Source: Nitrososphaerota archaeon (lineage in GTDB: Archaea > Thermoproteota > Nitrososphaeria > Nitrososphaerales > UBA57). From it: a stretch of DNA of 64,000 nt. The stretch covers positions 212,218-276,217 of the forward strand of contig JACPSZ010000007.1 of NCBI GenBank assembly GCA_024860875.1, read 5' to 3'. Within the stretch, counting starts at the first letter, position 1, and each line of letters opens with the position of its first letter. Below are positions 1-64,000 of this stretch, piece by piece. The notes below the pieces were generated by a model, which saw nothing but the letters and a program-made list of their open reading frames with translations, did not search any database and was not told the origin of the DNA. The position numbers and the translations under genes are program-made.

Positions 1-1515
1 GACTTCCAGTGCGAGCCTCTCCATTTCTTTGCGCACAAATGCGTTTCCGTAATTTATCCTTATTTTCATGATCGTGCCGCCCCTCCCAGGGTGTTTTGGG
101 AACCATCTAGTTTCCAGTAGATGTCGCCTGAAAAGTTCCACCAGAGCAAGAGCAGGCTTCCCCCCGAGCCTATATACCCTCCATCTGGGAATTCCTGCGC
201 CATCAGAGATCTGGGCGGCTGTTCGCCAGCCCGTGGCATCAACAAAAATTTGCTTGACTGTGTAATCTTGCAAGAATGCCTTGGACAGGAACTGAAATAC
301 TTTGGTAGCATCTTCATGTTCGAACTCAAATCTATACGTAGACTCTGAGACTTTTGCGTCATCGGGTCGTTGCACATCCATCATATGCTGAGCGTCAACT
401 TCATGTTTTCGTGGAAGATTTTGCATTCCATGAACCTCGAGTGGTTGCAACAGTCGGCGTTCCGCAATGAGCACAGCAAGTTGCTTTTCAGTAAGGCCTG
501 ATGGTACCATAGGAATGAGCATGACTCCATTCTTCTGCACGATCAAGTCGTTCAGACGTAGAATCAGCCTCAAGACAGCCCTGAATCCATTAATTGAGAT
601 CAGATACTCGAGACCATGTAGCATGAGTATAGGCCCTTCTGTCGACTGCACAAATGTTCTAACGGTCAACCAAAGACCTGGTAAGTCGGCGGGATCGATC
701 GCTCCTTTGCCTCCTTGTTCACTGAGCCAAAGTATTGGCGTCTTGGTCAATTGATAGGTCTTGCGTATTATTTCTGGCGAGGAACGCGTTATGCAGAAGG
801 TTTGATGCCCGCCAAGAGCAGCGTCGGAAAGAAGTCCAAAAGAGCTTTTGGGCTCAGGTTCGATTGCTAAGTAGGAGGTTCCCTTGGACAGATTGGATAT
901 AGGTTCATTTGACGATTTTCTGATCAAGGGGTCAATATGGAAAAATCCATGCTTCCTAAGACCCATTAATAGTACAACGAGGGCTATTGTGATGGAATAC
1001 GGAAGGAGGCCGTAGGTCTGGAAATACGGTGTAAGTGCAAAGGCAAATACGCCGAGGGCATAGAGAAGCACTGCAGTAAGAAAGAACCGAATCTGGCCCC
1101 TCGCCAAAGAGGAAGGTCGAAAATGATAATCCCAAACCAGAACGGCTGTGATAAGTGCTAGTAAAGTTGCATTGCCGAGAACCCAATAGTAGTACGGCAA
1201 CGGGGGCCCTAAAGAAACCGAGAACCCTGAAAAAGTCTTAATTCCTTGTTCGTATATGAGTTTCGGGTCAACCAAGAGCATTGCCCAAAAACCCGACACA
1301 TAAACATACACCGGTATGAGGGTATACCTGAGTCGGCGGAGTTTAGGGCCCACAAAAGAGAGAGCAAAATGGTATAGTATTGAAAGTTGCAGAACCGCCG
1401 AGCTAGCAAACCCCCACCAGACTCTAGAGAAGTAGGTCTCCGGGGAGTCAGCAGTTTGTGCGTATATACCAGCAACACTCCATGAGCTAATTGATATGAT
1501 AAAAATCAGAAACAT
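1..1515 (-). CDS. Membrane sensor protein with DUF835 domain (3' end outside window)
   Basis: An uninterrupted reading frame of 505 codons runs from ATG at 1515 to the left edge without a stop, so the C-terminus is missing. Residues 1-190 contain about six hydrophobic segments, resembling the 7TM-type sensor regions of archaeal signalling proteins. From about residue 205 it reads as DUF835: a YLAIEPEPK start, then FCITRSSPEIIRK, ILWLSEQGG, a DL-rich helix and a GLEYLISINGF stretch. Residues from about 390 look like a winged-helix region (TAAQISDGAGIPRWRVYRL). DUF835 is a known archaeal signalling domain linked to KaiC-type networks, and a KaiC-like gene lies at the other end of this window. 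An in-frame TAA 24 bp upstream of the ATG supports this start. Ligand unknown. Confidence 0.85.
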   Translation of the reverse strand, partial: MFLIFIISISSWSVAGIYAQTADSPETYFSRVWWGFASSAVLQLSILYHFALSFVGPKLRRLRYTLIPVYVYVSGFWAMLLVDPKLIYEQGIKTFSGFSVSLGPPLPYYYWVLGNATLLALITAVLVWDYHFRPSSLARGQIRFFLTAVLLYALGVFAFALTPYFQTYGLLPYSITIALVVLLMGLRKHGFFHIDPLIRKSSNEPISNLSKGTSYLAIEPEPKSSFGLLSDAALGGHQTFCITRSSPEIIRKTYQLTKTPILWLSEQGGKGAIDPADLPGLWLTVRTFVQSTEGPILMLHGLEYLISINGFRAVLRLILRLNDLIVQKNGVMLIPMVPSGLTEKQLAVLIAERRLLQPLEVHGMQNLPRKHEVDAQHMMDVQRPDDAKVSESTYRFEFEHEDATKVFQFLSKAFLQDYTVKQIFVDATGWRTAAQISDGAGIPRWRVYRLGGKPALALVELFRRHLLETRWFPKHPGRGGTIMKIRINYGNAFVRKEMERLALEV

Positions 1516-1933
1516 GTAGTGATAATTCTTTTTTTAGAGGGATTCTTATTGTGTAGATAAGAATGAGCAGTATTACCACGAGCCTCGCCACATGGCTGAG
1601 TGCGCTCGGATTTAGCTCAAATACAGGACTAGTCGTAGTAAGCGAGCAGGCAAATGGTCTTAAAAACGTTAAGTTCCAATGGCAGTTCGAATTTTTCGTT
1701 ATATGTGAAAGAGAAGTATGGTAGGTTGGGCAAGTCAACCTAACCCATTCATTTATTCTGTCCCACAAAGGAATAAATTAATTAAGATGCAGCTATAATT
1801 GTAAGCAACTGGTGCAAAGCGAGTGAAAGGCGATCTACTTTACTTTGGTCAGGAGCGCAGGCTCCCCACCTAGCCCAGAGCATATTACGAACCAATCATC
1901 TCAAATCTCGCTCATCAACTTGGTGAACAATCA
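1516..1933. promoter_or_regulatory. Divergent intergenic region and leader of the aromatic operon
   Basis: No gene is seen in these 418 bp. An AT-rich TATA-like stretch lies around 1772-1786 (AATAAATTAATTAAG). A transcript starting about 26 bp later would give the aspartate kinase gene an untranslated leader of roughly 120 nt. That leader contains a GC hairpin, GGAGC at 1852-1856 pairing with GCTCC at 1861-1865. Most other genes here look leaderless, so a long leader may carry regulation. This is inference from sequence only. Confidence 0.4.
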
Positions 1934-3151
1934 ATGACACAGATATTAGTGATAAAACTCGGCGGCTCGGTGCTTCGCGATGCTCCCTCAATAAAGAAGG
2001 CTGCTGCTATGATTAAAGAGGTAGTGCAAAAAGGGTACAGCCCCACAGTCGTAGTTTCTGCATTAAAGGGCATCACAGATTCGTTGATAGATACGGTGAA
2101 GAAGGCAAATCCTAACGCTTCACCTCAAGAGATGGACGAAGTTCTTTCTATGGGCGAAAGGACAAGTGCCCGAATATTTTCCGTTGCGCTCTCTGCAGAG
2201 GGTTTGAAAAACTCCATAATTGACCCAGCGGCAGATTCTTGGCCAATAATTACAGATGATAATTTCACAGATGCCAACCCTCTCATAGATGAAATACAAA
2301 AGAGGGTGCAGGATAAGATTTTGCCATTAATTCACGATGGCTTCATCCCTGTAGTCTGCGGTTTTGTCGGTAGGACAAAGAGCGGTAAAGTGACAACATT
2401 GGGAAGGGGTGGCAGCGACACTACAGCAGTCATTCTAGGATCAGCTTTGGCAGCAAAAGAAGTCATTCTCATAAAGGATGTTGATACTGTATTCTCCAGC
2501 GACCCCCATATGGTAGAAAGACCTGTACCTATAGGCAACCTCGACTCCGAAGAAGCGTTTGCCCTATCTTTGGGAGGGGCAAAGTTCCTGCATGCAAAAG
2601 CTCTCCAGTATAAGGTTCAAGGAGTACGGATAAGAATTGCAAGTTTGGAAAACGATCCATTCGGAGGGACGGTCATAGATGGTGGCTCTCTTGACTGGAG
2701 AATAGAATCTTCAAGCAATCCAGTTTCTATGATAACCATTATTGGGGTTAAGCTCAACGACGCCAAAGTCTTCGGGAAGATTATCGATGTGGTAAGAGCA
2801 AACGGAGCAGAGCTTACGTCATTAGGGCTTGATCAAAAGTCCCTCCTCCTGTATGTCAATGGTGGCAAGGATTTAGTGAATAAACTACATTCTGCTATAG
2901 TCGGCGAGGGGATGGCCAAAGCGATAAGCTCCTTCGACAACCTCTCAATGCTGAGCGTGAAAGGCAGTTCAATGGAGACAAGTCCGGGCATGATCCAGAG
3001 AATTACTCAACCGTTGGCCCGTGCAGGGATAAACGTCTACGGATTAGCTACAATTAGCTCTTCGATAAACGTCTTCATAAAAAAGGAACAAGCTGATAAA
3101 GCGGTATCTCTTGTGCGTGACTCCTTGATGCTTAGCAGGGAAGGGAAGTAA
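1934..3151 (+). CDS. lysC: Aspartate kinase
   Basis: Phosphorylates L-aspartate to aspartyl-4-phosphate (EC 2.7.2.4). The 405-residue protein has the amino-acid-kinase signature KLGGS at residues 8-12 and the GRGGSDTTA substrate loop at about 156-164, followed from about residue 270 by paired ACT-type regulatory domains (MITIIGVKL and SMLSVKGSSM strands). Length is normal for monofunctional aspartate kinases. It is the first gene of a ten-gene aromatic operon, one base before the next gene. That position makes sense because the archaeal shikimate route starts from aspartate-4-semialdehyde, so this copy may feed aromatic synthesis specifically. The ACT domains suggest feedback control; the ligand cannot be read from sequence. 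Confidence 0.93.
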   Translation: MTQILVIKLGGSVLRDAPSIKKAAAMIKEVVQKGYSPTVVVSALKGITDSLIDTVKKANPNASPQEMDEVLSMGERTSARIFSVALSAEGLKNSIIDPAADSWPIITDDNFTDANPLIDEIQKRVQDKILPLIHDGFIPVVCGFVGRTKSGKVTTLGRGGSDTTAVILGSALAAKEVILIKDVDTVFSSDPHMVERPVPIGNLDSEEAFALSLGGAKFLHAKALQYKVQGVRIRIASLENDPFGGTVIDGGSLDWRIESSSNPVSMITIIGVKLNDAKVFGKIIDVVRANGAELTSLGLDQKSLLLYVNGGKDLVNKLHSAIVGEGMAKAISSFDNLSMLSVKGSSMETSPGMIQRITQPLARAGINVYGLATISSSINVFIKKEQADKAVSLVRDSLMLSREGK

Positions 3152-3152
3152 T

Positions 3153-3944
3153 ATGGTAAGAGGAAAGTCAATCAGAATGCAGAGGATAACGTCTTCCGGG
3201 AAGATAGTTTGCGTTCCCATGGATCATGGAGTTAGCGTCGGCCCCATCAAAGGGCTCGAAAACCCCAATGAAATAATAAGAAAGATCGAGCAGGGAGGGG
3301 CAACTTCCGTCCTTGCGCACAAGGGCATCTTCAAGTCTCTAGCAACTCCTCCAAAGATTGGTATTATTGTACACATAACAGGCAGCACGGATTTGGGCCC
3401 GGCGCCGAACAGCAAGAAGTTAGTCGGAACAGTTGAAGAAGCGATTAGACTTGGCGCCGATGCTGTTTCTGTCCACATAAACATAGGCTCGAAGGAAGAG
3501 CCAGAGATGCTCCAACTTTTGGGCATGGTTGCAGACGAATGCGACAAGTGGGAGATGCCCCTTATTGGGATGATGTATCCACGGGGAGAGAAGATTTCGA
3601 ACCCGTCTGACCCTGTAATAGTTAGTCATGTAGCAAGAGTTGGTGCAGAACTCGGAGCAGATTTAGTAAAGACGGTCTATACAGGAGACCCGAAGACATT
3701 CGAAAAAGTTGTCAAAAGTTGCCCTGTACCTATTGCAGTTGCAGGAGGGCCGAAATCTGACACAGACAAAGCAGTACTCGAACTTGCCAGAGACGTAGTT
3801 CGAGCTGGTGCAATAGGGGTAACATTTGGCAGAAACATATTCGAGCACAGAAATCCTGAATTGATCACGAAGGCGATTTCGATGGTGGTACTGAAGGGCG
3901 CATCGGTAGAGGAGGCTATGAACCTAATTGGCAGGGGAACCTAA
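3153..3944 (+). CDS. aroA': 2-amino-3,7-dideoxy-D-threo-hept-6-ulosonate synthase (ADH synthase)
   Basis: Class I aldolase-like enzyme that condenses aspartate-4-semialdehyde with a 6-deoxy-5-ketofructose phosphate in the archaeal alternative entry to the shikimate pathway. The 263-residue (beta/alpha)8 protein shows VPMDHGVSVGP near residue 21, a probable Schiff-base lysine in ADLVKTVYTGD near residue 172, and the AVAGGP phosphate-binding loop near 193. The next gene begins 17 bp before this one stops, so the two are translationally coupled. Distinction from plain class I fructose-bisphosphate aldolase rests mainly on the operon with DHQ synthase II. Confidence 0.9.
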   Translation: MVRGKSIRMQRITSSGKIVCVPMDHGVSVGPIKGLENPNEIIRKIEQGGATSVLAHKGIFKSLATPPKIGIIVHITGSTDLGPAPNSKKLVGTVEEAIRLGADAVSVHINIGSKEEPEMLQLLGMVADECDKWEMPLIGMMYPRGEKISNPSDPVIVSHVARVGAELGADLVKTVYTGDPKTFEKVVKSCPVPIAVAGGPKSDTDKAVLELARDVVRAGAIGVTFGRNIFEHRNPELITKAISMVVLKGASVEEAMNLIGRGT

Positions 3945-5001
3945 AGATCTGATAGTTGCGCCGTCTGTTGAGAAAGCGCAGCTCCAAAATTTCATAAAGG
4001 AACTTGCTAAAGAGCAGGTCGAAGGGGTATTCTGCAATCCTCTTGACATTGACGCAAAGACATTAAACGGGTTAAAGGTCTACTACAAATCTGCAAAGGC
4101 AGATGTGTACGTAGTTGAAGATCTCGACTCTCTGAAGAAAGCAAGGGACGATGGAAAAACTGCAGCATTGTCAATAAAAGTCGAAAGCTCGAAGGACATT
4201 GCAAAGGCCGTTGAGGCTTCGAAGCTTGGAGCAGAAGCGGTATTGGTTCAGACTTCTGACTGGAAGATCATCCCTCTTGAAAATCTGATAGCAGAGATTC
4301 ATGGAAGGAAGACAAAGGTCTACAGCTATGCTGAGCCTTCTGAAGTGAAGATGCTCTTTACGGTTCTTGAACTTGGTGTTGACGGTGTAGTAATGAGGGC
4401 GAGCAAGGTGCAGGAAGTCAAGGATGCTAGGAACGCCATGAAAGAACTAGGCTCTGTTCCTCTTAGCGTTGCAAAGGTTACGGAGGTCAAGGAAGTCGGT
4501 CTCGGAGACAGAGCCTGCGTGGATACAGCATCGATACTGAACTTCGGAGAGGGTATGTTGATAGGGAATACTGCAAAGTTCCTCTTCCTCATACATAACG
4601 AATCCGTAGGCTCAAAATTCACTTCGCCCAGACCATTCAGGGTGAACGCTGGCTCCGTTCACTGCTACATTCTGCTCCCTAATGGAAGGACAAAGTACCT
4701 CTCTGAATTGGACAGCGGGACGGAAGTGATGGTGACAGACAAGGACGGAAGATCGAGGACTGTAATAGTCGGCCGAGTAAAGATAGAAAGGAGACCCCTA
4801 TTGCTGGTAAAGGCAGAATCTGCAGGCACTTCAGCAGGAGTTTTGGTGCAGAATGCAGAGACTATAGCGTTTGTAGGCAAGGACGGCAAGCCGATACCTG
4901 CAACCTCGATAAAGGCGGGTGATGAAATAATGGTCAAGATCGAGAAGGCTTCGGGAAGGCACTTCGGCATGGCCGTCGATGAGTTCGTCATCGAGAAGTA
5001 A
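3928..5001 (+). CDS. aroB': 3-dehydroquinate synthase II
   Basis: Converts the ADH synthase product to 3-dehydroquinate by NAD-dependent oxidative deamination and cyclisation, replacing bacterial AroB. The 357-residue protein matches the archaeal family along its length, with the characteristic GEGMLIGNTAKFLFL and NAGSVHCYILLP stretches and a C-terminal KIEKASGRHFGM. The TTG at 3928 overlaps the end of the ADH synthase gene by 17 bp. It is paired with that gene as in many archaea lacking DAHP synthase. Confidence 0.92.
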   Translation: MAGEPKDLIVAPSVEKAQLQNFIKELAKEQVEGVFCNPLDIDAKTLNGLKVYYKSAKADVYVVEDLDSLKKARDDGKTAALSIKVESSKDIAKAVEASKLGAEAVLVQTSDWKIIPLENLIAEIHGRKTKVYSYAEPSEVKMLFTVLELGVDGVVMRASKVQEVKDARNAMKELGSVPLSVAKVTEVKEVGLGDRACVDTASILNFGEGMLIGNTAKFLFLIHNESVGSKFTSPRPFRVNAGSVHCYILLPNGRTKYLSELDSGTEVMVTDKDGRSRTVIVGRVKIERRPLLLVKAESAGTSAGVLVQNAETIAFVGKDGKPIPATSIKAGDEIMVKIEKASGRHFGMAVDEFVIEK

Positions 5002-5005
5002 ACTT

Positions 5006-5674
5006 ATGCAAAAACTGAAGATATGCGTCTCCGTCGGACGCGAAGAACTAGATGCGATGTACATTGACGCACAGAAAGCATTCAGAGAGGGTTCAGACCT
5101 TGTCGAGCTCCGACTCGATTACCTAAAGTCGTTAGACCTTGAAGCCATAAAGGAGAAGTTCAAAGCATTAGATGATAAAATCATACTGACCCTCAGGAAG
5201 AAGGAAGAGGGAGGGAAGTTTCAGGCTAGCGAATCCGAGAGGGTTGCACTTCTGAAAGAGTTGCAGAGCTGGAAGGAAGCGTACAAAGACGTGGAACTAA
5301 GTATGCTTAGCAATTCAAAATTGAAAGTAGATGCGAAGACAATAGTTTCTTGGCACGACTTCAGTTCAACACCTTCTGAGAAAGTCTTGAAGGAGAAGCT
5401 TTCAGCAGCACTCAAATATGGCGGGATAGTAAAGATTGTTACTACGGCAAAGAAACTTTCCGACAACTTGACAGTGTTGAACCTATACAACAAGAAGATG
5501 AGAGGGAAGTTCATAGGATTTTGTATGGGCGAAGAAGGTAAGATTTCACGAATATTGGCTCCAATGCTGGGCAGTCCTTTCATGTACGGATGCCTTGAAG
5601 GAGCAGCAGTAGCCACGGGACAGATACCCGTATCAGAGCTGAAAGGTTTCTATGAACTCTTGGAAGTTACCTGA
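5006..5674 (+). CDS. aroD: 3-dehydroquinate dehydratase, type I
   Basis: Dehydrates 3-dehydroquinate to 3-dehydroshikimate through a Schiff base. From ATG 5006 the protein is about 222 residues and starts MQKLKICVSVGRE, which fits the first beta strand of type I enzymes; an upstream in-frame ATG at 4979 would add nine residues and overlap the previous gene. Visible features are VELRLDYL near the N-terminus, the catalytic histidine in SWHDF near residue 117 and the catalytic lysine in GIVKIVTTAK near 143. It overlaps aroE by 23 bp. Confidence 0.92.
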   Translation: MQKLKICVSVGREELDAMYIDAQKAFREGSDLVELRLDYLKSLDLEAIKEKFKALDDKIILTLRKKEEGGKFQASESERVALLKELQSWKEAYKDVELSMLSNSKLKVDAKTIVSWHDFSSTPSEKVLKEKLSAALKYGGIVKIVTTAKKLSDNLTVLNLYNKKMRGKFIGFCMGEEGKISRILAPMLGSPFMYGCLEGAAVATGQIPVSELKGFYELLEVT

Positions 5675-6518
5675 TTCAAGCACAAAACTGTGCTGCTTGA
5701 TAGGCTACCCTGTAAAGCAGTCGCCCTCGCCAGCCATCCATAATGTTGCCTTCCAACATCTAAAAATCAATGCAATTTACATGTCGTTTGCAGTCCTTGG
5801 AAACGAGCTTGCCAAAGCTGTAGAAGGGTTGCGAGCCATAGGGCTACTTGGAGCCAATGTTACAATGCCGCATAAAGAAGCAGTAATACGACTTCTTGAT
5901 GATGTCGATGTTTGGGCTAAGAAGATCGGTGCTGTAAACACAGTAACCAACAAAGACGGGAAACTTATAGGATGCAATACCGATGCTGATGGCTTTGCAA
6001 ATCCGCTGAAGCGCAGAACAAAGTTGGACAAGTTAGATGCAATAATAATAGGTGCAGGAGGAGCTGCAAAGGCCTGCGCATTTGCTCTGGGAAGAGGAGG
6101 ATGCAGAGAAATACTGATTCTTAACAGGACAATCTCAAGAGCACAGAGCTTAGCCGCAGCAATAAAGAAAGAGTTTGGAACCAAAGTCTCTGCAAAGGAA
6201 TTGAACCAAAAAACTCTGCAAAGCGTAGCAGGGCACAATCTAATCGTTAATGCGACTCCCCTAGGTATGCACGAAGGCTGGTTCAAGATGTCTTTGGGCA
6301 AAGCTAAACTCAACAAAGGCACAATTGCATACGATCTAGTTTACAGGCCGATCGAAACGGATTTCCTGCAGGAATTCGGAAAACTTGGGGCTACTTGCAT
6401 CAAAGGATATGAAATGCTAGTCGAGCAGGCAGCGCTGTCATTCGAGATATGGACGGGCAAAAAGGCGCCAAAGGCTATAATGACTGAAGCTGCACTTTCA
6501 GCAATAGGAGCAAGGTAG
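5652..6518 (+). CDS. aroE: Shikimate dehydrogenase
   Basis: NADP-dependent reduction of 3-dehydroshikimate to shikimate. The 288-residue protein has the substrate-binding SPSPAIHNVAF near residue 24, the catalytic lysine in NVTMPHKEAV (K75), the dinucleotide-binding GAGGAAKA at about 134-141 and the C-terminal GYEMLVEQAALSFEIW. Normal length for the family. The start lies inside the end of aroD. Confidence 0.95.
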   Translation: MNSWKLPDSSTKLCCLIGYPVKQSPSPAIHNVAFQHLKINAIYMSFAVLGNELAKAVEGLRAIGLLGANVTMPHKEAVIRLLDDVDVWAKKIGAVNTVTNKDGKLIGCNTDADGFANPLKRRTKLDKLDAIIIGAGGAAKACAFALGRGGCREILILNRTISRAQSLAAAIKKEFGTKVSAKELNQKTLQSVAGHNLIVNATPLGMHEGWFKMSLGKAKLNKGTIAYDLVYRPIETDFLQEFGKLGATCIKGYEMLVEQAALSFEIWTGKKAPKAIMTEAALSAIGAR

Positions 6519-6520
6519 AA

Positions 6521-7381
6521 GTGAAAGGAAAGGCCATAGTGCATGGTGCCGTCACGATAATCAACGCAATCTCAACAGGGAAGGGAGGAGCCTTGGGCAT
6601 AGACTTGGAGACCGAAGCAAGCGTTGAGCTCCTCAAAGACTCCAAAGACATCGAGGTTGAGATTATTGGAGGTAAGAAGGAAGACCCTACACTTGCAAAA
6701 GAGTCAGTTAGATCAGTACTGAACCACTTCTCGATAAGTAAAATGGGCGCTCATGTTAGAATAAAATCTGAGATACCTATAGCACGAGGTTTGAAGAGTT
6801 CGAGCACCGCTGCTAATTGTATAGTGCTTGCCACACTTTCCGCTCTTGGCAAAGAGATTCTCGATGAAGATATTGTGAAACTTGGCGTTGAAGCAGCCTT
6901 CAAAGCTAAAGTTACCATCACTGGAGCTTACGACGATGCCTGTGCGAGCTATTTCGGAGGGATAGTTCTTACGGATAACTACGAGAGAAAGATTTTGAAG
7001 AGAGAGCGAGCTGATGAAGGTCTAGTGGCAGCGGTCTATGTGCCTAAAGAGAGGACATACACGCAGAAGTTCCCGAAGGAAAGGCTTTATCCGTTAAAAT
7101 TTGCGGTCGAAATGGCATTCGAGCTCGCTATGCACGGAGAATATTGGAAGGCCTTGACGCTGAACGGTCTGATACACTCATCTGCTTTAGGCCTGCCTAC
7201 GAAACCTGCAGTCGACGCTCTGCTAGCTGGAGCATTGGCATCTGGACTATCTGGAACAGGCCCTTCAGTAGCTGCGATAACGGACAAGGGACATGCTAGT
7301 CAAATTTCTAGACTCTGGTCGGAATTAGGTGGGGAAGTTCTTATGGCTAATTTGACAAATCAGAAGGCGAGGTGCGTTTAG
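6521..7381 (+). CDS. aroK: Archaeal shikimate kinase (GHMP family)
   Basis: Phosphorylates shikimate to shikimate-3-phosphate. Archaea use a GHMP-superfamily enzyme unrelated to bacterial AroK. The 286-residue protein has the GHMP ATP-binding motif IPIARGLKSSSTAAN near residues 85-98, GAYDDACASYFGG near residue 140 and the C-terminal ALASGLSGTGPSVAAI motif. GTG start at 6521, two bases after the aroE stop. It overlaps the start of aroA. Confidence 0.93.
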   Translation: MKGKAIVHGAVTIINAISTGKGGALGIDLETEASVELLKDSKDIEVEIIGGKKEDPTLAKESVRSVLNHFSISKMGAHVRIKSEIPIARGLKSSSTAANCIVLATLSALGKEILDEDIVKLGVEAAFKAKVTITGAYDDACASYFGGIVLTDNYERKILKRERADEGLVAAVYVPKERTYTQKFPKERLYPLKFAVEMAFELAMHGEYWKALTLNGLIHSSALGLPTKPAVDALLAGALASGLSGTGPSVAAITDKGHASQISRLWSELGGEVLMANLTNQKARCV

Positions 7382-8673
7382 TGGTTAAAGCTGAAGTTCG
7401 GCCATCAATACTCAATGGGACTGCAAACCCTCCTCCCAGCAAAACGTACACGCATAGAGCCTTCGTGCTCGGCCTTCTCGCTGATGGCATAACAAAGGTG
7501 AGAAACCCTCTGCTTGGTAGAGATACATTAGCGACGATACGAGTTTGCAGAGCATTTGGTGCGGAGATTGCGGAGGGAGCACAGTTCACCGTATCGAGGC
7601 CTGGGCCTCTTGTCACCCCATCTGATGTCGTCAACGTTGATAATTCAGGGACGACAATAAGGATAATGACATCGATTGCATCGTTGGTAAAGACAGGCTT
7701 TGTGGTGCTTACTGGGGATTCTAGCATCAGGACAAGACCTATGGGCGCCCTCCTCGACGCTTTACATCAGCTAGGCGTGGAATGCTGGGCGGCAAGATTA
7801 GATGGTCTGCCTCCAATAATTGTAAAGGGCGGAGGCATGAAGGGAGGAGAAGCGAAGACTAGGGGGGACGTTTCATCGCAGTACATCTCTTCTCTGCTCA
7901 TTTCGTGCCCATACGCCAAGCAAAGCTCTTCGATACACATTGAGGGGCAGCTGGTCTCTGCACCGTACCTTGATGCTACGATAAGGATGATAGGATTGTT
8001 TGGAGGGAAGGTCGAAACTGAAGGATCGACGTACCACGTAAGCATAAACAGGAGATACAAAGCAGCCGACTTTGCAGTCCCTGCAGATTTCAGCTCGGCA
8101 TCGTTCGTTTTAGCTGGTGCAGCAATGACCGGAGGGCACGTTCAAATTGCCAATATGAACTTTGACCTTCCTCAGGCAGACATGGCCATAATCGATATCC
8201 TGCAGAGAATGGGTGCAATGGTAAGAATAGACAAGGACAACGGTAGAGTTGAGGTTTCGTCATCAGGAGAGCTTGAGGGAGGAGAGTTTAACCTGAGAAA
8301 TTCTCCCGATCTGCTACCAGTCCTTGCAGCTTTGGCGTTAAAGAGCAAAGGTAGTGTGACGATCAGGGGAGTAGCGCACGCACGCTTCAAAGAAACTGAT
8401 AGGCTGAAGGTTCTCGCAATAGAGCTGCCCAAGGTAGGGGCGGAGGTTCGGGAATTGGAAGATGGTTTGATAATAAAGGCGCCAAAATCGTGGAAGACAT
8501 GCACCTTTGATTCTCATGATGACCATAGAATGTTCATGGCGTTCAGCTTGGCTGGCGTAGCTTCAAGGGAGGGAGTACTGGTAGAAGGTGTCGAAAGCGT
8601 AGATGTGTCATACCCTAACTTTGTAGACGATATGAAAGCCCTGTCTGCGAGGCTGGAGGTAATTCAGGCTTGA
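7372..8673 (+). CDS. aroA: 5-enolpyruvylshikimate-3-phosphate synthase
   Basis: Transfers enolpyruvyl from PEP to shikimate-3-phosphate (EC 2.5.1.19). About 433 residues, two-domain inverse alpha/beta barrel. Motifs seen: PPPSKTYTHRAF at the N-terminus, NSGTTIRIMTS near residue 87, KETDRLKVL near 340 and DDHRMFMAFSLAG near 383. The start is GTG 7372 or GTG 7381; both overlap or abut the aroK stop, and the phylogenetically usual short N-terminus does not decide between them. Confidence 0.94.
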   Translation: MRLVVKAEVRPSILNGTANPPPSKTYTHRAFVLGLLADGITKVRNPLLGRDTLATIRVCRAFGAEIAEGAQFTVSRPGPLVTPSDVVNVDNSGTTIRIMTSIASLVKTGFVVLTGDSSIRTRPMGALLDALHQLGVECWAARLDGLPPIIVKGGGMKGGEAKTRGDVSSQYISSLLISCPYAKQSSSIHIEGQLVSAPYLDATIRMIGLFGGKVETEGSTYHVSINRRYKAADFAVPADFSSASFVLAGAAMTGGHVQIANMNFDLPQADMAIIDILQRMGAMVRIDKDNGRVEVSSSGELEGGEFNLRNSPDLLPVLAALALKSKGSVTIRGVAHARFKETDRLKVLAIELPKVGAEVRELEDGLIIKAPKSWKTCTFDSHDDHRMFMAFSLAGVASREGVLVEGVESVDVSYPNFVDDMKALSARLEVIQA

Positions 8674-9773
8674 GTGGCAATATTCTCGGCGAGAGGTTTG
8701 TACTGGTATGTTACGGAGAGAGCCACGGAAGAGCAATTGGAGCTGTAGTAGATGGCTGCCCTGCAGGTCTGCCTATTGAAAGAGAAGAAATTCAGAGAGA
8801 ACTCGATTTGAGAAGGCCTGGTACCTCTTCCCTCTCATCACCTAGAAAAGAAGAGGACCAAGTAGAGATCCTTTCAGGGATAGTTAACGGCAGGACTACG
8901 GGCTCCCCGATAGGCATGCTGATCTGGAATAAGGATGTCGATTCGAAGCCTTACGAGAGGTTGATGAAAATGCCAAGACCTGGGCATGCAGATATGCCGG
9001 CGTGGTTCAAGTATGGAGGCTTCAACGATGTCAGAGGTGGAGGACATTTTTCGGCTAGGCTCACTGCAGCGTTCGTAATGGGAGGGGCAATAGCAAAGAA
9101 GCTCCTTGCAAAAGTATTCGGGACAGACATCGTAGCCTATGTGACGGAGATTGGAGGGATAAGGGCAAAGACGATGAGCTTTGAAGAGGCGAAGAGCATG
9201 AGGTACTCCAACGAAGTGAGATGCCCAGACTCTGCAGCGGCTGAAAAGATGAAGGAGCTTATACTTGAAGAGAAGAAAAAGGGAGACAGCTTAGGAGGGT
9301 TGATTGAATGCGTAGCAAAAAATGCGCCTCTTGGTCTTGGGGAGCCTGTCTTTGGCTCTCTCGATTCGGATTTAGCAAGAGCATTATTCTCAATACCTGC
9401 AGTTAAGGGAGTAGAGTTTGGCTCGGGATTCAACGCTGCACGGTTAAGGGGCTCGCAGAACAACGACCAATACACAGTAGTTGGAGGCAAAATAGTTTCC
9501 AAAACGAACAATGCGGGAGGCATGCTTGGAGGGTTATCATTCGGAATGCCAATCATCAGCAGAATTGCGTTCAAACCACCGTCATCAATACCAAAGACGC
9601 AGAAGACCGTGAACCTTGAAACTATGAAGGAAGAGGAGCTGATAGTGTCTGGCAGGCACGACCCTTGCGTTCTACCTCGCGCGGTTCCTATTGTCGAAGC
9701 AGTAGTAGCCCTAGTCCTTGCAGACCATGCACTCCGTGCTGGGCTTATCTCTCCGGTAATAGGGAAGCACTGA
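8670..9773 (+). CDS. aroC: Chorismate synthase
   Basis: Makes chorismate from EPSP with reduced FMN as cofactor. The 367-residue protein shows the signature CYGESHGRAIG near residue 13, RPGHADMPAWFKYG near residue 104, RGGGHFSAR and the closing SGRHDPCVLPRAVPIVE. TTG start at 8670 overlaps the aroA stop codon (TTGA). Normal length. Confidence 0.95.
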   Translation: MSGNILGERFVLVCYGESHGRAIGAVVDGCPAGLPIEREEIQRELDLRRPGTSSLSSPRKEEDQVEILSGIVNGRTTGSPIGMLIWNKDVDSKPYERLMKMPRPGHADMPAWFKYGGFNDVRGGGHFSARLTAAFVMGGAIAKKLLAKVFGTDIVAYVTEIGGIRAKTMSFEEAKSMRYSNEVRCPDSAAAEKMKELILEEKKKGDSLGGLIECVAKNAPLGLGEPVFGSLDSDLARALFSIPAVKGVEFGSGFNAARLRGSQNNDQYTVVGGKIVSKTNNAGGMLGGLSFGMPIISRIAFKPPSSIPKTQKTVNLETMKEEELIVSGRHDPCVLPRAVPIVEAVVALVLADHALRAGLISPVIGKH

Positions 9774-9778
9774 ACAAA

Positions 9779-11170
9779 TTGAAAGAGGACGCAGAGCTTA
9801 GGCGGCTGAGGAAGGAAATCCGCAGCACAACACTGGAGATATTCCATCTCATAAACAAGAGGATGAAGATTGGGGAAGAGATAGGCAGGGTCAAAAAGTC
9901 CTTGAAATTGCCTTTCCTTGATGGAAAAGTTGAACGCGAATTAAGGGATGATGTCATGCAATATTGCGTCAGCAAGGGCATAGACGAAAAACTCGTAGCA
10001 AGGATACTTACACTTCTCTTCAAAGAGACTATTGCAAGGGAAGTAAGCAGCTCAAAGAACGAAGCAATTTCAGCATCGAAGATGTTCGTTAGGGCAAAGG
10101 AGCTCGAAAAACAGGGGAAGAAAATAATACACCTCGAAGTAGGAGAACCAGACTTTTCGCCCCCTCTGAAGGTGCTCGAAGCCACAAAAGATGCGATGTA
10201 CGGAGGGTTTACCCGCTATACAATTCCGTCAGGCATACCTGAGCTTAAAGCAAAGATAGCCTCGCATGTTAGCAAGAGGTACAATGTCAATATTGCTGAG
10301 AAAGATGTCATTTGTACTGTAGGTGCAAGATTCGGCATCTTTGCTGCAATGAATGCAGTACTTTCACCTGGTAATGAAGTCATAAACATAGACCCGAACT
10401 GGCCTGCATACGGTGACACCGCAGAATTTCTTGGGGCAAGGGTTCGCACGATAAGCACTACACTTGAGAAGTCATGGGAGCCATCCTTTGAAGACATAGA
10501 GAATTCCATAACAGATACAACGCAGATGCTCATTCTTAGCTACCCTAACAATCCGACTGGCAAGGTTTTGAGTCCTAAGACTCTTGGAAAGATAGTGGAA
10601 ATTGCCCAGAAGAAGAACATCACTATTCTTAGTGATGAAGTCTATGCAGATTACTGTTTTGTGCCCAACAGGAGCCTTATTGAATTCGAATATTCAAACT
10701 CCATAGTAGTTTCTTCATTTTCAAAAACTTACGCCATGACGGGTTTCAGGCTAGGCTACGCTATGGGCAATGCAAAAATCCTTGCAAGGATGGCCAAGAT
10801 TCAGGAGATCGCAGTTCTCAGCCTGCCTCACTTTATTCAGGTCGGCGCAATGAATGCTTTTGATGATGAAACTTACGTAAGGAGGAACATTGCAGAGATG
10901 AACAAAAGATTCGAAGTTGCAGCAAAGCTTCTCAACAGATTACCCCTCAAGTTCCGAAAGCCTGACGGAGGGTTGTACATATTTCCCAGAGGCAGAGATG
11001 TAAAGTTCAACGGGAACGAATTCGCTATGGAACTACTTGAGAAGAAAGGCGTCGCAGTGACCCCAGGCACGGGGTTCGGTGACTACCCAAACTTTTTCAG
11101 AATCTCTCTTAACCAGCCTGCCGATGTGCTCTCCGAAGGTATCAAGAGAGTAGGAGAACTGCTAAGATGA
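9779..11170 (+). CDS. Chorismate mutase (AroQ) fused to PLP aminotransferase
   Basis: Residues 1-90 are an all-alpha AroQ chorismate mutase (RRLRKEIRSTTLEIFHLINK, then IGRVKK), and residues from about 95 are a class I/II aminotransferase with EVGEPDF, YPNNPTGKV, the PLP lysine in SSFSKTYAMTGFRLGY near residue 316 and a substrate arginine in FFRISLNQ. Together they could turn chorismate into prephenate and transaminate prephenate or phenylpyruvate/4-hydroxyphenylpyruvate. I place the start at TTG 9779, just after the aroC stop, because the longer in-frame extension back to 9665 lies inside aroC and is serine/cysteine-rich with no domain. Substrate order (arogenate or keto acid route) is not decidable here. 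Confidence 0.88.
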   Translation: MKEDAELRRLRKEIRSTTLEIFHLINKRMKIGEEIGRVKKSLKLPFLDGKVERELRDDVMQYCVSKGIDEKLVARILTLLFKETIAREVSSSKNEAISASKMFVRAKELEKQGKKIIHLEVGEPDFSPPLKVLEATKDAMYGGFTRYTIPSGIPELKAKIASHVSKRYNVNIAEKDVICTVGARFGIFAAMNAVLSPGNEVINIDPNWPAYGDTAEFLGARVRTISTTLEKSWEPSFEDIENSITDTTQMLILSYPNNPTGKVLSPKTLGKIVEIAQKKNITILSDEVYADYCFVPNRSLIEFEYSNSIVVSSFSKTYAMTGFRLGYAMGNAKILARMAKIQEIAVLSLPHFIQVGAMNAFDDETYVRRNIAEMNKRFEVAAKLLNRLPLKFRKPDGGLYIFPRGRDVKFNGNEFAMELLEKKGVAVTPGTGFGDYPNFFRISLNQPADVLSEGIKRVGELLR

Positions 11171-12030
11171 GAGTTGCCGTAATTGGCGGAACGGGCAGAA
11201 TGGGCAAATGGTTCACCCGCTATTTCATTGCTAACAAGCACGACGTTGCTATATTTGGACGGGATAGCAAGAAGGTTAAGCGTGTAGCTGAAGACATGGG
11301 TGCAAAAACACTCAATTCGCTTGAAGATTGCAAGAATTCAGAAGTAATAGTAATCGCAGTACCTATCTATGCAACGCCCAAATGTATAGAGCAGATAGCT
11401 CCGAAACTCAAGAAAAGCACTACTCTGATTGAGATTACTTCGATAAAGGAGGTTGTGATGGCAGTGTTAAAGAAAGTAAAGAATGGAAGTGTGCTATCCA
11501 TACATCCTCTCTTTGGGCCTGGAGCTAATATCAAAGCTGTCAACCGCTATGCCATTATACCAGTACTGGATTCAGCTAAGGAAAAGTCATCATTCAAGAA
11601 ACTGTTTCCCCAATCTGAAGTTCTAGTTGTGCAAGCGGAAGAGCATGATATCGCTATGGCCAAGGTTCTTTCACTGACGCACTTCATGAACGCTCTCTTC
11701 CTCAAGACGATTGGTGAAAACACAGATGATATCTCCAAGCTCTCAGGAACAACCTTTGGAATACAATTGGCTCTGGCAATGGGAGTCATGCATGACGAAC
11801 CGAAACAGTTAGCATCGCTGCAGGTCCAAAACCCTCATTTCAAGGATGTTCTAAATGAAATGATAAAGAACGCAAGGGAGTGGCAGAGCCTCATAGCTGC
11901 GGGGAAGCAGGACATGCTATCTGCAAAATACAATGAAATCAAGAGTGCGATAGAGAAGAAAAAAGCATTCAGGGAATCTTATGACAAGATGTACGCTATG
12001 TTTCGCTCACTGCAGAAGGGCGAGTACTAA
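11167..12030 (+). CDS. tyrA: Prephenate/arogenate dehydrogenase-type protein
   Basis: NAD(P)-dependent oxidative decarboxylation toward tyrosine is the likely role. The 287-residue protein starts with a Rossmann motif GGTGRMG at residues 7-13, has the conserved SIHPLFGPG near residue 112 that carries the family histidine, and a helical C-terminal dimerisation domain. ATG overlaps the stop of the fusion gene (ATGA). Last gene of the aromatic operon; it meets a convergent regulator gene with a 4-bp overlap. Confidence 0.88.
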   Translation: MRVAVIGGTGRMGKWFTRYFIANKHDVAIFGRDSKKVKRVAEDMGAKTLNSLEDCKNSEVIVIAVPIYATPKCIEQIAPKLKKSTTLIEITSIKEVVMAVLKKVKNGSVLSIHPLFGPGANIKAVNRYAIIPVLDSAKEKSSFKKLFPQSEVLVVQAEEHDIAMAKVLSLTHFMNALFLKTIGENTDDISKLSGTTFGIQLALAMGVMHDEPKQLASLQVQNPHFKDVLNEMIKNAREWQSLIAAGKQDMLSAKYNEIKSAIEKKKAFRESYDKMYAMFRSLQKGEY

Positions 12031-12308
12031 AGACCTAAACCGAACGATTTTGCGAACTCCTCGAAGTGTCCATAAGCCTGCAGGAATTCGACTCCCTTGT
12101 TACTGATCTTGTATCTCGAAGTCTGCTCTACTATAACCTCTTCCATCAGGCCAGAAGCTACCAGAGTCGAGACTATCTTCACGAGCCTTGCATAGGAGAG
12201 GTTGGCCTTCCTTAGAAGTGCTGTTATACCTACCCCTTCATTGCCGTTATCCTTTGCAGTCCGTAGGACATCAGCAATGATTCTTACTTGAGTTCTATAG
12301 CTTGCCAT
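12027..12308 (-). CDS. Winged-helix transcriptional regulator (HTH_45-like)
   Basis: A 93-residue single-domain protein: helices RTQVRIIADVLRTA and GVGITALLRKANLSYARLVKIV (recognition helix), then a wing with SRYKISNKGVEFL. This is the usual composition of small archaeal winged-helix regulators (HTH_45 type). It overlaps the upstream membrane protein gene by 14 bp, so both are probably one transcript, and it is convergent with tyrA. Target unknown. Confidence 0.8.
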   Translation of the reverse strand: MASYRTQVRIIADVLRTAKDNGNEGVGITALLRKANLSYARLVKIVSTLVASGLMEEVIVEQTSRYKISNKGVEFLQAYGHFEEFAKSFGLGL

Positions 12309-12963
12309 ATTCTCCTAACCCCTTGAAAGATGAGAACTCCATTACTGGAGCGTAAAGCATGAAGAACCCTACAATCTTGAACCCTACGGAAACCAGTAGC
12401 ACAAAAGAAACTCCGGGTGTAAAGATGCTGACCCATCTAACAAGCTCTCCCAGCGCTATCAGTGCCAGTGCGCTGCCTATCATGAGAGTCTGCCTCTTCT
12501 TATATACAAAATATGACATCATCGTTTCAACAAAACCGTAAAGCAGGAAGACGAATGAAAGAGATTTCAAAAGTGCAGAAGCTGCTGAAATGGGAGTCGC
12601 TATCAGCGGTGTAAGCACCGCGCCCTTGCCCATTGAGCGAGCATTTATACCATATGAGAATGCCAAGAAGAAATACCCGGCAGTTTCCATGAACGTTGCA
12701 ACTCCGAGCAGCATGGAAGCCGCGACTGCAAGGTATGTAACTGAATGAAGGGCTGACAAATCGACAAGGGTGCTTAGACCCGTAATGCACAGGCCTGAGC
12801 CCAAAAAGACGAATGCAACCATGAGCCTCAGAAGAGTAGGGCTGCCTGTTTCCCTGTACCCCTGCCTTGCTATCCTAGCGACAGAAAAACCGATGAATGC
12901 ACCCACTACGTTCAGGGCGCTTTCACCGACAGCAAAGGCAAGATCCCATTCCAAGAGTCTCAA
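12295..12963 (-). CDS. Integral membrane protein, seven predicted helices, function unknown
   Basis: 222 residues, almost entirely hydrophobic, with about seven transmembrane segments and short polar loops. I do not recognise a catalytic motif; the outline resembles the 7TM sensor-like membrane proteins common in archaea. It sits directly upstream of, and overlaps, a winged-helix gene, which suggests a membrane-sensor/regulator pair. The start ATG at 12963 has AT-rich sequence before it. Confidence 0.7.
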   Translation of the reverse strand: MRLLEWDLAFAVGESALNVVGAFIGFSVARIARQGYRETGSPTLLRLMVAFVFLGSGLCITGLSTLVDLSALHSVTYLAVAASMLLGVATFMETAGYFFLAFSYGINARSMGKGAVLTPLIATPISAASALLKSLSFVFLLYGFVETMMSYFVYKKRQTLMIGSALALIALGELVRWVSIFTPGVSFVLLVSVGFKIVGFFMLYAPVMEFSSFKGLGEYGKL

Positions 12964-13071
12964 CGAAAAGTGCCATATAGAATATAAAAGGTTTTGGAAG
13001 TCAAAATCTATGATTGATAAGTCAAATTAGAGCTACAAGTTTCGCAAAAATGACATTGGAAATGTTTAAGG

Positions 13072-13080
13072 CTTAAATAA
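13072..13080 (+). promoter_or_regulatory. TATA box of the EF-1alpha gene
   Basis: CTTAAATAA lies 41 bp before the start codon. With the usual archaeal spacing of about 26 bp, transcription would begin near 13100 and leave a leader of about 20 nt containing a short AGGAA before ATG. Confidence 0.5.
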
Positions 13081-13120
13081 TGACATGGTTATCACTCAAG
13101 AACAAAAAGTGTGTTAGGAA

Positions 13121-14455
13121 ATGGCAGACAAACCTCACATGAATCTCATAGTAACCGGTCACGTAGACCAAGGAAAGTCGACTACCATGGGTCACTTCCT
13201 GTTCGACCTTGGTGTCATTGACCAAAGAACCATAGAAGAGTATGCAAAAGAATCCGAGAAGACAGGGTCAGGCGATACTTTCAAGTACGCTTGGGTTTTA
13301 GACTCCTTAAAGGACGAACGTGAAAGGGGCGTCACAATAGACCTTGCTTTTCAGAAGTTCGAGACTGATAAGTACTTCTACACTCTGATCGATGCTCCTG
13401 GTCATAGAGACTTTATCAAGAACATGATCACGGGCGCTTCTGAAGCAGATGCAGCAGTACTAATGGTCTCTGCGAAGCCAGGTGAAACGGAAGTTGGAAT
13501 TGGACCTGGGGGTCAGTCGAGGGAGCATGCATTCCTGCTCAGGACGCTCGGTGTAAACCAGCTCGTAACTTGCATCAACAAGATGGATGATTCTATAGTA
13601 GGGTGGAAAGAGTCAAGGTACAACGAAGTCAAGGCAGAGGTTGAAAAGCTACTGAAGACCGTAGGATACGATCTTAAGAAGGTGAATTTCATCCCTGTGT
13701 CTGGCTGGATGGGCGATAATCTCATCAAAAAGTCTGAGCACATGAAATGGTACAAAGGACCGACGCTCTATGAAGTTCTCAACACCTTCGAGCCACCGCC
13801 AAAGCCACTCGACAAGCCTTTGAGGATACCAGTTCAAGATGTCTACTCAATTACAGGTGTAGGAACAGTTCCAGTAGGAAGGGTCGAGACTGGCAAGATG
13901 AAAGTTGGCGATACAGTGCTGATAATGCCGGGCAATCTAACTGCGGAGGTAAAGTCAATCGAAACTCATCATACACAGATGCCACAGGCAGTTGCAGGAG
14001 ACAATATAGGTTTTAACTTAAGAGGAGTTGCAAAGCAGGACATCAAGAGAGGAGACGTAATAGGATCTTCGCAAAACCCTCCGACCGTTGCAAAGGAGTT
14101 CCTGGCACAGATCATTGTGGTATTCCATCCAACAGCTATAGCTGCAGGTTATACTCCAGTACTGCATGCGCACACGTCGCAGGTCGCTGCGACAATCACT
14201 GAACTCGTTGCTAAAATTGATCCGAGAACTGGCCAGCCTACGGAAGAGAAGCCAAAGTCTCTGAAGACCGGAGACTCTGCGCTCGTAAAGATTCAGCCTT
14301 TGAGGCCTCTCTGCATAGAGCCCTTCAAGGAGTTCCCGGAGCTCGGAAGGTTCGCGCTCAGGGATATGGGCACTACAATAGCTGCAGGAGTAGTCAGAGA
14401 GATTACCCAGAAGTGGGCTGTAGAGAAGGCTGCAGCTCCAAAAACTAAGGCTTAG
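13121..14455 (+). CDS. tuf: Translation elongation factor 1-alpha
   Basis: GTPase that delivers aminoacyl-tRNA to the ribosome. 444 residues, normal archaeal length. G1 GHVDQGKST at residues 13-21, G3 DAPGHRDF near 92, G4 NKMD near 151, then the two beta-barrel domains ending in RDMGTTIAAGVV. The MADKPHMNLIVTGHVDQGKS N-terminus matches archaeal EF-1alpha. Monocistronic by spacing. Confidence 0.98.
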   Translation: MADKPHMNLIVTGHVDQGKSTTMGHFLFDLGVIDQRTIEEYAKESEKTGSGDTFKYAWVLDSLKDERERGVTIDLAFQKFETDKYFYTLIDAPGHRDFIKNMITGASEADAAVLMVSAKPGETEVGIGPGGQSREHAFLLRTLGVNQLVTCINKMDDSIVGWKESRYNEVKAEVEKLLKTVGYDLKKVNFIPVSGWMGDNLIKKSEHMKWYKGPTLYEVLNTFEPPPKPLDKPLRIPVQDVYSITGVGTVPVGRVETGKMKVGDTVLIMPGNLTAEVKSIETHHTQMPQAVAGDNIGFNLRGVAKQDIKRGDVIGSSQNPPTVAKEFLAQIIVVFHPTAIAAGYTPVLHAHTSQVAATITELVAKIDPRTGQPTEEKPKSLKTGDSALVKIQPLRPLCIEPFKEFPELGRFALRDMGTTIAAGVVREITQKWAVEKAAAPKTKA

Positions 14456-14485
14456 CCAATTGTGCTTGTCTCGAAAGAGACAGCA

Positions 14486-15166
14486 CTATCTTTTCTTTTT
14501 CAGATTAATTTTCTTAATGTCCAAATACATTATCGAGTCTTTCTTCTTTCTCGAAAAATCCTCTATCTCTATGCTTTTCTTGAACCCTGGTCCGTCCAAT
14601 GTTAGTGTGTGGTATTCACCCTGCTCTCCGCATATGTCAAGGCCCGTCTTTGCGGATAAATCGGATAGTTCGCTTAGAATGCCTTTGTTAATTTTACGTC
14701 CCAACCATCTGCTGGAAAACCAAGGTTTCTTCACGCATGAAAATATTGCCCTGAAACCTGCAGAGATGAAACTTTCCAGAATTTCCTTCCTATCTTTGTG
14801 CCATAGGGGCGTCAATAGTTCGATACCAGAATTTCCGATACATTCCTTCAGCCATCTCTGAAACCCGCAAACTTCAGCAATGTCTCCAGCAATTAGAACG
14901 TCCATCCCGTGTTCTTTCAGGTAGTGCATTGCATTAGCGTAGCCCTGCTTGAACGGCTCTTCTATGACAATTTCGTGATGAGGTAATGCAAGAGCTTCTG
15001 CCTGATATTTCATAAAATGCAGAGGGTGCGCAAGGAACTTTCCCTGTTTTGGAACGAATGTAACAAGTTCCTCTATGCTATGACCAGAAAGCTTTGCAAG
15101 ATATAGTGAAAAGGAGCAGTCCTTACCACCAGTCCAAAGCACTGCTGAATTTCTAATTTTGGTCAA
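14486..15166 (-). CDS. Diphthine-ammonia ligase family ATP pyrophosphatase (Dph6-like)
   Basis: 226 residues with an N-type ATP pyrophosphatase loop WTGGKDCSFSLY near residue 12, AGDIAEVCG near 93 and the C-terminal CGEQGEYHTLTLDGP that marks the Dph6/MJ0570 family. Dph6 amidates diphthine on EF-2 in the last step of diphthamide synthesis. Its place beside EF-1alpha is suggestive but not proof. It reads toward and ends 30 bp from the EF-1alpha stop. Confidence 0.83.
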   Translation of the reverse strand: MTKIRNSAVLWTGGKDCSFSLYLAKLSGHSIEELVTFVPKQGKFLAHPLHFMKYQAEALALPHHEIVIEEPFKQGYANAMHYLKEHGMDVLIAGDIAEVCGFQRWLKECIGNSGIELLTPLWHKDRKEILESFISAGFRAIFSCVKKPWFSSRWLGRKINKGILSELSDLSAKTGLDICGEQGEYHTLTLDGPGFKKSIEIEDFSRKKKDSIMYLDIKKINLKKKR

Positions 15167-15178
15167 ACCTCTACAGAA

Positions 15179-15613
15179 TTATCTTCTTTCCTTTCTGACC
15201 CTGCTTTCTATGTGCTCGATGATCTCTTTCAATGATGTACCTGGGCCAAAGTTTCCAGTGATCCCGAATTTTTCGAGCTTTTTCCTGTCCTCTGGAGGTA
15301 TTATTCCTCCTCCAACTATGATTATATCACCTGCACCTTTTTCCTTCAACAACTCTGCAACTCTCGGAAATGCTGTCATGTGAGCTCCATTCAGGAGGCT
15401 CAATGCCACGACATCTACATCTTCATCGATAGCCATCCGTACAACTTGCTCTGGAGTAGGCAGAAGACCGCTGTAGATAACCTCCATACCAGCATCCCTG
15501 AAAGCTCTGCATAGTACTAATGCTCCTCTGTCATGGCCATCAAGGCCAGGTTTGGCTACGAGAATCCTGATCTTCTTCTGCTCTGTTCTCTTAGAAATGC
15601 TCTTTGCAGCCAT
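15179..15613 (-). CDS. mcmA2: Methylmalonyl-CoA mutase, B12-binding subunit
   Basis: The small subunit that binds adenosylcobalamin. 144 residues with the base-off B12 signature DGHDRG (DxHxxG) near residue 24, GLLPTPEQ, LSLLNGAH and GGGIIPPED. Same strand and 9 bp downstream of the catalytic subunit gene. Split large/small subunits are typical of archaea. In Thermoproteota the enzyme can serve the 3-hydroxypropionate/4-hydroxybutyrate cycle or propionate metabolism. Confidence 0.93.
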   Translation of the reverse strand: MAAKSISKRTEQKKIRILVAKPGLDGHDRGALVLCRAFRDAGMEVIYSGLLPTPEQVVRMAIDEDVDVVALSLLNGAHMTAFPRVAELLKEKGAGDIIIVGGGIIPPEDRKKLEKFGITGNFGPGTSLKEIIEHIESRVRKERR

Positions 15614-15622
15614 TCGTATCGC

Positions 15623-17374
15623 CTAAAGCAAAGATGGTTCCGTCCATTCTCCGAAGACCTCCCTTCCTACATTGACAATTTCGCCCAGAGTTGCATACGC
15701 TTTGACAGCTTTTAGTATTAGGTACATACTATTCGCATCTGGGTTCTTGTACGCATTTTTCAATTCTTGCAGAGCCTTTGCAACTTTAGCATTGTCCCTC
15801 TGCTTCCTTACTTCCTTCAATCTTTTGACTTGCCTTCTCTGCGCCTTTAGGTCTATCTTTAGAGTTGAAATTGGAGGCTCCTCCTCAACGACATGCTTGT
15901 TGACTCCTACTACAATGTCCTTTCCCTCCTCAGCCCTCTTCTGAGTTCGATAGGCAGTTTCTGCAATCTCTCTCTGCAGATAGCCAGCTTTTACCGCTGC
16001 CAGCACGCCTCCAATCGATTCGATCTTGTCAAAATAGCTGAAAGCCCGTTCTTCCATTTCGTTTGTTAACCATTCAAGATAGTACGAACCTCCGAGAGGG
16101 TCTATCGTGTCTGCAACTCCAGTTTCCTCCGCAATGATCTGCTGCGTCCTCAAGGCTATGGTTACTGCCTCTTCAGTAGGAAGTGCCCATGCTTCGTCGT
16201 ACGAATTAGTGTGCAGAGATTGAGTTCCACCGAGCACGGCTGCCAGAGCTTCAATGGCAGTCCGTACAACGTTGTTTGTGGGCTGCTGCCATGTTAAAGA
16301 CGCTCCAGATGTCTGAGTGTGGAATCTCAACAATAGGGCTCTTGGGTTTGTAACTCCATATTTTTCTTTTAATACAGTGGCCCAGATTCTCCTTGCAGCC
16401 CTGAACTTTGCTATCTCTTCAAAGAAGTTCATGCAGCAGTTGAAGAAGAACGATATTCTTGGAGCAAACTCCTCCACTTTGAAACCTGCTTCAATTCCCA
16501 AATCAATGTATGCAAAGCCATCTGCAAGCGTAAAGGCAAGTTCCTGCACGGCATCCGCACCCGCCTCTCTGATATGATAGCCGCTGACGCTGACATAGTT
16601 CCATTGTGGCATCTGTTTCGTGCAGAAGAGCATCATGTCTCTTATGATACGCATGTGGGCTTCTGGAGGATAGACCCATTCCTTCTGCGCAATGTACTCC
16701 TTCAGCATGTCAGCCTGAACGGTTCCTCTAAGTTTCTTGAGGGGCACTCCCTGCCTTTCGCCTACTGCTGCATACATTGCTGTCAATATTGCTGCTGGGG
16801 CATTGATAGTCATAGAAGTGCTTACATCGCCGAGAGGTACTGCATTGAGCAGAATATCCATGTCTTTCAGCGAAGAGATGTTGCAGCCGCACTTGCCCAC
16901 CTCTCCCTCCGCCCTTTCGCTATCCGCATCGTAACCATAAAGAGTGGGCATGTCAAACGCTATACTGAGACCAGTTTCTCCATGATTGATTAGATATTTC
17001 AGCCTCTTGTTCGTATCCTCTGGAGTTCCGAAACCAGAGAACATTCGCATCGTCCAAGGTTTCCCTCTGTACATTGTAGGATAAACTCCTCTTGTGTATG
17101 GGAAACTTCCTGGCAATCCAGCATCTCTTACAGGATCAAAATTTTCAATATCTAGAGGAGTATAGACTCTCCCGACCTTGATATTTGAAGGGGTTTGGAA
17201 ATCCTTGTCTAGTTCTGGAGAACTCTTTAGCCAAGGTTCTAGAATTTGCTCTTCCCACTTTCTATAATTCTCCTTGAGCCTCTTCATGGCTTTTTGATCT
17301 ACTGCACGAGCTTTATTTCTGGCTCCAATCTCCGAAAGCCTTACTCGCCAGTAGCTCCTCTGAGTTTCGAGCAA
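15623..17374 (-). CDS. mcmA1: Methylmalonyl-CoA mutase, catalytic subunit
   Basis: Interconverts methylmalonyl-CoA and succinyl-CoA by a B12 radical mechanism. The 583-residue TIM-barrel subunit lacks the B12 domain, which is supplied by the next gene. Motifs: YTRGVYPTMYRGKPWTMRMF near residue 94, GLSIAFDMPTLYGYD near 134, SVSGYHIREAGA near 263 and HTNSYDEAWALPTEEA near 390. The start codon is TTG at 17374. The associated GTPase MeaB lies 1.3 kb away on the other strand. Confidence 0.94.
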   Translation of the reverse strand: MLETQRSYWRVRLSEIGARNKARAVDQKAMKRLKENYRKWEEQILEPWLKSSPELDKDFQTPSNIKVGRVYTPLDIENFDPVRDAGLPGSFPYTRGVYPTMYRGKPWTMRMFSGFGTPEDTNKRLKYLINHGETGLSIAFDMPTLYGYDADSERAEGEVGKCGCNISSLKDMDILLNAVPLGDVSTSMTINAPAAILTAMYAAVGERQGVPLKKLRGTVQADMLKEYIAQKEWVYPPEAHMRIIRDMMLFCTKQMPQWNYVSVSGYHIREAGADAVQELAFTLADGFAYIDLGIEAGFKVEEFAPRISFFFNCCMNFFEEIAKFRAARRIWATVLKEKYGVTNPRALLLRFHTQTSGASLTWQQPTNNVVRTAIEALAAVLGGTQSLHTNSYDEAWALPTEEAVTIALRTQQIIAEETGVADTIDPLGGSYYLEWLTNEMEERAFSYFDKIESIGGVLAAVKAGYLQREIAETAYRTQKRAEEGKDIVVGVNKHVVEEEPPISTLKIDLKAQRRQVKRLKEVRKQRDNAKVAKALQELKNAYKNPDANSMYLILKAVKAYATLGEIVNVGREVFGEWTEPSLL

Positions 17375-17601
17375 GAACTCTAACCTTTCTGATTTAACGT
17401 TGGTGGCGATGCTTAATTGAGTTTCGGTTTCCTAAGAGGTTATCAGATATTCCACAATTACATTAGAGAGCATGAGGCTCTAAACCGCAAAACGCCAGCT
17501 CTAGCATGTGAGTTGAAATTGAAGTTCCAACAAATGGCTTACAATAATCCAAAATGCAAAATTAAGCCGTAAGTATTAAAGGAAAGGTGTATCCGGGGTT
17601 C

Positions 17602-17613
17602 AAATAATTAATG
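17602..17613 (+). promoter_or_regulatory. Possible TATA box for the structured RNA at 17.63 kb
   Basis: AAATAATTAATG lies about 26 bp before the left arm of the nested inverted repeats that begin at 17635, exactly the distance expected between an archaeal TATA box and a transcript start. Confidence 0.4.
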
Positions 17614-17631
17614 TATGATCTTTTAGGCATA

Positions 17632-17702
17632 GACGCTCAAACACCCATGCACTACGATCTTCGTAGCCAGATTAGGCATGGGGATACCCAATGTTTGAGC
17701 AG
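17632..17702 (+). ncRNA. Candidate structured RNA, three nested helices
   Basis: Three perfect helices nest in 66 nt: GCTCAAACA (17635-17643) with TGTTTGAGC (17692-17700), CCCATGC (17644-17650) with GCATGGG (17676-17682), and CTACGA (17652-17657) with TCGTAG (17661-17666). The sequence sits in a gene-free stretch, has a TATA-like box at the right distance upstream on the + strand, and T-rich sequence follows. It does not look like a tRNA, and I see no cobalamin box although the mutase gene is nearby. The structure is symmetrical, so the strand is inferred from the TATA box only. Confidence 0.45.
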
Positions 17703-17763
17703 TATTGTTTTGCTATGTTATGATTTTAAGTTTTCCAATTATCCTAATACTATGAAACAAAAC

Positions 17764-17922
17764 CTATTCAGGTTGATAGACAAGTCGTTTCTTGTCTTTC
17801 CATACCTTTAGTTTTGTCCCTTCCTTAATTCCGAGTTCTTCTCTCAGCTCTTTCGGAATTACGGCTACTATAGAACCCTTTTCCCGCACCCTATACGCAT
17901 GTACGATAGTGTATAGAACCAT
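17764..17922 (-). CDS. Small AbrB/MazE-like DNA-binding protein
   Basis: A 52-residue reading frame below the usual length cutoff. The core KGSIVAVIPKELREELGIKE then GTKLKVW is the swapped-hairpin AbrB/SpoVT pattern (strand, proline turn, LGI-x-EG, strand). Such proteins act as antitoxins or transition-state regulators. No toxin gene is adjacent. It is divergent from the small membrane protein gene at 17999, with a pair of direct repeats between them that could be its operator. Confidence 0.75.
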   Translation of the reverse strand: MVLYTIVHAYRVREKGSIVAVIPKELREELGIKEGTKLKVWKDKKRLVYQPE

Positions 17923-17966
17923 ATCTACCGCCTCCGTTGCTCTTGTGAAACTCTTTTATCCTTGTC

Positions 17967-17995
17967 GGTAGGTACCATAATACCCGGTAGATACC
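17967..17995. repeat. Direct repeat pair, possible operator
   Basis: GGTAGGTACC (17967-17976) and GGTAGATACC (17986-17995) are 19 bp apart, nearly two helical turns, and end 3 bp before the GTG of the next gene. Their place between a divergent AbrB-like regulator and a small gene suggests an operator. Confidence 0.4.
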
Positions 17996-17998
17996 AAA

Positions 17999-18220
17999 GT
18001 GGAAATAGTTGTAAAAGGTATCGCTGGATTGTTTCTGGCGTTAGGTATTGCGAGCTTTCTGTTCATTTCAACAGGTCAAGGACTTAAGGGCGTAGGAGAA
18101 GTGGGGAAACTTCCACCGATTGTAGATGCAGGAACGACACTTACCAATTATGGGCTAGGAGTTATCGTCACCCTCATAATTCTGGCCATTATTGTAATCG
18201 CACGGGCTAGAAGTGGATAA
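17999..18220 (+). CDS. Small membrane protein, two predicted helices, unknown function
   Basis: 73 residues starting at GTG 17999. Two hydrophobic segments (GLFLALGIASFLFIS and LGVIVTLIILAIIVIA) flank a short glycine-rich loop. I recognise no family. It is divergent from the AbrB-like gene and overlaps a direct repeat region immediately upstream, so it may be controlled by that regulator. A hairpin GAGCC/GGCTC at about 18277-18293 lies downstream. Confidence 0.5.
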   Translation: MEIVVKGIAGLFLALGIASFLFISTGQGLKGVGEVGKLPPIVDAGTTLTNYGLGVIVTLIILAIIVIARARSG

Positions 18221-18480
18221 TAATAGTAATATCTGACGAAAGTTGACAGCGATATCTCATCCATGGGAAGTTAGCAGAGCCGATTTAGGGCTCGGTTAAA
18301 TAATTCTAAGCCATGTCCCGACAGTCGACACGGAGAAGAATCAGAATGGCGTTCCTAAGACTTAACCAGAGTTTATCACCCTAAGATACCACTCAATCTT
18401 TAGCGGAAACTTAAGGTTACCACCATAGATTCAACAATATAGATTTTTTATTCATAGAGCTTAAGTACAAAAAATCAATT

Positions 18481-18590
18481 GAGTGGTTCTGATGCGGTAG
18501 TGGCATGGTGCCTGGGGAGATCCAATGACGATCGCACTAACCGACGAGTCATGAAACACAGCTACCCGCGCCTATTCAACTATACCACCC
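18481..18590 (+). ncRNA. Candidate structured RNA in gene-free spacer
   Basis: A GC-rich block in AT-rich surroundings. GTGGT (18484-18488) pairs with ACCAC (18584-18588) and, inside it, GCGGTAG (18494-18500) pairs with CTACCCGC (18562-18569) with one bulged C. Inner hairpins GGCA/TGCC and GATC/GATC are also present. A T-rich TATA-like stretch lies around 18445-18452. No open frame of note covers it. It could be a guide RNA or an unknown RNA; I cannot assign a class. Confidence 0.35.
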
Positions 18591-18635
18591 TAGATTGACA
18601 ACCTTGAAATATTCAGTTTGAATCGACAATGAAAG

Positions 18636-19568
18636 ATGTTGGTAAAATCGGTGCTGAAAGGAGATCATAGGGCTCTAGCAAAGGCAATTAGTGCTTTCGA
18701 AAACGAAGAGCCAGTAGCAGCGAAGATAGCCAAAGAAATTTTCCCTTATACTGGCAAAGCATTCGTAATCGGGGTGACAGGCCCTCCCGGTGCTGGCAAA
18801 AGCACCCTTGTCGACAAAATGATCAAGCATTATCGAAGTAACAAAAAGTCTGTGGGTGTATTAGCAATAGACCCCTCAAGCATCTTTACTGGAGGGGCAC
18901 TTCTCGGAGACAGGCTAAGGATGGCTTCACATAATCTTGATCCTGACGTATTCATCAGGAGCATGGCTTCTCGTGGAGGAGTTGGAGGTTTAGCAAAGGC
19001 AACCCGAAATGCAATAAGATTGTTGGACGCTTCTGGCAAAGACATCATAATAGTTGAAACTATCGGTGCAGGGCAGTCAGAAGTTGAAATTGTCAAGGTT
19101 GCCGATGCTACAGTCGTAGTTACCATTCCTCAACTCGGAGACCAAGTCCAGACTTTCAAGGCTGGCTTGATGGAAATTGGAGATATATTCGTAGTCAACA
19201 TGGCAGACTTACCCGGGGCAGACAAGATGGTAACTTACCTATTGGGAGGCGTAGTCGCAAAAAATGGCTGGGCTCCTCCTGTTTTAAGGACAGTAGCAAA
19301 GAGCGGCGAAGGCGTTGATGTCCTCATAGAAAAATTGGAGAAGAGGAGAGAGTTTCTTGCAAAGAAAGACATTGCTGAAAAAAGGCAACTCGAGCAGACA
19401 AGAGCCGAAATCTCATCCCTCGTTGCTGAAAAAATTTCTAAAGTCTTCCTGAAAGAACTGTCCAGCAGCAAAGACCTGGAAAGATTGATAGAACTCGTGA
19501 ATAAGAAGAAGATAGATCCTCAGACCGCTTCAGAGGAGCTCTTTGCAAAGCTCTCGAAGAAACGTTAA
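18636..19568 (+). CDS. meaB: MeaB/ArgK-type G protein, methylmalonyl-CoA mutase chaperone
   Basis: GTPase that gates cofactor loading and protects methylmalonyl-CoA mutase. The 310-residue protein has Walker A GPPGAGKSTLVDK near residue 49, DPSSIFTGGALLGDR near residue 81, and the conserved ETIGAGQSEVEI near 143. Normal length. Location near mcmA1/mcmA2 supports the role. It is convergent with the GPN GTPase gene (4-bp overlap). Confidence 0.93.
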   Translation: MLVKSVLKGDHRALAKAISAFENEEPVAAKIAKEIFPYTGKAFVIGVTGPPGAGKSTLVDKMIKHYRSNKKSVGVLAIDPSSIFTGGALLGDRLRMASHNLDPDVFIRSMASRGGVGGLAKATRNAIRLLDASGKDIIIVETIGAGQSEVEIVKVADATVVVTIPQLGDQVQTFKAGLMEIGDIFVVNMADLPGADKMVTYLLGGVVAKNGWAPPVLRTVAKSGEGVDVLIEKLEKRREFLAKKDIAEKRQLEQTRAEISSLVAEKISKVFLKELSSSKDLERLIELVNKKKIDPQTASEELFAKLSKKR

Positions 19569-20323
19569 TCCTCCACCTCTTCCCCTCCGCGCAATATCCT
19601 TGATATTGATGCAGAGAGTTCTACAATGCCTTCGTTGGTTACTGCAGAAACTGGTATCAATTCATGTGAAAAACCTGCCTTTGCAAGGCTCGACGCAATC
19701 CCCTTTGAGAGAAGGTACACTTCACTGTCCTTTTCCTTCTGCAGCTCAGCTTCAAGCTCAACTCTATTGGAAGACCATTTCAAAATCTTCTTCCATCCTT
19801 TTTCCACAAGGTCCCTCTTTGATAGGACTGCTATTTGCGGGATGCCAAACCTAAGCCTTATCGACGCTGCCAACAATGAAATTGAAACAAGGTTTGCAGC
19901 ATTAGAAACCAGAGCAGCATCAAAGAGGAATATTGCAACTTTGCCCTCTGCAGAGAGATTTTTCACTACAAATGGGCCGCTTTCCCTGTAGGCAAACAAT
20001 TCTAACTGCCCCGGCGTATCAATTATTGCATAATCAGGATCGAACGAATCAATCTCCTCCTGAATCTCTGGTAACTTAGTCGCTATCATATCAGAAGACA
20101 ATATTAGCGCACCGTTAGGGCCGAGTTGGTATTGTTCCATTAGCTCTTCAATGTTGATGTAGTTTCGTATGTCAACGTCTGGAGTGTAAGGCAGTGATAT
20201 AACACCAGGATCAAGATTAACTATTATGGATGAAGATCCCTTCTCCACAAACCAAGGCCCAAGTATCGACGTGAGAAGAGACTTGCCAGAGCCAGCGGTC
20301 CCAGCAAGAAAGATGGCGTGCAC
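19565..20323 (-). CDS. GPN-loop GTPase
   Basis: From GTG 20323 the protein is 252 residues and begins VHAIFLAGTAGSGKS, placing Walker A at residues 8-15; an upstream in-frame ATG at 20446 adds a basic, cysteine-containing stretch that overlaps the divergent gene and is unlikely to be translated. The LGPNGAL motif near residue 66 is the defining GPN insertion, followed by DTPGQLELFAYR and SKRDLVEKG. Archaeal GPN proteins form homodimers; eukaryotic relatives help assemble RNA polymerase II. Confidence 0.9.
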   Translation of the reverse strand: MHAIFLAGTAGSGKSLLTSILGPWFVEKGSSSIIVNLDPGVISLPYTPDVDIRNYINIEELMEQYQLGPNGALILSSDMIATKLPEIQEEIDSFDPDYAIIDTPGQLELFAYRESGPFVVKNLSAEGKVAIFLFDAALVSNAANLVSISLLAASIRLRFGIPQIAVLSKRDLVEKGWKKILKWSSNRVELEAELQKEKDSEVYLLSKGIASSLAKAGFSHELIPVSAVTNEGIVELSASISRILRGGEEVED

Positions 20324-20381
20324 ACCTTTTTCAAAAAAGATACAAAGATAACAATGTTTTCTTCTGCTAAAGCGGGAAGCC

Positions 20382-21203
20382 TTGGGAGTCTTCGAGCTGA
20401 TCGCCATAGGGAATGAGTTACTGATAGGGAAGACTCTGAATACCAATATTCACTGGATATCAGGCGAAATTACAAGGCTTGGTGGCTTTGTCAGAAGGGC
20501 TACAGTTGTGAGGGACGAATTAGGCGAGATTTCTGTTGCGGTGGGGGAAGCAATGCAGAGGAAGAGTGACTGGATCATAACGACAGGAGGCTTGGGCCCA
20601 ACGTTCGACGACATGACACTTGAAGGAGTTGCAATAGCATTGAAAAGAAAACTTGTGCTCGACAGGAAGGCTCTTGAATATCTTAAGATCAGCTACGAAA
20701 GGGCAAAGAAGCAGGGCCTCGTGAAATCATACGAACTAACAGAAGCTAGAAGGAAGATGATCATGCTGCCAGATCATTCAAAGGCTCTTCCGAATTCGGT
20801 AGGCACAGCCCCGGGAGTACTTACAAAAGAAAGAAACTGCACAATAGTCTGCCTCCCCGGCGTGCCTGCAGAGATGAAGGCAATAATGAAAGAATCCGTC
20901 CTCCCAGAAATTTCAAAGGCAATAGGACCAAACTACTTCTGCGAAGGGACACTGCTAGTTTCAAAGGTCATAGAATCTATCTTGGCTCCATTCATCAAGG
21001 GAGCCATGAAGAACAATCCAAAAGCGTACATAAAATCCCATCCAAAAGGAATCATAGATGGAGCCTCAAGAATAGAGCTCAGCATAACCACAACAGCACC
21101 AAGCAAAAAGGCTGCTGAAAAGATAGTAAACGATGCCTTAGACGAAATGCAAAAAGCGGTCTTAAAACTTGGAGGTTTTGTATTAAAAAGAGAGATTGAC
21201 TGA
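20382..21203 (+). CDS. CinA-like molybdopterin-binding domain protein
   Basis: 273 residues with the MoaB/CinA N-terminal fold: ELIAIGNELLIGKTLNTN at the start, TTGGLGPTFDDMTLEG near residue 67 and CLPGVPAEMKAIM near 163. Archaeal members are stand-alone versions of the CinA N-terminal domain, annotated as competence-inducible or ADP-ribose pyrophosphatase-like proteins. TTG at 20382 is chosen because the family motif starts directly after it. It is divergent from the GPN gene by 58 bp. Confidence 0.85.
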   Translation: MGVFELIAIGNELLIGKTLNTNIHWISGEITRLGGFVRRATVVRDELGEISVAVGEAMQRKSDWIITTGGLGPTFDDMTLEGVAIALKRKLVLDRKALEYLKISYERAKKQGLVKSYELTEARRKMIMLPDHSKALPNSVGTAPGVLTKERNCTIVCLPGVPAEMKAIMKESVLPEISKAIGPNYFCEGTLLVSKVIESILAPFIKGAMKNNPKAYIKSHPKGIIDGASRIELSITTTAPSKKAAEKIVNDALDEMQKAVLKLGGFVLKREID

Positions 21204-21205
21204 GC

Positions 21206-21439
21206 TCACTTCTTGCTCAGCCACCATTCAAGATATTCTCCGTGATCCCTCTTCTTCTTGCGTCTCTCCTCGTCTTCTCGGACTTTGATCTTGTACTTTA
21301 AGTCAGAAATCTGCTCTCTTGTAGCAAACAAGCCGCATTTCGTACATACAAAGCTTTTAGCTGCAATCTCGAAGAACATCTTGCCGCCGCACTCGGGGCA
21401 GAAGGTTTCTTGCATGTGCATTATCTTCTTGGCTAACAA
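21206..21439 (-). CDS. Small zinc-ribbon protein
   Basis: 77 residues at most; internal ATGs at 21421 and 21415 are equally plausible starts. CPECGG and CTKCGL form a four-cysteine zinc ribbon, followed by a charged helical tail ending in GEYLEWWLSKK. Such proteins are common and uncharacterised in archaea. It is convergent with the CinA-like gene, with stops 2 bp apart. Confidence 0.75.
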   Translation of the reverse strand: MLAKKIMHMQETFCPECGGKMFFEIAAKSFVCTKCGLFATREQISDLKYKIKVREDEERRKKKRDHGEYLEWWLSKK

Positions 21440-21714
21440 TAAAAGGTTTATCCGAGCATCTAGTAAGGGACTCGTACTAACATACTCTAGTACTCTACTA
21501 CTCAGAACGGTGCTGATAACTCTCCGGATTATCCCATTATTCGCTTTTTATACCCCCTCTAGGGTCTGGATAACGATAGGGGCCCCTACAGACATGATTG
21601 ATACTTGGTGGGTCTTTCGGTTTATCAGAAGTCGACTTTCGGATCTCCCGAAGAGTTATCAGAACCCATAAGCAGAATGTATTTAAGAAAAGACCTGTTT
21701 CATAGCTGTTGATA
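21440..21714. repeat. Spacer with 11-bp inverted repeat
   Basis: No gene is seen. CTGATAACTCT (21513-21523) is perfectly repeated in inverse at 21652-21662, enclosing a 12-bp palindrome TAGGGGCCCCTA near 21578-21589 and a TTCGG/CCGAA hairpin near 21639-21653. A strong TATAAAAAG is present on the minus strand near 21542-21550 and could start a transcript with a roughly 90-nt leader for the zinc-ribbon gene. Confidence 0.4.
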
Positions 21715-21888
21715 ATGAGCAGCAAAAAGAAGAAGGACGCTCCTCTGCCCGCCTCAAGTGCAGGGCTGATGAGGTTCTTTGAAGACGAAACCCAGACGGG
21801 AGTCAAGGTAAGGCCTGAAATTGTAATCGCACTGTCGCTATCGCTGATATTAGTTTCAATACTTCTGAGGGTCTTCCTAAAAATCTGA
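21715..21888 (+). CDS. secG: Preprotein translocase Sec61-beta subunit
   Basis: A 57-residue protein missed by a 60-residue cutoff. It has a lysine-rich N-terminus, the conserved LPASSAGLMRFFEDE, then GVKVRPEIVIALSLSLI leading into a single transmembrane helix at the C-terminus. This is the standard archaeal Sec61-beta layout: a tail-anchored subunit of the SecYE channel. It lies 20 bp upstream of the DUF2070 gene, on the same strand. Confidence 0.92.
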   Translation: MSSKKKKDAPLPASSAGLMRFFEDETQTGVKVRPEIVIALSLSLILVSILLRVFLKI

Positions 21889-21908
21889 TAGCGGCAAGGA
21901 AATCGGGG

Positions 21909-23657
21909 ATGGACTCTACAACCAATATCCATAGACGGTATAATCTCCTGTTTACCCTCCCCTCGACAAGAGTCGCTGCAACAGCCGCAATAGCTTCTGC
22001 TCTAATACTCTTCGTTTTGATCAGAAGCGTGATAGGCTTTGCTTTCTCTGACGTTCTGACCTTCGTGATAATGGCCGCTGCAATGTTTTTCTCTGTTGGG
22101 CTTGAGATGCTGCTGCTGAAGAATAACCCAGTAGCTACTTTCAGACGGCTAATAATGATAACGGCAATCTCCAACGTACTATGGATCGTGGCTATGCTTT
22201 CGGGTCTGCTCACCTCTTTTGCAGCATCTGCCCCGCAGAAGTTCTACTCCATGACACTGTATGGGATGTTCGTAGCAGTAGCCTTAAGGATTGTAGTCCT
22301 TGCGTCGGTCTTCTTTGAAAACATTGCACACGGGTTTGCCATTGCTTTCGTGCAGCCAGTCGCCCAGATGCTCGTTCTGTTCTTTGGCAATTACGTATTG
22401 GTCAGTTCTGCTCAAGCCTTTGCTCTTGGATCACTTCTTGCAGGATCTGCACTCGCATATTTGATTCAAGTTAATAGATCGGGGAAAGGGTTTCTGAGAG
22501 AACCCCCTCTGAAACTCCTGCGAGCATTCTTGCAGGCGTGGACTGAAAACAAGGCAGAGCTCTTCGAAGAAATTTTTGAGGAAGCGTCATCTACGGCAAC
22601 GGTAAGAACAAAGATTCTTACGTTTCTGCAGGGGAGCAAAAAACCCACAGTAATAGTTCCTGAAATACATCCCGGACCTTTCTACCCAATAGGCAGCAGC
22701 AACCTTCCTTATGAATTGCAGGAGTGGTTCTCCAGCAACGGCTACGCCCCTTTGGTTCTGCATGGCGTTTCAGGCCACGATCTAAACCTTCCATCAAGGA
22801 CTACCGTTGATAAATTCATCGCATCCCTTCAGGATTTGAAGACTCTCGGCGTAGGCAACACTTGCACTCTACCTCTAAAAGCTACGGTAGGGAAAGCCAC
22901 TGTAACAGGGATGGCGTTTGGCGACTTTGCATTTATCATAATAACGCTTGCACCGCACGGGATGGAGGATTTCCCGCAGTCCGTTAAGGAAACTGTGGAG
23001 AGGAAGGCTCTGGAATTGGGATACAGGGGAGCTTTTGTTGTTGATGCGCACAATTCTCTTGGCAAACCTCCCACCGAAGACGAATGTAATTCAACAATCG
23101 AAGCTGCAGGTGTAGTGCTTCAAAAGTTAAAACGTACAAAGCAGAAACCGTTCAAGATAGGCTACGCACATTCTTCTGAACTCCATATTGGTTTGAAGTC
23201 AGATATCGGGCCCGCAGGGATTTGCCTCATCGTCTTTGAAATTGACGGCATTTCACATTCACTGATAAGTTTCGATTCGAACAACGCATCTATGGGCTTC
23301 AGGAAGAAGCTGCTGGAGCAGATTAAAGATGTCAATATCATAGAAGTGTGTACAACGGACACTCATTTCAATGCAGCAAAGGTCATGAATGAGAACGGGT
23401 ATGATGCACTAGGCGAGGTAACAAAGGCTGACGAAACCGCATCTACTTTGAACGCATTGATCAAGGCTGCATCGTCGAGAATGGTTGAAAGCGACTTCAG
23501 GATAAGCGGCATAGAAACAGAGGTGAAGGTCGTTGGAGGAAAATTGCTGTCAGATTTTTCGGTAGCGCTGGACAAGGTCACTGGCATAGCAAGAAAGGGT
23601 GGAATAACTCTTGCATCAATAGCCATCCTGATGTTCCTGCTTGCCGCTATAATGTGA
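21909..23657 (+). CDS. DUF2070 family membrane protein
   Basis: 582 residues. The first 200 hold about seven transmembrane helices; the rest is a soluble domain with VPEIHPGPFYPIGSSNLP near residue 250 and HGVSGHDLNLPSR near 283, then DAHNSLG and TTDTHFNA, ending in one more hydrophobic helix. Histidine and aspartate-rich motifs suggest a metal-dependent hydrolase, but the family is uncharacterised. DUF2070 is archaeal. Probably co-transcribed with Sec61-beta. Confidence 0.88.
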   Translation: MDSTTNIHRRYNLLFTLPSTRVAATAAIASALILFVLIRSVIGFAFSDVLTFVIMAAAMFFSVGLEMLLLKNNPVATFRRLIMITAISNVLWIVAMLSGLLTSFAASAPQKFYSMTLYGMFVAVALRIVVLASVFFENIAHGFAIAFVQPVAQMLVLFFGNYVLVSSAQAFALGSLLAGSALAYLIQVNRSGKGFLREPPLKLLRAFLQAWTENKAELFEEIFEEASSTATVRTKILTFLQGSKKPTVIVPEIHPGPFYPIGSSNLPYELQEWFSSNGYAPLVLHGVSGHDLNLPSRTTVDKFIASLQDLKTLGVGNTCTLPLKATVGKATVTGMAFGDFAFIIITLAPHGMEDFPQSVKETVERKALELGYRGAFVVDAHNSLGKPPTEDECNSTIEAAGVVLQKLKRTKQKPFKIGYAHSSELHIGLKSDIGPAGICLIVFEIDGISHSLISFDSNNASMGFRKKLLEQIKDVNIIEVCTTDTHFNAAKVMNENGYDALGEVTKADETASTLNALIKAASSRMVESDFRISGIETEVKVVGGKLLSDFSVALDKVTGIARKGGITLASIAILMFLLAAIM

Positions 23658-23706
23658 GGTAATGATTTTAAACTGACTTGCTTTGAGTTGCCTATGCCGG
23701 GGCGCA

Positions 23707-23831
23707 GCCGGGGTTCTAACTGCTCGAAAGCTCAGCCTGGTTAGAGCGCCAGCCTCCACAAAATTGGGCGTAACTCATAATCTGGAGGTCGTGGGTTCGA
23801 AATCTGAAGGACGAAATACCCACCCCCGGCA
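23707..23831 (+). tRNA. tRNA-Met (CAT, elongator) with three probable introns
   Basis: Acceptor GCCGGGG (23707-23713) pairs with CCCCGGC (23824-23830), discriminator A at 23831. D stem GCTC/GAGC lies at 23730-23733 and 23744-23747, anticodon CAT at 23776-23778, T stem GTGGG/CCCAC at 23791-23795 and 23819-23823. Extra sequence interrupts three places: about 14 nt between positions 8 and 9 (23715-23728), about 20 nt in the anticodon loop flanked by repeated CTC (23754-23773), and about 16 nt in the T loop. Removing them gives a standard 75-nt tRNA resembling archaeal elongator tRNA-Met. A second GCCGGGG at 23696 makes an alternative 5' end possible. Intron edges are inferred from tRNA geometry. 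Confidence 0.82.
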
Positions 23832-23943
23832 CTATCAAGTTTGATAATCAGCTCTGAAAACTGTCTTCAGGCTTTATATTGGAATTGTATTTATACGACT
23901 GCACTGACATAGGACGATTGCCGTGCTATAGTCGAGTGAGGGA

Positions 23944-23973
23944 TCACCGAGGGCTTGGGGAGGCCCTCGGTGA
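23944..23973. terminator. Strong hairpin, 11-bp perfect stem
   Basis: TCACCGAGGGC and GCCCTCGGTGA enclose an 8-nt loop just past the stop of the regulator gene at 23983. It may terminate that gene. A TATATT/TATTTATA region near 23876-23892 on the + strand would instead place the hairpin at the 3' end of a short RNA of about 60-70 nt. Confidence 0.5.
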
Positions 23974-23982
23974 CATTCTTAA

Positions 23983-24780
23983 CTAATGCTTTCTTTTCAG
24001 AATCTGGAACCTGCATGGAAGTAAATCCGCTTCGTTGAATTCGTACTTGCCAGTTTCGTACCTGCTGCCGAATTTTCCTGCCAGAGCACCGTCAATTATC
24101 CCCTTGACCAAAAAGCAGAGAGGTCCTCCAATATCTCTGGTTTCGTAGGAGTCCATGCAGTTGTGCAGATACACTGCAGGTCTGTAGCCTCTTTCAGCAG
24201 ACACCTGCAACTCTCCCATCTGGTTGTCGATCCAGAATTTCTTCAGGTTTTCAAGAGTGTCCTTTACAGAGCCTCCATCAATCCTTTTGCTCACGACATC
24301 GAGCCCTATAGAGAAGCCGTGTTTGTACAAAATGTCGCTGTGCCTGTTGAAAGAAACCTTGGCTAGCAGCTTGAAGGCATGGTAGAGTATCTCTTTCAGT
24401 TGAGGGCCTAAAGGCTCGTTCCCTCCAAGCGTCAATTGGAGTTTCTTCCTTTCAAAGAGGTAAGAAAGTGTTTGAAGGTACTGTTCATCAGTTTCGGGGT
24501 TTGACGAAACGAATAGAGTTCCAGGTTTTAGAGCATAGTATTTACTCAATACTCCCGTCTTGCCTACTTGTACCTGTGCAACGATAATTGATCCTCTTCG
24601 AGTCAGTTCGTTTATGTGATAGTTTATCGTCGGCTTGGAAACTCTGAGAATTCTTGAAAGCTCGCTCACCGTATGCGGTTCTTGAGAGAGAGCCTTGACT
24701 ATGGCCTCCCTGACCTGCCCTTTCTTTGTACTGTGCCGTCTTGAGGGCTCATCGTAAATTGAACGAGGTTGCTCTGCCAA
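23983..24780 (-). CDS. Winged-helix regulator with V4R-like C-terminal domain
   Basis: 265 residues. Residues 20-75 are an ArsR-type winged helix (VREAIVKALSQEPHTVSELS, then VSKPTINYHINELTRRGSI). The C-terminal half, with FSIGLDVVSKRI, CMDSYETRD and PLCFLVKGIIDGALAG, resembles the V4R/MsvR-type small-molecule or redox-binding domain, with several cysteines that could bind a ligand or metal. Ligand and target are unknown. It ends at a strong hairpin. Confidence 0.75.
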   Translation of the reverse strand: MAEQPRSIYDEPSRRHSTKKGQVREAIVKALSQEPHTVSELSRILRVSKPTINYHINELTRRGSIIVAQVQVGKTGVLSKYYALKPGTLFVSSNPETDEQYLQTLSYLFERKKLQLTLGGNEPLGPQLKEILYHAFKLLAKVSFNRHSDILYKHGFSIGLDVVSKRIDGGSVKDTLENLKKFWIDNQMGELQVSAERGYRPAVYLHNCMDSYETRDIGGPLCFLVKGIIDGALAGKFGSRYETGKYEFNEADLLPCRFQILKRKH

Positions 24781-24817
24781 ATTACTCGACAGTGTTAGAA
24801 TGATTCTAATTGATGGT

Positions 24818-24997
24818 CTATATGTTGTTTTCTGTCTTCTCTGATCTATAGCGCTGAACTATTCTCAATCTAGCATATTTGTCGTCTGGAGAGAACTTTG
24901 GAGGATGAGGAGAAACCGTCTTGGTACTGCATTTAGGACATGTATCCTGAAACGTGTAAGTGCTGCAACTAGGGCATTTCCTAAGAAGTCTGCTCAA
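24818..24997 (-). CDS. nop10: H/ACA ribonucleoprotein subunit Nop10
   Basis: 59 residues, below the usual length cutoff. The sequence has the two zinc-binding pairs RKCPSC and TCPKC and the family hallmark PHPPKFSPDDKYARLR. Nop10 supports Cbf5 in RNA-guided pseudouridylation. TTG start at 24997 lies 17 bp inside the aIF2-alpha gene, the conserved archaeal gene order. The presence of Nop10 implies H/ACA guide RNAs in this genome. Confidence 0.93.
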   Translation of the reverse strand: MSRLLRKCPSCSTYTFQDTCPKCSTKTVSPHPPKFSPDDKYARLRIVQRYRSEKTENNI

Positions 24998-25799
24998 CGC
25001 CCTTCTTCCTGTCTATCCTGCTAAAAGCAAACTGGCCTTTCTTCTGTATAACGTCTCTAGCTTTCTCTATGGCCTGCTCGAGGGCCCTCTCGGCAATCTT
25101 GTAATTCTCCGCTTCGACCACAATCCTGTACTTTGGCGCTCCCATGTACGTTATGGTAACCTTCGACCCTCCAGTCTTGACTGACTGCGCAGCAGTAAGA
25201 GAGTCTTTGATGATGTTTATCCCTGCAGGCTGATCAGTTTTGATTTCCATGACGCCTTTCACCTCGACCGTTGGAAAGACTATTTTCTCTTTCGCAGTTT
25301 CGGCTAAGATTTCAACATATTTTGAAGGCAGGCTAATCTTCTTGAGAGCATCAACACCAGTCCTTGCGAGCTGCTCAAGGGCGTCGTAGGTAGAGCCAAA
25401 CTCTTCCTCGAGCATCTCCGTGTACTTCAAACTTTCAGCATCGCTCAGCTGGGCCTTGTTCTTCACTATTTCGAGAATTCCTCGCGCCTTTTCATGCTTC
25501 TTAACTTGGATGAGCTTCTCCTTTCTCTCCTCTCCAGAGACCTGCCTGAGCGACAGATCGACTTGCCTTCTGGCCTTGTTTATCCTTACAACCTTGAGGA
25601 CTGCCTTCTGGCCTACATTGACATACCGTTCTATGTGCTTGACCCATCCAGTAGTAATTTCAGACTTGTGCAAAAATGCTGGAAGGTTTCCGTATTCATC
25701 GAGGGTAACATAAGCGCCGTGATCGGTAATCTCCTTCACAGACGCGATTACGACTTCTCCCTCTTCGGGGATCTCCTGCTGTGCTGCCTCGGCGCTCAT
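24981..25799 (-). CDS. eif2a: Translation initiation factor aIF2 subunit alpha
   Basis: Part of the aIF2 heterotrimer that brings initiator tRNA to the ribosome. 272 residues: an N-terminal S1 RNA-binding domain (GEVVIASVKEITDHGAYVTL), a helical middle domain and a C-terminal alpha-beta domain (GGSKVTITYMGAPKYRIVVE). Normal length. The ribosomal S27e gene usually found upstream is absent here; an ArsB/NhaD transporter lies there instead. Confidence 0.95.
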   Translation of the reverse strand: MSAEAAQQEIPEEGEVVIASVKEITDHGAYVTLDEYGNLPAFLHKSEITTGWVKHIERYVNVGQKAVLKVVRINKARRQVDLSLRQVSGEERKEKLIQVKKHEKARGILEIVKNKAQLSDAESLKYTEMLEEEFGSTYDALEQLARTGVDALKKISLPSKYVEILAETAKEKIVFPTVEVKGVMEIKTDQPAGINIIKDSLTAAQSVKTGGSKVTITYMGAPKYRIVVEAENYKIAERALEQAIEKARDVIQKKGQFAFSRIDRKKGVEQTS

Positions 25800-25840
25800 T
25801 CGCTTTGGAGCGAATGCCGTAATTAATTAGCCTTTAAACC

Positions 25841-27127
25841 CTAAACAAGAATCAGCCACAAGCTCAAGACAGCGATATTAACGAAGGTTACAATCGAGCC
25901 TATCTTGAAGAATTCGTAGAAGCTAAAAGTATGGCCCTTTTCTTCAGCTACTTCGAGTATTATTATCGTGCTCGCAGCGCCAAGTATTGTCAGGTTTCCC
26001 GCAAGGGTGGAAGCTCCAGCCAAAGCAACCCATGCCTCTACATCCAGAGAGTTGAAGCCCAAGCTCTTCATCAGGTTAATATAAACTGCAACGAATGGAA
26101 CGTTACTCATTAATTGACTGAGCAGAATACTTGTACCAACGATATTCAATATTGTCAGAGGAGAGCCTACATGAGTAAGCTGGGGGAGGAAAGACGCAAA
26201 GAATTGTATCAGCCCGATATTCCAGACGCTTTGCATTACAATGAACATAGAAATGAAGAATATTATTATGCTCCAGTTCACTCCTCTGATGATATCCCGT
26301 CTCTTCGGGCTTATTGCGTAGAGTATTGCCGAGCCCAATAGAGCAACTGTGCCAAAGTTCAATTCTGTTTCAAATCCCAGATTCTTTGCAATGCTCAATA
26401 CTAAAAATCCCGTGATCGTAAAAAGAGTAACTATTCCCGAAGCCCTAGCAAGGTTCATGTCGGTTATGGTTTGAGCAAGAGAGAGGTCAGCAGGTTTTGA
26501 AGCACTTCGGAGATCATTCCTGTAGTAGAATTTGAGAATAAGGTATGTCAGAAAGTAGTTTATGACTGTGGGGATAGTAAGTAGCCTAACAAAGTCAAAG
26601 AACGGTCGTTTAATCCCACTATCCAATGCAATTAACAGGTTTTGTGGATTACCCATAGGCGTCATTGTGCTGCCTATGCTAACGGCAAAAGCAAGTGTGA
26701 TGAGAAAGGGAGAGGACCTTACCTTCATAGCCCTAGCAAGGCCGATCATGATAGGTGTTGCAACTACAGCAATGGTATCATTCATTAGAAATGCTGACAT
26801 CGTTCCTAGCACAACAAGGATGAATAGCAGTAATCTTTGCGGAGATCCTGCAAACGAAAGTATGCGTATCGTGAAGTATTGCAACAGACCTGAAGCCTCT
26901 AGTCCTGAAACGATGGAGAACATCCCTATCAGGAAGAAAATCACGTCAAGGTTTATCGCTGCGTAGGCGTCTTTGAGGGAAATTCCGTTGAGGAATATTG
27001 TCGCAACTGCACCCGCAAACATTATGGCCCATACTGGCAGTTTTATTCGCTTGAGATTTCTGAATATGATTAACGCATATACTACAAAGAATATTACTGA
27101 TGCAGAATTGAATAGCTCGCTTGCCAT
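25841..27127 (-). CDS. ArsB/NhaD-type ion transporter
   Basis: About 428 residues from ATG 27127 (an upstream ATG at 27181 would overlap the neighbouring reductase gene). Ten to twelve transmembrane helices; IT-superfamily features include FLMNDTIAVVATPI and TPMGNPQNLLIA, the paired helix-hairpin motifs that carry the conserved Asn/Asp residues. Candidates are arsenite export or Na+/H+ exchange; no arsR or arsA is adjacent, so the substrate is open. Confidence 0.85.
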   Translation of the reverse strand: MASELFNSASVIFFVVYALIIFRNLKRIKLPVWAIMFAGAVATIFLNGISLKDAYAAINLDVIFFLIGMFSIVSGLEASGLLQYFTIRILSFAGSPQRLLLFILVVLGTMSAFLMNDTIAVVATPIMIGLARAMKVRSSPFLITLAFAVSIGSTMTPMGNPQNLLIALDSGIKRPFFDFVRLLTIPTVINYFLTYLILKFYYRNDLRSASKPADLSLAQTITDMNLARASGIVTLFTITGFLVLSIAKNLGFETELNFGTVALLGSAILYAISPKRRDIIRGVNWSIIIFFISMFIVMQSVWNIGLIQFFASFLPQLTHVGSPLTILNIVGTSILLSQLMSNVPFVAVYINLMKSLGFNSLDVEAWVALAGASTLAGNLTILGAASTIIILEVAEEKGHTFSFYEFFKIGSIVTFVNIAVLSLWLILV

Positions 27128-27155
27128 AGATGATGCCTTGAATTGCTCAACTAGA

Positions 27156-27902
27156 CTAAAACATAGTTTCTCCGCCGTCAATTATTATGGTCTGACCAGT
27201 AATGAAATCGGAATCATTGCTTGCCAAGAATGCTGCCAATTTAGCCACGTCTTCGGGCTTCCCAAGCCTCTTCAACGGTATTGCTGACATTATTTCTGTT
27301 AATTCCTTCTTGTCGAGCCAGTCTATCCATCCCGTCTTGATGCTTCCTAGAACCATCGCGTTGACCTGAATTTTTGGTGCGAACATCCTTGCTAGAGCCT
27401 TTGTAAGGCCGAGTATTCCAGCCTTTGCGACTGTATAAACCAATCCTCTTTCATCGCCAACAAGCGCGGGTATTGATGAAACGTTGACTATCTTTCCAGA
27501 ACCCTGCTTCAACATTATCTTGGATGCGGCCCTTGAGCAGAGGAATGTCCCCTTCAGATCAATATCAAGCGCTGAATACCACAATGCATCATCTATATCA
27601 TTAAGCTCGGCTAGCCACGCTTTATCTGAAGAATGGCCAGCATTGTTTACAAGTATATCAAGCCTTCCGAATTTCTTTACTGTAACCTTCATCAACGTTT
27701 CAACATCTTCCTTCTTTGAAACATCGGCTTTAACAACTATAGATCTGCTTCCTATTTCCTTGGCAGTCTCTTCAGCAGCAGTTTCGGATTTGGCATAATT
27801 CACTACTACCGATGCACCCTCTTTTGCAAACTCCAGCGCGGTAGCTCTGCCTATCCCCTTTGCTGAGCCAGTTATGACGGCAACCTTGCCCTTAAGCCGC
27901 AT
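27156..27902 (-). CDS. Short-chain dehydrogenase/reductase
   Basis: 248 residues with the classical SDR signatures: cofactor motif GSAKGIG at residues 12-18, NNAG near 87, catalytic Ser in IVNVSSIPA and YTVAKAG carrying Tyr and Lys near 152. It resembles 3-oxoacyl-ACP reductase FabG-type SDRs, but archaea do not make fatty acids this way, so the substrate is unknown. It starts 77 bp from a divergent gene. Confidence 0.88.
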   Translation of the reverse strand: MRLKGKVAVITGSAKGIGRATALEFAKEGASVVVNYAKSETAAEETAKEIGSRSIVVKADVSKKEDVETLMKVTVKKFGRLDILVNNAGHSSDKAWLAELNDIDDALWYSALDIDLKGTFLCSRAASKIMLKQGSGKIVNVSSIPALVGDERGLVYTVAKAGILGLTKALARMFAPKIQVNAMVLGSIKTGWIDWLDKKELTEIMSAIPLKRLGKPEDVAKLAAFLASNDSDFITGQTIIIDGGETMF

Positions 27903-27979
27903 TTAGAGTATCGTTTTTTATGGTGAATATAACCTAATTGCAGATTAAAAGATAAATAATTTAGGATCAAATTAACTGT

Positions 27980-28399
27980 GTGAACACTATAGATTCAATA
28001 ATAAAGGGCATGAAGACCATAGCAGTTGTAGGGCTCTCAAAAGACCCCTCCAAAGAGAGCCATTCAGTTTCTATGTTCCTAAAGGAGCATGGCTACCAGA
28101 TAATTCCTGTCAATCCTACCGCAGACGAGATTATGGGTTTGAAGTCATATCCATCATTATCGGCAATACCTAATGATATGAAGAAGAGGATAGATGTTGT
28201 TGACATATTCAGAAGGGCTAAGGACGTTCCTCCCGTTGTAGATGATGCAATAAAGCTGAAGAATTTTGCAAAAAAACCTCTTGCCGTATGGATGCAGTTA
28301 GGAATTGTCAATGAAGAGGCAGCTCAGAAGGCCAGGGCTGCGGGTATTGATGTCGTTATGGATGCGTGTATTAGGACTGAGCACAGGAAGAGACTCTAG
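27980..28399 (+). CDS. CoA-binding domain protein
   Basis: 139 residues forming a stand-alone CoA-binding Rossmann domain (CoA_binding_2): MKTIAVVGLSKDPSKESH, YQIIPVNPTADEIMG, VDVFRR-like VDIFRRAKDVPP and VWMQLGIVNEEA. Cytosolic; exact role unknown. GTG start with an AT-rich GATAAATAATTTAGG about 25 bp upstream, suggesting a leaderless transcript. Convergent with the proteasome gene, 4-bp overlap. Confidence 0.87.
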   Translation: MNTIDSIIKGMKTIAVVGLSKDPSKESHSVSMFLKEHGYQIIPVNPTADEIMGLKSYPSLSAIPNDMKKRIDVVDIFRRAKDVPPVVDDAIKLKNFAKKPLAVWMQLGIVNEEAAQKARAAGIDVVMDACIRTEHRKRL

Positions 28400-29127
28400 C
28401 TGCTTGGAGCAGGCTTCTTGGCCTTTTCGGCGTATTTTTCTATTTCCTTCTCAGTAAGCCTTCGCATCTTCTTCGTATCGGCGTCTATGACCGCCATCTT
28501 GATGTGCTTGGTTCCTACCTTCTCCTCGCTAACCAAGTAAATTGCTTCTATTGCAAGTATGCACGCATTGTCTACACTTACGTCATCATTATACTTCTGC
28601 TCGAAGAACTCTGTAACTTGGTCACTTCCAGCACCGATTGCAACGGCATTATAGCCAACATAGTTGCCGCTGGGGTCTGTTAGAAAGAGCTGTGGGCCGC
28701 TTCTGTCAACGCCTGAAATTATTAGTGATACGCCAAACGGTCTTACACCTGCGAACTGTGTAAATTGCTGGGACAAATCGGCAATCTTTTTGGCTAATAC
28801 CTCAACATCCACGGCTTCATCGTAAATGAGCCTGTTGCTCTGTGCAACGACTCTTGCCTGGTCAACTTGAATTCTGGCATCGGGAATGTATCCCGCTGCA
28901 GCAACGCCAAGATGGTCATCAACCTGAAATATCTTCTGAGTAACTCCCAAGGTTTGTAATTTCCGTGGCTTTTCATCTACTCCTAGCACCACACCTTCTT
29001 TTGTCTTTATGCCCACAGCCAGGCTACCTCTCCTAACGGTTTCTATAGCATACTCTACCTGATAGAGCCTCCCGTCGGGAGAGAATACGGTAATAGCTCT
29101 GTCATAACCTGCAGCTGCTGGAAACAT
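28396..29127 (-). CDS. psmA: Proteasome subunit alpha
   Basis: Outer-ring subunit of the 20S proteasome. 243 residues, with the alpha-subunit N-terminal signature GYDRAITVFSPDGRLYQVEYA (starting at residue 8, given here in part) that forms the gate, followed by GVVLGVDEKPRK and GVRPFGVSLIISGVD. C-terminal tail is lysine-rich. The start lies 32 bp from a palindromic TATA box shared with the divergent small gene. Confidence 0.96.
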   Translation of the reverse strand: MFPAAAGYDRAITVFSPDGRLYQVEYAIETVRRGSLAVGIKTKEGVVLGVDEKPRKLQTLGVTQKIFQVDDHLGVAAAGYIPDARIQVDQARVVAQSNRLIYDEAVDVEVLAKKIADLSQQFTQFAGVRPFGVSLIISGVDRSGPQLFLTDPSGNYVGYNAVAIGAGSDQVTEFFEQKYNDDVSVDNACILAIEAIYLVSEEKVGTKHIKMAVIDADTKKMRRLTEKEIEKYAEKAKKPAPSS

Positions 29128-29158
29128 ATCTTATCCTAATGACGACCCTTTTGGCATT

Positions 29159-29168
29159 GATTTAAATC
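29159..29168. promoter_or_regulatory. Palindromic TATA box shared by two divergent genes
   Basis: GATTTAAATC is a perfect palindrome. It lies about 25 bp before the small gene at 29189 (+) and about 36 bp before the proteasome start at 29127 (-), fitting TATA spacing for both. Confidence 0.5.
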
Positions 29169-29188
29169 TTTTAATTGATGTTGGAGTG

Positions 29189-29404
29189 ATGATTAAGATT
29201 TCGTTTTGCCCTTCCTGCCCATCCAAGCAGAAATGCGATGTAATCTTAGACGAATTGAGGAAAATGGGGCAGTATTACAATGACTTCGAAATGATCAAGG
29301 TCTTCTTATGCTGTTCGAAATTGACAAGAAATGACAAGATTTGGGGGAGTAGCCAAGCAAGGATATTGGACAGCGCTAGGAGGGAGATGCAAAGGTCCGG
29401 TTGA
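29189..29404 (+). CDS. Small cysteine-rich protein, unknown
   Basis: 71 residues from ATG 29189 (GTG 29186 is also possible). The N-terminal ISFCPSCPSKQKCDVI carries three cysteines and VFLCCSKL two more, which could bind metal. No family recognised. Placement of a TATA box at the expected distance supports it as a real leaderless gene. Confidence 0.55.
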   Translation: MIKISFCPSCPSKQKCDVILDELRKMGQYYNDFEMIKVFLCCSKLTRNDKIWGSSQARILDSARREMQRSG

Positions 29405-29716
29405 ACCTCATAGCACCAAACTGTCCATAATAGCATCAACATCAATTGCATCAGAGCGACAAGATAATATGATCATGGAGGCTCTGTAGGAGGTTATGAA
29501 GGAGTGTGCCTTGTTATGAGCAAGGACGCTGAGCTCATACCTTCTTTCTTCTACCAAAAAGAACTCGAGCTATCACTTTTAGTACAACTCCTGCCTATAG
29601 CAGCATAAGATATTGAGCCGACGGTTTCCAAGTGACTTATTAAATGACTCGACACCTAAAGCAGGTTAAATGGGCATAAATATATGGAGACCCTTGGATC
29701 AGCCAGTCTGGTGTAA
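29405..29716. other. Spacer with short coding-like relic
   Basis: No intact gene. A 40-codon stretch near 29492-29610 reads YEGVCLVMSKDAELIPSFF with a sensible hydrophobic pattern and then stops; it may be a relic of a roadblock-type gene. A TATA-like ATAAATATATGG precedes the MscS gene at about 29676-29687. Confidence 0.3.
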
Positions 29717-31036
29717 ATGGGTTTGGTCGAGGAATTCATACTTCCCTCACTAACCGTTGCCGCATATATAATAGCGGCAGGGGTTGCGTGGATATTAGCC
29801 AAGACCCTTCTATCAAGGGTAGCTGCATCGGAGACTACCCGCACTATTATTTTGTCTCTTGTGTCAGGTCCGATAGCTGCTGGCATCATTAGCTACGGTA
29901 TACTGCAAGGAGTCATCCAGGTTCAAACAATTTCCCCTACGATCATTCCAGCTTTCCTTGAACCTGAAAACGTTTCAACCACGCTACAACTCCTAGTATT
30001 GGCATTCGTGCTTCGCACAGCAGTATCAGACATTAAGATCGTGCTGCCTCAAGATATCGCCCGTGGACCAGCGGGTAGATTAGTATTATACAGCATTTAC
30101 ACGCTAGGTCTCATAGCGCTTTTTCGCATTCTCCTGACCTCACCGTTATCGCCCGGCGTCGCCGAGAATGTTTGGATTGGTGTAAACTTCTTCACAGGAC
30201 TTTTCGTCGTCTATTTGGTCACCTATATTCTCGACCTCCTCATCAGGCGTTACCTCACTATCTTCGCAGAAAGAGAACCGGGATTAAGGACGACCTTCAG
30301 CTTCTTCAGGAGGCTACTGCTCGCGGCCGTTGTCTTGGTTGGGGTTTCTGCCGTTACCTTCAGCAGTTTTCCAGCCGTAGGTGGCGTCATATCATCCCTA
30401 TTCATCGCAGCAGGATTTGCATCAATAGTCATCGGCTTGGCAGCACAGTCAAGCATCTCCAACATCATATCAGGGATGGTCGTCTCGGTATTTCAACCAT
30501 TCAAGATCGGTGACGGGCTAATGTTCAGGAATGACTTTTGCTTCGTCGAGGACGTGAAGCTTGTCCATACGGTGCTGCGCACATGGGATAACAGACGGCT
30601 CATGGTACCAAACTCCGTCCTCATGTCAGAGGTTATCGTAAACTACACAACAGTTGACCCGACCATGCTCGCGCCGCTGCTAATTCAGATCAGCTACGAA
30701 TCAGATGTAGATAAGGCGATGAAGATCATGAGGGAAGTTGCTCTAGGGCATCCGAATTGCATGCCCATAGGCGATCTCCCTAACGTTGTCATAATGGATT
30801 ATGGAGAATCAGGCGTTAACCTGAGGCTTCTAACGAGGGCGAAGGATCAACCTACGGCGTTTATGATGATTAGAGATTTGCTGTACCAAATCAAGAAGGA
30901 ATTTGATGAAAACGGAATCGAAATACCCTATCCTCGAAGACAGTTGGTACTAGGCAAAGATGCAGAGACCGTCTTGGACAGACTAATAGGGAAGCTAGAT
31001 GGGGGAGCTACTAAAAAATCGAAAAAAGTAAGCTAG
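29717..31036 (+). CDS. MscS-family mechanosensitive channel
   Basis: 439 residues. Five or six transmembrane helices end in the pore-lining glycine/alanine-rich helix (ASIVIGLAAQSSISNIISG near 245-265), followed by the beta domain FQPFKIGDGL, RTWDNRRLMVPNS and a C-terminal alpha/beta domain. Releases solutes on hypoosmotic shock. Fits with the osmolyte genes further along. A decayed relative lies at 44.1 kb and a partial relative at 47.2 kb. Confidence 0.92.
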   Translation: MGLVEEFILPSLTVAAYIIAAGVAWILAKTLLSRVAASETTRTIILSLVSGPIAAGIISYGILQGVIQVQTISPTIIPAFLEPENVSTTLQLLVLAFVLRTAVSDIKIVLPQDIARGPAGRLVLYSIYTLGLIALFRILLTSPLSPGVAENVWIGVNFFTGLFVVYLVTYILDLLIRRYLTIFAEREPGLRTTFSFFRRLLLAAVVLVGVSAVTFSSFPAVGGVISSLFIAAGFASIVIGLAAQSSISNIISGMVVSVFQPFKIGDGLMFRNDFCFVEDVKLVHTVLRTWDNRRLMVPNSVLMSEVIVNYTTVDPTMLAPLLIQISYESDVDKAMKIMREVALGHPNCMPIGDLPNVVIMDYGESGVNLRLLTRAKDQPTAFMMIRDLLYQIKKEFDENGIEIPYPRRQLVLGKDAETVLDRLIGKLDGGATKKSKKVS

Positions 31037-31675
31037 TGTTGTTAACCTCTTCATGGAGATTGTCATCTTACGTAGGTACACGAACATAGTTAAGTGATTC
31101 ACAAAAGGCTTTGGCTAGTTCTATGTCCTGCATAAACTGTTTAACGGTGCGCATCGAATGGAGGTCTTTCTGACACATTGCCTAAAGATTTCGTGTGTTG
31201 TAAGGATAGCCTCGGGAGGGATTTGAATCTCAGGTAGAAAAAGCACCTATTCGGCGTGTCAATGACCCGTAGCTCAGATTGGGCATATCCGAATGTGTCC
31301 ATCCTCCCGCGATTGCCGCCAAACGCTTAACACTGAGCTAATGAGGAGGAAGGCTAAGGGTGTTTCATGACTCTACAGATTACAGTTGCGTAGCAGGATC
31401 TCCCTGCTCACCACGCTCCTAGCCTCCTTTCCCTGATCAACACAAGGCTTCCAAAAAATTAGAGTGGTGGTTTAGAGGGCAGGGTGCTTCGACCTATCTG
31501 TCCATGGCGCGCTTAAGCATTACAATATTAAATACGTCCAGTTCATAGAAGTCCAGATTCTATCATAGGTGGTTTCTAGCGAGCGCTAATATCTGGGTGT
31601 TTGTGGCCTATTTGAAGGCAGGTAGACGCGCGCTTGACCTGTCTACTGGCAAGACGATATCTAGAATTCCCACCA
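31037..31675. other. Gene-free spacer with tRNA-like relic and GCGCGC motif
   Basis: No intact gene. Around 31205-31350 the minus strand contains a D-arm-like TTAGCTCAGTGTTAAGC and a T-loop-like GATTCAAATCCC, but the acceptor and T stems do not pair, so it is at most a tRNA relic. TAGCTCAG (31270-31277) and CTGAGCTA (31334-31341) are an inverted repeat. At 31622-31646 GTAGAC and GTCTAC flank a CGCGCGCT core. Confidence 0.35.
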
Positions 31676-32887
31676 TTAATTTGAGTCTGAGACAGTCGAC
31701 TCCACGAATTTCAGATAGCTTTCTAGGAATTTCTCTTCAGAAAACAAGTTGAGCACTTTCTCCCTTCCAAGCATTCCCATTGCTCTTCTATCCGAAGTGG
31801 ATAGTTCACAAGCTTTTCTGAGTGTGTCTGCCAAATCATGTTTGTCGCCAGTCCGGAAAGATAATCCAATTTTGGAGTCAACGATTTTAGGCAGCTCGCC
31901 GGCAGTTGAAGTTATGACGGGTGTCTCGCAAGAAAGGGACTCTACCGTTACAAACGAAAAACTTTCCCAGAACGAAGGTATTACGGTAAAGTCGACTTTA
32001 GAGTAGTGCTCCGGGAGTTCAGTATAGTCCTTCCACGCAACAAACTCGACATTGTGCGAAATACCAAGCTTTTTCACTTCTCTCTTTAGCGGAGTAGTGT
32101 CATCTGTGACAATTTGAAGTTTGAAGTCATCGACATGAAATCGACTTTTCAATTCCTTTGCTGCTTCCAAAAGTAGAATTGTGCCCTTCTCCGGATCACT
32201 TCTACCGACGTATGAGAAAATAGTCTTGCCAAGGGTTTGAGAATTATCAACCGGTCTAAATAGAGATGTATCCACGCCGTTATGTATTACGAGAACATCA
32301 TCCCGCGACAGCCCATAACGCGTAACCAGCTCGTTCTTGCATGCCTCACCTACGGCGAGAATCCTGTGTGAACTACTAATCGCTTTGGCTTCCAACTCAC
32401 AATCTTTACCGAATCTATCGGTGGCCCCCCGACCGAAACCCGCGCGCTCTGCAATTACTCTGTGTAGGAACTCAGGTCTATGACAGACGTATGAGATGTT
32501 ATCATGACTATTAGCTCTTGATATGAGTTCGCCAAATGCGAAGCTGCTCGCAAGTAGCAAATCAAACTGCTTCAAGAATCGCGGTTCATCATTAAGCAAC
32601 CTATCGGCAATTCGATCACACGAGGGATAGAGAACAACTCTATCGTAAGGATTTTTTCTGCAAAACCCGCTGATCTCCAATAAGCGAACACTGTACCCAT
32701 CTTCCTGCAGAAGCATATCTCTCTCCCATGGTACTACAAACGTGAGCTCCAATTCACACCCCCTCCTTCTTGCGAAATTCCCAAGACCCGATAGATACCT
32801 CAAGTATATGCCTACCCCAGTGAGAGCCTTACCAGCGTTTGGTCTTTCCCAAGCTAAGACAGCCACTTTTACAATTTCGCATATCAC
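31676..32887 (-). CDS. Glycosyltransferase, family 4 type (GT-B fold)
   Basis: 403 residues. The C-terminal half shows GT4 motifs: VIHNGVDTSLFRP near residue 203, FSYVGRSDPEKGTILLLEAA near residue 222 and the E-x7-E type ETPVITSTAGELPKIV near residue 333. The N-terminal acceptor domain is not recognisable. It may glycosylate a cell-surface polymer or make a soluble glycoside. Flanked on both sides by non-coding spacers with GCGCGC motifs. Confidence 0.85.
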   Translation of the reverse strand: MICEIVKVAVLAWERPNAGKALTGVGIYLRYLSGLGNFARRRGCELELTFVVPWERDMLLQEDGYSVRLLEISGFCRKNPYDRVVLYPSCDRIADRLLNDEPRFLKQFDLLLASSFAFGELISRANSHDNISYVCHRPEFLHRVIAERAGFGRGATDRFGKDCELEAKAISSSHRILAVGEACKNELVTRYGLSRDDVLVIHNGVDTSLFRPVDNSQTLGKTIFSYVGRSDPEKGTILLLEAAKELKSRFHVDDFKLQIVTDDTTPLKREVKKLGISHNVEFVAWKDYTELPEHYSKVDFTVIPSFWESFSFVTVESLSCETPVITSTAGELPKIVDSKIGLSFRTGDKHDLADTLRKACELSTSDRRAMGMLGREKVLNLFSEEKFLESYLKFVESTVSDSN

Positions 32888-33132
32888 TGCCCTTGAGTGA
32901 CCCTTAAACTTGAGTGCATAAAACTCTGCTGATTACCCTTTGTCGCTTAAGTTTGATTAAGAGCCTATCCGAAAAATGTCGACTGAATTTCACAATACCG
33001 TCTAGCTTCGTATCCTCAACAGGATAGAGGCGGTATCGTGTACCTTGCCTTCGGGGTGATGCAATCGCAGACATCGATTATAGAGCGCGCGCTGTTGCTT
33101 GCATACTGGTGGTATTTGTAGTACGACGATAG

Positions 33133-33309
33133 CTAACCTGAATGCTTCGTTCTTTTATTATAGGAAGCTTGGAGAGGCCTAAGGGGTTCCTCTTGCTTGG
33201 GTTCGACTATCGGCTCTAGTGATTCCTCGAACTCTACGTTCCCCCAATAGTCAAGATACTGTACAACCTTTACGCCATTGACTTCCTTCATCCTCATCGA
33301 GTGACACAT
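33133..33309 (-). CDS. Small ORF with good coding character, unknown
   Basis: 58 residues: charged N-terminus, VKVVQYLDYWGNVEFEE, then a proline/glutamate-rich tail. The open frame continues upstream past the ATG to a TAG near 33350, so it may be the 3' part of an older gene. An overlapping frame on the same strand (33251-33397, 48 residues, MARNKLFVIQIWKL) is an alternative or a frameshifted upstream part. A GCGCGC motif lies about 40 bp past its stop. Confidence 0.35.
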   Translation of the reverse strand: MCHSMRMKEVNGVKVVQYLDYWGNVEFEESLEPIVEPKQEEPLRPLQASYNKRTKHSG

Positions 33310-33870
33310 GGCAATCGAATACAGTCTTGATGAGCTTAAAAGCCTTTTGAATAGCTAGTTTCCAGATTTGGATCACAAATAGTTTATTGCGGGCCATAAC
33401 ATTCTTCAAGGTCTTGGCTTAGCCTTGCATAAAGATTGTCTTGAGGTATCGAACTAGGATCTATCGAAATGGCCGAAGATCAAACTAACACGATGGCCGC
33501 TGCAGAATTGGTCATAGTAAGGGTACCAACAAAGGAGAGCAGTAGCAGGTTGCCTAACTCGAAATTTTCACCATTTACGTCTGTCGCCTTCCAGAAGTCC
33601 ACTACCTGCATGGACTCTATCGATATGCTTGGAGAGCTCAGTGCCATCAGAGAATTCTGTACCACACCATGGACACTTTACCTTTTCAGACAATCTGTAC
33701 GCTTGCGATCGGAGCAAAGATATAACCTTTAGCAGCTTCATCCTTTGTGCTATAAGATCTTAAGTTGTGTAGCTCGCATTAAACTCGTGGTTGTGTATAC
33801 CAATAGCCAGTAGGTGCGCGCGCTCGCTACCAGCACAGTCTTAATATCGATCAGCATTTGATTCTTAGCA
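33310..33870. other. Spacer before mpgS
   Basis: Two overlapping weak frames (33469-33732 + and 33480-33665 -) have no recognisable domain and I do not call them. A GGTGCGCGCGCTC block lies at 33812-33824, about 47 bp before the mpgS start. Confidence 0.3.
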
Positions 33871-35055
33871 ATGATCTTAGAACTCCCTAGACGAACTGAA
33901 CACTTCGGTGCAGTAAGGTTACATGACGTTCAGAGAGTCTACGAGCTGGACTCCGGTACAAGGAAATTCCCCACAAAAGCGAAGGAAGCCGTTGCAACGA
34001 TATCTAGTGATGAAATAGAGAGAATCAATCAGAAGATGGTCATAGTTGTTCCCGTCAAGAACGAGAGACTCAAGCTTCTGGAAGGAGTCCTCAGTGGGAT
34101 TCCCCACGACTGTCACACCATCGTAGTTTCGAACAGCAGCAGGTCTCCTGTGGACAGGTTCATGATGGAGAAGCAGATGATAAAGGAGTTCAATCATTTC
34201 GTGGAGGACAAGATCACTTTGGTACACCAGCAAGACCCCGGTATAGCTGAGGCATTCGCGAGCATTGGCTACAATTCCATACTCCAATCGGGTCTTGTCA
34301 GGGATGGCAAGGCCGAGGGCATGATAATAGCAATGTTGCTCGGAAAGATGCTCAAGAAAGAGTATGTTGGGTTCATAGATGCTGACAACTATGTCCCCGG
34401 AGCGGTTCATGAGTATGTGGAAATTTATGCGGCAGGTTTCATACTCTCAGACAGCCCTTATTCGATGGTTAGGGTTTCATGGGTTTACAAGCCAAAGATA
34501 GCCGAGGATAAGCTCTTCTTCCCAAAATGGGGAAGAGTCTCCGATGTCTCCAATCGGTACATGAACCACTTGATCGAGAGCTATACAGGCTTTGGAAGTG
34601 AGATCATCAAGACAGGAAATGCAGGAGAACACGCAATAAGTATGAGGTTGGCTGATCTCTTATTTTACGCCTCCGGTTTCGCTGTCGAAACTTACGAGCT
34701 AGTCAACATCTTGGAGCAGTTCGGCGGAGTAATCCCTCCAGCTAACCCCGCGGTCATGTTATCAGGGGTTGATATCTTCCAAATAGAAACTCGTAATCCT
34801 CACCTACACGAGGACAAGGGAGACGGGCACATACAGGAAATGCTCTCTTCGTCCCTCGGCGCTATTTATCATTCTCCTATATGCCCACCGAAAGTGAAGA
34901 AGAGCATAATGGATACTCTTGACAACAAAACCCCAGTACGGAAGGGTAGAAAACCAAATCTTCCGACAATACTTGAACCACCACTGAAAGTTGACATCAC
35001 TCGGTTCGTTGCCACGCTGAGGAAAAAGGCTCAGACCTTGACGGAGTTCGGCTAA
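33871..35055 (+). CDS. mpgS: Mannosyl-3-phosphoglycerate synthase (GT55)
   Basis: Transfers mannose from GDP-mannose to 3-phosphoglycerate, first step of mannosylglycerate synthesis, an osmolyte. 394 residues; family features VIVVPVKNERLKLLEGVL near residue 56, HQQDPGIAEAF near residue 118, the metal-binding GFIDADNYVPGAVHEY near 169 and IETRNPHLHEDKGDGH near 308. Length matches the family. Its stop overlaps the phosphatase start by one base. mpgS is known from hyperthermophiles and some Nitrososphaera-type archaea. Confidence 0.93.
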   Translation: MILELPRRTEHFGAVRLHDVQRVYELDSGTRKFPTKAKEAVATISSDEIERINQKMVIVVPVKNERLKLLEGVLSGIPHDCHTIVVSNSSRSPVDRFMMEKQMIKEFNHFVEDKITLVHQQDPGIAEAFASIGYNSILQSGLVRDGKAEGMIIAMLLGKMLKKEYVGFIDADNYVPGAVHEYVEIYAAGFILSDSPYSMVRVSWVYKPKIAEDKLFFPKWGRVSDVSNRYMNHLIESYTGFGSEIIKTGNAGEHAISMRLADLLFYASGFAVETYELVNILEQFGGVIPPANPAVMLSGVDIFQIETRNPHLHEDKGDGHIQEMLSSSLGAIYHSPICPPKVKKSIMDTLDNKTPVRKGRKPNLPTILEPPLKVDITRFVATLRKKAQTLTEFG

Positions 35056-35726
35056 TGGCTCAGCGCCGCGGAAAAGGTGCTTTGAAAATAGTCGCTTTCG
35101 ATATGGACGGAACAATAATTGATGGAAGAGTCATCTATGCTCTTGGCCAGAAGTTTGGGTTCACCTCTGAGATCAGGAAGATCACGAAATCCTCGCGTTT
35201 CCCATACTTAAGATCAGAGAGGATCGCCCGACTGCTCAGTGGTAGACAGGCCTCCGAAGTTGCCGCAACAGTGGAGAAGACACCTCTCACCAAAGGCTCA
35301 ATTCAAACCATGAGGAAACTGAAGGAGATGAAGTTCAAGATCGGAGTAATTAGCGACAGCTATACGCTCGCTACAGAAATTGTAGCGCGTAAGTTGGATA
35401 TGGACTTTACCATAGCCAATAGGCTCGAGGTCAAGAATGGTGTCATAACAGGAGTTCTTCGGATGCCCATGGGTTGGGAGAAGATTGACTGCTCCTGCAA
35501 CCAGTCAGTCTGTAAAAGATACGCACTAGCGCGAGTAGCTCGGAGGTACCACGCCGACCTGTCGCAATCGGTAGCCGTCGGAGACTCTTCGTCTGACCTC
35601 TGTATGATAAGAAATGCTGGATTAGGCATCTGGTTCAACCCATCGGAAAGCGTACCCATCGGTAAAAGAGAAAATGTCATAAGGTCAGGGGATATGCGAC
35701 TAATCCTGAAGCATTTAATGAGTTAA
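35055..35726 (+). CDS. HAD-superfamily phosphatase, probable mannosyl-3-phosphoglycerate phosphatase
   Basis: 223 residues with HAD motifs I FDMDGTIID, II VISDSYT and III/IV VAVGDSSSDLCMIRNAG, laid out like phosphoserine phosphatase (C1 cap) rather than the Cof-like MpgP family. Overlap with mpgS argues that it dephosphorylates mannosyl-3-phosphoglycerate, making this a possible non-orthologous MpgP. CSCNQSVCKR near residue 143 could bind zinc. A 16-bp palindrome with a GCGCGC core starts 9 bp after the stop. Confidence 0.8.
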   Translation: MAQRRGKGALKIVAFDMDGTIIDGRVIYALGQKFGFTSEIRKITKSSRFPYLRSERIARLLSGRQASEVAATVEKTPLTKGSIQTMRKLKEMKFKIGVISDSYTLATEIVARKLDMDFTIANRLEVKNGVITGVLRMPMGWEKIDCSCNQSVCKRYALARVARRYHADLSQSVAVGDSSSDLCMIRNAGLGIWFNPSESVPIGKRENVIRSGDMRLILKHLMS

Positions 35727-35734
35727 CCAAGTTT

Positions 35735-35750
35735 TCGAGCGCGCGCTCGA
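35735..35750. repeat. 16-bp perfect palindrome, GCGCGC core
   Basis: TCGAGCGCGCGCTCGA. One of about a dozen GCGCGC sites in spacers of this region. Confidence 0.8.
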
Positions 35751-35868
35751 ATGCTATAGGAAGTAAACAGGTTCACTCTAGATAATTTTGTTTGGCAAGT
35801 ATTTTGAAGCGGAATCACACCTCCGCAATCCTCATTCCTCCAAGCTCCAATAGTGGAGTGGTGAGTTT

Positions 35869-36049
35869 GTGGATGGATCAATTCCAGAGTTGTATGCTAC
35901 CGAAGACATCCCATTCGAGAGGAAGATAATCCATCAACGATATCAGATACGGGAAATCGGGTTCTACTGACTGATTGCAGAGCTTGACCCAAAGAGTAAG
36001 ACCGCATTCGGCTATGCTAACTTGAACAACGATGACTTTGCTGAGTGGC
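35869..36049 (+). pseudogene. DUF2958-like gene remnant
   Basis: The frame reads IPELYATEDIPFERKIIHQR, then a TGA at 35968 in place of an expected tryptophan, then LIAELDPKSKTAFGYANLNN and DDFAEW. This is the conserved start of DUF2958-type proteins found on plasmids and phages. Similarity ends exactly at CGCGCGCG (36050), where the expected GYI would follow. No start codon is evident other than GTG 35869. Confidence 0.6.
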
Positions 36050-36085
36050 GCGCGCGATCCTCGCAGTACTCGCAGATCATTCCTT

Positions 36086-36211
36086 TTAAATTGATTCGGG
36101 TGGATCCGTAGGGCTAGAATTAGCTCCCTTTCTCGCTATTACTATCCCAGCAACCAATGTAGCCACCATAGCAATCACCACAGCAGGATAGGTAGATTTG
36201 TAATTCATCAT
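36086..36211 (-). CDS. Small single-helix membrane protein
   Basis: 41 residues: YKSTYPAVVIAMVATLVAGI forms one membrane helix, followed by RKGANSSPTDPPESI. Starts ATG 36211 or 36208. No family known. Its start codons lie inside the 21-bp block shared with the tiny peptide gene at 51.95 kb, and it is divergent from the tiny gene at 36244. Confidence 0.45.
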   Translation of the reverse strand: MMNYKSTYPAVVIAMVATLVAGIVIARKGANSSPTDPPESI

Positions 36212-36221
36212 GCTAATAAAC
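36201..36221 (+). promoter_or_regulatory. 21-bp promoter block shared by two tiny genes (copy 1)
   Basis: Matches 19 of 21 bases with the block at 51990-52010 (minus strand). Both contain ATTCATCA and end in GCTAATAAAC, a TATA-like element centred about 27 bp before the ATG. Confidence 0.6.
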
Positions 36222-36243
36222 AAAGAAAATAGGTACTCACTGA

Positions 36244-36285
36244 ATGACTAAGAAGAAACATGCGAAGAAGCCCGGAAAGAAGTAA
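36244..36285 (+). CDS. Tiny lysine-rich peptide (13 residues)
   Basis: MTKKKHAKKPGKK, stop, then a T-rich run (ATTTTTCTTCCTCT) that could terminate the transcript. The pattern M-x-K-K-x-H-x-K-K also occurs in the 12-residue ORF at 51930-51968, which has the same promoter block 21-22 bp before its ATG. The shared promoter, peptide pattern and following terminator signals are the evidence that this is a gene. A -1 shift near its end would join it to the GIY-YIG frame. Confidence 0.5.
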   Translation: MTKKKHAKKPGKK

Positions 36286-36287
36286 AT

Positions 36288-36569
36288 TTTTCTTCCTCTG
36301 CGCAACAGGTAGTAGCGCGCGAGGGTGATAACTTCGGTATTTACGAGCTCGGGAACGATGGCGACATACTATACATTGGTGAAGGACAAGTCTATAGTCG
36401 CCTACTGTCCCATTTTTCCACAGGTTCAGATCCGGTTGTTGGTGCTTCCTACTACAGGGTTGAGTATACCGGAAGTAGGGTGAGGGCCGTGCAAAGACAA
36501 AACGCGGAATTGGCCGCCTATGAAAGGACGCATGAGCGCCTTCCGAAGTTTAACCAGCGCATTCGCTAG
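36288..36569 (+). pseudogene. GIY-YIG nuclease-like fragment without start codon
   Basis: The frame reads GDNFGIYELGNDGDILYIGE (GIY ... YIG), RLLSHFSTG, YYRVEYTGSRVRAVQRQNAE and ends at TAG 36569. It is the GIY-YIG fold as in small endonuclease or phage proteins. No ATG, GTG or TTG precedes it in frame; the frame opens after a TAA at 36249. A GCGCGC motif (36314) lies just before the recognisable domain. Confidence 0.6.
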
Positions 36570-36845
36570 AGAAAGATATCAGCAAAACAATGCTATATCA
36601 ATTGTCTAGGTCATTGTAGCATTTACCATAAAAGACTCTCCTACTATCTTTATGTGCTTGCCAATATTTCGAAACTTATCTCGTTTATTGGTGTCGAGAC
36701 ATAACAACCCAATGGGGTGAAGGGATGAGTCAAGGGTATTGCGCGCGCCACAGCCGCCATTAGTTTTATCGGTGCGAATAAGTTAAAAGAATCCTCTGAA
36801 CCAAAAACATAAGAACCCTCCCAGAAAGTAAAGGCTCAGATTTCT
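36570..36845. other. Spacer before YIP1-like gene
   Basis: No gene seen. Contains GCGCGCGCC at 36741-36749. Confidence 0.5.
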
Positions 36846-37385
36846 ATGACCACTGAAGTGAAGACTCCTCCGAGTCTAACAAGCAGAATGTGGCGTGCCC
36901 TCAAACTTGAAGACGCATTATATGAGGAGGTAGAGCATGACCCAGCTGCTGGCAGACAAGCCTTATACATTATCGCCCTTGTTAGCATTGCGCAATCTAT
37001 AGGGAGGAGTGCTGAAACGGTAATTGTCGGCAGACCTTTGGGAAACATTGTGCTGACTGGCGTATTCGGCTTCATTGAAACGACCATAGGCTTAGCCATA
37101 TGGTCGTACATTCTATACTACATTGGAACCAAAATATTCAAGGGGGTGGCTACCCCACAGGAAGTATGGAGAACGACGGGTTTCGCTCGTTCGCCGGGAG
37201 TCTTCTTCATCATACCCTTCATCGGGTTCCTAGTGAATATCTGGGTCATCATCGCATATGTCAAGGCTAGCAAGCATGCCCTCGATATATCAATGGGAAA
37301 GACCATCTTGGCAGCCATAGTTAGTGCATTACCATTCCTGATCATCCAAGGCCTAGTAGTACTGCTTCTAGCCCAACTCTTGTAG
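36846..37385 (+). CDS. YIP1-family membrane protein
   Basis: 179 residues: a soluble N-terminus with MWRALKLEDALYEEVEHDPA, then five hydrophobic helices. The layout (FFIIPFIGFLVNIWVIIAY in the third helix) is that of YIP1-domain proteins, widespread and mostly uncharacterised in archaea. No neighbour clarifies the role. Confidence 0.75.
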   Translation: MTTEVKTPPSLTSRMWRALKLEDALYEEVEHDPAAGRQALYIIALVSIAQSIGRSAETVIVGRPLGNIVLTGVFGFIETTIGLAIWSYILYYIGTKIFKGVATPQEVWRTTGFARSPGVFFIIPFIGFLVNIWVIIAYVKASKHALDISMGKTILAAIVSALPFLIIQGLVVLLLAQLL

Positions 37386-37815
37386 CACCGGGCTTCGATG
37401 GAATTATGATGGTTTTGATAACCAGATCCTCGCCCTCCAGTTTACGCATCGCGCGCTCTCTATGCGGAGAGTCTCCTACTCAGATATTATACACCCAAGG
37501 GAAACAAAGTGAAGGGTAGATCCGGAAGACATATCTTCATAGTAAATAGTAGGAATCTTCAAGATTTCTTGAAGAAACCGAAGTTTGATCTATTGGGGTT
37601 CAGGCGTGATTATGAGCGACTGTAACGCGCGCTGGTTGCAATTGAGTAATAGTCTACAGACAAAATCTTTGGGTTCACATATACGGATGAATACCTAGTC
37701 TGCCAACACTACGACTCGAGGCTACGATGCCAGATTATCGATCGCACAAAATCCCCGACCGGCATGGGGCACTAAACGAAACTCTTTTGTTTATGGGAAG
37801 AGCTACTCTACATCC
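37386..37815. other. Spacer with small ORF, two GCGCGC motifs and one arm of the inverted repeat
   Basis: CGCAT and ATGCG flank a CGCGCGCT core at 37446-37466. A 38-codon frame at 37509-37625 (HIFIVNSRNLQDFLKK, GFRRDYERL) looks like a gene fragment; its TAA runs into CGCGCGCT. From 37697 the 118-bp repeat begins, carrying the last 26 codons of the gene at 42901-43122, without its front part. Confidence 0.5.
37697..37814 (+). repeat. 118-bp perfect inverted repeat, left arm
   Basis: Identical in inverse to 42862-42979; the arms enclose about 5.0 kb. It holds the 3' end of a small gene (stop TAA at 37773-37775) and the sequence up to 2 bp before the ferredoxin ATG, including its likely promoter. 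Confidence 0.95.
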
Positions 37816-38235
37816 ATGCCCATTGACAAAGAGTTTCATAAGAAACTAAAACCGGTTGGTAAGCATCACGAACATTATGTCTGGGGTCAGGGTAAGATCG
37901 GTGCAGCTGCGAACGACGCGAAGGTCAAGACTGATTACGAAAGTGAAGGTAAGAAGCTGGAACCTATTGGTATACATGGAACGTTTGTAGCTGTGGATTG
38001 GGATGACTGTATAGCCGATGGCGCATGTCTTCCCGCATGCCCTGTTTCCGTATTCGAGTGGTTTAAGAACCCCGGTGCAAGCGGACAAGATCAGAAGTTA
38101 AGCTATACAGACAAATCCGACCCGATCAGGGAGGCGGACTGTATTTGGTGTATGGCGTGTGTAACCGTCTGCCCGACGGAAGCGATTAAGGTAGACCAAG
38201 ATATGGTTTCGATCCATCAAGGCATCAAATTATAA
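37816..38235 (+). CDS. zfx: Zinc-containing ferredoxin
   Basis: 139 residues. The histidine-rich N-terminal extension (FHKKLKPVGKHHEHYVWG) matches the zinc site of Sulfolobus-type ferredoxins. Cluster I is CIADGACLPACP (CxxDxxCxxxCP), a spacing with Asp that usually holds a 3Fe-4S cluster; cluster II is CIWCMACVTVCP, a 4Fe-4S site. Major electron carrier for 2-oxoacid oxidoreductases. Its promoter lies in the left arm of the inverted repeat. Confidence 0.93.
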   Translation: MPIDKEFHKKLKPVGKHHEHYVWGQGKIGAAANDAKVKTDYESEGKKLEPIGIHGTFVAVDWDDCIADGACLPACPVSVFEWFKNPGASGQDQKLSYTDKSDPIREADCIWCMACVTVCPTEAIKVDQDMVSIHQGIKL

Positions 38236-38358
38236 TACCTGTGTGCATTTTCCATATAGACTATCGGAATGAAAGATTCTCCCCAAGATACGATTAATGT
38301 CAAGCCATTTCTAAGCCTTAAGATCGACGGGCTAGCAGTCGGAGGTTATTGGGGGTAA

Positions 38359-38589
38359 ATGGCTGATTCTGAAAAGCATTCTGGCAACATTCAGTTTCCG
38401 AAAAATGCGATAGGGTTAAGGTGCCTCAACGATGGAGGGAGAATCGAAATTCTTGACCCATCAAGTGAGAGCGAAGTTCTCGTCTTCAAATACGGGGCAC
38501 AAATCGTGATCCTTGGTACCACACGATCTTTTACTACGAAAACATGGTGCAGAAGATCGAGCAGGGCAAGCTTAGCTAGTCGTTATCAT
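38359..38589 (+). pseudogene. Frameshifted small gene, unknown
   Basis: The frame from ATG 38359 reads well for about 53 codons (FPKNAIGLRCLNDGGRIEIL, SEVLVFKYGAQIVILG). At about 38518, coding character jumps to another frame that continues YHTIFYYENMVQKIEQGKLS and stops at TAG. A single base change in length would restore a protein of about 75 residues. Either a decayed gene or a sequencing error. Family unknown. Confidence 0.5.
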
Positions 38590-38599
38590 CGCATTAGTC

Positions 38600-39059
38600 G
38601 GTATTGTCTGTTAGATCCACGTTATATCTTACGAACGTCGTCCCTTCCTCGTCTTCTTGATTCTGGGAAACGTGAACGTTGGTCGCGTCTGCACTATACT
38701 ATCGTCCACAGCAGAAGCGCGATTCCAGAATCTGAAGTTGCAATTAGGACATTTCTTTGGTAATAGCGCGCGCTAATTCTTGTTATGCCCTTTATTGAGT
38801 CTTATTACTATGCAAAACCTACAAGCCATTCGAACTTCTATTACAAATATCGATTTGCTATCATTTGCAGCTTTCTTTGAAAGAAGCCCATCGAGAGGCT
38901 TGTTGCTGTTTCTGCTTGTTAACTATACTTAGACGGCTATGTTCTGACATTTAACACGATTCGTAAAGTACTAGAGTACTGCGGTGCTCTATCCTTGTTG
39001 CGAATAGAAACTCTAGATTTCCTATGTGAACCAGTTTAGTTGTAGACCTTGCTGAACCA
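38600..39059. other. Spacer with zinc-ribbon fragment
   Basis: On the minus strand at 38628-38762 a frame reads PKKCPNCNFRFWNR then a basic tail KKTRKGRRS; it has half a zinc ribbon and no start, and begins exactly at the palindrome TAGCGCGCGCTA (38763-38774). The rest (38775-39059) shows nothing I can support. Confidence 0.4.
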
Positions 39060-41912
39060 CTACGAGAGCAATACTGTTATGTAATGCAGTTCCAGCAGCC
39101 CCTCAATTCTTACCAATACGCCAAAGTTTACCTTCGAGTCTTCTGACCAGGTCAAGACCCTCGATGTGTTGTATGGCTTGACCCACTTATCGATGAAGGA
39201 ACCAATCAATGTTCGCGTGTTGTCCAACTCTGCATCGCTTATGTATCTCGCTTCGCCCTCAGAAAAGGCGACCTCTGGATAGGTTGACGCAGGCATAGCC
39301 AATCTGAGCCCCTCCCTCTCGAAGAGCTCCGCCAAGAGAACCTTCCTTCTTTCGACACTCAGTTCAGGTTCGGGTTGCACCAATTCGACACCTCCGAGCT
39401 TTGCAAGGTAGGACCTGAAGGCTTCTCCAGCCGTATTTCCTAGTCCAACATAATATTCGCCCGTAAAAGCTGCTCCCACGGCTGCGATGGTGCCTATCTG
39501 CGTAACGACCCCCCCTCCAGATGCCGTATAGACCGGCAAGAAGTACACGTCATGGTCGCCTACTCGATACAGAATGTTGTCGCCTACACGTGGGGTGCGG
39601 AGAAGAGTCCTAAGAGTTGCAAAGTCTGGATTTCTTTCTAGAGCCTCCCTCACTCCAGTAGGTCCAAGCAGTTTGATCGGCGACTCCAAGGAGACAGCGT
39701 AGAATGTCATCTCCCCGAAGTGTGGAGGGTCGTTCCTCACTACCATGTACCCAGCCAGATTTCTTCCAGCGGCACCTCTTAGCTCCAGAGAGAGTAGTCC
39801 CACGAATTCAGGTTTGTCGAAGCCCAAAGGCTTTGCAATGACGTAATATGTATCAAGACCTTCGGGTATGACGAAGAACTCTTTTGCAGATATGAATGTG
39901 GCCGGATCGGTAACGTGGTAGAAATTGAACATTGATACGCGCCATTCGTAGAGCTCTTCAGGGTACCTTGCTTGCGACTCGAACCACTCAGGCACCTCGC
40001 TTGTGATATAATCACTATACACTATCTTGAACAACTCGCTGAAGTAGTCATCCCCAATTATGACGAGCTTGATATCGCCATTATATGCGTCGATCAGAGC
40101 GTAACCCACGAACCTCATCAGCGGATGACCCCCACTCCAAGGGACATGCTGTGTATCTAGCCTGACTATTAGAGGGAAGGCCCAGTATGTATTCTCTCCA
40201 TCTGTAACCGGGTACATGTCAATATTCTCCCCCAAAAGACTGTACTCAAAGTAGGGGAAAAGAGTCTGCATCCTGTCATATGCATCCCTATACCGTAGTA
40301 TGTGGATAGTTCTATCAGGGTACGATAGGAGGAAGTTGGGTTCGAAGATCCAGCTTAAAGGCGGGGTGACTGCTATGCCTCCCTTTCCATTGTAAAAGTA
40401 TTCTCCGAGCTCATCACTCTTTTCACGGCCGACGGGATAGGAGGCCCAGCTATCTTGCAGTAGCCCTCCTTCTCCATAGTAGATTCTCCTCTGCTGAAAG
40501 AAGCTGGCGGTATCAATTATCTTCCCATCCTGACCATCTAGTATCAAGAAACCATTAGGAACGTGTGTATAGACCAGGTGCGATGCATACCAGCTATCCT
40601 CAGATCTAACGCTGCTTGGGAGTATTGGTTTCATAGAGGCACTCCAATAAACGGAGCCGTTAAGGCGTATGATGTCAGAGTCTTGAAAGTCAATATAGGG
40701 TATCAGGCCTATTTCGGGCTTGAGCTTGGCAAAGCCTGCTTCCCAATCCCAAAGTCTGACCTTGCCTAGAATCTCCTTTTCTCTTGCAGCGTAGGCATTT
40801 ATCTCACTCGGTGCAAGGTTCGATATAGTGAAGTTGTGCGGAACTACTTTAACATTATCGAGCTCGGCCAAAAACCTGTTAACTGCTATCTCCTGAACTG
40901 TATATGGCCCCAACCACTCGAGTTTTCTAGCATCTGCAATACCGCTATTCACGGTAGCTACGGATGCGACCAACAAAAATACCATGACAATAGCCCCTAA
41001 TCTAAAATAGACTATGCGACGATTAGGGCTTGCAAGGAATTTTTTTGATCTGTCTACGGCCGCATAAATAGCAAGGAGTAGTCCAGCCACACCTGTTCCA
41101 ATTATCATGTAACGGGTATTAAAATCAATGTACGACGGGAAGAACAAGTTGATCATAGTCCAGAAAAGACCGATCGCCACCAGTGCCTCAACTGCAGCTA
41201 CAGGAATCTTCGCGACAGGTTTCTCCAAACCGTATGATGCAAATACTGGCATGATAACACGGCTGAGAGTAGTTACACCCACCAAGAGCAGCAATCGCAC
41301 TCCTAGGGCAGACAGTAATGGGGGGATGAGTAAAGTCAGCGAGGGAATTAGAGGAACCACATTAGCCTGAGCAAAGGCTATGTCCGGAGGAGGTGTCATG
41401 AAAGGAAGAGAAAGCAAAGCAGGTAAACCGGTAATCCCGGAATTCCACCCCTGCATAAGAGAAGCGATGGCCATGCCGAACATAACGTTCGTGAAGAAGG
41501 CCAAGCCAAGCAAGACCTTAGTTACCTGCCAGAGTCCAAATTTTACAGGAGAGAGTTTGAAACTCGAAAAGTCAAAGTATTCGGGAGGTAGGGCTTCCAC
41601 TATGCCTCTCGAACGCAACAATTTAGAAACGAGTAGCATGAACCACCAGAACAACGACCTTCTGTTTATGAAATCAACCCTGAAAAGCGCTAATGTCGCT
41701 AGAACAAGGCCACCTAGAAGACCGAAGTAGATGGGTTTCACGAAGAGCTCCCCGAATTCAGAAAGGTTCAGCCAAAAGTTTGTTGCTTGTGTAGCTACGC
41801 TCCAAGCAAGGATCGCGATAAATATGCTTAGGAAGACAAATTTCATACCCCTGCCTTGTCTTCGAATCTCCACTGTTGTGTCATCTGGATAACTTGTCAT
41901 GCAAACACCCAA
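39060..41912 (-). CDS. UPF0182 family membrane protein
   Basis: 950 residues. About seven transmembrane helices up to residue 320, then a large extracytoplasmic region with the family motifs FTISNLAPSEINAYAAREKE-like stretch, ILDGQDGKIID, VPWSGGHPLMRFVGYALID-type sequence and GPTGVREALERNPDF. UPF0182 is widespread in actinobacteria and archaea and has no established function. Full length for the family. Long monocistronic gene inside the 118-bp inverted repeats. Confidence 0.88.
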   Translation of the reverse strand: MGVCMTSYPDDTTVEIRRQGRGMKFVFLSIFIAILAWSVATQATNFWLNLSEFGELFVKPIYFGLLGGLVLATLALFRVDFINRRSLFWWFMLLVSKLLRSRGIVEALPPEYFDFSSFKLSPVKFGLWQVTKVLLGLAFFTNVMFGMAIASLMQGWNSGITGLPALLSLPFMTPPPDIAFAQANVVPLIPSLTLLIPPLLSALGVRLLLLVGVTTLSRVIMPVFASYGLEKPVAKIPVAAVEALVAIGLFWTMINLFFPSYIDFNTRYMIIGTGVAGLLLAIYAAVDRSKKFLASPNRRIVYFRLGAIVMVFLLVASVATVNSGIADARKLEWLGPYTVQEIAVNRFLAELDNVKVVPHNFTISNLAPSEINAYAAREKEILGKVRLWDWEAGFAKLKPEIGLIPYIDFQDSDIIRLNGSVYWSASMKPILPSSVRSEDSWYASHLVYTHVPNGFLILDGQDGKIIDTASFFQQRRIYYGEGGLLQDSWASYPVGREKSDELGEYFYNGKGGIAVTPPLSWIFEPNFLLSYPDRTIHILRYRDAYDRMQTLFPYFEYSLLGENIDMYPVTDGENTYWAFPLIVRLDTQHVPWSGGHPLMRFVGYALIDAYNGDIKLVIIGDDYFSELFKIVYSDYITSEVPEWFESQARYPEELYEWRVSMFNFYHVTDPATFISAKEFFVIPEGLDTYYVIAKPLGFDKPEFVGLLSLELRGAAGRNLAGYMVVRNDPPHFGEMTFYAVSLESPIKLLGPTGVREALERNPDFATLRTLLRTPRVGDNILYRVGDHDVYFLPVYTASGGGVVTQIGTIAAVGAAFTGEYYVGLGNTAGEAFRSYLAKLGGVELVQPEPELSVERRKVLLAELFEREGLRLAMPASTYPEVAFSEGEARYISDAELDNTRTLIGSFIDKWVKPYNTSRVLTWSEDSKVNFGVLVRIEGLLELHYITVLLS

Positions 41913-42223
41913 GAAATTCTGAGCGTTGATTTCCCTATGAAACCTTATTCAAGGCCACAGCTGCTTGATGTCTGGGTAAATCGAATAGAACTTGATGAAG
42001 CTATAGCAGATGTTAGTTTTCTTGAGTGAATGTCTCTTGCAAACTCTGAACCGCTCCTTCCAAGTTTATTTCCTATGGACAATATTTATCCTGATCAGTA
42101 AACTTTGGATCATAATAAACATAGCTCCCAAGAAGCTTATCTCGGCATAATCAACACATCTTTTTTTTGCAATATCCTAGCTAGCCAAAGGTATAGATAC
42201 GGTCAGTTCATAATTCGAGCGGA
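41913..42223. promoter_or_regulatory. Divergent promoter region
   Basis: 310 bp between UPF0182 and rhomboid genes, AT-rich, with TATTTATCC near 42084-42092 and a T8 run at 42162-42169. No gene seen. Confidence 0.4.
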
Positions 42224-42790
42224 TTGCATACCCCTCCACCAAAATGGACGTTCGTCCTGATAGGAATCTCTGTCATCGCATTCATAATCCAGCAAATAAC
42301 AAACCTTTGGATTTACCTGACATTCATCCCAGCTCTTGCTCTTCAAGCCCCTTGGATGTTTCTAACTTCGATTTTTCTCCATGCAAGCTTCTCGCATCTC
42401 CTTTTCAACATGTTTTCTCTCTTCTTTTTTGGGATATATCTTGAGAAGATGGTGGGTAGAGCGGTCTTTCTTGTTATCTTCTTATTGTCGGGCGTAGCTG
42501 GAAGCTTTGGGTATCTGCTAACAGCTGTTGATCCGTTTGGCCCTGGCCTTGGTGCATCAGGTGCTGTCTATGGAGTAATGGGTGCGCTAGCAGTCCTCGC
42601 CCCGAGAATGATGATTTTTGTCTATGGGTTCTTGCCTCTTCCCATGATAGTGGCTGCGGCTCTTTATGCCCTACTGGACTTCGCAGGTCTATTCGTGCCC
42701 TCGGGAGTAGCTCACGGTGCACATCTGGGAGGAATGCTCGTGGGAGGGGTTTATGGATTTTATTTACGCTCCAGATGGAAACGAATATAG
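42224..42790 (+). CDS. Rhomboid-family intramembrane serine protease
   Basis: 188 residues, six transmembrane helices. HASFSHLLFNMFSLFFFG is the conserved histidine/asparagine helix near residue 53, GASGAVYGVMG near residue 106 carries the catalytic serine, and AHGAHLGGMLVGG near 162 the catalytic histidine. All active-site residues are present. TTG start at 42224. Substrates unknown. Confidence 0.92.
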   Translation: MHTPPPKWTFVLIGISVIAFIIQQITNLWIYLTFIPALALQAPWMFLTSIFLHASFSHLLFNMFSLFFFGIYLEKMVGRAVFLVIFLLSGVAGSFGYLLTAVDPFGPGLGASGAVYGVMGALAVLAPRMMIFVYGFLPLPMIVAAALYALLDFAGLFVPSGVAHGAHLGGMLVGGVYGFYLRSRWKRI

Positions 42791-42861
42791 TCCGAAAGAG
42801 TCCTATTTACATGCTTTCGCATTGCTAATTTTGATTTACGAATCCTGCCGCGCGCTCGCTA

Positions 42862-42979
42862 GATGTAGAGTAGCTCTTCCCATAAACAAAAGAGTTTCGT
42901 TTAGTGCCCCATGCCGGTCGGGGATTTTGTGCGATCGATAATCTGGCATCGTAGCCTCGAGTCGTAGTGTTGGCAGACT
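42862..42979 (-). repeat. 118-bp perfect inverted repeat, right arm
   Basis: Inverse copy of 37697-37814. Here it is part of an intact small gene (42901-43122) and its downstream sequence. A CGCGCGCTCG motif lies 5 bp outside the arm (42848-42857). Confidence 0.95.
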
Positions 42980-43122
42980 GACGCCCATACTCTCCCGATG
43001 AGCGGCAAACTGATGGATTTTTCTTCTCCGGCAGCCGCATACTCAATTTGATAGAACTGTTCTGGATTGTTGCCAATTCGCCTGTAGCACTTCGCCCGGC
43101 GATAGGTAATAGTATGGGGCAT
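42901..43122 (-). CDS. Small protein, unknown, shares 3' end with repeat
   Basis: 73 residues: basic N-terminus TYRRAKCYRRIGNNPEQFYQ, a middle AAAGEEKSISLPLIGRVWAS and the tail CQHYDSRLRCQIIDRTKSP. Family not recognised. Only the last 26 codons are in the repeat, so this is the parent copy and 37.7 kb the fragment. Confidence 0.5.
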   Translation of the reverse strand: MPHTITYRRAKCYRRIGNNPEQFYQIEYAAAGEEKSISLPLIGRVWASVCQHYDSRLRCQIIDRTKSPTGMGH

Positions 43123-43197
43123 AGGTCTAGTCTAGCATCTCTCCGATCAGAGGGTTCTTGGTTCTAGCGAGCTTTTATTAGGTCTGATGCGATATAC

Positions 43198-43551
43198 ATG
43201 ATAATGGGCGAACTCCCTGATCTGGCTAAAGTTCTTGGTGCGAATACGAGCATCAAGCGAGTTCTATATGTAGACGAGATGGGCTTCATCAAGGCTGACC
43301 AGGTGCGTAAACGCTGGAAACCCCTCTTTACAATGGAGGAACTAGCTGCTTATGCTCAAAGCACAGCAAGTCGATCTGGAGAGACCCAAAAGTGGAATGA
43401 TATTCTCGGAGCAGCCAAATATACGATCACAATTCGAGAGAAGGTTACCGTAGTACACTTCCACAGCGAGGGAGGCACCATAGTTGTCATTGCAGCCCGC
43501 AGGCTCTCCCAACGTGCAATCGATAGGATTCGAGCAGTTTTGTACTTCTGA
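43198..43551 (+). CDS. Roadblock/LC7-like small protein
   Basis: 117 residues. Alternating strand-helix pattern: IKRVLYVDEMGFIKAD, a long helix MEELAAYAQSTASRSGE, DILGAAKYTITI and the strand pair VTVVHFHSEGGTIVVIAA. This is the layout of roadblock/longin-type regulators of small GTPases and of KaiC-type systems in archaea. Assignment is by fold pattern, so moderate. Confidence 0.55.
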   Translation: MIMGELPDLAKVLGANTSIKRVLYVDEMGFIKADQVRKRWKPLFTMEELAAYAQSTASRSGETQKWNDILGAAKYTITIREKVTVVHFHSEGGTIVVIAARRLSQRAIDRIRAVLYF

Positions 43552-44143
43552 TGTTCTCACCCAGAAGCAGCTACCAGGTGCGACCACAGAGAAGCAACAA
43601 CATTCACATGCTGGCTCTCCTTCTGAACAAATTATTCGCTTTGAGTACATCTATTTCGCAGAGGCCTTCCTTTAATGTCAGAGGAGAAAAAGGAACCCCA
43701 AGACACAAAAATAGAACCTGAGTATTCGTCAGTATATATGAGCCCAAAGATTTTGTCTGTAGACTATTACTCAATTGCAACCAAGGCAAGGTTTGTTAGG
43801 ACGAATAGTGGAATACCGAGTACTCCGAGTTGGTGTTATCACAATTTCGGAACCAGCGCTGACAATGAGTAATATTCCAAACCAAAAAGGACGAAACTCC
43901 GGGGAAGAAGAAAGGAACCTGTAGTGCAATAATGAAAAAAGGACAAACAATGGTGCATGGTAAATTTTCCCTTCAAACAGGTTAAGCACAGATTCTTGGA
44001 CTCTGGGGCAGTGGGATGCGACAACCTCCCCGTCCATTCTTATTATGCTCAGGCCGAGCAGTGTCTTTTCGTCTACAAGCTTTTGCAGGTTCAGCCTAAC
44101 TTCCAATTTATCCACGTTTAATAGGCTAACTTGACCAATAAAG
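43552..44143. other. Spacer with shuffled coding pieces
   Basis: A plus frame from 43675 (65 codons, EEKKEPQDTKIEPEYSS) and a minus-strand stretch near 43960-44130 (LVDEKTLLGLSIIRMDGEVV, CPRVQESVLNLFEGKI) both look coding but neither forms a full gene. The minus piece resembles a roadblock-type strand-turn-strand. I read them as debris. Confidence 0.35.
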
Positions 44144-44565
44144 ACTTGGGACAACAGGCTAATGGTAATTCCAAACTCTATTCTTGACGAGGAGGTCATA
44201 ATCAATTACACCCTACAGGATCAGAGGAAACTATTTCCGATAGCTGTCTATGTCCCCATAACACGAAGCTGAACGTTGCTGAGAAGATCATGATAGAAGA
44301 GTATCGCAAGCATCCAAATATTCTGCCCGAGCTAGATCCTATCTTCCAAGTTCTCGACTTTGAGGAGGGTGCCATAAAGCTAAAGCCATTGTTCATGGCG
44401 AAAGATCAGCCAAGAGCATTCTGGACAGGTTGCGTGATAGGAAGATCAATCAAGGGCAAATTCGATCAGGAAGGCATCAGACTTTCATGTCCTACAAGGT
44501 TCATAGTACGTTCAGGGGCAAAAAGCACGAGCGCTCCCGTTCGGTCTTCACGCAGTAAGACCTAG
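44144..44565 (+). pseudogene. MscS channel C-terminal remnant
   Basis: Begins with TWDNRLMVIPNSILDEEVII and NYTLQDQRKLFPIAVYVPIT, matching the beta domain of the intact channel at 29.7 kb, shifts frame near 44268 and continues with IMIEEYRKHPNILPELDP and FMAKDQPRAFWTG to the end at 44565. The membrane half is missing. Clearly a broken relative of MscS. Confidence 0.7.
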
Positions 44566-44572
44566 GCGAAGT

Positions 44573-45979
44573 GTGATGGGTTCTATCAGACTCTGTGTGA
44601 ATACCCAGACACCAGTTGTGCGTTTCAAACTTAGCTACTTTGCTTTGATCGAGAAATACGGGAAGCTTGAACGGCCTCTAGACCTTTCGTCTCTGGTTGA
44701 GGGCGAAGATTACGAATACACACCCGGGGGTGTCACAGCCATGGTCTATCCGCTTCTACAAAAGATGATGAGTGCGTCAGTGATCCAGAGACCAAAATGG
44801 GTATCATTAGGCCCCAACGCACCTCCACAATATGCTGCCAACGGGATTGATTTTTATAGCGTGAGCCCAGATGAGAAGGATGTCCCTCTTTATACAAATT
44901 TTAAAGAAGGAATATGGAACGAGACACACGGTTTGGGGAAATTAGTTGTTAAGCCCGAAGAATACGAGGCGTATGCAAAGTATAATTGGTCATCTGCAGA
45001 ACTTATGCTCAGGTTTTTGAACGATGTCGATCTGTTTTTTGTTCACGACTTTCAGCAGCTCCTTACTGGCTCTCTGCTGGGGCCTTCTGCACCAGCAATT
45101 CTAAGATGGCACATCCCGTTCAGGCTTGATGAAGCTACGCATGAACTGCGAACATTGGTATTAAAAAGTGCAGAGGCATTTGACGCAATGATTGTAAGTA
45201 CAAGAAGAGACTTAGAGGGTTTGATTCATGCGGGCTATAGAGGCAGGGCCTACCAAATCTACCCCTACACTGAACCGAGTAGGTGGAATCTTGCGACAGA
45301 CTCAGAAATCCAAAGCGTACGAGACACTTATTCTCTAAGCCAAGATGACAGAGTGCTGCTTTTGATAGGTAGAATGGACAAAATCAAGAACCAAGCACTT
45401 GCAATCATGGCCGTTGCTAAACTGCGGGATGAATTCCCAAATCTTAAACTAGTTCTTGTGGGGAATGGAAGCTTCACAGGGAGCGGAAGCGGAGGGCTGG
45501 CACATTCGAAGTCAAGAGAATGGAGGCTAGAATTGCTAAGACTTGTGAAGAGCCTTGGTGTAGAGGATATAGTTATATTCACAGGATACGCAAAAGATGA
45601 TAGATTAAGACCCCTCTACACAATAAGCGACTGTGTGCTTGTTTCGTCAATAACAGAAGGTTTCAACTTGACCGCTATTGAAGCATGGCTCTACAAGAAA
45701 CCTGTTGTAGTAAGCAAGGGCGCAGGCTCGTCAGAACTTGTAATAGATGATGTTAATGGATACACATTTACCTCAGGTAATCTGGACGAATTCGCCGAAA
45801 AGATCGGTAATGTGTTAAGAAGTTCGGAAAACGCTACCAAGATGGGTGCGAATGGTTTCGATTCAGCACGGCAATGCTTCGTCGATGTTGCAATGAAGAA
45901 GGTGCAGGGAATATTTGAAGAAGTCATAAAATTGTATCCTACCAAAAACCCTCAACAGCAAAGCATTACTCCGCCCTAA
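44573..45979 (+). CDS. Glycosyltransferase (GT4 type), likely disaccharide synthase
   Basis: 468 residues. The C-terminal GT-B domain has LLLIGRMDKIKNQALAI near 261, LVLVGNGS and FTGYAKDDRLRPLYTISDC near residue 340, SSITEGFNLTAIEAWLYKKP near 364. The N-terminal domain includes GGVTAMVYPLLQKM, as in trehalose-type synthases. The convergent neighbour is a trehalose-phosphatase-like gene ending 4 bp away, so the product may be trehalose phosphate or a similar sugar; this is inference from context. Confidence 0.75.
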   Translation: MMGSIRLCVNTQTPVVRFKLSYFALIEKYGKLERPLDLSSLVEGEDYEYTPGGVTAMVYPLLQKMMSASVIQRPKWVSLGPNAPPQYAANGIDFYSVSPDEKDVPLYTNFKEGIWNETHGLGKLVVKPEEYEAYAKYNWSSAELMLRFLNDVDLFFVHDFQQLLTGSLLGPSAPAILRWHIPFRLDEATHELRTLVLKSAEAFDAMIVSTRRDLEGLIHAGYRGRAYQIYPYTEPSRWNLATDSEIQSVRDTYSLSQDDRVLLLIGRMDKIKNQALAIMAVAKLRDEFPNLKLVLVGNGSFTGSGSGGLAHSKSREWRLELLRLVKSLGVEDIVIFTGYAKDDRLRPLYTISDCVLVSSITEGFNLTAIEAWLYKKPVVVSKGAGSSELVIDDVNGYTFTSGNLDEFAEKIGNVLRSSENATKMGANGFDSARQCFVDVAMKKVQGIFEEVIKLYPTKNPQQQSITPP

Positions 45980-45983
45980 TCAC

Positions 45984-46763
45984 TTATCGAGGCCTCCTAA
46001 GAATCATGAGAATTCTCCCGAGCATTGCATAGACCTGCGCGTGGCTATTTACATAATATCTAGCTGCGGATACTTCGCTTCTCCCGACTCTAACGGTAAT
46101 TCCTTTGGAAAACTTCCGAAATACGTCTTCATCTGTTTTATCATCTCCGACGTATATGGGAAGACCTTTTGTGCTGAAACTCTCCCTTATGGTCTCGACC
46201 GCATCTCCCTTATTCCATTCGACCTTAGGTCTCAGTTCAAGAACCATCTTACCCTTTGTCAACTTCAGGCCGGGATAATTGCTAGCTGATTCTTTCACAA
46301 CTTTCCTGACGTATGCCGCTTCTAACGGATTCACAAGTCTATAGTGAATCGAGAGAGAGTATCTCTTATCTTCGATTAGAACTCCGCTAATACCTCCCAC
46401 TGATTCTTGCAATTCATTGAATAATTCTTGTAACGACTCGTTCTGCTCTTTTGCAAGTTTGTACCTAAATTTCAAGTTCGGGCCCGCTATCTCGAAACCA
46501 TGATTTCCCGCGTAATAGAACCCCTTAAGATTCACCATCTGCAGAATATCGCTTAATGCCCTTCCCGAAATTATGCCAACTCTGCACTTCCCGGTCTTAT
46601 GTAGAGAAATAAGAATCTTCCGAACCCCGGCCGGTAGAAGAACCCTATCTGGGGTCGATTCTATCGGTGCTATAGTGCCATCAAAATCAAGAAATAACTC
46701 TATGAAGGGGGCCTTCGCTATACTTGTCTCCACAGAGACCCAATTCTGCAAAACATTTTTCAT
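45984..46763 (-). CDS. otsB: Trehalose-6-phosphate phosphatase family protein
   Basis: 259 residues, HAD fold with C2b cap. LFLDFDGTIAPIESTPD near residue 25 is motif I, GIISGRALSDI motif II, YAGNHGFEI and ELRPKVEWNKGDAVE family-specific, YVGDDKTDEDVFRK motif IV near residue 209. Removes phosphate from trehalose-6-phosphate. No OtsA-type synthase is in the window; the GT4 next door may replace it. Confidence 0.9.
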   Translation of the reverse strand: MKNVLQNWVSVETSIAKAPFIELFLDFDGTIAPIESTPDRVLLPAGVRKILISLHKTGKCRVGIISGRALSDILQMVNLKGFYYAGNHGFEIAGPNLKFRYKLAKEQNESLQELFNELQESVGGISGVLIEDKRYSLSIHYRLVNPLEAAYVRKVVKESASNYPGLKLTKGKMVLELRPKVEWNKGDAVETIRESFSTKGLPIYVGDDKTDEDVFRKFSKGITVRVGRSEVSAARYYVNSHAQVYAMLGRILMILRRPR

Positions 46764-46944
46764 CCAAGAAACTGAGGTACAGTTATTGCATTAAATGTTA
46801 TTCAATGTTTGCAACTTTATTGTCTACCAGTCTTTCGTGGATTTGCTGGAGTCAGATAGACTAGCAGGTGATCTCCACAGATCTTGGATCAAGAAGTTTC
46901 GCCTTACATAATCCTAGCCTGCTAATCTCATCCCCTCTGCCCTT
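46764..46944. other. Spacer upstream of otsB
   Basis: Contains AT-rich promoter-like sequence near 46785-46812 and no gene I can support. Confidence 0.4.
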
Positions 46945-47169
46945 TTGGGTTTTGAAGCGAGTGTCTCACATGGAGTTTTGCCTCTGCAAGCGCGCGAATA
47001 TCAACTTCATGGGATCGCCTTTTGCCTATCCGAGCGTTCATACCTCCAAGAAGAGCAGCGCAGTGAAGGAGTTTCCCGTACATTAACCGTAGAGTCTATT
47101 CTACTGATCTACGAGGATGACAGACAAGAACCCATAAATACGTATAACCTGATTACAGTCTTGCGTTGA
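46945..47169 (+). CDS. Possible small ORF before the MscS-type gene
   Basis: 74 codons from TTG 46945 with reasonable composition (QAREYQLHGIAFCLSERSYL, TVESILLIYEDDRQEP). It ends 4 bp before the next gene. A GCGCGC motif lies inside it (46990-46995). It may be a fragment rather than a gene; no family seen. Confidence 0.3.
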   Translation: MGFEASVSHGVLPLQAREYQLHGIAFCLSERSYLQEEQRSEGVSRTLTVESILLIYEDDRQEPINTYNLITVLR

Positions 47170-47173
47170 CTTT

Positions 47174-47836
47174 GTGTTGCTTCTGCTGATTGAGCCCTTA
47201 ATAGATCAGGGCCTTATTGACAACCTACTGGGTATCGGATATAGCACGTTAATAGTGGGTGTGATACTTGCCTCCGGCCTACTCATAGGAAGAATTGCTG
47301 GTATAGCTGTTGGTCGGATTGTCGCTAGGATCGGTGCGGATTCCGTATTTCGCAAAACTGCCCTTGGAAGGGTTTTGTTAAGATCAGGTTTCACGGCTTC
47401 CGATCTTTCAAAATCACTTTCAAAATGGATTATTTACGTAGCCAGCATTCTAATAGCCCTTCAGACCCTTAGGATTCCCGCGATATCAGAGCCAATTCAA
47501 TCGTTCCTATTATTCCTGCCTACACTTATCGAGGCTTTTTTGATCCTGATATTTGGATTCATGTTGTCTGATTGGGTCGCGGAACTAATAAAGAAAGGTG
47601 CTGCAGAAGAGCAACGCCAGACATTTTACCTCGATGTGATAGGAGATTTGACCAAGGTTGCCTTATACTTCATTACCATCACACTTACCCTCTCTCAATT
47701 AAAAATTGATGTGACAATCCTACACATCTTTGCACAGGCCTTTGCGTGGTCGGTGGCCATATTCGTAGGCGTCGCTGCAGGAATTGTCGTAGGATGGTTG
47801 TTGAAGGACAAGATCAAGGATCTTGTTCCCCCGTAG
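47174..47836 (+). CDS. MscS-like membrane protein lacking the beta domain (TM-helix type)
   Basis: 220 residues, GTG start. Four or five transmembrane helices with the repeated TM-helix pattern of small-conductance channels (FLLFLPTLIEAFLILIFGFM, DWVAELIKKG; AWSVAIFVGVAAGIVVGWLL). The cytoplasmic beta and alpha/beta domains of MscS are absent. Such short forms are known as conserved TM-helix proteins. May associate with full-length MscS. Confidence 0.7.
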   Translation: MLLLLIEPLIDQGLIDNLLGIGYSTLIVGVILASGLLIGRIAGIAVGRIVARIGADSVFRKTALGRVLLRSGFTASDLSKSLSKWIIYVASILIALQTLRIPAISEPIQSFLLFLPTLIEAFLILIFGFMLSDWVAELIKKGAAEEQRQTFYLDVIGDLTKVALYFITITLTLSQLKIDVTILHIFAQAFAWSVAIFVGVAAGIVVGWLLKDKIKDLVPP

Positions 47837-47924
47837 CGCCTTCGAATCAACATATAGAGCTACATCCATTATGCCACATGGCTGCTGATATACGCAATTA
47901 AGTGGCCCTTTGGTTTTGCTCATG

Positions 47925-50900
47925 CTAAAGACCAAGAACATCCCTTATTCCCTTTATTGGTATTATTGTCCAGTCAGGACGATTCTTCATTTCATAGCCC
48001 AATTCATCTATAGCCTTCTCAAGAAGAAACGCATTTAGCAGTATCTTGAACTCCTCCTTGTCCCTAGGGACAATACCAATGTCTCCCACAGTGCTCAGAT
48101 AGAAGTGCAAGAAGATTGATGCGATAGCCCTGTACCAGTAATTTATCCATTTTTCAAGCTTCAGAGTTTCTTGAGGGTCTAGAGAGCCCTTAGCAAATAG
48201 GCCAGCGTATGCGGCGTAATGGAATGAACGTATCATGCCTGCAACATCGCGGATAGGTGAACGTTTGAGCCTCCTTTGATTCAAGGTATGCGCAGGTTCG
48301 CCCTCGAAGTCTATAATAACCAAGTCTCCACCCGTCCAAAGAACCTGTCGCAAGTGATAGTCTCCGTGTATACGGGTTCTCAGGGTTTCCATATTAGTCT
48401 GCTGAAAGGTCTTGAACTTTGCCATTATTTGATCTTGTACCCTAATTATGTCGTCTAGTTCATTTTTTGCTTCCCCGGTTATTTTCTTTGCACGACTAGC
48501 TAATTGTAGAATTCTCTTAGCATAACTTATCATTGATTGTGACAAGGAAACCCGATACAGGTAGCTAAAGGGCTCTGGTACAAAATCGGGATCCCTTTTT
48601 TCAGCGATTAGGGTAAGATGAAATTCGGCTGTCCGCTTGCCCAATAGGCTCACCATTTCTAGAAATGTTGGATCAATAAGTTCCTTGATATTGGAGGGTA
48701 TACCTCCTTCTACCATTTTTAAGAGGTTAGGAATTGCAGGTTCCTCAATCAGCTTATTTGCGTTGGATCTAACCCTATCGCAGAATTTCGCCACCTCATC
48801 AATAGCCAGCATCCAAGCATCTCCTATATTTTGGACGAACCTTTCAACCGTTGCTATGAGTGCCGCTTCAGATCCTCGTTCTATGTACTGTAAATCGCCC
48901 ACCAGCGCTGGGATGTTTGGAAATTGCATTCTGGTTAACATGTCTCCTATTTCCAGCTCAGGGTTGATACCCTCTTCAATGCGCCTGTACAGCTTAAGAA
49001 TTAGCCGATCCTGAAAAACTATTGAGGTATTGCTCTGTTCGGTTTTCAATATGTGCGATTCTATGCTGCCTAATTCAGAACCTATCAGGCTAAATAACCC
49101 TTCGCGCGGTGCCCCTATCAGCTCACCCCTAATGCCCTTTATCCGCCTTCGTTTCGCAATCATATTCAGGAGATCTCTTTGCAACTTCACATCGTAAATT
49201 GCATCATACAGAATTCCTTCCTCGGTACCGAGTGTCACTTTAGCAATCACCGCCTGTGGATGTTGATCTAGGATAGTCTTGATAGATTCTCTTGGGGCAT
49301 AAGCGATTGGTAGCAGATAAGTCTCCGGCAAACCTTCATTGTATACTACGTCAATGATTAAAATCCTCATGATGGAAAGAGAGCCCACATCTATAGGTAA
49401 TATTTCCTTGATTTTCATGCGATTAATCTCTCTAGCCTTCCCGGCGAACCATCGAGAGGTAGCCATGTAGGTCGGAAGAATTTCAGATTCGAATCTTCCC
49501 ATATACTTGCCCTTAAAGAGATCCTGTAGGTTTTTTTCCAAATGTATATCAGGCCTCGCCCCACCTGCACTTACCGCTTCTTCCTTAACAAGCCGAAAAA
49601 TGTAGTAGCCGTACGGGTCAAATGTTAGAGTGTAGCCCTCCTTTTTGATTTTTGGAAAATTGCTTCCACCAAATACCTCATGTGGAACCAGACCTTCATA
49701 CTTTGAAAGGATAAACTCCGCGACCTGCGCATGTTGCGATAAGTTGACAGCTACGATTATCTGCTCGTCCTCATAACTTCTAATGTAGGCGAGGATCTTA
49801 TTGTTTTCAGGTAGCAAGAATTCTAATTTTCCCTTTCCGAATGCTTTGTACCGCTTCTGCATCGCTATCAGAGACTTCATCCACGACAGCAGAGACGTAG
49901 GATTCTTCTGCTGGTTCTCTACGTTGACAGCTTCATAGTGGTATTCGGGATCTATTATGACCGGCAAGTAGATTCTCTGCGGATTGGCTTTAGAAAAGCC
50001 CGCATTGGTGTCACCGCTCCACTGCATGGGCGTTCTGACACCGTTTCTATCTCCAAGATAGTAGTTGTCACCCATGCCTATCTCATCCCCATAGTAAATA
50101 ACCGGGGTACCTGGGAGAGTAAACAGCAGAATATTCATCAGCTCGATTTTCCTACGGTAGTTTCCTAGAAGTGGTGCCAACCTTCTGCGAATGCCTAAGT
50201 TAACCCTAGCCTGCTTGTCTTTTGCAAAGACGGTGTACATGATGTCTCTTTCTTCATCTGTAACCATCTCTAGAGTGAGTTCGTCATGGTTCCTAAGGAA
50301 CGTTGCCCATTGGCAAATATCTGGTATAGGCGGTGTCTGTTCGAAGATGTCTATCACAGGGAAACGATCTTCCGTCTGGATGGCCAGAAACATTCGCGGC
50401 ATCAAGGGAAAGTGGAAGGCCATATGGCTCTCGTCACCCTTTCCGAAATACGCGACTACGTCAGTTGGCCATTGGTTCGCTTCCGCGAGTAGCATTTTAC
50501 CCTTAAAGTTTTTGTCCACGTATACCCGAAGGTTCCTGAGAAATTCGTGAGTCTCATAGAGGTTCTCACAACTGGTCCCTTCGCGCTCGAAGAGGTAAGG
50601 AACAGCGTCAAGACGCAAACCATCCACGCCCATTCTCAGCCAAAAGTCTACGACTTCCGTCATTGCCTTCTGAACCTTTGGGTTATCGTAATTTAGGTCA
50701 GGCTGGTGCGAGTAGAAGCGATGCCAATAGTACGCCTTCCTAATAGGGTCGTATGTCCAATTGGAAGGTTCGAAATCCTTGAAGATTATTCTTGCTTCCT
50801 TGTATTTGTCGGGAGTTTCACTCCACACGTAGAAGTCTTTGAACTTGGAGTTAGGTTCGTTTCTTTTCGACTCCTGAAACCACGGATGATGGTCTGATGT

Positions 50901-51227
50901 ATGATTTAGTACTAGTTCTGTAATTACCCGGATTCCTCTTTTATGCGCTTCAGTTAGAAGGTGCTTAAAGTCCTTGATTGTCCCGTACTCTGGGAGTATG
51001 CTGGTATAATTTGCGATATCATAGCCATCATCCTTGAGAGGAGATGGATAGAAGGGAAGAAGCCAGATCGCAGTGATTCCCAAGTCTCTAAGATAATCTA
51101 ATTTCTCTGTAAGACCCCTGAAGTCTCCAAGACCATCGCCATCAGTATCGTGGAACGCTTTCACAGGAACCTCATAAATTATGACATCTTTGTACCAAAG
51201 AGGCGAGTCTTCAAGATCTTTGGGCAA
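47925..51227 (-). CDS. treS: Trehalose synthase-maltokinase fusion
   Basis: 1100 residues. Residues 1-550 are GH13 trehalose synthase (maltose to trehalose isomerase): nucleophile in GLRLDAVPYLFE near 206, acid/base in LLAEANQWP near 248, LRNHDELTLEM near 315. Residues from about 600 are a maltokinase (RWFAGKARE, VERFVQNIGDAWMLAIDE, HGDYHLRQVLWTGG near 928, IDFEGEP). Such fusions link trehalose to maltose-1-phosphate and the GlgE pathway. The small gene just upstream has a GlgE-type C-terminal domain. Confidence 0.93.
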   Translation of the reverse strand: MPKDLEDSPLWYKDVIIYEVPVKAFHDTDGDGLGDFRGLTEKLDYLRDLGITAIWLLPFYPSPLKDDGYDIANYTSILPEYGTIKDFKHLLTEAHKRGIRVITELVLNHTSDHHPWFQESKRNEPNSKFKDFYVWSETPDKYKEARIIFKDFEPSNWTYDPIRKAYYWHRFYSHQPDLNYDNPKVQKAMTEVVDFWLRMGVDGLRLDAVPYLFEREGTSCENLYETHEFLRNLRVYVDKNFKGKMLLAEANQWPTDVVAYFGKGDESHMAFHFPLMPRMFLAIQTEDRFPVIDIFEQTPPIPDICQWATFLRNHDELTLEMVTDEERDIMYTVFAKDKQARVNLGIRRRLAPLLGNYRRKIELMNILLFTLPGTPVIYYGDEIGMGDNYYLGDRNGVRTPMQWSGDTNAGFSKANPQRIYLPVIIDPEYHYEAVNVENQQKNPTSLLSWMKSLIAMQKRYKAFGKGKLEFLLPENNKILAYIRSYEDEQIIVAVNLSQHAQVAEFILSKYEGLVPHEVFGGSNFPKIKKEGYTLTFDPYGYYIFRLVKEEAVSAGGARPDIHLEKNLQDLFKGKYMGRFESEILPTYMATSRWFAGKAREINRMKIKEILPIDVGSLSIMRILIIDVVYNEGLPETYLLPIAYAPRESIKTILDQHPQAVIAKVTLGTEEGILYDAIYDVKLQRDLLNMIAKRRRIKGIRGELIGAPREGLFSLIGSELGSIESHILKTEQSNTSIVFQDRLILKLYRRIEEGINPELEIGDMLTRMQFPNIPALVGDLQYIERGSEAALIATVERFVQNIGDAWMLAIDEVAKFCDRVRSNANKLIEEPAIPNLLKMVEGGIPSNIKELIDPTFLEMVSLLGKRTAEFHLTLIAEKRDPDFVPEPFSYLYRVSLSQSMISYAKRILQLASRAKKITGEAKNELDDIIRVQDQIMAKFKTFQQTNMETLRTRIHGDYHLRQVLWTGGDLVIIDFEGEPAHTLNQRRLKRSPIRDVAGMIRSFHYAAYAGLFAKGSLDPQETLKLEKWINYWYRAIASIFLHFYLSTVGDIGIVPRDKEEFKILLNAFLLEKAIDELGYEMKNRPDWTIIPIKGIRDVLGL

Positions 51228-51235
51228 AAATTCAC

Positions 51236-51454
51236 CTACTTATGATAATCGGAATCATTCTCTTTGCGTAGCCTTTTGTTTACTAGGAATATGTGAGTTG
51301 GTTTTGTTTGCGGGTTCAGCTCAACGTAATTCCATTCTCCCTGCCAGACGCATTTTTCATTATTCAGCAGATCATCCACAAGGTAAGGCTGTCCCTGTTC
51401 AATCCCTATTTCACTTATCGGGATCTTCACCCATTGCCCGTCTTTCTTCGTCAT
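51236..51454 (-). CDS. Stand-alone GlgE/GH13-type C-terminal beta domain
   Basis: 72 residues from ATG 51454. PYLVDDLLNNEKCVWQGEWN and YVELNPQTKPTHIFLV match the C-terminal beta sandwich of maltosyltransferase/GH13 enzymes (pattern DLLTG..W.G..NYV.L.P). It ends 9 bp before treS on the same strand. An ATG at 51511 would start only 4 bp from the divergent gene; the TATA box at 51487-51496 favours 51454. Confidence 0.65.
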   Translation of the reverse strand: MTKKDGQWVKIPISEIGIEQGQPYLVDDLLNNEKCVWQGEWNYVELNPQTKPTHIFLVNKRLRKENDSDYHK

Positions 51455-51486
51455 TTGTCGATTCTCTGAGCCTTGAGAATCTATTG

Positions 51487-51496
51487 TTATATATTT
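51487..51496. promoter_or_regulatory. TATA box shared by divergent genes
   Basis: TTATATATTT is centred about 25 bp before ATG 51516 (+) and about 37 bp before ATG 51454 (-), fitting both directions. Confidence 0.5.
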
Positions 51497-51515
51497 GGGC
51501 CGATCATACATAACG

Positions 51516-51809
51516 ATGCCATATTTTATCACCTTAGGTAATTGGACAGACCAAGGAATAAGAAATGTCAAGGATGTCCCAAAGAGAGTTGCTGCAGCCA
51601 AAAAGGCAGTCCAAAAGGCCGGCGGAAAATGGCACGGGCTATATTTTACCTTTGGAAAGTACGATTTCATAGTCCTAGCCGAGTTCCCAGACGATCAGGC
51701 GGCGTACTCCTTCCTAGTATCAACCGGTAGTCTTGGCAATGTTCGTACTACCACGCTAAAGGCTTTCACTGAGGCCGAAGGCTTCAAGATAATAGGCAAG
51801 CTACGATAA
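51516..51809 (+). CDS. GYD domain protein
   Basis: 97 residues, MPYFITLGNWTDQGIRNVKD at the start and the GKYDFIVLAEFPDD core that names the family, a ferredoxin-like fold. Function unknown; widely distributed in archaea and bacteria. An in-frame upstream ATG at 51495 lies inside the TATA box, so 51516 is the better start and gives a leaderless transcript. Confidence 0.85.
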   Translation: MPYFITLGNWTDQGIRNVKDVPKRVAAAKKAVQKAGGKWHGLYFTFGKYDFIVLAEFPDDQAAYSFLVSTGSLGNVRTTTLKAFTEAEGFKIIGKLR

Positions 51810-51887
51810 ATGGCCGTTCGTCGGTAAATCAAAGTTCGATATCCTCTTTTACCTAGTGATGTTATAGAAGCGTCAGTGCTAGAGGAG

Positions 51888-51907
51888 GCAGGAATCCCCA
51901 ATCCTGC
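51888..51907 (-). terminator. Hairpin after the tiny peptide gene
   Basis: GCAGGA and TCCTGC enclose an 8-nt loop, starting 23 bp past the stop codon of the minus-strand tiny gene. Confidence 0.45.
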
Positions 51908-51929
51908 TTCACTCTAGTTGGAAGCTTGG

Positions 51930-51968
51930 TTACTTCCTCGATTTCTTTCCGTGACTTTTCTTAGCCAT
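51930..51968 (-). CDS. Tiny lysine-rich peptide (12 residues)
   Basis: MAKKSHGKKSRK. Second copy of the tiny-gene pattern at 36244: same M-x-K-K-x-H-x-K-K start, same 21-bp promoter block, and a hairpin after the stop. Independent occurrence of all three features argues for a real transcript. Function unknown. Confidence 0.5.
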   Translation of the reverse strand: MAKKSHGKKSRK

Positions 51969-51989
51969 GGTATGATGCTTCCGTAAATG

Positions 51990-52010
51990 GTTTATTAGCT
52001 TGATGAATTT
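51990..52010 (-). promoter_or_regulatory. 21-bp promoter block shared by two tiny genes (copy 2)
   Basis: On the minus strand it differs from 36201-36221 at 2 of 21 positions; its TAATAAAC is centred about 27 bp before the ATG. Confidence 0.6.
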
Positions 52011-52118
52011 GAGGTCGATATTTGAAATTCTTACATCTATCTGAACCAAATTGGGAAACATTATTCGCGCAATGGGTCAGGGCGGCCTTAATTACAGCCA
52101 ATTTGTTATACTTGCAAC

Positions 52119-53156
52119 ATGCCAGTTATACCCAATCTCCTTGAACGCTTTGCCCTGCTGAAATTTAATCAAGGTCCGGGCCTTCTCCTAGACATTTTAG
52201 GGGCAGGGGCATTTAGAGCAGTAGTTTTAGCTATTAAGCGAGGAATTTTTGAAGCCTTGACAGACAGTCCTCTAACATCAAAAGAGCTGGCGTATAAAAT
52301 AAAATCAAGCGAGCAGGACACTGCAATTCTGCTCGAATTCCTAGAATCTTTTAGCTATGTGAAACAATCGAACGGAAAATACTCCAATACTGCAATGACC
52401 TCTAAGTGGTTGCTTAGCAAATCGCCATCAAATCTAGCTGACATGGTCAGAATATGGGACAGCGACATATTCGAGTTCTGGGACAAGTATCTGGAAGGCG
52501 CTGTCGTAAAGGGAAAGGCGTCCATAACCATTTACGAGTGGTTCAACAAGCAGCCTGATGGTTGGAGAACCTTCAACTTCTTCGAAATGGCCATTGCAAG
52601 ATGGCTTGGAAATAGGATAGCAGCAAGTGTCAGGCTAGGTACTGCACAGAAGATTTTGGACGTAGGCGGCGGTCATGGAATGTACAGCATAATGTTTTGC
52701 AGACGCTATCCTTCGCTGTCTGCAACTGTATTCGACAAACCCGAACCATTGGAAACTGCCAAAGAAAACGTTGCTGCGGAGAAGATGAACGACAGAATTA
52801 CGCTCCAACCGGGAGATTTCTGGACTGACGACTTAGGTTCAGGCTATGACGGTGCATTACTGTTCAACCTTATTCATAATTATCTACCAGACAAGAACAT
52901 TGAATTGCTGGGCAAGGTTTCGAAAGCGCTCAACCCGGGAGCAACCGTAGCAATCTTTGATCAGCTGAAAGATATGGCAACTAGCCCTGCTCTAAAAGCA
53001 ATTGTAAGGTTCTTCGCATTAACATATTGGGTGACTGTTGGAGGACATACTTATTCATTAAATGACATTGCCGACTGGCTTGCAAAGACCGGCTTTACAA
53101 AACCGAAACGTGTTAGATTTGTACCTGGTCTAATTATCGCTACGAAGCGTAGATAA
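52119..53156 (+). CDS. SAM-dependent O-methyltransferase-like protein
   Basis: 345 residues: an N-terminal winged-helix dimerisation domain (LAIKRGIFEALTDSPLTSKE) and a Rossmann methyltransferase domain with ILDVGGGHGMYSIMF near residue 183 and DQLKD near 290, as in hydroxyindole/caffeate-type methyltransferases. It is 36 bp upstream of a prenyl synthase gene, so an isoprenoid or quinone acceptor is plausible but unproven. Confidence 0.82.
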   Translation: MPVIPNLLERFALLKFNQGPGLLLDILGAGAFRAVVLAIKRGIFEALTDSPLTSKELAYKIKSSEQDTAILLEFLESFSYVKQSNGKYSNTAMTSKWLLSKSPSNLADMVRIWDSDIFEFWDKYLEGAVVKGKASITIYEWFNKQPDGWRTFNFFEMAIARWLGNRIAASVRLGTAQKILDVGGGHGMYSIMFCRRYPSLSATVFDKPEPLETAKENVAAEKMNDRITLQPGDFWTDDLGSGYDGALLFNLIHNYLPDKNIELLGKVSKALNPGATVAIFDQLKDMATSPALKAIVRFFALTYWVTVGGHTYSLNDIADWLAKTGFTKPKRVRFVPGLIIATKRR

Positions 53157-53192
53157 CGTAAACGGGCACGGATTACCCTAATATACTGCTTA

Positions 53193-54200
53193 ATGGCGGG
53201 CAACTTCGTGTCTCGGGCGATATACGACAAAGAATTCGCAGAGTATCGTGACGTTATTGACAGAAAGATCGAAGAGTTATTTCCCGAGAATGGTGTAATT
53301 CATACGCTCGCCCGAAAAGCGATTACCAAAGGGAAACGAATCCGAGCAATGCTCAGCCTTCTATCCTGCGAGGCGTGTTGTGGTGATTATCGCCCCGCTA
53401 TCCCTCTGGCAGTGAGCTATGAAATAGGACATGCAGCCGCACTCGTCCAAGATGACATTATAGACCGCGCTGACAGGAGAAGAGGTCTTCCTACCATACA
53501 TGCAGAGAGCGGAGAAGTAATTGCGATGCTGGTCTGCGATCTTTTGATATCCGAAACGTATACAATACTTTCGCATTACAAGAACTTCAATCTACTTGAT
53601 GGAACCGTTTATGATATCCTCGAAATTGCCGGGGCTGCATCTAAGGCCACCGTAATTGGAGAATATTTGGACATGGAGCTTGCAAGAAAGGAAGCAGTAA
53701 CGATCGAAGAGTACATAGAAATGGTGAGAAACAAGACCGGAGCGCTTTTGGCAGGACCTGCAGCCTGCGGAGCAGTCATTGGAAGGGGTACAAAGGAAGA
53801 TGTCCGTTTATTCTACAGCATTGGAGAGAATCTTGGAATAGCCTACCAGATATACGATGACATGTTAGATGTTATGGGTAATCCGTACAAGATAGGGAAA
53901 CCCATATTCAACAACGTAATCAACGGGAAGAAGAACATTCTGGTCTTGCATTTGATCAACAACGGTTCGAAGCGGCAGTTACAGAGCATACTCGGGCTCA
54001 TGGGAAAGGCCGAACCTACCAATGACAAAATCAATCAGGCTAGGGGAGTATTCAGGCAAGCTGGCTCTATCGAATATGCTAACAAGCTTGCAAGAGAGTA
54101 TGCAGAGAGGGGCAGGGAAGGAATGCTGCAGATACCGAGCGAAGTCAGAAACAAGCTCTTGAAGCTCTCAGATCACCTTGTTAGCAGATTCGAGTATTGA
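53193..54200 (+). CDS. Polyprenyl diphosphate synthase
   Basis: 335 residues, all-alpha trans-prenyltransferase. First aspartate-rich motif LVQDDIIDRADRRRG near residue 90, GEYLDMELARKE near 156 and second motif YQIYDDMLDVMG near 219. Extends allylic diphosphates with IPP. Product length cannot be set from sequence. Probably co-transcribed with the methyltransferase; lipid or quinone side-chain synthesis is the likely context. Confidence 0.9.
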   Translation: MAGNFVSRAIYDKEFAEYRDVIDRKIEELFPENGVIHTLARKAITKGKRIRAMLSLLSCEACCGDYRPAIPLAVSYEIGHAAALVQDDIIDRADRRRGLPTIHAESGEVIAMLVCDLLISETYTILSHYKNFNLLDGTVYDILEIAGAASKATVIGEYLDMELARKEAVTIEEYIEMVRNKTGALLAGPAACGAVIGRGTKEDVRLFYSIGENLGIAYQIYDDMLDVMGNPYKIGKPIFNNVINGKKNILVLHLINNGSKRQLQSILGLMGKAEPTNDKINQARGVFRQAGSIEYANKLAREYAERGREGMLQIPSEVRNKLLKLSDHLVSRFEY

Positions 54201-54292
54201 CAACATATCCGATCTAACCGGGCCCAGCTTGACAATTTTGTTAAAGGAAATCGAATCACCGCCAGATAAACCATTGGCATAACTTGTAGCAA

Positions 54293-55753
54293 GTGCAAAA
54301 CACACTTCAGTCAGTCAGGGATTCTCAGGAGCGTTTAGATTCGAAGCTCAGACGATTGTATCCTGACCAGATAGTCAATAAGAAATTATACGAGCTCCGT
54401 GAGGTGAGCAGACTTCCCCGCTTCATAGCTGAGTCTGCGATCAAGCGTTTCTGCGGTGATAATGTCAAACCCAAAGACCTTGCCGAGCTCGCTGAGTTTG
54501 TCAAGCGTTATTACCCCGAGGCCAAAATGAAGGATAGGGTTCTACACGAGCTTTTTGGTAAAGGGAATTATACCCTTCTGGACGAATTCAAAGTACGCGT
54601 CGATATCAGGAATGGAATTCATAAAGCCGAGGTGCCATGCTTGGGCATTTACAATGCGAGAATCAGGGCATCCCTCCTTGAGAAACATAAGGATCTTCTT
54701 GAAGCAGGCGTTTGGGGAGTTTCCACTCTAAATTATTCTCCAGAATTCAATTACGGGGCCCAGCAGGAATTAAATTCTCCAATCATCATAACCGAGTTTG
54801 AACCTCTCCGATATTCTACCGTGGATATCGAACAGTTCAAGGAGAAGAGGAAACACTTCTCAACGGAAGAATGGATATGTGCAATCATTAATACTATAGG
54901 GCTCAAGCCAGACGTTTATTCGAAGAGGCAAGGGCTCCTTCTACTATCGAGGTTAATTCCACTTATTGAGCAGAACGTGAATATCCTGGAATTGGGTCCC
55001 AGAGCCACAGGCAAGTCATTTTTGTTCAAGAATATCTCATACTACGCGAGGCTCTTCTCAGGTGGCAGGGTCAGTCCTGCAGTATTGTTCTACCACGGCA
55101 ACCTGAAGACTCTTGGAGAAATAGGCGTCAGGGAATGTGTGATCTTCGATGAAATCAGCAAGGTTGAGTTCTATAATCCTGATGAGATGATGGGTAAATT
55201 AAAAGATTACATGGAGAGTGGCGAATTTGAGAGAGGCTTGCTTAGACGAGTCAGAAGCACATGCTCACTTGTTCTCATGGGTAACATCGAGGTGCAAAGA
55301 AACTTGCCTGCAGAAGAATTTTCAGACGTTCTCCCTGAGTGTATGAGAGATTCGGCTTTTGTTGATAGAATTCACGGATTCATACCTGGCTGGGAATTAC
55401 CAAAGATCATGCAAAGTGATTTGCACCTTTCAAACGGTTATGGTTTTGTTTCCCAGTTTTTCTGCGAGATTATGAACGAACTGAGGAAGGAGGACTTTCA
55501 GCATTATATTGCTGATAGAGTCGAACTTTCATCAGAGGGAGGCGGGCTAGGGATTCGGGACGAAAAGAGCATCAGGAAACTTGCAAGTGGGATTCTCAAG
55601 ATCCTCTGTCCCCACGGAGAGGTTAATGATGAAGAATTGAAGATTTCCATGGATATAGCAGTGGAACTCAGGCAAAGGGTACATGATTGGCTTTGTAGAC
55701 TCTCGCCCGGAGAGTTCGAAACTAAACGACTCTGTTACTCGATAAGGATTTAG
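54293..55753 (+). CDS. Orphan BrxL-like AAA+ protein
   Basis: 486 residues. Walker A ELGPRATGKSFLFKNIS near residue 236, Walker B CVIFDEISKVEF near residue 282, KDYMESGEFERG near 304, SLVLMGNIE and DSAFVDRIHGFIPGWELPK near residue 355 match the BREX protein BrxL in order. The C-terminal Lon-type protease part of many BrxL proteins is absent; the protein ends shortly after the GILKILCPHGEVNDEE helix region. No pglZ, brxC or methylase gene is in the window. TTG/GTG-type start near 54293 fits the N-terminal helix. Could act alone in defence or DNA remodelling. Confidence 0.8.
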   Translation: MQNTLQSVRDSQERLDSKLRRLYPDQIVNKKLYELREVSRLPRFIAESAIKRFCGDNVKPKDLAELAEFVKRYYPEAKMKDRVLHELFGKGNYTLLDEFKVRVDIRNGIHKAEVPCLGIYNARIRASLLEKHKDLLEAGVWGVSTLNYSPEFNYGAQQELNSPIIITEFEPLRYSTVDIEQFKEKRKHFSTEEWICAIINTIGLKPDVYSKRQGLLLLSRLIPLIEQNVNILELGPRATGKSFLFKNISYYARLFSGGRVSPAVLFYHGNLKTLGEIGVRECVIFDEISKVEFYNPDEMMGKLKDYMESGEFERGLLRRVRSTCSLVLMGNIEVQRNLPAEEFSDVLPECMRDSAFVDRIHGFIPGWELPKIMQSDLHLSNGYGFVSQFFCEIMNELRKEDFQHYIADRVELSSEGGGLGIRDEKSIRKLASGILKILCPHGEVNDEELKISMDIAVELRQRVHDWLCRLSPGEFETKRLCYSIRI

Positions 55754-55823
55754 TCTTCTAATTCATAGTTCTGCCGATTCTCGCACTTCGCACATCTTTA
55801 CCTTACAGCGATCTAATACCCAG

Positions 55824-57056
55824 TCAATGATGGCTTTCTGATTGGGCCTCCTTTGTAGCTGGCCCTGAATTTTTGTATGCAGACTTTAGCAGAATTGGGG
55901 ACAATATCGTAGTTAGTATTACTGTTGCTACGACGGCGGCGTAGATATCCTGTCCTATCGCACCTGAGGTAAGACCGAGACCCACTATCACTAACCCCAC
56001 TTCTCCACGGGAAGTCATTCCCAAACCTATCTTCCAGCCAGACTTTCGACTTTTGATTAAGGCAGCAGCTGGCAATCCACAGCCTCCTAGTTTACTTAGG
56101 ATTGCGACCAGAAGTAGTGCTCCGAGCAGAATTAAGACGGATGGAGTAATGCTCGCAAGATTGAGGGAAGCACCGATGACTGCAAAGAAGATTGGAGCAA
56201 ATATCAGGTTGATCTTTTCAATGTATTTTCTTATGGTGGTCAATGCATTAGAACCTGCAAGTGCCATTCCAGCAGCATATGCACCGACAATTGGCGACAA
56301 ACCAAGCACGACTGCTAAAGATGCTGAACCGAAACAAGTAACAGTAGCAGCAGCCTCTTCTGTGCCTTCGACACGCCACTTGGGCAATAATTTCAAGAAT
56401 CGAGGCACGGTGAAGACCACACCGACAAGGAGTGCGAACCAGAGTACTAGTATTGTCCCAAGTTTCAGTGCAACGTCGGACAGACCAGGTATTGCTCCGT
56501 TTTCTATTATGGAAACTACGACGGAGAGGACAGCAAGACCAAGAACATCATCAACTACCGCAGCGTTCACCATAATCTTTGCATCAGGATCACTAAGTTT
56601 CCCTAATTCCTCCAGCACTTTCACCGTGATAGCAATGCTAGTGGCCGTTAAAGCTGCACCAACAATTAGTGCCGCTTCAAATGGATATCCAAATGAAAGA
56701 GTAAGATAATACCCAGAAAAGAAAGGAACAACGACTCCCAGACCTCCAACAATAAATGACTTTAGGCCTGCAGCCCTAAACTCGGCAAAAGTCATTTCAA
56801 GACCGGCAGTAAATAGAATCAACACCGCACCAATTTGAGCGAAGACAAGAACAACCTCGCTGATTTCTATCAATTTATGTCCTGATATTACGATCAATGA
56901 ACCTAATGCGTAGGGTCCGAAGACTATACCTGCAAACAGCTCCCCCAGCACTGCGGGAATCCCGATCCGTGAAACGACTCCTGCGAGAATCTTGGCAAAG
57001 AAGACCAGAAGACTGACGCTGAGTACTCCGCTAAGTACTAACTCTTCCGATATCAT
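55824..57056 (-). CDS. Cation/proton antiporter, CPA2 type
   Basis: 410 residues, about 12 transmembrane helices. Family features: GELFAGIVFGPYALGS near residue 41, AALTATSIAITVKVL near 140, the ion-binding DD in AAVVDDVLGLAVL near 165 and MTSRGEVGLVIVG near 350. Kef-type regulatory domains are missing. Exchanges Na+ or K+ for protons. A TATATATT box lies about 33 bp before the start. Confidence 0.9.
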   Translation of the reverse strand: MISEELVLSGVLSVSLLVFFAKILAGVVSRIGIPAVLGELFAGIVFGPYALGSLIVISGHKLIEISEVVLVFAQIGAVLILFTAGLEMTFAEFRAAGLKSFIVGGLGVVVPFFSGYYLTLSFGYPFEAALIVGAALTATSIAITVKVLEELGKLSDPDAKIMVNAAVVDDVLGLAVLSVVVSIIENGAIPGLSDVALKLGTILVLWFALLVGVVFTVPRFLKLLPKWRVEGTEEAAATVTCFGSASLAVVLGLSPIVGAYAAGMALAGSNALTTIRKYIEKINLIFAPIFFAVIGASLNLASITPSVLILLGALLLVAILSKLGGCGLPAAALIKSRKSGWKIGLGMTSRGEVGLVIVGLGLTSGAIGQDIYAAVVATVILTTILSPILLKSAYKNSGPATKEAQSESHH

Positions 57057-57159
57057 TTCAAACCCTTCCTGTGGTTCCCAATATATACATCACGCTGCAT
57101 TAAACCAGCCTTCTAATCGAGAAGATGACGCTTATACGTGGAACCATAGCGAAAGTCTT

Positions 57160-58203
57160 GTGGTTTCACCGTCTGGGATTCAAACCTCCGTATCTGTCAG
57201 AAGAATACCTTTTCTTCTTAGTGTAGCGTCAATTGCAGGGGTAGTTGAACTAACAGGCGGAGCTTGGGACATTAATTGGCACATTGTCCAGAGACCCGAA
57301 ACCTTCCTTACTCCACCCCATATAGTCCTTTATTCGGGAGCGCTGCTTTTGCTTTTGACAACTCTTGCAATGGTAATTTTTGCTCGCACCGGTTTGCGTG
57401 GCAAGGTCGCAAGAACATTTGGTCTTATCATGATTGGTGTCTTAACACAGCTCGGAGCAGGAGGTTTTGATAACTGGTGGCATAGTACTTTTGGACCAGA
57501 TAATTCCTTCAGCCCGCCTCATATACTCTTAATCTCGGGGATGGTAGTGGCCACATTTGGGATCGTTCTCTCTTTCAGGACTCTTCGAACGCCCTTTGAA
57601 CCCAATACAGAGCCGAGTTTGCTATGGATTCCTCATGCGATCAGCTTTGTGGCTTTGAATTTCTCGATTTGGGGTCTCTTCTGGGTGCTCTCTTACCCGG
57701 GGTTCACAAAGGATGCCTTACTTTCAGGGATATGGCAGAGGGTCATAGTTTCCGGAGCGTATACATTTCTCGTTCCATTTATCGCTATAATGAGTGCAAT
57801 TGTTGTAGGAAGACGAGGCTCAGCTACGATAACCTTTTTGGTAGGCGGAATTTCCGTACAGGCCGTTAACCTCTTCATGGATCGATTTTCTCTAGAGGCT
57901 TTAATTTTCTTTCCAATTTTTGTCTTGCCCGGAATTCTCACAGACATCTTGCATCCTAGATCACTTGCCCGATCATTACTTGCTGGATTAATTCTATCAG
58001 CGTATGGATTCTTTCCAGGGGACATCGTGGCGAGCATGACCGGTGATCCTTTTGTGCAATGGCTACTCTTCTTGCCCGTTTTCGAGGTGAGCGGCCTAGT
58101 AGCTGGCCTCTTTGGTTACCTAGCCTCACTAAAGGTCAATAGTTGGGCAGGTAACATGAGTATACATTCGCACTTAACCAAAGATCGTTTGATTGTAGGT
58201 TAA
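57160..58203 (+). CDS. Membrane protein with duplicated WH...PPH motif, unknown
   Basis: 347 residues from GTG 57160; a longer frame to 56992 runs antisense into the antiporter and its N-terminus has no helix. Nine or so hydrophobic helices. Two copies of one motif appear: INWHIVQRPETFLTPPHIVL and NWWHSTFGPDNSFSPPHILL, each followed by a helix, about 80 residues apart. The conserved histidines could bind metal or heme. No family recognised. Confidence 0.65.
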   Translation: MVSPSGIQTSVSVRRIPFLLSVASIAGVVELTGGAWDINWHIVQRPETFLTPPHIVLYSGALLLLLTTLAMVIFARTGLRGKVARTFGLIMIGVLTQLGAGGFDNWWHSTFGPDNSFSPPHILLISGMVVATFGIVLSFRTLRTPFEPNTEPSLLWIPHAISFVALNFSIWGLFWVLSYPGFTKDALLSGIWQRVIVSGAYTFLVPFIAIMSAIVVGRRGSATITFLVGGISVQAVNLFMDRFSLEALIFFPIFVLPGILTDILHPRSLARSLLAGLILSAYGFFPGDIVASMTGDPFVQWLLFLPVFEVSGLVAGLFGYLASLKVNSWAGNMSIHSHLTKDRLIVG

Positions 58204-58287
58204 GACAACAGAAAGGCGGGCCAAGGCCAATCCATAGCATTTCTTCATTCATTCCAGATACCCTCTAGCTCATCGATCGCGAGCTCT

Positions 58288-58593
58288 TCAAGATCCTATC
58301 GCAGATTTTATCGGGAATTGTGCCCGCATCCCCATAGAATCGTTGCTGAAGGCTTGTTCGATTTCGTTAAACCTCTCAAGCACTCTGTATCCTTCGTTGG
58401 TTAGAGAGACAAAAATTTCTTTGCCCCTAGTTTCGCTTTTCAAAATTCCTTTCTCCTCTAAAGTGCGAAGTGCATCTTTCAATACTATCCATGATATATT
58501 GGCCCTGTACATTATGCGGGTGCGCCTTATTTCAGACATTGCAGCCGCCTTTATTATGTCCAAGAAGACTTCAAGTCTTGATCTGCGAACCAT
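58288..58593 (-). CDS. Winged-helix regulator (HTH_45-like)
   Basis: 101 residues: RLEVFLDIIKAAAMSEIRRT, recognition helix region RANISWIVLKDALRTLEEKG, wing IFVSLTNEGYRVLERF. Same small-regulator type as at 12.0 kb. No obvious partner gene. Confidence 0.78.
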   Translation of the reverse strand: MVRRSRLEVFLDIIKAAAMSEIRRTRIMYRANISWIVLKDALRTLEEKGILKSETRGKEIFVSLTNEGYRVLERFNEIEQAFSNDSMGMRAQFPIKSAIGS

Positions 58594-58970
58594 ACTTGTA
58601 GCGTAGAACCTAACTATAGTTAAGGAACCCTTTTCCGGAATATTCGAACTGCGTTCTGGAGCATTCGAACATGGATTTCAGCTCCGGTGCAGTAATACAT
58701 TTGCCCGTCCCCCCAGGAAGCTCCTCATCAGATGGGAGAAGAAGGCAGAGAACTGTCTTGGGCTCGTCCAGCTTACCCCTGAACACTTGGGGCAGGTCCT
58801 AGAACTTCTTCATAGGTTTGGGGAGGTGGGATAACCAAGAGCCCAAGCAAAAAGTGGTGAGCTCGGAAGGAGCTGAAGAGCTAATCGCCCAAGGTTGGAA
58901 GTTCATTGGCGTCTTTAGCAACGGCAAGGTGGTTGTGGGAAAATAGCTGTACTTGAACCACTTAATGGAG
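58594..58970. pseudogene. Spacer with possible integrase C-terminal remnant
   Basis: A plus-strand frame after TAG at about 58799 reads FFIGLGRWDNQEPKQKVVSS, EGAEELIAQGWKFIGVF, SNGKVVVGK and stops at 58946. The E-E-x-x-x-L-I-x-x-G-[WF] then variable strand and basic end resembles the C-terminus of archaeal tyrosine integrases that sit at tRNA genes. It lies 25 bp from tRNA-Val. Only the tail is left, so the call is tentative. Two AATATTCGAA/GCATTCGAAC repeats precede it near 58640-58671. Confidence 0.4.
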
Positions 58971-59045
58971 TGGGCCAGGGCGGACTTGAACCACCGACCT
59001 TCGCTGTGTAAGAGCGACGTCCTAACCAAGCTAGACGACTGGCCC
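58971..59045 (-). tRNA. tRNA-Val (TAC)
   Basis: All arms pair: acceptor GGGCCAG/CTGGCCC, D stem GTCT/GGAC, anticodon stem TCGCT/AGCGA with loop CTTACAC (anticodon TAC), T stem GGTGG/CCGCC with loop TTCAAGT, discriminator A. 75 nt, no intron, CCA not encoded. An 11-bp piece of its T arm (ACTTGAACCAC) is repeated at 58951-58961, just past its 3' end. Confidence 0.95.
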
Positions 59046-59375
59046 GAGCAGAGCCAGAATTCACGTTTTCTAATAAGCATTCCAACTTTATTGGTGCTAC
59101 TATTTCTGCGCAGTTTTGACTTCTGAAGTACTCATACAGCAATTCTATTGCAGAGCGATGATAAGAGGCAAGATTAACACACAATTAACCCCACCTCACC
59201 TCTACTCCCTTCTATAGTCTGACAAAGGGACTGTTTTGTGAGTAATTTGCTGAGTTCATATTGCAAGGGGGACAGGGAGATATACACACAGACGAGCAGC
59301 GTCTTCTACTAATCTACTCTGCTATTGTTTCTTTACATTGTAACCCTCCTCTTTAGCTTTTGTGCAGGGGCAGAC
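59046..59375. other. Spacer upstream of tRNA-Val
   Basis: No gene seen. Minus-strand frames here are tRNA shadows. Confidence 0.4.
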
Positions 59376-59669
59376 CTAGGAACTGCGGCTCTTGGCCTCT
59401 TCTACATAGTTTGGGAGCCTATAACCATCTTTCTTCACGAGCGTCAAGTTAAGGTTGGCAAAGAGCCTCTCGGCAATCTTGGTTTCCAAGATTTTGGAAC
59501 CCTCTCCAAATACCTTCTCCAACATGTTCGTGTACTTGCTTATGTCCCTGACTGCAATTGAAGGATCTATGTAAAAGTCCACTGCTCTGGCAGTTTCTGA
59601 CCCAAGAACCTGAGCTAGCCCCTCTCTGACGGCTTTGGTGAGGGCAGCATAGAACTCGATGCTCTGCAC
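59376..59669 (-). CDS. KaiC-island small helical protein (paralog A)
   Basis: 97 residues: FYAALTKAVREGLAQVLGSE, ARAVDFYI, YTNMLEKVFGEGSKILETKI and ERLFANLNL. The same order of helices occurs in the genes at 60945, 62403 and 63266. The family is unknown to me. Last gene of a three-gene unit with two small membrane proteins. Confidence 0.65.
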   Translation of the reverse strand: MQSIEFYAALTKAVREGLAQVLGSETARAVDFYIDPSIAVRDISKYTNMLEKVFGEGSKILETKIAERLFANLNLTLVKKDGYRLPNYVEEAKSRSS

Positions 59670-59671
59670 AT

Positions 59672-59974
59672 CTACCTACCTGCCGAATACCTGTAGAATC
59701 TGAATACCATGAAAATCCCGAAGGCTATCATGGAGATCGTGTGAATCACGATGCCCAAGAACTCGAACATAGGGTTCGTCTGTAAGATACCTAGCAGGAG
59801 CATGGCTCTGAGGAGCTCAGCAATGACCCAGATTACGATGAATATCGAAAGTTCGGCTTGCGCGCTCCTTACGCTCTTCGCTTTGATTCCCAACCTAAGA
59901 AAGAGCAAAAGTGCTATTACAAGCCCTATAGGAACGAGGTTTCGCAATATTGTCGATATAGTCAAAATGTCCAT
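59672..59974 (-). CDS. Small membrane protein, three helices
   Basis: 100 residues: LVPIGLVIALLLFLRLG, LSIFIVIWVIAELLRAMLLL, GIVIHTISMIAFGIFMVFRF. No family recognised. Directly abuts the next membrane gene and lies 2 bp from paralog A, so the three are one operon, perhaps a membrane receptor split in parts. Confidence 0.55.
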   Translation of the reverse strand: MDILTISTILRNLVPIGLVIALLLFLRLGIKAKSVRSAQAELSIFIVIWVIAELLRAMLLLGILQTNPMFEFLGIVIHTISMIAFGIFMVFRFYRYSAGR

Positions 59975-60238
59975 CTAGCTCGCCTTCCTGTTGTAGTAAA
60001 TGCCTAGCACGACGAGCAGAAGTACCGTCAGGAAATCAACAGGGTTGGCCAAAACAGGCATGTTAACGAGCATCAAGATATGATACAAACCGTGCAGAAG
60101 CCCAAAAGACGCAAGTAGAACTGTCAGGTTCCTCAGCGTAGGTACCTTTACTCCACGAATAAGCAGGAGAAGCAGCAGCCCGGGGATTATTACTGCCAAA
60201 GCGTTGACGACGCCGAGGACAGTAAGGGTGTAGTCCAT
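59975..60238 (-). CDS. Small membrane protein, three helices
   Basis: 87 residues: VVNALAVIIPGLLLLLLIRG, LTVLLASFGLLHGLYHILML, VDFLTVLLLVVLGIYY. Its stop abuts the start of the next gene. The GLLHGLYHILML helix with two histidines is reminiscent of archaeal membrane sensor proteins. First gene of the unit. Confidence 0.55.
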   Translation of the reverse strand: MDYTLTVLGVVNALAVIIPGLLLLLLIRGVKVPTLRNLTVLLASFGLLHGLYHILMLVNMPVLANPVDFLTVLLLVVLGIYYNRKAS

Positions 60239-60452
60239 CTACTAACGCAACGAGATAACGCCAGTATTAAGCCATTTGTGGATATTATTTCTGTGGTTTT
60301 TGGATAATCAATGCAAAATTCGCGATATGGAAAAAGTGCTACCACAGGAGATTCCGCACGTATTGTTCGTTCATTATGAACAACTCACTGTTCATAAGTT
60401 TGTTACAGACTGACATTGATATCCTCCCAGTGGCTTATCATTATCGACAAAA

Positions 60453-60932
60453 ATGACTTCCAAAAGGCTCTTTACTGTAGGAATAGTAGGACTGGTATTC
60501 ACGACACTTCTGGGTATCCAGGTTTCTGGAAACCCGTCTGAAGCTCTAGCAATCCAATCTAGACCTACTCTACCCAAACTTGAAACCTTTGCCATAGAAA
60601 TTCAAACGGCAGGTCTTGACAAGAATGCTCTGGGTTCTGCTCTCCCTCCTCGAGCAGTAGTAACTTCTAGCATCAAAGTTGCTAATCTTGGTATGGAGAA
60701 CAAGAGGGATGTTTTATTACGTTTGTCATTGGAAAATACTCGCGGTGAGATAGTTGCAGAGACAAGCCTTCTGGTCTATGTTCCATATCAGAAGACAAAC
60801 ACTTACTCCGTAAGCTTACTGATTAGGGAAGGCGGTGAATTCAGCGTTGTTGCTGAAGTAGTTAGTCAAGGGAGAGCTGTAACGGCAGTGGGTAATGGAG
60901 TTGTAATCACTCCTCTGGATCTTTTTGCTTAG
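60453..60932 (+). CDS. Exported protein, single beta domain
   Basis: 159 residues. N-terminal signal peptide (KRLFTVGIVGLVFTTLLGIQ) and then a beta-rich domain with SSIKVANLGMENKRDVLLRL and SLENTRGEIVAETS, resembling CARDB/FN3-like adhesive modules. A decayed second copy follows at 61.4 kb. Precedes a KaiC-island paralog by 12 bp. Confidence 0.6.
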   Translation: MTSKRLFTVGIVGLVFTTLLGIQVSGNPSEALAIQSRPTLPKLETFAIEIQTAGLDKNALGSALPPRAVVTSSIKVANLGMENKRDVLLRLSLENTRGEIVAETSLLVYVPYQKTNTYSVSLLIREGGEFSVVAEVVSQGRAVTAVGNGVVITPLDLFA

Positions 60933-60944
60933 GTGGAATAAGCA

Positions 60945-61364
60945 ATGATGACTTCCACTTTCCAATCTGATGACCCGCGACTAATATTCCGTTTGCCCCA
61001 AGAGCTAGCCGGGCTTCAAAACGCTTCTGATAAGGGGCTAAATGAAGTACTATTTTCCGATTTACTACGCAAGTCGGTTATTGATGCAACAAAGGACGTC
61101 TTAGGCGAGGCACTTGCTCGCCGTGTGCTAAATTATCTAAGGATGGATAACACGGAAAACATTCTGGAGGTGAGCACGTTCTTACATTCCATGTGTGGAG
61201 ACACAGGAGCATCAATTGTAGAGAGGGCGATAGTCAAGGATCTGTTCGAAAGGGCCGATATTGAATATATAGAAGATTACGGAATGGACTTCGAATTGGG
61301 GATCAACATTGTTCGTCAGAGGCTCACAGAAGTTTGCATTCAGACAAGCATTTACAGCGAATAA
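60945..61364 (+). CDS. KaiC-island small helical protein (paralog C)
   Basis: 139 residues. The last 90 match the family: SVIDATKDVLGEALARRVLN, a middle linker, STFLHSMCGDTGASIVERAI and VKDLFERADIEYIEDYGMDF. The N-terminal 45 residues are an extra polar extension. In operon with the exported protein gene. Confidence 0.6.
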   Translation: MMTSTFQSDDPRLIFRLPQELAGLQNASDKGLNEVLFSDLLRKSVIDATKDVLGEALARRVLNYLRMDNTENILEVSTFLHSMCGDTGASIVERAIVKDLFERADIEYIEDYGMDFELGINIVRQRLTEVCIQTSIYSE

Positions 61365-61700
61365 AATGTGGTTTCTATTGACCATCAATAACGCGCGAGG
61401 CGAGCTACTGGCAGAATCAAGGTTGGGTATGATCGGCATCAGGAGGCAAACACGTACAAGGTAAGTATACAGACTATGTATCTGGGCGCAGCCCGAATAG
61501 TAATGGAAAGGGTGTCTGCAGGAATTGAAAGAAATCTTGTAATGAGGGAAACCGAACCACTGCTAGCCCTTGCCCAGTAACTGTGTTACCAGAATTCAAT
61601 CTTTCCTGATTTTCAAGTATAAACGGACGGGCCCTGCTGATTTTGAGGCCTAACACACGAGTGAAATTGTTTAGATATAACAAACGCGATGCCAGACTTG
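61365..61700 (+). pseudogene. Decayed copy of the exported-protein gene
   Basis: LTINNARGELLAESRL at 61377-61427 parallels LSLENTRGEIVAETSL of the gene at 60453, and NTYKVSIQTMYL in another frame near 61451 parallels NTYSVSLLI. The copy is frameshifted and lacks its front and end. Confidence 0.6.
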
Positions 61701-61706
61701 ACGGTA

Positions 61707-62126
61707 CTATATCTTAAAAGAAAAATGTACGGAAATGGGTTTATTGACTGCGTCTAGTCTAAGACCCACCGACTGAAGCATCTCGGCTGTTATATTGCTC
61801 AGATAAATCGAGAACTGCTCGTTTATCTCATGAACAACGCTGATTGAATGTTTATTTCCGTCTACTCTGTATTCGTAATTCGGAAATCTTACCATGGCGA
61901 CTCTCAAAAACTGTAACACGGTCCCTTTGTTTATTTGGCCATAAATATGTAAGACCATTTCCTGGGCGAAAATCTTTCCTATATTCTTTCCTATCTCGGC
62001 GGCTTTTTCGCTTCCTAAGCTTGCAAAAATCAGTCTTAGTGCATCTGGGCTCAGCGCGATAAACCTGAGCTCTTCTTCATACCTCCACCAACTAAGGTAC
62101 CTCTCCAGGAGCCTAGCAACTTGCAT
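61707..62126 (-). CDS. Ribbon-helix-helix regulator with helical domain; start unclear
   Basis: From ATG 62126 the protein is 139 residues, but the same frame extends upstream to about 62253 with KTESITLRLSAKHLDELRKL and SQKSNRSLN, a clear ribbon-helix-helix DNA-binding motif that must belong to it. No ATG, GTG or TTG occurs in that extension; a strong AGGAGG (62253-62258) precedes an ATC (62243) by 9 bp. Either a rare start or an upstream frameshift. The C-terminal helical part (LIFASLGSEKAAEIGKNIGK) recalls the neighbouring paralogs. Confidence 0.65.
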   Translation of the reverse strand: MQVARLLERYLSWWRYEEELRFIALSPDALRLIFASLGSEKAAEIGKNIGKIFAQEMVLHIYGQINKGTVLQFLRVAMVRFPNYEYRVDGNKHSISVVHEINEQFSIYLSNITAEMLQSVGLRLDAVNKPISVHFSFKI

Positions 62127-62402
62127 ATTCAGACTTCTGTTCGACTTCTGTGATAATTTCCGCAGCTCATCCAGATGTTTTGCACTTAGCCTTAACGTAA
62201 TGGATTCTGTCTTGTCCTTGGTTCCCCAATCTGGGTCAGAGATTCCTGCTCGCCTCCTATATCATTGCAAATGACTGCATATAATTTTATTGGGTGCACC
62301 GCATGTATTTTTTGCGATTTTTCCCAGAAATATCTGGCTAACACCAGAACATTGCATTGTAGACCCGGACAATATATACTGGATACCTAATGAATATCAT
62401 CA

Positions 62403-62696
62403 ATGGAACTTGAACTGCTCGTAGAGGATTTTGACGAACGGGGTCTCATAGTGCGCTCAGTCAACCGAACCCTATCCAGATGCCTAGGCACTACGGGCTG
62501 GGAATCGGTAAAGTATATGATAAAGAATAGATACAAGATTGATGCAGATTCGACAGACCTAATTGAGCAGTTTGATTCCTTCGAGAAGGCCTTAACCGGG
62601 ATATTCGAAAAAGGCACTATTATTCTAATAAAGGTTATTACTAGAGACCTCCAATTATTGGGAAGTACCAACAGAAAAATAGATATCACTAATTGA
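62403..62696 (+). CDS. KaiC-island small helical protein (paralog F)
   Basis: 97 residues: ELLVEDFDERGLIVRSVNRT, ESVKYMIKNRYKID, FDSFEKALTGIFEKGTIILI and VITRDLQLL. Helix order as in the other copies. Overlaps the next gene by 4 bp, so co-translated with it. Confidence 0.6.
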   Translation: MELELLVEDFDERGLIVRSVNRTLSRCLGTTGWESVKYMIKNRYKIDADSTDLIEQFDSFEKALTGIFEKGTIILIKVITRDLQLLGSTNRKIDITN

Positions 62697-63100
62697 TCTC
62701 AGGAAACTTTGTGCCGTCAGAAAAGGCCCTTAAATCTTTTCAGAAAACCTGTGAAGATGTCATTAATCTGGACGATAACATCCTGTATGTCCAAATCTTT
62801 GACTACCGTGGGGGAACACATGCTTTGGCTCAGAGGGAAGAGTTCACCAAACTTTTTCCAGCAGAACCTCCAGGCATACGCGATAAAATTGGTATCTGGA
62901 CTACAACTATCTGTAGCATCGCAGAGCAAGGAATTGAATTTCTGGGCTCGAACGATGGAATTCTCGTGATTTATAAGAACATGCTCGCCCTTATTATTCC
63001 TGTGAAGTCGTACGTGATGATCCTTACTCTATTATTGCGAAGGTCTACAAATGTCTTATACATTTTGAATATCGTGAAGAACCTTCTTGGACCAGACTAG
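62693..63100 (+). CDS. Roadblock/LC7-like protein
   Basis: 135 residues, TTG start. ILYVQIFDYRGGTHALAQRE opens a strand-turn-strand, then EQGIEFLGSNDGILVIYKNM and ALIIPVKSYVMILTLLLRRS. Same fold pattern as the gene at 43198, typical of archaeal roadblock-type regulators. Joined to paralog F. Confidence 0.55.
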   Translation: MISGNFVPSEKALKSFQKTCEDVINLDDNILYVQIFDYRGGTHALAQREEFTKLFPAEPPGIRDKIGIWTTTICSIAEQGIEFLGSNDGILVIYKNMLALIIPVKSYVMILTLLLRRSTNVLYILNIVKNLLGPD

Positions 63101-63265
63101 AGGATTGAGGCTTGCGGGATTTAGGAAGCCAATCATAAGAGCCTCCGAATCGAGGCGTGCGATTGCCGAGAATCCGAATCAAAACCTAATCTTTCTTGAT
63201 TTTCTAATATAGACGCAAAATCTGTATTCTTTATATATGGATAAACCAAAGATGAGGACTCGTGC

Positions 63266-63604
63266 ATGGTGCAATTTGCCCAAAGTGCGAATAAAGAATT
63301 CGCCAATATACTGAGCGATTCGATCCAAGAAGGGTTGAAGAATGCTATTGGTGAAAGTGGCATGCAAGCAGTCTTCTTTCATCTCGGCTTGTCTGAGCAT
63401 ATTGGGGATCCAGAAGCATTTCATCATGCTATGTATCCGTTGTTCAGAGACGGAACCACAGTACTCGAAAAGATAATTGTAAAGGAACTCTTTCGAAAGC
63501 TCAATGTGTCGGATTATTTTCTAGGGGACTTTGGTTTCCAGAAGTATGTCAGCTTCGCGAGGGAAAATTTCAAAATTAGAATGAATGGGGGAGAGCAGTT
63601 GTGA
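63266..63604 (+). CDS. KaiC-island small helical protein (paralog H)
   Basis: 112 residues: NKEFANILSDSIQEGLKNAI, GMQAVFFHLGL, FHHAMYPLFRDGTTVLEKII and VKELFRKLNVSDYFLG. Overlaps the next gene by 4 bp; a short operon with a winged-helix protein and a KaiC-like ATPase. Confidence 0.65.
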   Translation: MVQFAQSANKEFANILSDSIQEGLKNAIGESGMQAVFFHLGLSEHIGDPEAFHHAMYPLFRDGTTVLEKIIVKELFRKLNVSDYFLGDFGFQKYVSFARENFKIRMNGGEQL

Positions 63605-63897
63605 TTGATGCAAGCGAGATACTGAATAGGTTGCTTTCTTCGGAGGTCAAGGGAGACCTACTTGTCCTCTTTCGCAAGAATCCTGGAATCATCGATACAA
63701 TCGATGGCGTCGCACGAAGGATTGGAAGGACGGGTGACTCGATAGAAAACGATGTAAAAGACCTAGTAGACTTGGGTGTCCTTGAGAGGAAACAGGTCGG
63801 CAGGCTAGAAGCCATCTTTCTTGACCGCGCAAGGGACGGAGAAGTTCAACAGATCATCGGGAACTACCTGAATAGTATGAAGAAGAAGGAAGGGTGA
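63601..63897 (+). CDS. Winged-helix protein
   Basis: 98 residues, GTG start. LNRLLSSEVKGDLLVLFRKN, IIDTIDGVARRIGRTGDSIE (recognition helix), NDVKDLVDLGVLERKQVG wing and a basic tail. ArsR/MarR-like. It sits between paralog H and the KaiC-like gene with overlaps on both sides. Confidence 0.75.
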   Translation: MIDASEILNRLLSSEVKGDLLVLFRKNPGIIDTIDGVARRIGRTGDSIENDVKDLVDLGVLERKQVGRLEAIFLDRARDGEVQQIIGNYLNSMKKKEG

Positions 63898-64000
63898 TGC
63901 GGATGGTAAGAGTAAGAACAGGGATATCAGATCTCGATAAGATGCTCGGGGGAGGCTTCATGGAGGGAGATGCCGTGTTACTAGCTGGTAGTGCCGGGAC
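63897..64000 (+). CDS. KaiC/RecA-like ATPase (5' part only)
   Basis: The first 34 codons before the window edge. VRVRTGISDLDKMLGGGF then LLAGSAGT is the standard start of KaiC-like P-loop ATPases, with Walker A GSAGTGK-type beginning at the edge. KaiC-like ATPases are proposed signal hubs in archaea. ATG overlaps the stop of the previous gene. Confidence 0.85.
   Translation, partial: MRMVRVRTGISDLDKMLGGGFMEGDAVLLAGSAG

Follow-up and report, generated by a model that had tools for sequence, protein, structure and literature searches.

A putative family of lysine-rich microprotein genes behind a shared promoter block in one archaeal lineage

The stretch of DNA analysed here (the window, 64,000 nucleotides) belongs to contig C15 of an archaeal genome of 1.67 Mb and 92% completeness, in which EF-1-alpha, proteasome and shikimate genes were recognized by reading. 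The window carries two very short lysine-rich open reading frames, copies A and B, each downstream of a promoter block (Table 1). The sequence-only reading had placed them, with 13 and 12 codons, on opposite strands at a distance of 15.7 kb, and both were located accordingly. Beyond the window, the contig carries two further copies. Copy C (MAKKKPAKKPKKK, then stop) is downstream of a third exact occurrence of the block (C15:160733-160751, minus strand), and copy D (C15:162881-162922, minus strand; MAKKKAPKKPAKK, then stop), found by a DNA search, lies 2.2 kb from copy C behind a weaker version of the block (ACCCATCATTTTAATAAAC). The source genome holds at least four members of the mini-gene family. 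Across the family, the peptides have 6 to 9 basic residues per 12-13 and zero acidic residues, with KK alternating with A, P, G or S, and two subtypes can be distinguished: type I (MAKKKxxKKPxKK; copies A, C and D, as well as G001-I and G003-I from two related genomes) and type II (MAK[KR]SxxKKxRK; copy B, G001-II and G003-II).

Table 1. Positions in the window of the mini-ORFs of copies A and B, their promoter blocks and adjacent features
Feature	Position	Strand	Remarks
Divergent small membrane-type ORF	36086-36211	-	MMNYKSTYPAVVIAMVATLVAGIVIARK...; start codon within the promoter block of copy A
Promoter block of copy A	36203-36221	+	ATTCATCATGCTAATAAAC; TATA-like CTAATAAA at 36213-36220
Copy A mini-ORF, type I	36244-36285	+	MTKKKHAKKPGKK, then stop
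DUF7508 (PF24348) reading frame	36285-36569	+	No in-frame ATG, GTG or TTG; start missing at the point where copy A ends
Hairpin 3' of copy B, possible terminator	51879-51917	-	z -2.9 against shuffles
Copy B mini-ORF, type II	51930-51968	-	MAKKSHGKKSRK, then stop
Promoter block of copy B	51990-52008	-	ATTCATCAAGCTAATAAAC; TATA-like CTAATAAA at 51991-51998

The blocks of A and B had been reported to match at 19 of 21 positions and to lie 21-22 bp before the start codon. Both statements are correct: a 19-bp core (ATTCATCANGCTAATAAAC) is identical in the two blocks, and the distance to the ATG is 22 bp at copy A and 21 bp at copy B. The resemblance had also been judged hard to explain by chance, and the counts agree, with two exact matches in the 64 kb against 0.02 expected and none of 100 shuffled sequences having two. 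Pattern searches of the whole source genome with up to two mismatches returned three block matches (A, B and C), each 21-22 bp before a lysine-rich mini-ORF. Up to three mismatches gave four, the addition being a 3-mismatch match on contig C6 that has no lysine-rich mini-ORF after it.

When the block was searched for in 101 genomes, 17 matches with up to two mismatches were detected. Five of these precede a lysine-rich ORF 21-22 bp further on, namely A, B and C (zero mismatches) and G001-I and G003-II (up to two). The remaining 12 comprise nine without an ATG at 15-31 bp, two ahead of short non-lysine ORFs and one ahead of a basic 11-codon ORF. This last ORF (in G015, L014) was set aside as chance-like, its surroundings being AT-rich and the lysine pattern absent. 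The sequence-only reading would have been contradicted by a block found widely with no lysine-rich ORF behind it. This is not so, as five of the seven matches in the genomes of the archaeal family precede one and the remaining two both come from a single genome in another genus; beyond the family, no block match in the 101-genome search clearly precedes a lysine-rich ORF.

A TATA-like box (CTAATAAA, or TTATATA in G003-I) lies about 24-31 bp upstream of the ATG in the family copies and ends 20-23 bp before it in all aligned copies, with a spacer of differing sequence. This distance fits the expectation for a leaderless archaeal transcript. A similar TATA-like box stands at about -30 in several ordinary genes of the window, but TTCAT was found in the matching upstream interval of none of the 29 gene starts examined. 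Possibly, ATTCATCA is an upstream element or regulator site that is specific to the mini-genes. Known leaderless archaeal mRNAs whose promoters are of the BRE/TATA kind (e.g. PMC4983044, PMC5316973) likewise have a TATA-like box at the appropriate distance before the ATG; they differ in that the start site is a predicted one here and that the extra ATTCATCA element is specific to this family. Given the dedicated promoter that they share, the copies are probably co-expressed.

Relatives were searched for with a strict ORF pattern (MAKKxxxKK...K followed by a stop codon) in 400 genomes of the order and 398 of the phylum. Real matches in the order came from three genomes only, all of family f1: copies B, C and D of the source genome, MAKKKAAKKPGKK and MAKKSRGKKTRK in G001, and MAKKKASKKPAKK in G003. 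Two further matches in the order were rejected because they have an in-frame TGA inside. In the phylum set the source genome alone matched, and the exact pattern was missing from the other genomes of both sets, about 390 in the order and 397 in the phylum. A looser search added G003-II (MAKRSHSKKPRKQYSKRY, 18 codons), which lies 21 bp behind ATTCATTATGCTAATAAGC, and MAKKKTTKKAKKTTRKKK and MAKKKTTKKKAKKTTRKKK in G004 and G006 (MAKKKTTKK...KKK, 18-19 codons). As the G003-II ORF sits behind a block that had come up independently in the promoter search, the promoter predicts the peptide and the peptide the promoter. Orthologues of the MAKKKxxKKPxKK and MAK[KR]SxxKK subtypes occur in one genome of the same genus and in one of another genus of the family, and a third genus has the 18-19-codon relatives. 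The strict form is absent from genera g2 and g4, so the gene is dispensable or has diverged within the family. Genus g2 instead encodes a long H1-tail-like lysine/alanine/proline repeat protein (L170 in G008, 99 aa; also L178 in G005). A viral origin was considered and rejected: lysine-pattern matches in viral contigs are mainly the ends of longer proteins or contain in-frame stops, and the eight block matches there fall in unrelated sequence, seven of them within a single conserved stretch.

At most mini-gene loci the flanking genes are different and hence give no functional clue. Copies A, C and G001-I have 120-160 bp in common, covering the divergent hydrophobic frame, and differ in their wider neighbourhoods. 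A 395-bp stretch common to D and G003-I includes two frames, a convergent hydrophobic one and a small zinc-finger-like one. These shared stretches would be accounted for if the lysine-rich peptide and a small membrane peptide were encoded together as a two-gene unit, for example a toxin-antitoxin-like or membrane-surface module. However, the divergent membrane-type ORF of copy A, which has a counterpart at copy C and whose coding status is uncertain, is broken at its start in G001-I, and its A and C versions differ predominantly by non-synonymous changes. D and G003 have an unrelated hydrophobic frame that lacks an ATG, and B and G001-II showed no counterpart. Given the broken frame in G001-I and the replacements between A and C, we regard a two-gene module as unlikely.

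The homology between A and C ends at the stop codon of the lysine-rich ORF, exactly where the startless DUF7508 frame begins. Two intact DUF7508 relatives have about six extra N-terminal codons, start with MPLAIKWS and have no lysine tail. From this coincidence of ends and the longer, tail-free relatives, it seems that duplication placed the mini-gene unit on the start of a DUF7508 gene. The DUF7508 frame is outside the mini-gene family and marks where a mini-gene unit joined. The apparent landing of copy A on another gene could also be expected if promoter and ORF formed a small cassette that duplicates or moves and persists through its own spread, not through function. In line with this, a single contig holds all four copies, with A and C 89% identical over 123 bp, A and D 80% identical, and the flanks unrelated, and gene synteny around the copies is absent between the source genome and G001. 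Against such a cassette, an unsystematic look at the copies revealed neither a transposase nor terminal repeats, and types I and II remain distinct in two genera with codon-level constraint. We rate a cassette no higher than the two-gene module.

Other repeated sequences were observed in the window. A perfect 118-bp inverted repeat (37697-37814 and 42862-42979, 5 kb apart) encloses ferredoxin-like, UPF0182 and rhomboid-like genes and is flanked by a second inverted pair of 62 bp and 94% identity (37633-37694 and 43722-43783); it could reflect an inversion or a promoter duplication. A 156-bp stretch at 21513-21666 has a 92% identical copy elsewhere on the contig (L007 7259-7409), and its copy in the window contains an internal inverted repeat, possibly indicating a small mobile element. 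The ORFs at 60945-61364 and 63266-63604 look like paralogues by eye, the first without a Pfam match.

Between species, the codons of the ORF and the TATA-to-ATG spacing are kept, and the spacer and the DNA 3' of the ORF generally are not. The exception is D and G003-I, in which downstream sequence is shared. DNA similarity between B and G001-II is confined to the 39-bp ORF and stops at its ends. Six codons differ between D and G003-I, five of them synonymously and one not. Pooled over D/G003-I, B/G001-II and C/G001-I, 11 changes are synonymous and five are not, where 70-81% non-synonymous changes would be expected (P 2e-5 to 1.6e-3, the range reflecting the assumed transition bias and the test treating changes as independent). 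Because of the assumed independence and the very short sequences, the codon test is good support, short of proof, and the conservation evidence rests on 12-13 codons and eight ORFs. With conserved codons and spacing, an unconserved spacer and 3' DNA, and mostly synonymous changes, the mini-genes have the look of leaderless microprotein genes.

The mini-genes had been proposed to be leaderless mini-mRNAs or a dual RNA/peptide gene. Their anatomy (shared promoter, TATA spacing and conserved peptide) supports the first of these. The second, in which the units would be small regulatory RNAs or dual RNA/peptide genes and the lysine-rich frame incidental or secondary, draws on the shortness of the units, their common promoter, the hairpin after B, which forms better than in shuffled sequences, and some structure after C (z -2.2). 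It is opposed by the lack of conservation between species in the DNA 3' of the ORFs and in the spacer between promoter and ATG, by the end of the B/G001-II similarity at the stop codon, and by the prevalence of synonymous changes. In addition, the RNA of copy A does not fold better than shuffles, and Rfam matched no family at the mini-genes, its sole match being one tRNA elsewhere. We consider an RNA gene slightly less probable still than a cassette or a two-gene module. The earlier suggestion of a terminator-like signal after each ORF is weak: the hairpin after B is real, but no T-run follows it, and the T-run after A lies inside the DUF7508 reading frame. Neither the T-run of A nor the hairpin of B is kept among the other copies.

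It is very improbable that copy A is the detached N-terminal tail of the DUF7508 (GIY-YIG-like) protein, separated from it by a frameshift. The startless frame does begin at the end of the lysine-rich ORF, one frame off, but the MPLAIKWS... starts of the intact relatives and the end of the A/C homology speak against it, and no DUF7508 lies beside B, C, D or the copies in G001 and G003. Least probable of all is a lysine attenuation leader, in which ribosomes stalling on the lysine codons would control a downstream lysine-supply gene: lysine codons are dense in the short ORF, but the copies have no common or lysine-related co-directional gene downstream, C ending against an opposite-strand gene and B against a GYD gene.

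On the sequence evidence, the family is real and conserved in this one archaeal lineage, and its members are probably microprotein genes. Somewhat more confidently than an even chance would allow, we propose that its members are free-standing, leaderless genes for lysine-rich microproteins of 12-13 residues (up to 19 in relatives) that act as nucleic-acid-binding polycations. Transcription would start at or next to the ATG from the dedicated TATA-type promoter and give a leaderless mRNA, and this short mRNA would be translated into the basic peptide. The product would be an unstructured polycation that binds DNA or RNA and resembles a histone-H1-like or ribosomal-protein tail detached from its protein. 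Candidate roles are nucleoid compaction, binding to the ribosome or rRNA, and charge neutralisation; judging by composition, nucleic-acid or ribosome binding is the likeliest.

With their AKKPAKK/KKPGKK motifs, lack of acidic residues and low complexity, the peptides resemble what we take to be their nearest analogues, the H1 C-terminal domain and bacterial HctB/AlgP-type tails. Unlike those tails, they are free-standing at 12-19 residues, without a globular part or a repeat array. The tiny ribosomal proteins eL41, bTHX and bS22 are likewise very short, very basic and encoded by genes of their own. Compared with eL41, the family peptides are about half the length and restricted to one archaeal family, and type I is dominated by lysine and not arginine. 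The 25-residue eL41 profile (PF05162) had no match in the genome; control genomes were equally matchless, and the peptides are too short for a profile scan. The small ORFs of the GMSC catalogue (9-99 aa; PMC11364881) fall in the same size range and are likewise of uncharacterised function, whereas the mini-genes are backed by a shared promoter and orthology. A search of a limited literature collection found no paper on such lysine-rich peptides.

Similar genes were detected in distant groups. Five Rokubacteria genomes (L066, L067, L073, L075 and L080) have the same 13-codon layout in free-standing, high-GC form, with MAKKK[A/G]xKKKKKK-type ORFs of 11-13 codons behind strong Shine-Dalgarno sites (GGAGGTGA-type). 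In three of the five, a second lysine ORF of 11-13 codons lies about 90 bp away, forming tandem pairs. Comparable free-standing 13-codon lysine ORFs were found in the DPANN groups Micrarchaeota (L068, L076, L083), Diapherotrites, Nanoarchaeota and Pacearchaeota (L069, L072 and L088 being the remaining loci). Some other lysine-pattern matches were set aside as the ends of longer proteins or because of stops inside. As sequence and signals differ between the groups, convergence is likelier than homology. Free-standing lysine microproteins of 11-19 residues may, we suggest tentatively and at clearly less than even confidence, be a recurrent, convergent and overlooked gene class in archaea and bacteria, acting as gene-encoded, polyamine-like polycations on nucleic acids or ribosomes.

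The mini-genes are far below the size usually called by annotation pipelines. If translated, they would rank with the shortest known protein genes that stand alone and are conserved, and they would have their own promoter. The combined test of promoter and codon conservation could reveal more genes of this kind in uncultured archaea. The occurrence of free-standing lysine peptides in unrelated phyla prompts the question of whether gene-encoded short polycations may serve in place of polyamines or histone tails.
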